Of a DNA stretch of 25,781 nucleotides, positions 1-25,781 are shown one piece after another; the first letter of the stretch is position 1; each line of letters begins with the position of its first letter. Both the position numbers and the translations under genes were made by a program. Source of the stretch: a virus; IMG/VR virus record IMGVR_UViG_3300030104_000131, positions 1 to 25,781 of that record; one strand, 5' to 3'. The notes beneath the pieces are model-generated. The model made no database searches, was not told the origin of the DNA, and was given only the letters and a program-made list of their open reading frames with translations.

Positions 1-1926
1 ATGAGCAGTACACTAGGAGTTACTGGTAAGATTACTGCTGATGCTGGTATTGATATAGATAACTTTAACATAGATGGCACAACTATAGCATTATCTTCTG
101 GTGATATGACAGTGGATGCTGCTGGAGATATTATACTAGATGCAGATGGTGCTGATGTATTATTAAAAGATGATGGCACACAGTATGGTGCATTAACAAA
201 CAACAGTGGTAACTTAATAATTAAATCTGGTTCTACTACTGCTGCTACATTTACTGGAGCTAACACTGCACTATCTGGAACTCTTAGTGCTACTGCACTT
301 AGCGTAGGTGATGGTAATATAACTAACGTAGGTGATATTGCCCTTGACTCTATTTCTGCTGATGATACAGATATTAATGTAGCAGTAACAGATAACTCAG
401 CTACTGCATTTACAATTAAGCAGGGATCAGATGCATATCTTATTGTTGATACAGCCAACAGTAGTGAGTCAGTATCTATCGGTACTGGCATATCTGGTAC
501 TGCAATAACAATAGGACATGGTACTTCTGAAGTAACTATAGGTGATAACCTAACTGTTACAGGAAACCTAACAGTAAGCGGTACGCAAACAGTAGTAGAT
601 ACAGTTACTATGAATGCACAGAATGCAATCGTGTTTGAAGGTGCTACTGCTGATGACCATGAAACTACATTATCTATAATAGATCCTACTGCTGATCGTA
701 CAATTAACTTACCTAACCAATCTGGTACAATACCTGTATTAGCAGCAGTAAGTACAACACAGATTACATCTACACCAGAAGAACTAAACATACTAGACGG
801 TGTAACAGCAACAGCATCAGAGTTAAATATACTTGATGGTGTCACGGCTACTGCTACTGAACTAAACATTATGGATGGTGATACATCAGCGTCAAGCACT
901 ACAATAGTTGATGCAGATAGAGTAGTTGTTAATGATGCTGGAACAATGAAGCAGGTTGCAGTTACAGACTTAGCTGCATACTTTGATGATGAAATAACAG
1001 CTATGCCAAACCTAGTTACTACTGGTGCATTAAACAGTGGTAGTATCTCTACAGGGTTTGGTGCAATAAACAATGGATCATCTGCCATAACTACAACAGG
1101 TACAGTTACCTTTGGGTCAATATCAGATGGCACTATAACAATTACAGGCTTTGTTGATGAGGATGACTTCTCTTCTAATAGTGCTACGCTAATACCTACA
1201 CAACAATCTGTAAAAGCATTAATAGATGCATCATTTAACGTATCAGGTTTAAACGCTACTGGTGCAGAACTAAACACTGTTGCAGATGCCTCTGCTGTTA
1301 GTATAGACACCAGCACTGCCATAGCAAATAACGATGCTATACTTATGCATGACTCTAGTGCTTCAGTAATGAAATACTTTGATGTTGATCTACTAGATAC
1401 ATATTATGCAAGTACAACGCAAACTTTATCAAACAAAACATTGACAGCACCTAAAATAGCTGATGGTGGTTTTATAGCAGATGCAAACGGTAATGAAGCT
1501 GTAGTATTACAAACTGCTAGTTCTGCTGTAAACGCAATAGAGATAACAAACGCTGCATCAGGTGGTGCTGTAGTTGTTGGAGCTATGGGTGACGATACAA
1601 ATATAGACATAGACATATCTCCAAAAGGATCAGGTGAAGTAAACATAGCAGCAGGTAACTTAAACTATGCAGGTACAGCAGTCACGGCTACTGGTGCAGA
1701 GTTAAATATCCTAGATGGTGTTACATCTACTACTGCTGAATTAAATACATTAGATGGATACACTGGTTCTGTAACTGAATTGAATTATCTTAAATCATTA
1801 TATGATACTGGTGTGACTAGCACAGAGTATGATTACTTGGATGGTGTAACCAGTAACATCCAAACACAATTAAACAATGGCGTAACTACTGGAAAAAGCA
1901 TAGCTATGGCTATGGTCTTTGGTTGA
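1..1926 (+). CDS. Tail-fibre-like repeat protein, probably 5'-truncated by the window edge
   Basis: The 641 readable residues are rich in Gly, Ala, Thr, Asp and Asn, as in beta-rich phage fibres. Repeats of the form ELNILDGVT occur at about residues 258-290 and again, degenerate, at about 566-620. Around residues 225-245 lies 'DPTADRTINLPNQSGTI', and 'TLSNKTLTAPKI' lies near 475; both are recurrent in marine phage fibre proteins. The role inferred is a distal fibre or receptor-binding component of the virion. The ATG at base 1 may be internal: no upstream sequence or ribosome site is visible, and the protein opens directly in repeat-like sequence with no recognisable virion-anchoring domain. 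It is followed after 14 bases by another virion-type gene. The fibre assignment rests on repeat style rather than on a catalytic motif. Confidence 0.75.
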   Translation: MSSTLGVTGKITADAGIDIDNFNIDGTTIALSSGDMTVDAAGDIILDADGADVLLKDDGTQYGALTNNSGNLIIKSGSTTAATFTGANTALSGTLSATALSVGDGNITNVGDIALDSISADDTDINVAVTDNSATAFTIKQGSDAYLIVDTANSSESVSIGTGISGTAITIGHGTSEVTIGDNLTVTGNLTVSGTQTVVDTVTMNAQNAIVFEGATADDHETTLSIIDPTADRTINLPNQSGTIPVLAAVSTTQITSTPEELNILDGVTATASELNILDGVTATATELNIMDGDTSASSTTIVDADRVVVNDAGTMKQVAVTDLAAYFDDEITAMPNLVTTGALNSGSISTGFGAINNGSSAITTTGTVTFGSISDGTITITGFVDEDDFSSNSATLIPTQQSVKALIDASFNVSGLNATGAELNTVADASAVSIDTSTAIANNDAILMHDSSASVMKYFDVDLLDTYYASTTQTLSNKTLTAPKIADGGFIADANGNEAVVLQTASSAVNAIEITNAASGGAVVVGAMGDDTNIDIDISPKGSGEVNIAAGNLNYAGTAVTATGAELNILDGVTSTTAELNTLDGYTGSVTELNYLKSLYDTGVTSTEYDYLDGVTSNIQTQLNNGVTTGKSIAMAMVFG

Positions 1927-1940
1927 TTAGGAGGTAAACA

Positions 1941-2303
1941 ATGGCAAATCCAAATATAGTCGCTGTTAGTTCTATTTATGCAAATACAGTTATGGATGCA
2001 GACGTTGCAGCCTCTGCTGTTTCGTTGCTAACTTGTGGCTCTAACAAAGTACAGAAGATTAACTCGCTTGTTATAGCAAACATAGATGGGTCTAACGCTG
2101 CTTCTATTGATGTATGGATAACTCGTAGTTCTGCTGATTACTATCTAGCAAAAACAATATCAGTTCCTGCTGATGCAACGCTAGTTGTAATTGATAAGAA
2201 CATGGGCCTATACTTAATGGAAAGTGACATATTGAAGATACAAGCATCTGCTGCTGGTGATCTAAGTGCAGTATGCTCATACGAAGAAATTGATGACGCT
2301 TAA
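1941..2303 (+). CDS. Small conserved virion-associated protein, function unknown
   Basis: This 120-residue protein has alternating hydrophobic strands and no signal peptide or membrane helix. A strong AGGAGGT ribosome site lies just before the ATG. It sits between the fibre-like gene and the kelch-repeat genes, in the same direction with a 12-base gap to the next gene, so a small tail or fibre accessory protein is likely. The pattern 'NSLVIANIDGSNAASIDV' followed by a strand-rich C-terminal half suggests a compact beta-sandwich. I know proteins of this style beside fibre genes in marine phages, but no enzymatic motif is visible and no function is assigned. Confidence 0.75.
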   Translation: MANPNIVAVSSIYANTVMDADVAASAVSLLTCGSNKVQKINSLVIANIDGSNAASIDVWITRSSADYYLAKTISVPADATLVVIDKNMGLYLMESDILKIQASAAGDLSAVCSYEEIDDA

Positions 2304-2315
2304 TAGGGATTCCTA

Positions 2316-4793
2316 ATGGTTCGTAGAGGAAGTTTTATAGGAGGTCAGGACAATCTTAGTGTACCTGATGCCCCAACAATAGGTGCAGCTACTGTTGCTT
2401 CTGGACAAGTTTCAGTAGCGTTTACTGCACCTTCTGATGTTGGTGATGATCCTATTACTAGCTTTGGTGCTAGTGTATTTCCTGCAACAGGAACAACTAA
2501 AACTTTTAGAGTAACTGTAGCATCAGGTAATTTATATGGTGGTGGTACAGGTAATGTCTTCTACATTGACGGTGTAAGTAATCCAGCCTTAACTTTAGTA
2601 AAAGGTTTTACATACGTCTTTGATCAAGAAGACAGTAGTAACTCAGGACATCCTTTCCATTTTAAAAATTCATCAGATAGTCAATATACTACAGGTGTTA
2701 CTGTTTCAGGAACAGCAGGTTCATCAGGAGCAACTGTAACACTAGTATTAGCTGAAGATGCAAGTGAACCTTCTGCTTATTATTGTACTGCTCATGGTAA
2801 TGGTATGGGTAATACAATTACTTTAGTAGCTCCTAGTGCATCAGATGATCCTCTAGGTCAGGCACAATATACTAATACTGGGTCTTCCTCACCAATTACT
2901 GTAACTGGATTAAGTAATGGTACACCATATGTAGCTAAAGTATGGGCAATCAATGATTACGGTAATGGCCCACTGTCTGCTGCTACTTCTAGTTTTACTC
3001 CTGCATTAAATAGGGCTATACTTGTTGGTGCAAATACTGATGCTACAGATTTACAACGTATAGATTTTGTTACAGTTCAAACTACAGGTAATGCAACAGA
3101 TTTTGGTAATGCTACAGGAAGTGTAAATTATCCTGACGCTGCTGGTTCAGATACAAGAACAATTATCTACGAAAGTGGAACATCTACTTATACAGATATT
3201 ATAAGTTATGTGACGATTGCTTCAACAGGAAATGCCACTGATTTCGGTGATTTGTCTGTTGCTACAGGATATGTAGGAGCAGCTTCTAATAATGTGCGAA
3301 GTATTAATACTGGAGGTGTAATAAACGCTGGTGGTGGTACTTATCAAAATAGAATAGAGTATTTAACAATCGCTACTACTGGTGATGTTACAGATTTTGG
3401 TGATCTGTTAGGAACTTTTTTAATTCATGGCTCTGCTGCTTCTACAACTAGAATAGTAACAGGAGGTGGTTTTGGTTTATTATCAGGGGGAGCATCTAAT
3501 GTTTATCATGTAACAGTTCAGTATAATACAATAGCTAGTGCTGGTAACTCTAGTGACTTTGGAGATTTAACAGTAGGAAGAACTTCTGGTGCATTAGCTA
3601 GTGCAACAAGAGCAGTTTTTGGTCCAGGAGATTCATCAGGCACTAACACAATGGATTATATTACCATCGCTAGTACAGGCAATGCAACTGACTTCGGAGA
3701 TAGTACAATTACCCGAAACGGTGCTGGAGGAACAGCAGATTCTACAAGAGGATTATTTTTTGGTGGTGGTGGTAAAAATGTTATAGATTATATCACTATT
3801 GCTAGTACTGGTAATGCTACTGATTTTGGCGATCTAACACAACAACATACACAAAAATCTGGTGGTCATTCTAGTGATGTTGCTGCTGCTCAAAACGAAT
3901 CATATTTCGCTCCAGCAGCTATGGGTTTGTTTGCTGGTGGTGTAGGAAGTGGTACTACTATAGAATACATTGATATTGCATCTACAGGTGATACTGCAAT
4001 GTTTGGTGATTTGAGTGTGGCTAGATCGTATGTGGGTGCTACAGCTTCTAGTACTAGGTCTGTTCATGCTGGTGGTTATACAGGTTCCAGTCAAGATGTA
4101 ATTGATTTTGTATTATTTAGCACAAAAGGCATAGCTACAGACTTTGGTAACTTATTAAGTGCAACATACAGCGTTGCTGGAGCAGGAAGTAACACAAGAG
4201 GTATCTTTTCATTCTCAACCCCTAGAAGCAATGTTATACAATACATAACGATTGCTTCTGCTGGAAATGCCACAGATTTTGGTGATAAAACTGTGTCTGT
4301 AGAAAGTGGAGCGTCTGCATCATCTCAAACAAGAACTGTTATGGCAGGAGGATTTGAAGCCTCTGATGACGTTGATGTTATAGATTATGTAACAACAGCT
4401 AGTACTGGAAATGCCACTGACTTTGGTAATTTAAGCACTGGTGCAAGTCAAATGAGTGGTGCAGTTTCTAGTAATACTAGAGCAGTATTTGCTCTTGGAC
4501 GGACTTACTCAGGAGGTTCGTCTACAACGGTAAATACATTAGAATACATAACGATAGCATCTACTGGCAACGTGACTGATTTTGGGGATTTAAGTGTAGC
4601 ACGATATTTAGCTAATGCAGTTTCTTCTTCTACTAGAGGAGTATTTTCTGGTGGGGTAGCTAGTAGCGGAGTTTCAAATGTAATGGACTATATTACTATA
4701 GCTTCTACAGGGAATGCCACAGATTTTGGTGATATAATTAGTCAACCATATGCACATGGTGGTTCATCCAACTCACATGGAGGATTATCGTAA
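2316..4793 (+). CDS. Fibronectin III / cupredoxin-like / 12 kelch-like repeat virion protein
   Basis: This 825-residue protein has three parts. Residues about 12-60 and 173-230 together form a fibronectin III domain ('PDAPTIGAATVASGQVSVAF' and later 'ITVTGLSNGTPYVAKVWAIN'). Residues about 62-172, between those halves, look like a cupredoxin, with His112, His115, Cys157, His160 and Met164 in an HPFH ... YCTAHGNGMG arrangement. From residue 232 to the end are 12 repeats of about 45-50 residues with consensus NVIDYITIASTGNATDFGDL, a Ser-rich turn, TRGVF and a Gly-Gly pair. A linker after repeat 6 (residues about 510-536) splits them 6+6. The repeat resembles a kelch blade: Gly-Gly, Tyr-x-Ile, an aromatic residue, Asp-Leu and Arg. 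It is probably a fibre or receptor-binding surface protein. It overlaps the next start as TAATG. No signal peptide is seen. Confidence 0.8.
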   Translation: MVRRGSFIGGQDNLSVPDAPTIGAATVASGQVSVAFTAPSDVGDDPITSFGASVFPATGTTKTFRVTVASGNLYGGGTGNVFYIDGVSNPALTLVKGFTYVFDQEDSSNSGHPFHFKNSSDSQYTTGVTVSGTAGSSGATVTLVLAEDASEPSAYYCTAHGNGMGNTITLVAPSASDDPLGQAQYTNTGSSSPITVTGLSNGTPYVAKVWAINDYGNGPLSAATSSFTPALNRAILVGANTDATDLQRIDFVTVQTTGNATDFGNATGSVNYPDAAGSDTRTIIYESGTSTYTDIISYVTIASTGNATDFGDLSVATGYVGAASNNVRSINTGGVINAGGGTYQNRIEYLTIATTGDVTDFGDLLGTFLIHGSAASTTRIVTGGGFGLLSGGASNVYHVTVQYNTIASAGNSSDFGDLTVGRTSGALASATRAVFGPGDSSGTNTMDYITIASTGNATDFGDSTITRNGAGGTADSTRGLFFGGGGKNVIDYITIASTGNATDFGDLTQQHTQKSGGHSSDVAAAQNESYFAPAAMGLFAGGVGSGTTIEYIDIASTGDTAMFGDLSVARSYVGATASSTRSVHAGGYTGSSQDVIDFVLFSTKGIATDFGNLLSATYSVAGAGSNTRGIFSFSTPRSNVIQYITIASAGNATDFGDKTVSVESGASASSQTRTVMAGGFEASDDVDVIDYVTTASTGNATDFGNLSTGASQMSGAVSSNTRAVFALGRTYSGGSSTTVNTLEYITIASTGNVTDFGDLSVARYLANAVSSSTRGVFSGGVASSGVSNVMDYITIASTGNATDFGDIISQPYAHGGSSNSHGGLS
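2499..2831 (+). other. Cupredoxin-like segment inserted in a fibronectin III domain
   Basis: Residues about 62-172 of the 825-residue protein read as a beta-rich segment with FYIDG, a YVFDQEDSSNSGHPFHF stretch and a C-terminal YYCTAHGNGMG loop. The spacing Cys-x2-His-x3-Met plus an upstream His fits the ligand layout of type 1 copper proteins (plastocyanin has Cys-x2-His-x4-Met). The flanking halves read continuously as one fibronectin III domain, so this is an insertion in a loop. Copper binding is inferred from residues only. Confidence 0.55.
3009..4790 (+). repeat. Kelch-like repeats, two modules of six (3009-3923 and 3924-4790)
   Basis: Twelve copies of a protein-level repeat are visible, each carrying a variant of 'ITIASTGNATDFGDL' then '(T)R-hydrophobic-GG'. 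The FG[DN] core occurs 12 times. Between repeats 6 and 7 a longer linker (SGGHSSDVAAAQNESYFAPA) interrupts the spacing. The last repeat ends in SNSHGGLS at the stop codon. The DNA of the copies is diverged, so this is an old protein repeat rather than a recent DNA tandem array. Confidence 0.85.
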
Positions 4794-6706
4794 TGGCCCC
4801 ATCATTCTCAGGCGTTTGGAAACTACAGACAAAGTATCAGTATAATTCTGCTTTTCCTATTGATACTAATTTATTACCTAAATCGTTAATTGGGGGAGGA
4901 TACGATGGAAGTGCTTATACCAATCAGGTACAAAAAATACTTATAACTAACGTATCTAACGCTGTAGATTTTGGTGATTTAACTGTAGCAAGAGGTAACA
5001 GTACTGGTGGAGGTAGCTCTACTAGATTTGTAACTGCTGGAGGATATGCGTCTTCACACAGTAATGTTATAGATTATAAAGAGTATGCAAGTAGCGGTAA
5101 TTTGTCTGACTTTGGAGATTTATTAGCAACTAAACTTGAACTAGGTACTATAGGAAATAATGATACTAGACTTGTTTTTGCAGGAGGATATGGGCCTTCT
5201 GCTTACTATAATGTAATTGAATATATTACTATTGCATCCACTGGAAATTCAACAGATTTTGGGGATTTAACAACAGTTCGTCACGCATTAAGCACTGGTC
5301 AAATAGGCAATACTATAAGGGGTTTAAATGCATCAGGATATAATAATTCTGCTTCAGCAACGCTTAATGTAATAGAGTATATAACTATACCTAGTACTGG
5401 AAATTCTAGAGATTTTGGGGATTTAACTGCTACAGCAGTAAATGTAGCTGCCTGTTCTTCCTCTACCAGAGGTGTATTTATGGGAGGCAGATCTGGTATA
5501 GGTGGGGGAGACAGTAATAGGAATGTAATACAATATGTTACTATAGTATCAACAGGTAATGCTACAGATTTTGGCGATTTAAATGTAAGTGTATTTAGAA
5601 GTCAAAGTGTTTCAAATAGTACAAAAGGATTAAATGCTGGAGGTAGCACTGATGGAGGTGGAACACAAACTAACGTAATTGATCAAATAACTATAGCCAG
5701 TACAGGTAATGCGACAGATTTTGCCGATTTAGCCACTGCTATAAGTGCAGGATCATCTGGTTGTGCTGCACACCCATCAGTACAAGCAAATGTTTTACCA
5801 GATTTACCATCAGCAGGTAATACTGGGTTAATGACTGGCGCTATAGATTCATTTATTGAATCAATAGATATTGCAACGTTAGGTAACAGCGTAGAATTTG
5901 GTGATATAAGTTATACCTATGTAAATGGATCGTATGGTGGTGCATCAAGTGCAACTAGAATGTGTGTTGCTGGTGGGTATTTTGATGGTAGTAGGGGAAG
6001 CAACATTGATTTAACGACATTTGCTACAAGAGGACTTGGTGTAGATTTTGGTGATTTAACCGTAGCAAGACAAACCGTTGGAAATTCAAACAGTACTAGA
6101 GGATTATTTGCTAGTGGGCAAACAGCTAGTGGTTATGTAGATACCATAGATTATATAACCATAGCTAGTGCTGGTAACGCAACAGACTTTGGTAATCTTG
6201 TAGAAGCGTTAATGATACCAGGAGTATCAGGAAGTCCCACTAGGATGCTTTTTTCGGGTGGAAGAAAATCATCTGGATCAGGCACAAGTAATTACAGCAA
6301 TCAGATAGGATATGTGACTATATCATCGACAGGTAACACCACAGATTTTGGTGATTTGTTAGAAACAAATGGTTTCGGCATAGCGACTTCTAGCAGCACT
6401 AGATCGGTTCATTGTGGTGGTTATACAGGTGCAGCAGGTTTAAACAGAATGCAATATATGACAATAGCTAGTACAGGAGATTCTACAGATTTTGGTGATT
6501 TACTTTCTCAGTGGTCACAAGGAACCTGTTTTAGCAACAGTACAAGAGGTGTGGTTGGACAGGGATATAATTGGGAAATTGGTGGAAATCAAAATGTAAT
6601 ACAGTATTTTACTATTGCTTCTACAGGTGACTCAATAGATTTTGGAGATGCACTTAAAGCAAGTAATCCAGCAGGACAATCTAATGGACATGGAGGACTA
6701 TCGTAA
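4793..6706 (+). CDS. Kelch-like repeat virion protein with 12 repeats
   Basis: This 637-residue protein is nearly all repeats. A short N-terminal part carries SGVWKLQ, matching SGVWNIH in the next gene and probably a shared attachment or cap sequence. Residues about 31-637 hold 12 kelch-like repeats with the ITIASTGNATDFGDL core. A linker around residues 325-344 (GCAAHPSVQANVLPDLPSAG) separates repeats 1-6 from 7-12. It ends in SNGHGGLS, like the upstream gene. Start and stop overlap the neighbours as TAATG at both ends, so translation of the three genes is probably coupled. It is most likely a tail-fibre or adsorption protein with two six-bladed propellers. No enzymatic motif was seen. Confidence 0.8.
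   Translation: MAPSFSGVWKLQTKYQYNSAFPIDTNLLPKSLIGGGYDGSAYTNQVQKILITNVSNAVDFGDLTVARGNSTGGGSSTRFVTAGGYASSHSNVIDYKEYASSGNLSDFGDLLATKLELGTIGNNDTRLVFAGGYGPSAYYNVIEYITIASTGNSTDFGDLTTVRHALSTGQIGNTIRGLNASGYNNSASATLNVIEYITIPSTGNSRDFGDLTATAVNVAACSSSTRGVFMGGRSGIGGGDSNRNVIQYVTIVSTGNATDFGDLNVSVFRSQSVSNSTKGLNAGGSTDGGGTQTNVIDQITIASTGNATDFADLATAISAGSSGCAAHPSVQANVLPDLPSAGNTGLMTGAIDSFIESIDIATLGNSVEFGDISYTYVNGSYGGASSATRMCVAGGYFDGSRGSNIDLTTFATRGLGVDFGDLTVARQTVGNSNSTRGLFASGQTASGYVDTIDYITIASAGNATDFGNLVEALMIPGVSGSPTRMLFSGGRKSSGSGTSNYSNQIGYVTISSTGNTTDFGDLLETNGFGIATSSSTRSVHCGGYTGAAGLNRMQYMTIASTGDSTDFGDLLSQWSQGTCFSNSTRGVVGQGYNWEIGGNQNVIQYFTIASTGDSIDFGDALKASNPAGQSNGHGGLS
4883..6703 (+). repeat. Kelch-like repeats, two modules of six (4883-5824 and 5825-6703)
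   Basis: Twelve repeat cores are counted, one of them altered to FAD. Repeat 8 here has FATRG in place of IASTG, and repeat 8 of the preceding protein has FSTKG at the same position. This indicates that the second module of each protein descends from a common six-repeat unit rather than from single-repeat gains. Confidence 0.8.
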
Positions 6707-7743
6707 TGACTGAACGATATTTAGGCTCCATAATATCTCCAAGCCCTGTTGAGCCATCTAGCAATCTTTCAAATGCAACTGCATCTGGTGTGTGGAATAT
6801 ACATGATCCACTGATATTTGGTCAGGCAGGTGATTGGCCTAATGCTGCTAATAGACCTACTAGTGGTTTTTTTATGGGTGGTGGAAATGACGGTGGTAAC
6901 TTTAATGAGATAGTTAAAATTATTCCTGAGACTGCTGGTAATGCAACAGACTTTGGTGATCTCTCAGCACAAAAGAAAAATGGTGCAGGATTTTCTTCAG
7001 ATACTAGAGGCATATTCTCAGGTGGTGGGCCATACAACAGTATTAATGTAATTGATTATTTTAGTATGGCTTCTGCTGGTAATGCCAGTGATTTTGGAGA
7101 CATGACCACAAATAGATCTAAAGGATCAGCACTATCAAGTAATGTAAGAGGTGTGATGAGTGGTGGTGCAAATGACAATGCTGAAACTCGTATAAATATA
7201 ATCGATTATATTACCATAGCTTCCACTGGGAATGCTCAAGATTTTGGTGATCTATCTGCTGTTAAATTTGAACACTCAAGCACTGCCTCGACAACAAGAG
7301 GTGTGTTTTCTGGTGGTAGAACATCTGGTGGTAGTTCATTAAATGTAATAGAGTATGTGACCATAGCTAGTACAGGTAACACTACAGACTTTGGTGATCT
7401 TACGGCAGCAACTTACTATGCAAATAATGGTGTAGTATCATCTTCTACGAGAGGTCTTTTTGGAGGTGGAATAAGCACTAATAAAATAGAATATATAACT
7501 ATAGCTTCCACAGGTAATGGAACAGATTACGGAGATCTTTTAGCTACAAATTATTCTCTTGCAGGTTTAAGTAATGCTACTAAAGGGATATTTGGTGGAG
7601 GTTATAATAGTGGTCATCTAAACGTAATTCAATCCGTTACTATAGCAAGTACAGGAAATGCTGTAGATTTTGGTGATTTAACACAAGGAACCAGTGCAAT
7701 TACAGCTTGTTGTTCTGGTAATCCAGCAGTACAATCAGCTTAG
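6706..7743 (+). CDS. Kelch-like repeat virion protein with six repeats and an altered C terminus
   Basis: This 345-residue protein overlaps the preceding stop as TAATG. The first 52 residues include SGVWNIH and GDWP, a short N-terminal segment related to that of the upstream paralogue. Residues about 54-345 hold six kelch-like repeats (FGD or YGD core), one propeller's worth. The protein ends ACCSGNPAVQSA, similar to the internal linker GCAAHPSVQAN of the upstream protein, rather than the SNSHGGLS or SNGHGGLS ends of its two paralogues. The SNSHGGL ending is present just beyond, in the +1 frame, reaching a stop at about 7769. Either a frameshift shortened or replaced the tail, or the assembly has an indel. 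A fibre or adsorption role is inferred from its repeats and neighbours. Confidence 0.8.
   Translation: MTERYLGSIISPSPVEPSSNLSNATASGVWNIHDPLIFGQAGDWPNAANRPTSGFFMGGGNDGGNFNEIVKIIPETAGNATDFGDLSAQKKNGAGFSSDTRGIFSGGGPYNSINVIDYFSMASAGNASDFGDMTTNRSKGSALSSNVRGVMSGGANDNAETRINIIDYITIASTGNAQDFGDLSAVKFEHSSTASTTRGVFSGGRTSGGSSLNVIEYVTIASTGNTTDFGDLTAATYYANNGVVSSSTRGLFGGGISTNKIEYITIASTGNGTDYGDLLATNYSLAGLSNATKGIFGGGYNSGHLNVIQSVTIASTGNAVDFGDLTQGTSAITACCSGNPAVQSA
6865..7740 (+). repeat. Kelch-like repeats, one module of six
   Basis: Six consecutive copies of the same repeat occur, starting GFFMGGG and ending in the sixth FGDL core. The first repeat has the most divergent strand (IVKIIPETAGNATDFGDL), as does the first repeat of most other modules. 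Confidence 0.8.
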
Positions 7744-7771
7744 TGTATCAAACTCACATGGTGGACTATAA
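7742..7771 (+). pseudogene. Out-of-frame remnant of the shared SNSHGGL C terminus
   Basis: Read one base forward of the upstream gene's frame, these bases encode SVSNSHGGL followed by TAA. This nearly matches the SNSHGGLS and SNGHGGLS ends of the two preceding paralogues. The match lies immediately after the upstream TAG, so a +1 or -2 shift near 7681-7741 would restore the ancestral ending. Confidence 0.6.
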
Positions 7772-7803
7772 AAATTTAACAACAACAAAGGATAAATAAA
7801 CTT

Positions 7804-8643
7804 ATGACAAAACAAACTACAGAAATAGCAGTACAGCAGGAACTAAACATTAACTTACCTGCTAATGTAAAGCCAGAGTATAAAACAATGTTGGCAAACA
7901 TAAAAGAAAAGATGCCAGCAGTTGCTCAAGCTACATCTAACTTCCATAAGTCACACTCACAGTTTATGGGCGTGACACTAGACGTAACTGCTATTACACC
8001 TATTCGTAGTATTAAACATACATTGGCTGAAGTAGATCGTACTAGAGGTGCATTGCAAGAAGCCTTTATTAATATGAAGAAGAAAGAGGTGGAGCTTAAA
8101 AAGAAACAACGTGAACTAGAAGAATGCACAGATGATCTAGACAAAGAAATGCTAGAGATAGAAATACTAGAATTAGAAACTGGTCTAACAAATGGTCAGA
8201 ATAGTGTGCAAGGTGCTATTCGTAAAATGAACTTCTTTACTAATCAGTATGACAAACTAATGGAGCATATAGGTAAAGACGAACTTACTGAAGCAGACTA
8301 TGAACTAGAAGAAGCACGATACCATATAATGACCTGTATGAAACAGGCACTAAATAGTGCTAGACCTAGAGGTGGTCAGATAGATGAGGGTAACTTAATA
8401 TACTTATTTGATCTAGGTATTAATGCAGCACAAGCACAAGCTGAAGTGTTCGCATATCTCCAGTGGGAGAATAAAGTTATTAGTGAAGGTAAAGCCCCTG
8501 AACATGAAGCGACAGTAAAATGGTTAGAAGGTTGTGCAGACAAATGGGCAGGGTGTCCAGCTAAGTTTGCAAACAGTAGAGGGTTCGATGTCTTTGATCC
8601 TACATCATTGACTAATGTACCTCAGTTAGAAGCAGCCGAATAG
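7804..8643 (+). CDS. Coiled-coil phage protein of unknown function
   Basis: This 279-residue, largely helical protein has a charged stretch at about residues 78-137 (MKKKEVELKKKQRELEE and onward) that strongly suggests a coiled coil. A C-terminal region with Trp and Cys follows (WLEGCADKWAGCPAKF). A weak AAAGGA ribosome site lies about 11 bases before the ATG. It follows the kelch-repeat genes after a 60-base gap and precedes small structural-type genes, so a virion or assembly role is likely. No membrane segment, signal peptide or catalytic motif was found, and I do not recognise a named family. Confidence 0.75.
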   Translation: MTKQTTEIAVQQELNINLPANVKPEYKTMLANIKEKMPAVAQATSNFHKSHSQFMGVTLDVTAITPIRSIKHTLAEVDRTRGALQEAFINMKKKEVELKKKQRELEECTDDLDKEMLEIEILELETGLTNGQNSVQGAIRKMNFFTNQYDKLMEHIGKDELTEADYELEEARYHIMTCMKQALNSARPRGGQIDEGNLIYLFDLGINAAQAQAEVFAYLQWENKVISEGKAPEHEATVKWLEGCADKWAGCPAKFANSRGFDVFDPTSLTNVPQLEAAE

Positions 8644-8654
8644 GAGGAACTAAT

Positions 8655-9005
8655 ATGGCTTACAAAGTATGCAAGTATCGGCTAAACGCTGATGGAACAA
8701 TACCAGACTTTTTACATTTCGGACACGACCCAATGGGTATGCATGGAGTGTATGTGGTGGTAGATAGTGACACTGCTGCACCTAGAGATAATGTTATGAT
8801 AGGCATTGTTAAAGATGGTGGTAGTGGAGACTTTGAAGAGATTGCAAGTAAAGAAGCTCTTCAAACATATTTAACTTCTGTGTCAGGTGATTGGACTGAT
8901 CCAGATCCAACTGAGGATGATCCAGATAATACAAAGGCATTTGATAATGCTGCCCATGCTAAGAGAGTATGGGATGCTCTAGACGCTTGTAATGCGACAC
9001 TATAA
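8655..9005 (+). CDS. Small acidic hypothetical protein
   Basis: This 116-residue protein is acidic, with a mixed beta/alpha pattern and an Asp/Pro-rich segment near residues 75-92 (DWTDPDPTEDDPDNT). A TAGGAGGAA ribosome site overlaps the end of the upstream gene, and 10 bases separate it from the next gene, so it is part of the same transcript. No known domain is recognised. The neighbourhood suggests an accessory virion protein. Confidence 0.7.
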   Translation: MAYKVCKYRLNADGTIPDFLHFGHDPMGMHGVYVVVDSDTAAPRDNVMIGIVKDGGSGDFEEIASKEALQTYLTSVSGDWTDPDPTEDDPDNTKAFDNAAHAKRVWDALDACNATL

Positions 9006-9015
9006 GGAGTAGATT

Positions 9016-9255
9016 ATGATGGAAGCTATATCACCAGTAATTTTTTGGAACGTAGTATTAACGCTGGTGATTGCACCTGCGATATGGATGTTCAGAAATC
9101 TCATGGCAGAGGTCAAGCGAATAGATATACTCCTCAATCGTACTAGAGAAGACTACTCTACTAAGCAAGAGCTACGAGAGGACATGAAGATGGTTACGGA
9201 TGCTCTACATAGATTAGAGGATAAACTAGATAAAGTATTAGAGAGGGGAAAGTAA
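9016..9255 (+). CDS. Single-helix membrane protein with C-terminal coiled coil
   Basis: This 79-residue protein has one hydrophobic segment at about residues 6-26 (ISPVIFWNVVLTLVIAPAIW). A charged helix from about 30 to 78 follows, with regular leucines (VTDALHRLEDKLDKVLERG). The layout fits a small inner-membrane protein such as a holin-like or spanin-like lysis factor, or a membrane-anchored virion accessory. No endolysin lies next to it, so a lysis role is only a possibility. It starts behind a TAAGGAG ribosome site and is separated by one base from the next gene. Confidence 0.7.
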   Translation: MMEAISPVIFWNVVLTLVIAPAIWMFRNLMAEVKRIDILLNRTREDYSTKQELREDMKMVTDALHRLEDKLDKVLERGK

Positions 9256-9256
9256 G

Positions 9257-10573
9257 ATGCCAGTTATAGATCCAACTACAGGATTACAAAAATTAAGTCC
9301 TGCGGAAGCTAAAAATTATTTAGATAGAAATCCAGATTTAGTAGAGGTGTTTAATACACCTGATGAAACAGGGGTAAGTCAATCTGATCGTTTTGGTGGT
9401 GATTTAAGTAAATATGCAGAAGGTCATTATAACTATGCTATTAATACTCCAGCAGAAATAGAAGGAAGAGGTGCAGATAAAATTAGTGTTGCTCCAATTA
9501 TACCTGATCCAATAGATATATCTGATCTTGCTACTAGACAAGATATTGCTAACATACCTAGAGGTGGTGGTGGGTCATCTGTAACTAATATTACAGGACC
9601 AACTCAAGCAGAAATGATTAAAGCTTTTCAAGATGCTCAAGATACTTCTGGTATTATGGGTGCTATTGGTACTCCTACTGCTGGTGTAGATACTCCTGCT
9701 ACTGGACTGTATCAACCTCTAGAAGGATTACAGGCACAAGTAGGACAACAGGCTACAGATACTCAAGCAGCTACAGGACTGTTTCAACCACTAGGTAATA
9801 TAGAATCAAGAATAGGTCAAGCAGCAATACCAGGAACAACAGATGATGAAGCAGTTGCACCTACAGGATTGTTTGCAGGACAAGCTGGTATAATGAGTAG
9901 AGTTGGTCAAGCAGGTACTGCATCTGCTCCTGCTACTGGTTTATTTGCAGGACAAGCAGGATTAGCTGGAACACAACAACAGCTACAGCAACAACAAGCA
10001 CAAATAGGAACTGGTGTAACAGGACTACAACAAGCAGTAGGACAAGCAGCAGGTGTAGCAGATGATGGTGTAACACCTACAGCACCTACTGGATTGTTTG
10101 CTGGACAGGCTGGTATAATGACAGGTCAAGAAAGACTAGGTAGAGATCTTACTAGAGATTTAAGTGGCTTGGGTGGTGATATAGCTGCATTCCGTACTGC
10201 ACAACAGGCATATCAAAGACAAGCAGAGACTGCTAGAGGTGACATACAAGGTACACAAAGAGCAGGTCAAAGACAACTAGAGAGACAGATAGGCAGTGCT
10301 AACATAGCATCTAATCGTGCAGCAGAGATGCTCACACAACAAAGACAGGCTGAAGCTCAAGCAGCTAGATTAAGAGCGTTTGCACAACCTACAGGCATAC
10401 AGCAACAGGCTCAGTCTTTTGCACAGACAGCAGGTAGAAACTTAGCACTTCCTGCTCAACAACAACAGCAGAATGTTACTGCTTTAGGTCCAATGTCTCA
10501 AGACCCTAGAGATGTATTTATTAGAAACTTATTTAGAACTTCTCAGGGATTAATGAATAGAGTTCCTGTATAA
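9257..10573 (+). CDS. Gln-rich repeat virion protein
   Basis: This 438-residue protein is rich in Gln, Ala and Gly. Its N terminus carries a degenerate copy of a 'YLxxNPDx ... HY ... EGR' unit (YLDRNPDLVEVF, then HYNYAINTPAEIEGR), the motif repeated in the next gene. Residues about 148-292 contain five copies of a PxTGLF-led repeat, three reading TGLFAGQAG. The C-terminal third is Gln/Arg/Ala-rich and helical. It is likely an internal virion or tail-tube-associated structural protein, from repeat style and location. No enzyme motif was seen. A GAGGGGAAAG ribosome site precedes the ATG. Confidence 0.75.
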   Translation: MPVIDPTTGLQKLSPAEAKNYLDRNPDLVEVFNTPDETGVSQSDRFGGDLSKYAEGHYNYAINTPAEIEGRGADKISVAPIIPDPIDISDLATRQDIANIPRGGGGSSVTNITGPTQAEMIKAFQDAQDTSGIMGAIGTPTAGVDTPATGLYQPLEGLQAQVGQQATDTQAATGLFQPLGNIESRIGQAAIPGTTDDEAVAPTGLFAGQAGIMSRVGQAGTASAPATGLFAGQAGLAGTQQQLQQQQAQIGTGVTGLQQAVGQAAGVADDGVTPTAPTGLFAGQAGIMTGQERLGRDLTRDLSGLGGDIAAFRTAQQAYQRQAETARGDIQGTQRAGQRQLERQIGSANIASNRAAEMLTQQRQAEAQAARLRAFAQPTGIQQQAQSFAQTAGRNLALPAQQQQQNVTALGPMSQDPRDVFIRNLFRTSQGLMNRVPV

Positions 10574-10584
10574 GGTAAAATATC

Positions 10585-13296
10585 ATGGCAAAAGTATATC
10601 AAAGAGTACCAGGCAATCCAAGCGCCCCTCCAATAACAGTAGAAGTATCAGATGAACAGTTTCAACAACAAGCTGATTTAGCTTCTAAAATATATTTGGA
10701 TGCAAATCCTGACGTTAAAAATTATATAACAACTGAGTTAAATAGAAATAAAACACCTGTAACTGAAGAAAATTTATATAATGAGGCTAGAGTATACTTT
10801 GCTGAACACAATAAAAATTTTGCTAGACCAGGTACAGAAGCATTTAGATTAAATTTAACTTATGTAGGAATAGGTGCAGCACCTGGTGGTGGTGATAACC
10901 CATCTCCGTTTAAAGGAGAAACAGCAGAGACATACGTAAATAAAATATCTGATTTAGGCTACAGAGATGGTGTGATAGATATGTCTCCTACAAATGAAAG
11001 TGCATATCCAGATCCTGCAAATAGAGAATCTCAAATGAGATTTATAACTCCTGAAGGAGAACAATCGCCTGTAGATCCTTTTTTAAATCAAAGAACAGCT
11101 TCTGGTCCTATACCACAAGATTTTGACTTTGAAAAATATCTTGAAAACAATCCAAGTGTAGACGAAGCTATAAGTGGAGGTGAAACTTTTGGTGTTAATC
11201 CTTTCTTTTATGTGGGTAAACCTGTTGATCGAAGAGAAGAAGGTGCTAGAAGACACTATCAATTATTTGGTAAGAACGAAGGACTAGGACCAACAGGACT
11301 ACCTATACCACCTTCTACAGGATTAATGGGAGATCCTGATCCTGTTCAAACAACACAACCCACTACATCTACACCCACTACACCTACAGGACCTACACCT
11401 ACTACGCCATCTACAGGCACTAGTATAGGTAATTTAATCGGTAGTTTACCTAGTGCTATTGCACCTGCTATAGGAGGTAGTTCTCCTGCTGGACCTGCAC
11501 CTACTACTACCACTACTCCTAGTCCAGATTTTTCTAAATTTTTAAATCAAGAAGGTACTGGCATACGTCAAGATTTACAGGTAGACTTTTCTAACTTTGA
11601 AAAAGATTATTTAGCGGCTAATCCAGATGTAGCACAAGCAGTTGGAACTAAACCTGGTGCTGGACTACAACATTACTTTGATTATGGTAAAGCAGAAGGT
11701 AGACCAGGTGCATCACCTGCATTACAAGGTTTGTCTCAGTTAGACTATCAAGCATTAACTGCCGATCCAAATGATCCTAACTTACCTACTAATGTAAAAG
11801 ATCGTATGTTAAAAGGATTACAGACTAGAGATGTGGGTAGAGCTACAGGATTTAAAGGTATCTTTACTGGTGTAGAAGGTGGCGAAGCATATGATAAATT
11901 TAAACAAGCTGTAGGATCTCGTAAAGAGTTTGTAGATCCTTATGGTAGACAGACTGCTTTAGGTAAAGAAGAAGAACAAAGAGATAGACCTACTTTAATT
12001 AAAGGTGAGTTTAATGAACAAGAATATCTTAGACAGAATCCAGATGTTGCAGAAGCTGTAAGAGCAGGTACGATACCATCAGGTAAAGCTCACTTTGAAG
12101 CATTCGGTAAGATAGAAGGTAGAGATGAACCTACAAAAGGTGGTACTGAATTACAGCTACAAAGATTACAAACTAAACCAGACGAGTTTTTAGATGCTAC
12201 TAAATATGAAGTAGATCCTACAAAATTTGATGTTACAACAGCTAGAGCTAATATAGCACAAGCTAGAGATCCAGTAAAAACAGATGATGCAGAGTTTACT
12301 GCACAAGAAAGATTTAATCTAGTAGCTCAACAAGATATGACAGCAGCTAGACAAGAAGATCTTAGTGACACTATATCAGCACAGAAAGGCATTGTAAGTA
12401 CAGACGCTACAGTGCAGGGTCAACTAGCTAGACTGATGACTCAGTTTGAGGATGGGAAGATACCTGCATTTGCTGCTGGTGCTGTAAGAACTGCTGAACA
12501 AAGACTAGCTGCTAGAGGTATGGGTGCTTCTAGCATGGCAGGGGCTGCTATTGTACAGGCTGCTATGGAAGCCTCTACACCTATAGCTGCTGCTGATGCA
12601 GAAACATATAGGAGAATGCAGGAACTAAACCTAAACAATAGACAACAGGCAGAAGTTCTTAATTCTCAAATGGCCTTGCAATTAGATCTAGCTAACTTAA
12701 ATAATGAACAACAAGCTAGAGTAACTAACTCTACTAATCGTGTTCAAAGTTTATTTACCGATCAGTCTGCTGTAAATACAGCCAGACAGTTTAATGCAAC
12801 TAATGATCAACAGAATGATCAGTTCTTTGCATCACTGTTTAATGATGCTGCTAAATTTAATACTGCACAAACTAATGGAATAAGACAGTTTAATGCAGGA
12901 CAAGAGAATGCTATAGAACAGTTTAACTCTACGATGGCTAACAATAGGGATCAATTTAATGTTAAAAACTCTATTGTAATAGATCAAGCCAATGCAGTTT
13001 ATCGTAGACAAGTTAATACATCTAACACTGCTATAGCTAATGCAGAGGCAGAGTACAATACTAGGAATCTATTTAACATAAGTCAGAATGCACAGAATAG
13101 ATTACTACAAGAACAAAGAGATCAGATAAACTTTGCAAGAGTAAACGCAATAAATGAAACTGCATTTCAAAACAATTTAGCTTTATCATCATATGCTTTT
13201 GATAGAGATCTAGAATTAGCTGGAGATATATCTAAAGGTAATTTTATAGGTAGCATATTAGCTGGTGTAGCAGATAAAGTTATTAGTAAAATTTAA
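10585..13296 (+). CDS. Large virion protein with NPDV/EGR repeats and an 11-residue periodic segment
   Basis: This 903-residue protein contains an N-terminal partial unit (IYLDANPDV). Three fuller units of the motif 'YLxxNPDV...HY..xGxxEGR' follow at about residues 179-235, 334-373 and 475-513. A Pro/Thr-rich linker lies at about 251-316. The segment at about 600-690 is Ala-rich and helical (ASSMAGAAIVQAAM). From residue 735 to about 833 there is a clear 11-residue periodicity led by QFN. The NPDV/EGR motif is otherwise familiar from secreted bacterial proteins, often near calcium-binding repeats. The neighbourhood points to an internal or tail structural protein, perhaps one that leaves the virion during infection. 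No protease or lytic motif was found. Confidence 0.75.
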   Translation: MAKVYQRVPGNPSAPPITVEVSDEQFQQQADLASKIYLDANPDVKNYITTELNRNKTPVTEENLYNEARVYFAEHNKNFARPGTEAFRLNLTYVGIGAAPGGGDNPSPFKGETAETYVNKISDLGYRDGVIDMSPTNESAYPDPANRESQMRFITPEGEQSPVDPFLNQRTASGPIPQDFDFEKYLENNPSVDEAISGGETFGVNPFFYVGKPVDRREEGARRHYQLFGKNEGLGPTGLPIPPSTGLMGDPDPVQTTQPTTSTPTTPTGPTPTTPSTGTSIGNLIGSLPSAIAPAIGGSSPAGPAPTTTTTPSPDFSKFLNQEGTGIRQDLQVDFSNFEKDYLAANPDVAQAVGTKPGAGLQHYFDYGKAEGRPGASPALQGLSQLDYQALTADPNDPNLPTNVKDRMLKGLQTRDVGRATGFKGIFTGVEGGEAYDKFKQAVGSRKEFVDPYGRQTALGKEEEQRDRPTLIKGEFNEQEYLRQNPDVAEAVRAGTIPSGKAHFEAFGKIEGRDEPTKGGTELQLQRLQTKPDEFLDATKYEVDPTKFDVTTARANIAQARDPVKTDDAEFTAQERFNLVAQQDMTAARQEDLSDTISAQKGIVSTDATVQGQLARLMTQFEDGKIPAFAAGAVRTAEQRLAARGMGASSMAGAAIVQAAMEASTPIAAADAETYRRMQELNLNNRQQAEVLNSQMALQLDLANLNNEQQARVTNSTNRVQSLFTDQSAVNTARQFNATNDQQNDQFFASLFNDAAKFNTAQTNGIRQFNAGQENAIEQFNSTMANNRDQFNVKNSIVIDQANAVYRRQVNTSNTAIANAEAEYNTRNLFNISQNAQNRLLQEQRDQINFARVNAINETAFQNNLALSSYAFDRDLELAGDISKGNFIGSILAGVADKVISKI
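12787..13083 (+). repeat. Hendecad (11-residue) protein repeat
   Basis: Residues 735-833 of the 903-residue protein divide evenly into nine 11-residue units: QFNATNDQQND, QFFASLFNDAA, KFNTAQTNGIR, QFNAGQENAIE, and so on. An aromatic or small residue is at position 2 and Asn is usually at position 3. The pattern fades after unit 9. An 11-residue period suits a long amphipathic or right-handed coiled helix. Confidence 0.75.
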
Positions 13297-13308
13297 AGGG
13301 ATAATATT

Positions 13309-13575
13309 ATGTTTTCAACTATAGCAAGTATGGCAGTACAGATTGGTGCGAAAGCAATTCTTGGCGGTGGTAAAAAGGGTAGCGCAAGAAGACCAACATT
13401 TTCTAAAAGACAAGCACCTGTTGTTACGTCTGTTCGGGAGACAGGAACAAGGCAACCAAGATTTGAAGAGTTTGCAGATTTGGGTACAGCAGGTCAGGTA
13501 GGAGCTTTAATTAGTAGGCATGATAAATTAATGTCTTCTATTATAGACTTAGATGATAAAGACTTAAAGGTGTAA
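13309..13575 (+). CDS. Small basic hypothetical protein
   Basis: This 88-residue protein has a hydrophobic N terminus (MFSTIASMAVQIGAKAILGGG), then a basic stretch (KKGSARRPTFSKRQ), and ends in an acidic helix. The N terminus could contact a membrane or other virion proteins but is too glycine-rich to call a membrane helix with confidence. AAAGGG lies 8-13 bases before the ATG. It is tightly packed, 12 bases after the preceding gene and one base before the next, in the virion operon. The family is not recognised. Confidence 0.65.
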   Translation: MFSTIASMAVQIGAKAILGGGKKGSARRPTFSKRQAPVVTSVRETGTRQPRFEEFADLGTAGQVGALISRHDKLMSSIIDLDDKDLKV

Positions 13576-13576
13576 T

Positions 13577-14098
13577 ATGGAAGATAATGATTTAGTAATG
13601 TTCGACGCTCCTATTCCTGGTTCATCTTTAACTACTGAGCTAGGTTCAGAGCCACATGAAAGACCAGCAGAGATAGCTGATCCTGCTGATGCGTATGAAT
13701 TTATAGCTAGTGGTATAATCGGTGAAGAGGCTTTTGAGCGTGTAGCAGTTGCTGCTGAGATAGGTGTGCCTGTAGAACTCATTGCTAGATCAATCGTATT
13801 CTCTGCTTGGGCTAATGGTAAGATAGGGTTTGATACAATGTATCTGATCTATGCACCTATCTTTGAGTTAATGATGAAAATGTTAGATAAGTCTAATGTT
13901 AAATATATTCCTTTAGCAAAACGTAAAGCTGATAAAACACTAGAAGAAGCTATGGATTTATTAAAAGAACGAGAAGAAGAAATAAAAGAACTTACAGGTG
14001 ACACAGATGAACCTGAAGAGGTACAAGAAGATGAACCTTCTGAGGATGAGGAAGATAAACCTTCTATACCCAGAGGTGGTTTAATGGGAGGTGAATGA
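13577..14098 (+). CDS. Helical structural-type protein with acidic C-terminal tail
   Basis: This 173-residue protein is mostly helical up to about residue 115, then has a charged coiled-coil-like helix (LEEAMDLLKEREEEIKEL) and a strongly acidic tail (DEPEEVQEDEPSEDEEDKP). It closes with PRGGLMGGE. I know similar unnamed proteins from marine phage virion clusters. The acidic tail could bind a basic partner or mimic DNA, but this is inference. Its last codons hold a strong ribosome site for the next gene, with which it overlaps. Confidence 0.7.
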   Translation: MEDNDLVMFDAPIPGSSLTTELGSEPHERPAEIADPADAYEFIASGIIGEEAFERVAVAAEIGVPVELIARSIVFSAWANGKIGFDTMYLIYAPIFELMMKMLDKSNVKYIPLAKRKADKTLEEAMDLLKEREEEIKELTGDTDEPEEVQEDEPSEDEEDKPSIPRGGLMGGE

Positions 14099-15243
14099 TG
14101 GGTTTTCTTTCTACAGGTATGATTATAGGTCTTGAAGAAGGTTTTAGAACTAAACAAGAAGAGATTGCAGATCGACAAAATCAACTTACAAAAGATTATA
14201 GAAATGAAATAAAGGCTTCTATAATTAAAGCTAATGATACTATTAGAACAGATAAAAAGAAAGATGATGATGCTATTCGTGTTTCTCAAGGTATAATATC
14301 TGCAATAAGTGAGGATCTACCTGGGTTAGCAAATAAGTTAAAAGGTTTAGATCAAGATACTCTAATTGAGTTAGGTAATTCTTACTTACCAAATGTAAGG
14401 ATTCAAGGTGACAATATTACAACCTATAAAGATTTAGGAAACAGTTTAAAAAATACTATTGGAGCCGTGCAAGTTAGAGATAAACAAATCAGAGAAACAA
14501 AAGCTAAAGCTGCTGAAGATAAAACTGTAGAACAACAGACAGAAGAATCTTTCTTAGATATGCTATCACCTACAAGACAAGGGCAAATAGAAAGAGATAG
14601 AATTAATAGAGGTATCACTGAAGAACAGCGTGAAGCGATTGAAAGAAGATATGCACCAAAAGAACGTAGGATTATAGAGGGGATTGCACCTCAAGTTAAA
14701 GATCGTTTAAATCAAGGTGTAGAAAAGTCTATTAGAAACGAAAATGATAAAGTAATATCTCAAGATATGCCAGAAACATTTAAAGGAAAAGAAGTTGCTG
14801 TTGCAATATCATTTGCAAATAAAATACTTAATTTAGCTGAAAGAGATATTAGTCAAAGAGATGCTATTAACATACCTTTATATATTAAAGAATTAAAAGA
14901 TAAAGTTATTACATTTGATAGAGAAAATTTAAACAAAGTAGAAGCTGATATGCGAGAACGTGGTGTTCAAACGGTATTAGATGAGATAAAAGAGGGTGAA
15001 TACGAAGTACCTAAATCTAAAGTAAAATCTAATATTAAACCTAAAAAAGATGATACTGATGATACTACAGTTAAAGTAAGTTTAAAAGAACTATTAGAAA
15101 AAGAAGGACTAACAAAAGTAGAAACAGCAAGAAAAGAAGGTGGAGATGGATATATTGTAACAGTTACAAATAAAGATAAAACTAAAATTTTTGATCTTGA
15201 TGTTGATAAAGAATTTAATGTAACTAAAAGGGTTCCAAAGTAA
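14098..15243 (+). CDS. Coiled-coil internal virion-type protein
   Basis: This protein has about 381 residues. Two adjacent ATGs exist at 14095 and 14098. The GGAGG at 14087-14091 is six bases from the second and only three from the first, so 14098 is preferred. The protein begins GFLSTGMIIGLEEGF. It then has long charged helices (residues about 15-60 and 130-200) and a Lys-rich C-terminal region before a small beta-like end. No signal peptide or enzyme motif was found. Its position directly before the 1247-residue protein, with TAATG overlap, suggests a partner in the internal core or tail used for DNA ejection. Family not recognised. Confidence 0.7.
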   Translation: MGFLSTGMIIGLEEGFRTKQEEIADRQNQLTKDYRNEIKASIIKANDTIRTDKKKDDDAIRVSQGIISAISEDLPGLANKLKGLDQDTLIELGNSYLPNVRIQGDNITTYKDLGNSLKNTIGAVQVRDKQIRETKAKAAEDKTVEQQTEESFLDMLSPTRQGQIERDRINRGITEEQREAIERRYAPKERRIIEGIAPQVKDRLNQGVEKSIRNENDKVISQDMPETFKGKEVAVAISFANKILNLAERDISQRDAINIPLYIKELKDKVITFDRENLNKVEADMRERGVQTVLDEIKEGEYEVPKSKVKSNIKPKKDDTDDTTVKVSLKELLEKEGLTKVETARKEGGDGYIVTVTNKDKTKIFDLDVDKEFNVTKRVPK

Positions 15244-18200
15244 TGTCTTTAACCAGAGAAGATATATTAAAAGATAAAGAGTTAGTATCTACATTAGCTG
15301 ATTACGGTTTTAAACGTAACAATGAATTGTATGATTCTAAAGAGGAGGCTGTAGATAGTTTCTTAGAAGACTATCGCGCTCTCCAATCTAATACTGTATC
15401 TGCTGCTAAATTTATAAACTTTGTAAATAATCTTGATGATGACAAGCCTGATGATGCAGAGTTTAAGCAACGACTAAGTAAGTTATACAAAGTTGTTGAT
15501 GAAGAAGTAGATGAAGTATTTGGAGATACATCATTAGGAACTAAAGCAAAAGCAGTAGCAGAATATGTAGGATACACTTTAGCAGATCCAATAAATCTTT
15601 TAGGTCTTGGTGCAGGTAAGTTAATAGCTGGAACTGCTGGTAGGGCTGCACTAAAACCAATATTAGCTAGAGCATTCTCAAGTAAAGCAGGTGCTGTTGC
15701 TACTCCTGCTGTAGCTGAAGCTGCTATAGGTGCAGGTCAAGAAGCATTAGTCCAAGAAGCAGAACAAGATTTAGGTGTTAGAGAAGACAAGAGTTTAGCT
15801 GAAATAGGCACTGCTGGTGCTATAGGTGGTATAGCAGGTGGTGCAGCAGGTGCTTTGGGAGCTAGGTTTGCTGGTGGTAAAAGAATAGAAGAAATAGAAA
15901 AAATAGCAGCAGAAAATTTAGAAGATACAGCACAAGGTAGAGGAGCTAAATTAGATAGTCTTCAAAGTGCAGCAGAGAAAACAAAAGATGATTACAGTGG
16001 ATCGTATGTTTTTCTAAAAGATCAAACAGATCTTAGTGATGAATATGATTCTATGGGTAAGATAACTGAGTTTGATAGAGAAAACAATACAGCAGTAGTA
16101 GAATTTATTGGTAAGAAGGATGAGACAGGTACAATAACTAAGTCTATTAATCTTTCGGACGCTAAGTTAGCAACAGAAAAACAAGTAAAAGATTCAACAG
16201 ATGAATATATAAAGACTAGTAAGAAAAAATTCTTAGATAAATCTAGTCCAGAATTTAAAAAAATGAGAGATAATCTAGATGCTGATGGCATTAATATTGA
16301 TAGTCCATCTGTTCAAAGAGTATTTAGTGTAGAGTTTACAGAGAAAATAACAAACGCTGTAAAATCTGCTGTTAGAGAAAACCCTAGAATAAAATCTAAA
16401 ATTGATCTTAGAAAAACACCAACAGAAAATATAGCTGTTTTATTTAGAGATGAACAGTTTATAAAAGATAACCCTGATATAATGAGTATATTTATCAGAG
16501 AAGGTATAGAGCCAGAAAATGTAGCATTGCATATCACTGCTGAATTTAGTTCTAGAGGAAAAAGATTATCACAACCAGCAGATGTTCAAAAAGAGTTTCA
16601 AGAGGTATTATTACCATCAATTAAAAAAGCTTCTCAAAATCTTACGCCAGAGCAACGTGGTCTATTAGAAATAATAAAAGAAGAAAAATTACTAGAAGAA
16701 CGCATGGCTAATAAGTTTAATGTGGGTGTGGATATATGGAGATCTTTTCTTATATCGCAACCTGCGACAACCATGCGTAACATTATAGGTTCTACCTTAC
16801 GTGTTCCTGGTCAGATGGTTGAAACTAAGCTAGATAATTTTTTTACAGAGATGGATAATAAATTATTAGGATACTCTACTGAAGTAGATAATGAATATTT
16901 AAATCGTAGTGTTCTTGATTTAAGTAAAAATTTATTTAATCCTGAAGACTCAATACCTATTGCAAGATTAATAGCTAAAGATTTTTCTAAAGTAGATAAA
17001 CTTTTATTCCAAGTATTTGATGACTATATGCCTGTAGCAAGAGATGAATTAGGTATACTTGGTAAAGGATTTAGTACTGCATCTAATTACTTAAACGTAC
17101 TCAACAGACATCAAGATAGAGCAATTAAATCTGCAAGTTTTCTAAGTGAATTAGATGCTCAAATAAAAACTGCTCGTAACAGAGGAATTATAACTGATAA
17201 AAGCGTATCAGGTGTGGATGATATTTTACAACAAAATAAATTAAATTTGCTAAATGATGAGATGGTAAGTAAGGCATTAGACTTTGCTTATAAGATGACA
17301 TATCAAACTAAACGTGCAGGTGATGATTTAGCATTTGGTGGTAGACTAGTAAACAATGTTCAAAAGTCTCTAAATAACAATGCATTATTAAAGACAGTTA
17401 TACCTTTCCCTAACTTCTTAATTAACTCATTAGTATATACAACTAACAGATCTGGTTTTAGTCTTTTAAAAATGGCTAAAGCTGGAAGAGAACTAATGCA
17501 GAGAAATGTAGATGATGCTGTAAAAAATAGAACAAAATTAAATGAAGCTCAAGCAGAGTTTGATTTACTCATGCAAAATCCTGCATCTGCTAATCCAGCT
17601 AGAAAAGCAGAACTAGAAGATACTATACAAACAATAAGTAAAGATTTTGCACAAGCTGAAAGAAGTTTAGTTAATCTTAAAAGAGGTATAGTAGAAACTA
17701 CTGAAGGTGCAGCTTTACTTGCAGCAGCAATAGCATTGAGATCTGAGAGGGGTGGACCTGAATGGTATTTAGTTGAGGACTTTGAGGGTCAACAGCGAGA
17801 TCTTAGACCTATCTTTCCTCTCACACCTTTCTTGTTCTTTGCTGATTTAATATTAAAATCATTTAGAGATGAACCTATTACACAAGAATATGTTATAGGT
17901 GGATCTGAAGCTGTACTAGGTGTGACTGTTAGAGCAGGTGCTATTGGTAACTTTGCTCGTAATGGATATCAACGATTAGCTAACATGGATAATGATCCAC
18001 TGGCAGCAAAGGATTTAGGTAAGTCTATCGGTAGTGTGCTAGGATACTTTCTTGGTGGATACGCTACACCTACAAGACCTATACAAGATATTATTCAAAG
18101 TGCCACTGGATCTGAAACTGTTGAAAGAGGTATGCAGAAAAATGCATTTGGCATAGACTTTGAAATAGATTCACCTGTATTTCAGGGTATAGTAGATGAG

Positions 18201-18986
18201 GTAGCAAAGAATGTATTTAGAGGTACACCATTTGAAAAGGCAGTATTTGCGGATACACCTGAGTTTAGAACAGGCACTGCTGAAGAAACTCCTAGACCTA
18301 TAGATGCACCTATACAAAAGCAGTTAACTGGTGCTGCTGTAGCTCCAAGAAAGACTAGAGTGGGTGAAGAACTAGCAAGATTAGGCATACCTGAGTATAA
18401 AACAAACGCAGGTACTAGAGTTCCTGAATACAACTATGCATTTAAAAAGGCTTTAGGAATAGCGAGTAAACAAGTTGTAGAGCCATTTTTAAATAGTTCA
18501 AGGTATATTAATAGTTCTCCAGAAGAAAAGCGTAGAATGCTAGATAATATATTTTTTGGTAAAAATGCTGCCAATGTTCCGCAAAGAGTTTTAGACGCAT
18601 TTAGATTAGGTGAAACAGGAAAAACTTATGTCAACGTAAGAAGGTTCGCTAATGCGATGGTGAAAGCAGCAAGACCCAATCTACACTTCTTAGCTAACTA
18701 CAGAAAGAGTTTATCGTCTGATGATTTTTCTGACGCTGCTGAAATATATAAAAGACAAAACCCTGGAGCTAATATAGATAACATATTAACATATATAGAT
18801 GAAGATAAAAATAGAGAAGCATCAGATAATCAAATAGAAATATTAAAACAAATAAAGTCTATAGCAGACAAACGTGGATCTATAGGAGAGGAAGACTTTA
18901 TTGATTTACAGAGAAAGTCCAGAGAGTTAGGTTTAACTTTTCAAGAAGGTGGCTATGTAAGTCAGATGAATGCATTAGGATTATAA
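15243..18986 (+). CDS. Very large probable internal virion / DNA-ejection protein
   Basis: This 1247-residue protein is the longest in the window. It is mainly helical, with a Gly/Ala-rich hydrophobic region at about residues 150-212 (GTAGAIGGIAGGAAGALGAR). A second hydrophobic pair lies near 825-880 (GAALLAAAIALR and FPLTPFLFFADLILKS). Proteins of this size and composition downstream of tail genes in podovirus-like genomes are typically internal core proteins that enter the host envelope with the DNA, as T7 gp15 and gp16 do. That assignment is by analogy: I see no lytic transglycosylase or peptidase signature. Its start overlaps the preceding stop as TAATG, and the next gene begins ten bases after its end. 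Confidence 0.7.
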   Translation: MSLTREDILKDKELVSTLADYGFKRNNELYDSKEEAVDSFLEDYRALQSNTVSAAKFINFVNNLDDDKPDDAEFKQRLSKLYKVVDEEVDEVFGDTSLGTKAKAVAEYVGYTLADPINLLGLGAGKLIAGTAGRAALKPILARAFSSKAGAVATPAVAEAAIGAGQEALVQEAEQDLGVREDKSLAEIGTAGAIGGIAGGAAGALGARFAGGKRIEEIEKIAAENLEDTAQGRGAKLDSLQSAAEKTKDDYSGSYVFLKDQTDLSDEYDSMGKITEFDRENNTAVVEFIGKKDETGTITKSINLSDAKLATEKQVKDSTDEYIKTSKKKFLDKSSPEFKKMRDNLDADGINIDSPSVQRVFSVEFTEKITNAVKSAVRENPRIKSKIDLRKTPTENIAVLFRDEQFIKDNPDIMSIFIREGIEPENVALHITAEFSSRGKRLSQPADVQKEFQEVLLPSIKKASQNLTPEQRGLLEIIKEEKLLEERMANKFNVGVDIWRSFLISQPATTMRNIIGSTLRVPGQMVETKLDNFFTEMDNKLLGYSTEVDNEYLNRSVLDLSKNLFNPEDSIPIARLIAKDFSKVDKLLFQVFDDYMPVARDELGILGKGFSTASNYLNVLNRHQDRAIKSASFLSELDAQIKTARNRGIITDKSVSGVDDILQQNKLNLLNDEMVSKALDFAYKMTYQTKRAGDDLAFGGRLVNNVQKSLNNNALLKTVIPFPNFLINSLVYTTNRSGFSLLKMAKAGRELMQRNVDDAVKNRTKLNEAQAEFDLLMQNPASANPARKAELEDTIQTISKDFAQAERSLVNLKRGIVETTEGAALLAAAIALRSERGGPEWYLVEDFEGQQRDLRPIFPLTPFLFFADLILKSFRDEPITQEYVIGGSEAVLGVTVRAGAIGNFARNGYQRLANMDNDPLAAKDLGKSIGSVLGYFLGGYATPTRPIQDIIQSATGSETVERGMQKNAFGIDFEIDSPVFQGIVDEVAKNVFRGTPFEKAVFADTPEFRTGTAEETPRPIDAPIQKQLTGAAVAPRKTRVGEELARLGIPEYKTNAGTRVPEYNYAFKKALGIASKQVVEPFLNSSRYINSSPEEKRRMLDNIFFGKNAANVPQRVLDAFRLGETGKTYVNVRRFANAMVKAARPNLHFLANYRKSLSSDDFSDAAEIYKRQNPGANIDNILTYIDEDKNREASDNQIEILKQIKSIADKRGSIGEEDFIDLQRKSRELGLTFQEGGYVSQMNALGL

Positions 18987-18996
18987 GGAGAGAGAC

Positions 18997-19449
18997 ATGG
19001 GTGGATTCCCAATGGAAATATTTACACTCTTGACCTCAACCGTATTAGGTGGGGTGATGAGTATATGGGGCCAGAACATCAAGGCCAAACAAGAAGACAA
19101 TAAAATGTATATAACTGCTCTGACAGCAGAGGAAAAGCTTAATACTTCTGTGAGAGAGTACGGATCGAAGGATACGCATTTTGCGTGGACTAGAAGAATC
19201 ATAGCATTGTCTGCTGTATTCTCTATTATCGTGCTACCAAAGGTAGTTCCTTTGATCTATCCTGATACTCCTTGGCTGGTAACTGTAGGTTACTCAGAAC
19301 TACAAGGAGGTTTTGCTAACTGGTTATTCGGGCCTGACAAGGCTATGATGTGGAAATCATTTAATGGTTTCGTAATAACGCCACTTGATACAAACTTAGT
19401 CGCTGCAATCACTGGCTTGTATTTCGGTGCAGGTTTCACCAAAAGATAA
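18997..19449 (+). CDS. Multi-helix membrane protein, holin candidate
   Basis: This 150-residue protein has hydrophobic segments at about residues 6-24 (EIFTLLTSTVLGGVMSIWG), 68-87 (IIALSAVFSIIVLPKVVPLI) and 128-147 (TNLVAAITGLYFGAG), separated by charged loops. AAGGAGAG precedes the ATG. It is the last gene of the plus-strand block and ends at the hairpin. Its size, three likely membrane passes and position after the virion genes fit a holin, but no endolysin is adjacent, so it could also be a membrane-acting virion factor. I have seen similar membrane proteins in marine phages but know of no demonstrated function. Confidence 0.7.
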   Translation: MGGFPMEIFTLLTSTVLGGVMSIWGQNIKAKQEDNKMYITALTAEEKLNTSVREYGSKDTHFAWTRRIIALSAVFSIIVLPKVVPLIYPDTPWLVTVGYSELQGGFANWLFGPDKAMMWKSFNGFVITPLDTNLVAAITGLYFGAGFTKR

Positions 19450-19470
19450 AGGGGGAAATTAATCCCCCTT
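19449..19470. terminator. Hairpin terminator between convergent gene blocks
   Basis: AAGGGGG (19449-19455) pairs with CCCCCTT (19464-19470) around an 8-base loop. It lies at the end of the plus-strand block and three bases beyond the end of the minus-strand block. On the minus strand the stem is followed by TTTATCTTTT, a reasonable U-rich tail. On the plus strand the tail (CACTTACTTATT) is weaker. It probably stops both transcripts. Confidence 0.75.
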
Positions 19471-19473
19471 CAC

Positions 19474-19794
19474 TTACTTATTATGAGATTCTTTAACGGT
19501 CTTATTTAACAACCGTATAGCGTCTGATATTTCTTTATCTTCAGCAGTGCCTAGCCAACCTAGTCTGTCTGACACTGACTGAGGTAACAGACCAAAGAAA
19601 GCGCAACGCTTTGCATCTTCCATTGTTCCATATGCATAGACCTGACCTGTTTTCTGATCTACCCAATCACCATTTTCTTTATAGCCACACTTACCACTAA
19701 GCGCACCTAAATATTTATTAGTATCAGCAAAAGCAACTCCACATATTGCAAGTACTAATATAATACCACTAGCTATTAATAAGTTCTTAATCAT
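19474..19794 (-). CDS. Small exported protein, function unknown
   Basis: This 106-residue protein has an N-terminal signal peptide: Lys3, a hydrophobic core (NLLIASGIILVLAICGVAFA) and a likely signal peptidase I cut after AFA. The remaining 80 residues include two cysteines (about 36 and 64) that could form a disulphide in the periplasm. The LAIC sequence does not fit a lipobox because Ile precedes Cys. It is the last gene of the minus-strand block and overlaps the upstream gene by four bases (ATGA). No family is recognised. A periplasmic role late in infection, or in preventing superinfection, is possible but unsupported by motifs. Confidence 0.7.
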   Translation of the reverse strand: MIKNLLIASGIILVLAICGVAFADTNKYLGALSGKCGYKENGDWVDQKTGQVYAYGTMEDAKRCAFFGLLPQSVSDRLGWLGTAEDKEISDAIRLLNKTVKESHNK

Positions 19795-19982
19795 TTGTCA
19801 CTCCAATCTTCGACAATGTAATCAAATAAAATAAATACTTCTTTATTACCTGACTCAGTAATCTTTACGTGATCACCTGGACTAGAAAACTTTCTAGCAT
19901 ACTTTTTAGCATCACGCAACAGACCAAACGTATTTGCTGTTCTACCTCCATCTTCTTTAGTAACTACTGTTTTAAAGTTCAT
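19791..19982 (-). CDS. Small hypothetical protein
   Basis: This 63-residue soluble protein has alternating strands and one charged helix (LLRDAKKYARKFSSPGD). It is the first gene after a 110-base noncoding gap with stable predicted pairing. A weak GGA lies about nine bases before the ATG. Its stop overlaps the next start as ATGA, so the two are probably co-translated. No domain is recognised. It may be a small phage regulator or accessory factor, but nothing in the sequence specifies this. Confidence 0.6.
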   Translation of the reverse strand: MNFKTVVTKEDGGRTANTFGLLRDAKKYARKFSSPGDHVKITESGNKEVFILFDYIVEDWSDK

Positions 19983-20092
19983 TTTTTGTCCAATCTTTAA
20001 AAATTGACCTCGTAGGATGCGCGAGAAAGGGGTCTAACGATAGTCTCTGGTAGGTATAGTCCATATTTTACCTACTCGCGCTGTGTGAGCGT
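19983..20092 (-). promoter_or_regulatory. Structured noncoding gap, possible cis-acting RNA or small RNA
   Basis: The region has a nested pairing: GCGCGA (20019-20024) with TCGCGC (20076-20081), directly abutting GTAGGTA (20050-20056) with TACCTAC (20069-20075). Between the outer left arm and the inner hairpin lies a small imperfect stem (CTA-ACGA-TAG, near 20034-20043). The local GC content is higher than its surroundings. It is the longest intergenic space within the minus-strand block. It is too short and poorly shaped for a tRNA. The orientation is assumed from the flanking genes. Confidence 0.4.
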
Positions 20093-20554
20093 TTAAAGTG
20101 GCTTCTCGTCGATTCCTTGTTTTTTAGCCCCAAATATACGTAGTAAATACTCATTAGCTGTATTGACACTAAAGAATTTACGAAAGTTCTCCCATGACAG
20201 GTCTTTGTTCTCCGCAGGACCGCCATTTATTTTGTTTTCTTTTTTCCCTTCTAGTCTTTCTCCGATAGTTCCCGAATCTACTACACACATTTTATGTTCT
20301 AGGCTTGGGTATAAAACTAGCGCGGTCCAAGTACCAGTAATTTTATTTAAGTATATAGTAGTAACGTGACCTCTTATTGAGAGTCCTCTGAACGCGATGT
20401 ATTCCCCATGAGTTTTTTCCAAAGAAGCGATAGCCTCTTCCATACTCCTACAGTTTGTTCCTGCATTTGTTTGTTGTGCTTTCGATTGAGAAACATTAAA
20501 TGCAAATATACATATAGCAATTAATCCCCCCATTAATATATTTTTTTTAGTCAT
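20093..20554 (-). CDS. Exported protein with conserved TGTWT-type core, function unknown
   Basis: This 153-residue protein has a clear signal peptide (MTKKNILMGGLIAICIFAF, then a cut near SKA-QQ). The mature part has two cysteines (about 35 and 90) and a beta-rich core with HGEYIAFRGLSIRGH, then NKITGTWTALVLYP and CVVDSGT. I know unnamed exported proteins of marine bacteria and phages with the same Cys...YGE...TGTWT...C-x-G layout. This fits a periplasmic protein of unknown role. It overlaps the endonuclease VII gene by eight bases and has an AAAGG ribosome site within that gene's end. It may be a host-derived accessory gene. Confidence 0.7.
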   Translation of the reverse strand: MTKKNILMGGLIAICIFAFNVSQSKAQQTNAGTNCRSMEEAIASLEKTHGEYIAFRGLSIRGHVTTIYLNKITGTWTALVLYPSLEHKMCVVDSGTIGERLEGKKENKINGGPAENKDLSWENFRKFFSVNTANEYLLRIFGAKKQGIDEKPL

Positions 20555-20978
20555 TTAAAAATACCTTTCTTAAATGTTTGTTTAAATATTTTACTGCTTT
20601 ATTTAAGTACTCTGTATTGTCTTCAAACATACCTAATGCTTTATTACATTTGTAACATAGGTATCCACGAAAAGTATCAGTGTCATGGCAATGATCTAAC
20701 GCCCAAGTGGATTGATGTTTATTACCTGAGTTACTACTCTTATTACATATAGGACATACATAATCCTCTGGTGGTGGGCCTTCTTCTTCTCTTAATTTTT
20801 TAGCTATCATTTTAGAGTAGTTTCTACACTCTGAACATTCTGGCCTTAATCCTAAAGCATATCCAGAGGCATCTTTGTGAAAAGCAGAGAAGGGTAAATA
20901 CTTATTACATTTAGTACAAGTTTTACCATCCTCTACTTTTAATATTTCTTCGGTAGAAAATAAACTAAGTTGATCCAT
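20547..20978 (-). CDS. Endonuclease VII family HNH nuclease
   Basis: This 143-residue protein has N-terminal zinc-type pairs (CTKC near residue 20 and CSEC near 48). It then has CPIC and the diagnostic core 'WALDHCHDTDTFRGYLCYKC' followed by NKALGMFEDN and a helical end with KAVKYLNKHL. That core matches recombination endonuclease VII (T4 gp49-type), which cuts Holliday junctions and other branched DNA and helps debranch DNA before packaging. It fits the nearby nuclease genes. The extra N-terminal CxxC...CxxC part is common in phage HNH relatives. It could alternatively be a free-standing homing-type HNH enzyme, but the DHCH...RG...NK...G order favours the VII family. It overlaps the upstream gene by 14 bases. 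Confidence 0.85.
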   Translation of the reverse strand: MDQLSLFSTEEILKVEDGKTCTKCNKYLPFSAFHKDASGYALGLRPECSECRNYSKMIAKKLREEEGPPPEDYVCPICNKSSNSGNKHQSTWALDHCHDTDTFRGYLCYKCNKALGMFEDNTEYLNKAVKYLNKHLRKVFLND

Positions 20979-21159
20979 CGATAGTACTTAACCTCTTTAG
21001 ATTAGAATAATACTCAAGGTTGTAGCCTCTCAGCCATTCTCTATACCTATCAGAAGTAGTAGGAAAAGGATTATTTTTATTACGTCTGAACCCTATCCTG
21101 CCCTGATGAACAATATCCCTCATTGGAAAAGGATATCTTCTGCGTTTTCTAAACGCCAC
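20965..21159 (-). CDS. Small basic protein resembling ribosome modulation factor, GTG start
   Basis: This 64-residue protein starts at GTG, preceded by a strong AGGAGGGG (21163-21170) embedded in the last codons of the reductase gene, giving an 11-base overlap. A longer TTG-start reading to 21216 exists but lacks a ribosome site and would overlap by 68 bases. The key region GRIGFRRNKNNPFP ... EWLRGYN has the same order as the GxxAGxxG...CPY...WLGGW pattern of bacterial ribosome modulation factor, which dimerises ribosomes in stationary phase. A weaker copy (RKRRRYPFP) precedes it. Short RMF-like proteins occur in phages with unknown roles. The family link rests on a short pattern only. Confidence 0.6.
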   Translation of the reverse strand: MAFRKRRRYPFPMRDIVHQGRIGFRRNKNNPFPTTSDRYREWLRGYNLEYYSNLKRLSTIDGST

Positions 21160-22852
21160 AGACCCCTCCTGAATTGGTAATTTCGCATATATCATGTGTC
21201 TCAACATGCTCTTCAAACTCCGTACCTAATTTATCTATTGCTTCACTATATGGTACTACAGATAATGGTTGACCACCTCTGCAACCATCTGGATATACTG
21301 TAAATCCACGTAATCTATGTGCATATGATGCTAATGTATTAGCAAAGTTACTTACAGTATCCTCGTTATTAAACTTAGATCCCCAAGCAGGTAGATTGAT
21401 AGTAGAACTAATAGACATATCTACGTAATCCTGTACGTCTGCTTGAAACTTAATCCTTCTTTCGTAATCATCTGCTAAGTCTAACGCAGATTCAATCTTA
21501 TCAGGATCAGCACCGTACATATCAATTAACTCTTGTGCTGCGGAGTCTATAACATACTGATACTTCCATTTAGTACCTCCTGTTAAATACCTACGTTTAT
21601 ATGCCACTGCAAATATTGGCTCTATCCCACTGGAGCTACCAGCGAGTATAGAAATACTACCAGTAGGAGCGATAGCCCTGTTCGCAACTGGTCTGGATAT
21701 AGATAACTCATCAGAAAATTTCTTACTTGTATCGTCACTAACCCCTTGATATATCGATAACCATCTATGTAATGTTGGGGTAACTTCATACTTCTCTCCA
21801 CGTTTAACTAACCATTCATGCATACCCATTAAACCTAAACCTAGTCTTCTGTTCTTTTCCCTAACTCTATGTACTTTAGCATAGGGTAGCTCTGCTCTCA
21901 ATGTACCACAGATTAAGAATTTAGTAGCAAGTTCAACGACTCTAGCAAGCTCCTGAAGTGAATCAATGCGTCCAAGATTAACACTACCCAAATTACAAAC
22001 ATCACTGTCATCAGCAGAAGTAACTTCTGTACAAGCATTTCTCAGGGTATCCTTTTCATTCTCCATGAAGTTAAAGCTAAATCCTGGTTCAGCAGACGTT
22101 AGTGCTTGTTCAACATTCTTCATAAACACTTCACCAACATCACCTGTTTTCCAGTAATTCATCAACCATTCGGTGTCATAGTTTACGCTGATGTTAGTCA
22201 TATCTAGAGGTGCGCGGAAGTTAAAGTCCTGCTCCTTTATATCTTTAAAAGTAAATCCTGTAGTACCAACATTCATATCACCCCAGTTCTTAGCAGTTAA
22301 GAAACTAGGTATATCATTGTGCTTCCAGTTAAGTGATGCATACATGGCTGATCTACGTGACCCTCCCTGCATTACATTAGCACCTATAGAATTAATCATC
22401 TGCATTTTGGGTATCGGGCCAGATGCTAGTCCACCAGATCCACCAAGAGATCTACCTGACTCACGATAGATAGAATAGTCTACTCCAATACCTCCACCTG
22501 TCATCAAACATGATTCTGCTTTCCAACTTAGGTTAGCCCAATCCTCTCGCGTATCCTCTTCAGCAGATAATAGGAAACAGTTATTATAGAAGCGTCTATC
22601 TCGTCCTGCATAATAAATATATCTACCACCTGGTACGAACTTGAGATCTGTGATATACTTCTGTAGCTCTTTACGTTCTTCTTTACGCATTAAAGCTTCT
22701 TCACCTGAACGTAAGTTACCGCATACATCTTCTACAAGAACTCTTGATAACTGTTCCCACGTATCACAACCTGTATGAGCATACTTTAAGTTAAATATAT
22801 CCTCAGAGAATTTTGATCTGAACATTGGATTCATGTTTGATTTAAATGTCAT
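21149..22852 (-). CDS. nrdJ: Ribonucleotide reductase, probably B12-dependent class II
   Basis: This 567-residue enzyme reduces ribonucleotides to deoxynucleotides for phage DNA synthesis. The thiyl-radical site is NACTE (Asn272, Cys274, Glu276). The redox pair is Cys92 (NNCFLL) and Cys286 (CNLGSVNLG). The nucleotide-site motif APTGSI is at 395-400. MTGGGIGVDYS at about 117-127 is usual in class II enzymes. C-terminal Cys556 and Cys565 could act as shuttle thiols, although their spacing is wider than the usual CxxC or Cx4C. No small subunit gene or radical-SAM activase lies in the window, and the short compact length fits class II adenosylcobalamin enzymes of marine phages. A class I large subunit is the alternative if a small subunit lies elsewhere. 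It overlaps its neighbours at both ends. Confidence 0.9.
   Translation of the reverse strand: MTFKSNMNPMFRSKFSEDIFNLKYAHTGCDTWEQLSRVLVEDVCGNLRSGEEALMRKEERKELQKYITDLKFVPGGRYIYYAGRDRRFYNNCFLLSAEEDTREDWANLSWKAESCLMTGGGIGVDYSIYRESGRSLGGSGGLASGPIPKMQMINSIGANVMQGGSRRSAMYASLNWKHNDIPSFLTAKNWGDMNVGTTGFTFKDIKEQDFNFRAPLDMTNISVNYDTEWLMNYWKTGDVGEVFMKNVEQALTSAEPGFSFNFMENEKDTLRNACTEVTSADDSDVCNLGSVNLGRIDSLQELARVVELATKFLICGTLRAELPYAKVHRVREKNRRLGLGLMGMHEWLVKRGEKYEVTPTLHRWLSIYQGVSDDTSKKFSDELSISRPVANRAIAPTGSISILAGSSSGIEPIFAVAYKRRYLTGGTKWKYQYVIDSAAQELIDMYGADPDKIESALDLADDYERRIKFQADVQDYVDMSISSTINLPAWGSKFNNEDTVSNFANTLASYAHRLRGFTVYPDGCRGGQPLSVVPYSEAIDKLGTEFEEHVETHDICEITNSGGVCGV
21163..21170 (-). promoter_or_regulatory. 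Ribosome binding site that sets the GTG start at 21159
   Basis: The minus strand reads AGGAGGGG, three bases from GTG (five from the AGGAGG core). It lies in the reductase codons for Ser-Gly-Gly-Val near the C terminus, so the same bases serve coding and initiation. Confidence 0.75.
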
Positions 22853-23015
22853 CTATTATAACCTTTATTTTATTAATATCTATACCATCAATACAATCTT
22901 TTATTGCATTAGAGATTAAGTCTTTTAGTTCAGACTCTAATCCATCAACTCCATCAGCAGGTAGCCACGAAGCTTCTTTGTGTACGTCAGCAGTTATTCT
23001 AACAAATACTATCAC
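22842..23015 (-). CDS. Small hypothetical protein, 57 residues, GTG start
   Basis: An open frame starting GTG fills the otherwise empty gap between the DUF3310 gene and the reductase. It begins VIVFVRITADVHKEASWLP, contains a charged helix (GLESELKDLISNAIKD) and ends INKIKVIIDDI, overlapping the reductase start by 11 bases. AGAGGAT (23023-23029) lies 9 bases upstream. The protein-like composition, beta-alpha-beta layout and snug fit in the operon support a real gene. Function unknown. Confidence 0.65.
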   Translation of the reverse strand: MIVFVRITADVHKEASWLPADGVDGLESELKDLISNAIKDCIDGIDINKIKVIIDDI

Positions 23016-23027
23016 TGGAAGTATCCT

Positions 23028-23306
23028 CTAGTCTCTATGCTTTTCATACTCTTCAAGAGTAACTTCTTTTACTAATCTTTCAAGATACCATTGTGCTTTT
23101 TTTAAATCTTTTATTGGTTCTTCTTTATAATTAAATCTCCAAAGATATTTCATTACGTTACCTTGTAGATAAAATTTAAAGTTTGAACCTGTTGATGCTT
23201 CTATTGCATCAATGCATTCTATATCACCTTGATTATAATGAGGTGGATGATTTACCATATCAACTGATGACTCAGTTTGAGGATAGGTAGCTAGATACTC
23301 TGTCAT
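23028..23306 (-). CDS. DUF3310 family phage protein
   Basis: This 92-residue protein carries the DUF3310 signature in order: VNHPPHYNQGDIECIDAI, GNVMKYLWRF, and then DLKKAQWYLERL. The family is widespread in phages and sometimes annotated as a nucleotide kinase or SPO1-like protein; its biochemical role is not established. Placement next to the ribonucleotide reductase is compatible with nucleotide metabolism. The start overlaps the preceding stop as TAATG. No other domain is present and the length is normal for the family. Confidence 0.85.
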   Translation of the reverse strand: MTEYLATYPQTESSVDMVNHPPHYNQGDIECIDAIEASTGSNFKFYLQGNVMKYLWRFNYKEEPIKDLKKAQWYLERLVKEVTLEEYEKHRD

Positions 23307-23629
23307 TAGTGTAACCTCTTTGAAAAGTTTGCATAAATTATATTACCATCTACATTTTTTACTTTTTTTATTGGTTTTAGTTCTACCTTGCCATCACCAG
23401 TAGATTGAGCAACTGCATTCTGTATAGTTGCTTCCAACATCATAGTAATACTATCACCAATTTCTAGCAGCATCTCATGGGCAGCACCGTCTGCTAACTC
23501 ATCAGATGTAAAGTCTCCTACATATAAACTTATAGTTCTATTGTCTTCATCGTAGTTACAAAAGATAGCGAATGTATTATCAGGTACTGTAACTTGATGT
23601 ATTACTTTTTCTTTTTTGTCATCGAACAC
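23306..23629 (-). CDS. Hypothetical phage protein
   Basis: This 107-residue soluble protein has mixed strands and helices and is slightly acidic through the middle (CNYDEDNRTISLYVGDF, then a helix near residues 45-75). It overlaps the resolvase-type nuclease gene upstream by 28 bases and the DUF3310 start as TAATG, so it belongs to the DNA-metabolism operon. The family is not recognised and no catalytic residues stand out. Confidence 0.65.
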   Translation of the reverse strand: MFDDKKEKVIHQVTVPDNTFAIFCNYDEDNRTISLYVGDFTSDELADGAAHEMLLEIGDSITMMLEATIQNAVAQSTGDGKVELKPIKKVKNVDGNIIYANFSKRLH

Positions 23630-24021
23630 GTTAGTATCTCCAATAAATCTTCAGCATACAATAATGCTAAAGGTTGTTTCCTATCACCTTTTAATATGGC
23701 AATAGGTTTAGTATTCTTAATTAAGTTTCTTTCAGCCTGTTCCAATGCCTCGTATACAGAGAAAGAAGATCTAGATTTACATTCAACCGTCCAAGGAAAC
23801 AGCTTCCTTGCTAGTGGACTAAGCCCAATATCAGGGCCATTAACTCCACCAGGAGTAGAGGTGACATCATCCTTCTCTATACCTTTTAGATTAGAGTGCA
23901 GATAGTCACGTACCCACTGTTGAAGTCTTCTTCCTTTTGCTTTCGCAGAAGAAACTTTAATCCTTGAAGACCGTGTAGTAGTTGTACGCTGTTGCCGATT
24001 TGGACCTTGGGTTTTTCGCAT
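23602..24021 (-). CDS. PD-(D/E)XK nuclease, Holliday-junction-resolvase type
   Basis: This 139-residue protein has a basic N terminus with an SSAKAKGRRLQQWVRD helix, then STPGGVNGPDIGLS and WTVECKSR. The Asp of GPDI with ECK forms a PD-(D/E)XK catalytic core; the EALEQAE helix supplies a conserved Gln. The size and layout fit phage resolvase-type or VRR-like nucleases. The only ATG gives a 65-base overlap with the upstream gene and no clear ribosome site. Relatives usually begin close to the SSAKAKGRR segment, so the true start is uncertain. The C terminus is Lys-rich (SMTKKKK). It probably acts in recombination or in resolving branched DNA. Confidence 0.75.
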   Translation of the reverse strand: MRKTQGPNRQQRTTTTRSSRIKVSSAKAKGRRLQQWVRDYLHSNLKGIEKDDVTSTPGGVNGPDIGLSPLARKLFPWTVECKSRSSFSVYEALEQAERNLIKNTKPIAILKGDRKQPLALLYAEDLLEILTCSMTKKKK

Positions 24022-24823
24022 AAACTAAATCAGGCCAACAAGAATATCTAAAGTTACAGTAACTACAGGTCTTGTGTAACTTTCTATTTCCTGTTGTCTT
24101 TCTATAAAAAGTTTCGGGTTCGTCTTCAAAACATCTTTTAAAATTTGTTTCATCAGCTTCAACATACTTACTTATTGTATCACTGATTTTACTTGTATAA
24201 CTTTCTTCATCGTCAGGGTCAGCAGGTACTACCTTCATCTCACCTGTTTCTTTACTTATAGCAATCCAGCCACCAGCTTTGATATCTGGAGTTTCTTCTC
24301 TTTCTGCTTTAGTGTATCCATACAACTGTTCTAGATAACCGAAGTCATCATTGTCTTTTAATGCTTGATAAGACTCAAACTTCTTTTCAAAAGCAAACTT
24401 AGATGCACTTTTAATATCCCAGAGAGAGTACGAATTACCATCTTTTATTATTAAATCTAATTCTCCATTTATTATTCCATGCTCAGTCTCAAGAGTAACT
24501 CTTTTATTTAAATCTATTATCTCTATTCCTGCTGCAAGTAGCAATGCAACTGCTATTACCTCAGTCATATCTCCGTATAACATTTTAATTTTAAAAGAAT
24601 TTACTTCTGCTACTTTTTCCCACCCTAATTTCTCAGCATGTAATTGACAAAAGGGTTTACCTACCTGAGACATAGAGGGAAGTTTAGCTCCCCCTTTTCT
24701 CTTGAAGTTGAATTTCCCCAACTTATTATTAAACATTTGACTAGCCCTGAATATAATATCATCAGGGATCTTTGGATCATTTGCTAGGAAATCTTCAATC
24801 TTCTCAGCAATATTAGTCACCAT
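23957..24823 (-). CDS. Cas4-like PD-(D/E)XK exonuclease with four cysteines
   Basis: This 288-residue protein has Gly84...Glu88, GELD (Asp123), DIK (Asp136, Lys138) and Gln166 in EQLYGY, which form a RecB/Cas4-type nuclease core. Cys59 upstream and Cys253, Cys256 and Cys262 near the C terminus match the four-cysteine arrangement that holds an iron-sulphur cluster in Cas4 and AddB-type nucleases. No cas gene is near, so this is a phage replication/recombination exonuclease, as in many marine podovirus-like genomes, rather than a CRISPR adaptation protein. It overlaps the upstream gene by 11 bases (ATGGTGACTAA). A role in end resection or host DNA degradation is inferred. Confidence 0.85.
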   Translation of the reverse strand: MVTNIAEKIEDFLANDPKIPDDIIFRASQMFNNKLGKFNFKRKGGAKLPSMSQVGKPFCQLHAEKLGWEKVAEVNSFKIKMLYGDMTEVIAVALLLAAGIEIIDLNKRVTLETEHGIINGELDLIIKDGNSYSLWDIKSASKFAFEKKFESYQALKDNDDFGYLEQLYGYTKAEREETPDIKAGGWIAISKETGEMKVVPADPDDEESYTSKISDTISKYVEADETNFKRCFEDEPETFYRKTTGNRKLHKTCSYCNFRYSCWPDLVYAKNPRSKSATAYNYYTVFKD

Positions 24824-25637
24824 CTATGATGTCACTGAAGTCATCTTCTTGAATAGTGCCTGATGAGTTTTCTCTCATCTTGGTAGCGACTTGTTCATTC
24901 TCTCTCTTAACTAGATCAACAAAGCTAGTTATGTACTCTCTTGATTCATCAGTAAGAGGATGCATCTTGGCTAACATGGGTTGATACTTCAGTACAAACC
25001 ATTTGTTAGAACCTCGTTTCTCTAACTTGAATGAGACTTTCATATCAAAGTTCAGTGGCATATACTGTTGCTTGATCATACCACCCATGACCTTACTGAC
25101 TTCCATAAAGTTTGATGGCCCTAGCTTCATACGAAAAGGTACATCTTCTATCTTTACCTTCTCCTTAGATCCTGCAATTACTGGATCATCCATCTTAATC
25201 AAACCAAAGATGTGACGATACAGTTTAACTTTAGTTGCATTAGCATATGCTACAGGGTCTACACCTCGTAACTTCTCCTTCTCTTTAGATGGTATCCAGC
25301 CACACTTATCACCTCCATACCAATCAAGTGCAGTCTCAGAGAACTTCTTGAAATGCTGACTTATGTTAGTAAACTTCTCTTGGTCTGGATCAAACACTGA
25401 GGTCTGCATGGTATCTAGGAATACTCTGAAGTATGTATTCTTACCAAACACTTCTCCGTATTCTGGATGAGATAAAGCAATAGAAGGTGATGGCACATCC
25501 ACCAGTTCTTCATTAACTTCTACTGAACTATCTTTGTTTATTCTAGCTCTTGCTAGTGTTGGACCTTCATCCATCGTAGAATATAATGCAGCCAACTGAT
25601 CTACATTTGTTACGTCTATCGTTGCTAAATCATTCAT
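24813..25637 (-). CDS. Conserved phage protein with acidic C-terminal tail, possible ssDNA-binding protein
   Basis: This 274-residue soluble protein is the first gene after the sigma-70 promoter, with AAAGG before the ATG. It has a beta-rich middle (GEVFGKNTYFRVFLD, then KVKLYRHIFGLIK and FDMKVSFKLEKRG) and ends in an acidic tail (EDDFSDIIDGD). It lies between the DNA polymerase end and the exonuclease. A short acidic C-terminal tail after a beta domain is the hallmark of ssDNA-binding proteins such as T7 gp2.5, so that role is plausible. I do not see a diagnostic motif, and it may be another replication accessory factor. Two cysteine-poor halves and no membrane segment are noted. Confidence 0.7.
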   Translation of the reverse strand: MNDLATIDVTNVDQLAALYSTMDEGPTLARARINKDSSVEVNEELVDVPSPSIALSHPEYGEVFGKNTYFRVFLDTMQTSVFDPDQEKFTNISQHFKKFSETALDWYGGDKCGWIPSKEKEKLRGVDPVAYANATKVKLYRHIFGLIKMDDPVIAGSKEKVKIEDVPFRMKLGPSNFMEVSKVMGGMIKQQYMPLNFDMKVSFKLEKRGSNKWFVLKYQPMLAKMHPLTDESREYITSFVDLVKRENEQVATKMRENSSGTIQEDDFSDIIDGD

Positions 25638-25663
25638 ATTTTTTACCTTTCAAAAAAGAATCC

Positions 25664-25692
25664 CTTATATCACAAAATCACTCGTTTGTCAA
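25664..25692 (-). promoter_or_regulatory. Consensus-like sigma-70 promoter for the DNA-metabolism genes
   Basis: On the minus strand, TTGACA (25687-25692) is followed after exactly 17 bases by TATAAG (25664-25669), 27 bases before the ATG of the first downstream gene. The -35 box is a perfect match and the -10 is one base off TATAAT. The -35 overlaps the TGA of the upstream gene. This implies use of host RNA polymerase. Confidence 0.8.
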
Positions 25693-25781
25693 GCACAATC
25701 TTCTTGTTCCATCCAGTTTTTTCCTTGAGACATTTCAACCTCAAGAGGTATATAGTCTGACAAACCAAACCTTTTCTTAGC
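25689..25781 (-). CDS. C-terminal end of a probable family A DNA polymerase (partial)
   Basis: Thirty codons and a TGA are readable from the right edge, ending IPLEVEMSQGKNWMEQEDCA. Family A (Pol I/T7-type) polymerases end with a similar 'PL-x-V-x-x-x-x-G-x-NW' segment near the terminus, so this is probably the phage replicative polymerase continuing beyond the window. The neighbouring exonuclease and candidate ssDNA-binding gene agree. With only 30 residues, another protein cannot be excluded. The final codons overlap the promoter of the next gene. Confidence 0.5.
   Translation of the reverse strand, partial: AKKRFGLSDYIPLEVEMSQGKNWMEQEDCA

Follow-up and report, generated by a model that had tools for sequence, protein, structure and literature searches.

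The three-gene array at positions 2316–7743 of the window (the whole stretch analysed, 25,781 nucleotides of IMG/VR record IMGVR_UViG_3300030104_000131) is probably an adsorption-gene cluster of a marine, HMO-2011-type podovirus, in which N-terminal anchors carry exchangeable six-bladed Kelch-type propellers and the genes are coupled to one another. The evidence comes from predicted structures, from the numbers of blades in several hundred homologues, from sister phages in which whole propellers have been replaced, and from the position of the array among tail-fibre genes.

Layout and predicted fold of the array

All of the features lie on the plus strand, and neighbouring genes share a single base within TAATG. 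Gene 1 (2316–4793; P0001, 825 aa) encodes an anchor (residues 1–229, 2316–3003) with a tail-fibre-like N terminus and an fn3-like stretch, which is followed by propeller 1 (residues 231–520, 3006–3875) and propeller 2 (residues 531–821, 3906–4778). Residues 47–343 match phrog_30742 (tail fiber protein, E 2.8e-17), the fn3 match in the anchor scored 20.8 bits, which is under the cut-off, and the anchor is 92–94% identical to those of the closest sister phages. Gene 2 (4793–6706; P0002, 637 aa) consists of a short anchor containing SFSGVWKL (4793–4873, 89–96% identical in sisters), propeller 3 (4880–5797) and propeller 4 (5825–6697). Gene 3 (6706–7743; P0003, 345 aa) has an anchor (MTERYLGSI...GVWNI...DWP, 6706–6852) and a single propeller 5 (6858–7736).

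The preliminary description had counted 12, 12 and 6 FG[DN] repeat cores in the three proteins. The repeat numbers hold, as a profile of the ~48-residue unit also finds 12, 12 and 6 repeats, but a strict FG[DN] count gives 12, 11 and 5, and the full numbers are reached only when FAD (the sixth core of propeller 3, P0002) and YGD (P0003) are added. The proposed division into five six-repeat units, with a linker after repeat 6 in both 12-repeat proteins, was borne out: the core spacing is 59 at the break versus 44–54 inside the modules. Among 37 homologues that have 12 repeats, repeats 6 and 7 are 56–75 residues apart, and every other spacing is 43–56.

Are these units closed propellers? The AlphaFold2 model of P0003 (pLDDT 89.6, pTM 0.89) is a closed six-bladed Kelch-type propeller (residues 52–337), as had been suggested for the modules, and its whole ring aligns to the six-bladed Kelch domains of Keap1 and SAKe6 (Z 38–39.5, rmsd 1.8 Å over 275 residues). 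Module 2 of P0001 is also predicted to be a closed six-bladed propeller (VIA-align Z 37.1 against SAKe6BE, rmsd 1.9 Å, 274 residues), and the model of its module 1, of moderate confidence (pLDDT ~78), has the strand pattern B-C-D-(A-B-C-D)x5-A. These comparisons of the predicted P0003 and P0001 module 2 with Kelch structures support the reading of the modules as six-bladed Kelch-type propellers, each of which opens with strand B of its first blade and has its ring closed by a C-terminal strand A.

In the Kelch sequence motif, a Tyr and a Trp are conserved after the GG doublet. Across 2526 repeats, the two positions of the doublet that ends strand B are Gly in 84% and 90%, the Kelch Tyr follows in 78%, and the later aromatic, 12 columns past the Tyr, is a Phe (96%), the Trp of the motif being absent there. 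When P0001, P0002 and P0003 were searched against the Pfam profiles, no Kelch family matched at E values up to 10; thus, the fold is Kelch-like and is not counted within those sequence families. A sequence search of the PDB gave a chance-level hit only. The B-C loop columns have an entropy of 2.9–3.9 bits, compared with 0.07–0.35 at the most conserved core positions. These loops, the most variable part of the ring, probably contact the host receptor; in KLHL20, the substrate surface is shaped by the B-C loops (PMC6720452).

The first repeat of each unit had been described as the most divergent, which is the case in four of the five window modules but not in P0001 module 2, where blade 2 scores lower. 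Across 421 modules, scored on the columns present in every blade, 46% have blade 1 as the one furthest from the consensus, where 17% would be expected by chance. The FSTKG/FATRG signature in blade 2 of the second modules (FATRG in propeller 4) is real, and it is general across phages: 60% of second modules have the F and 66% have K/R/F/Q in the column after it, versus 0–33% and 0–15%, respectively, at all other blade positions. It identifies a type of second module that occurs across phages, not the duplication within the window that it had been thought to point to; the nearest relatives of the two window second modules are modules in other phages. Whole-module duplication is upheld only in part. 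In the module tree, the second modules of different phages group apart from the rest (15 label changes versus 35–44 when shuffled), whereas the remaining modules sort by gene slot only weakly (38 versus 44–58). The clustering of individual repeats by blade position, which was expected to be strong, is weak (31% versus 17%).

The C-terminal HGG codons of genes 1 and 2 form a GGAGG Shine-Dalgarno sequence for the next TAATG start (4779–4795 for gene 2, 6692–6708 for gene 3). Among HGG termini, the GGA codon occurs in 127/144 coupled versus 31/92 uncoupled genes, which supports statistically that the genes are translationally coupled through these codons. Could the HGG terminus serve purely as a Shine-Dalgarno sequence? 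We rejected this, as HGG is frequent without a downstream propeller gene (100/140). HGG must, therefore, be structural too, and coupling would be signalled by codon choice only.

Exchange, number and splitting of propellers

Comparison with sister phages showed, at the level of DNA, that propellers come and go, change gene slot and are replaced whole at the anchor/propeller border. In sister phages whose flanks are 93–96% identical, DNA identity breaks off where the anchor gives way to the propeller (3003; in five sister phages, gene-1 identity ends at 3002–3003), and in most of the sisters, the anchors are 89–96% identical versus 43–59% for the heads. Propeller 5 is an exchanged cassette whose DNA is 98.9% identical to that of the propeller in gene 1 of sister L001; the head dS between these two phages is 0.034, lower than the anchor dS of 0.19, so the head moved after the two phages diverged. 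L001 itself has kept the gene-3 anchor with a DUF7483 tail-fibre head on it. Downstream of propeller 5, the sequence becomes homologous to the end of gene 3 in sister L004 exactly at 7748, where an out-of-frame remnant of an older gene-3 end, TCAAACTCACATGGTGGACTATAA (SNSHGGL stop), occupies 7748–7771. Such exchange presumably alters the host range.

Homologues, all of which are metagenomic or unstudied proteins, carry multiples of six repeats, as had been anticipated: 348 of the 374 distinct complete ORFs (175 loci) have 6, 12 or 18 blades. Nearly all of the others either contain a propeller split over two abutting genes or have one weak blade, and there are a few remnant ORFs (L015, L093, L101) whose blade numbers are not multiples of six. 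ORFs first counted as having 7 blades owed the extra one to a false hit on the N-terminal MVRRGSFIGG, and those counted as 11, plus one counted as 5, each had one blade below the threshold. That a stable ring needs all six repeats, so that the repeat number shifts in steps of six, is strongly supported.

About ten propellers are split, all in the B-C loop right after the GG doublet. The codons of the doublet act as the Shine-Dalgarno sequence of the second half, and the restart codon overlaps or abuts the stop or lies one codon off (start offsets −4, −1, 0 and +3), a restart that about 3.3% of random codons would permit. The halves add up to six blades (2+4, 3+3, 1+5 or 4+2) and presumably join into one six-bladed ring. 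Two loci are not among the clean splits: L212 has the look of a simple frameshift, and the restart in L264 is loose. On balance, we favour natural two-chain propellers, in which one ring is coded by two overlapping or abutting genes, the GG codons provide the ribosome-binding site and the halves assemble. It is less likely, though a possibility of some weight, that the split genes are pseudogenes or sequencing errors instead of working two-chain proteins: a Kelch-like propeller disrupted by a frameshift and a stop is on record (PMC9218822), and L212, with its frameshift look, and L264, with its loose restart, point the same way. Against this stand the recurrence of the splits at the same loop with tight restarts, the supply of a Shine-Dalgarno sequence by the GG codons, and one split common to phages with 89% identical proteins, its halves having dN/dS values of 0.36 and 0.33. 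If GG codons serve as the ribosome-binding site of a second half, each blade contains a latent gene-splitting site.

Genomic position and probable role in adsorption

The major capsid protein of the phage is 64–66% identical to those of HMO-2011 and CRP-345. The array is flanked by homologues of gp42 and gp25/gp24, which is the position of the HMO-2011 tail-fibre cluster. Upstream are a gene in the tail-fibre position with a weak gp43 match (1–1926; 49% over 37 residues, E 8e-5) and a small structural-protein gene homologous to gp42 (1941–2303; 33% over 85 residues, E 3e-8). The assignment of the three genes to adsorption is well supported by circumstantial evidence, namely this position and a relative in which the propeller is borne by a tail-tip J protein. 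A conserved N-terminal anchor, which would fix each protein to the virion, is followed by one or more autonomous six-bladed propellers, and the five ring-shaped heads are probably the host-gripping parts.

Might the propellers instead be decorations or whiskers of the capsid or tail that confer general surface stickiness and not specific receptor binding? Kelch-type proteins are present in jumbo phages; in phage CBB, CBB_552 is a component of the virion, and no gene has been assigned to the hair-like whiskers (PMC5259590). The 17 and 14 tandem six-blade genes found in two other phages would also be many for a single receptor. We nevertheless consider this improbable, as the array lies within the tail-fibre cluster, L001 carries a tail-fibre head on a propeller anchor, and a Desulfobacter vibrioformis protein matching the central tail fiber J (phrog_31, 1.5e-85) has six propeller-family blades at its end. 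Conserved anchors with wholesale replacement of heads are, moreover, the usual pattern of host-recognition proteins; PMC10684548 deals with protein shuffling in phages.

It is very unlikely that the propellers are enzymes, polysaccharide depolymerases or sialidase-like propellers, which break down glycans on the host surface. Six-bladed propellers are a common depolymerase domain class in Klebsiella phages (PMC11448410), but the closest solved folds here come from binding domains of the Kelch type and designs based on them rather than from glycosidases. The Asp-box S-x-D-x-G-x-[TS]-W does not occur in P0001, P0002 or P0003, and no conserved catalytic set is apparent, the invariant columns being mainly scaffold or anchor Gly, Phe and Trp.

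Blade number, known propellers and significance

That the multiples of six reflect common descent or the way in which homologues were fetched, and not a structural rule, is hardly credible: the relatives all go back to a single ancestor with six blades, and similarity to a six-repeat protein was the criterion for the first sample, but a second sample, fetched by the DNA pattern of one repeat core, likewise gave multiples of six, gene slots in sister phages differ in blade number by six only (6, 12, 18), and the sum of six holds in the split propellers. Distant relatives in bacterial and archaeal assemblies have six blades per module in most cases. Cultured phages appear from our searches to have almost no members of the family: when P0002 and P0003 were compared with named phages by tblastn, the only match was a weak one to S-SKS1, and searches with these two proteins did not find the propeller in HMO-2011.

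The window propellers share with the Kelch beta-propellers (Keap1, KLHL12, KLHL20 and the SAKe6 designs) six four-stranded blades, the strand-B GG doublet, closure by a C-terminal strand A and variable B-C loops. They differ in having about 14% identity and no Pfam Kelch match, in the Phe of DFGD in place of the usual Trp, and in lacking BTB/BACK, being carried on phage anchors, often two per chain. The Kelch-like virion proteins of jumbo phages (CBB_552, Phabio, Noxifer, BcepSaruman) have a similar fold in BFVD models but about 13–16% identity to the window propellers, and no description of them that we found mentions coupled tandem arrays, exchange of cassettes or split propellers. The tail-fibre cluster of Puniceispirillum phage HMO-2011 (gp28–gp43), a phage related by its capsid, occupies the same place, between structural and internal-protein genes, but consists of many small fibre genes. 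Modular receptor-binding proteins (tailspikes, tail fibres) also combine a conserved N-terminal anchor with an exchangeable C-terminal head (PMC10684548, PMC6872550); the exchange unit here, however, is a whole six-bladed propeller, which also moves between gene slots. Fragment propellers (tachylectin-2, WRAP, PkwA) likewise form a ring from several chains (PMC6805158) but are engineered and homo-oligomeric, whereas the phage ring is apparently split naturally into two chains within a blade. New here are the whole-cassette exchange of heads, the B-C-loop splits after the GG doublet and the HGG codons that double as a Shine-Dalgarno sequence.

The family offers a natural experiment on propeller blade number: its similar repeats are open to unequal recombination, yet among hundreds of such genes, almost only 6, 12 and 18 blades survive. 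If the split genes are real proteins, they would be natural hetero-oligomeric propellers, which WD40 propeller design did not obtain (PMC6805158). These phages possess a large and apparently undescribed family of probable adhesins that exchanges whole six-bladed rings, and because the exchange unit is the whole ring, changes of host range in abundant marine phages could be traced cassette by cassette.

Six-bladed units in the window and its relatives

The propeller array of the window, a virus record of 25.8 kb, is encoded by three coupled genes (2316–4793, 4793–6706 and 6706–7743) with one-base overlaps at TAATG. The preliminary description had counted 12, 12 and 6 repeat cores in them, with a long linker right after repeat six of both 12-repeat proteins, and both points hold. 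The core count gave these numbers with one FAD and one YGD admitted, a profile of the repeat unit returned the same for the three proteins, and the core-to-core spacing, otherwise 44–54 residues, was 59 past repeat six in both long proteins. Opposite the upstream gene, a 440-codon open frame on the minus strand (3–1322) is probably a shadow ORF of that gene's repetitive sequence. Genes for a ribonucleotide reductase large subunit (21149–22852) and a Cas4-type exonuclease (23957–24823) also lie on the minus strand.

The six-bladed propeller fold proposed earlier was borne out by structure prediction. In the model of P0003, the gene 3 product (pLDDT 89.6, pTM 0.89; alignment of 62 sequences), residues 52–337 matched the complete six-bladed Kelch rings of the SAKe6 designs (Z 39.5, rmsd 1.8 Å) and Keap1 (Z 38), with an identity of about 14%. 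In P0001, the gene 1 product, modelled without its N terminus, predicted module 2 matched Kelch propellers with Z 37, and module 1 reached a pLDDT near 78 with the correct strand order. The modules start with strand B of blade 1 and end with strand A, a ring closure like that of KLHL20 (PMC6720452). In BFVD, the closest models came from uncultured phages and S-SKS1, along with Kelch-like jumbo-phage proteins.

Do the homologues also keep to multiples of six? Scanning viral contigs with P0003 gave 540 relatives, with 80 loci retained; a second scan used only a DNA pattern for GNATDFGD[LF]T-like cores, and its sample is therefore independent of any six-repeat protein. Among 374 distinct complete ORFs (175 loci), 278 had 6 blades, 67 had 12 and 3 had 18, together 93%, although kinship among the genes makes these counts non-independent events. 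Six further ORFs were one blade short solely because that blade scored below threshold, and 16 formed eight adjacent pairs, every pair adding up to six. The remaining exceptions were three remnants (L015, L093, L101) and one split half at L168 near a contig end. The L015 remnant (7099–7503; 135 aa, about two and a half blades, a non-multiple of six) may equally be a natural deletion or an assembly collapse. In sister phages, the gene slots hold 6, 12 or 18 blades and shift in steps of six. In two further phages, runs of 17 and 14 consecutive propeller genes of six blades apiece (G004:C1:47598–72257 and G005:C1:51260–71863) fill 20–25 kb of the ~72-kb contigs. The N termini of these genes are diverse, and a motif resembling IRFNTDSxxLEY appears in many of them. 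Most of the distant homologues from bacterial and archaeal assemblies likewise show six or twelve blades, the exceptions being L279 and one L274 ORF, with five hits each.

Exchange of whole propellers

The window and its sister phage L001 share 95.8% DNA identity over 1–3003 and 94.8% over 7769–9182. The gene-1 anchor ends at base 3003, and identity with four other sisters (L004, L219, L220, L211) likewise stops at 3002–3003. Among close sister phages, all three gene anchors are about 89–96% identical, whereas the propellers are only 43–59% identical. The striking exception is the window gene-3 propeller (6858–7736), which shares 98.9% DNA identity with the L001 gene-1 propeller. Because its dS is 0.034, compared with 0.19 for the gene-1 anchor, this propeller moved after the two phages diverged. 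In L001 (7526–9562), the gene-3 anchor is retained but fused to a different domain, a DUF7483 tail-fibre head. Downstream of the P0003 stop, an out-of-frame SNSHGGL-stop (7748–7771), at which homology to the L004 gene-3 end starts, is the scar of an earlier gene 3, which was probably longer.

In a tree of 166 modules, the second modules of two-propeller proteins formed a coherent class (15 changes vs. 35–44 shuffled) bearing the FSTKG/FATRG signature, and the other modules tracked gene slot weakly (38 vs. 44–58). Clustering of single repeats by position in the module, raised earlier, was present but weak (31% vs. 17%). Taken together, these patterns indicate that whole propellers moved among slots. 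The signature shared by both long window proteins is confirmed; it reflects this family-wide second-propeller class and not a duplication within the window, and the whole-module duplication first suggested is partly borne out.

Split propellers and translational coupling

One propeller is spread over two ORFs at L007/L008/L207, L042, L053, L069, L079, L095, L109, L168 (twice) and L263; the less clean L212 and L264 were left out. The split invariably falls just past the GG doublet of strand B, ahead of strand C, and the restart codon overlaps or abuts the stop or lies one codon further (offset −4, −1, 0 or +3), an arrangement that a simple calculation predicts for 3.3% of random codons. The GG codons supply a GGAGG-like Shine-Dalgarno, mostly 9–11 bases upstream of the restart. 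L007, matched exactly by L008 from a second assembly, has its split in common with L207 at 89% protein identity, and dN/dS values of 0.36 and 0.33 for the two halves suggest that selection acts on each. The L069 split, restarting at TTG, could be a frameshift error. We infer that the split halves join into one ring.

The C-terminal HGG of the propeller proteins occurs both with and without a propeller gene next downstream, and the first of its two Gly residues is encoded by GGA in 127 of 144 coupled genes but in 31 of the 92 others (p 3.6e-18 by Fisher's test, a value that kinship makes too small). Therefore, the Shine-Dalgarno depends on which codon is used and not on the residue itself. Kelch domains in phages are already known, as are modular tail fibres; among openly accessible papers, we found nothing on this phage propeller family, no account of whole-propeller exchange and no natural within-blade propeller splits.

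Genomic place and likely role

The L001 major capsid protein is 64–66% identical to those of Puniceispirillum phage HMO-2011 and CRP-345. The propeller array is flanked by homologues of HMO-2011 gp42 and gp25/gp24, between which HMO-2011 has its tail-fibre genes. At L277 (450–4229), a Desulfobacter vibrioformis protein that matches central tail fiber J has six blades of the propeller family at its end. The repeat unit varies most in its B–C loops, which shape the substrate surface in KLHL20 (PMC6720452). General decoration and an enzymatic role for the propellers are both less supported; the best reading of these sequences is that the propellers would serve adsorption as exchangeable binding heads.
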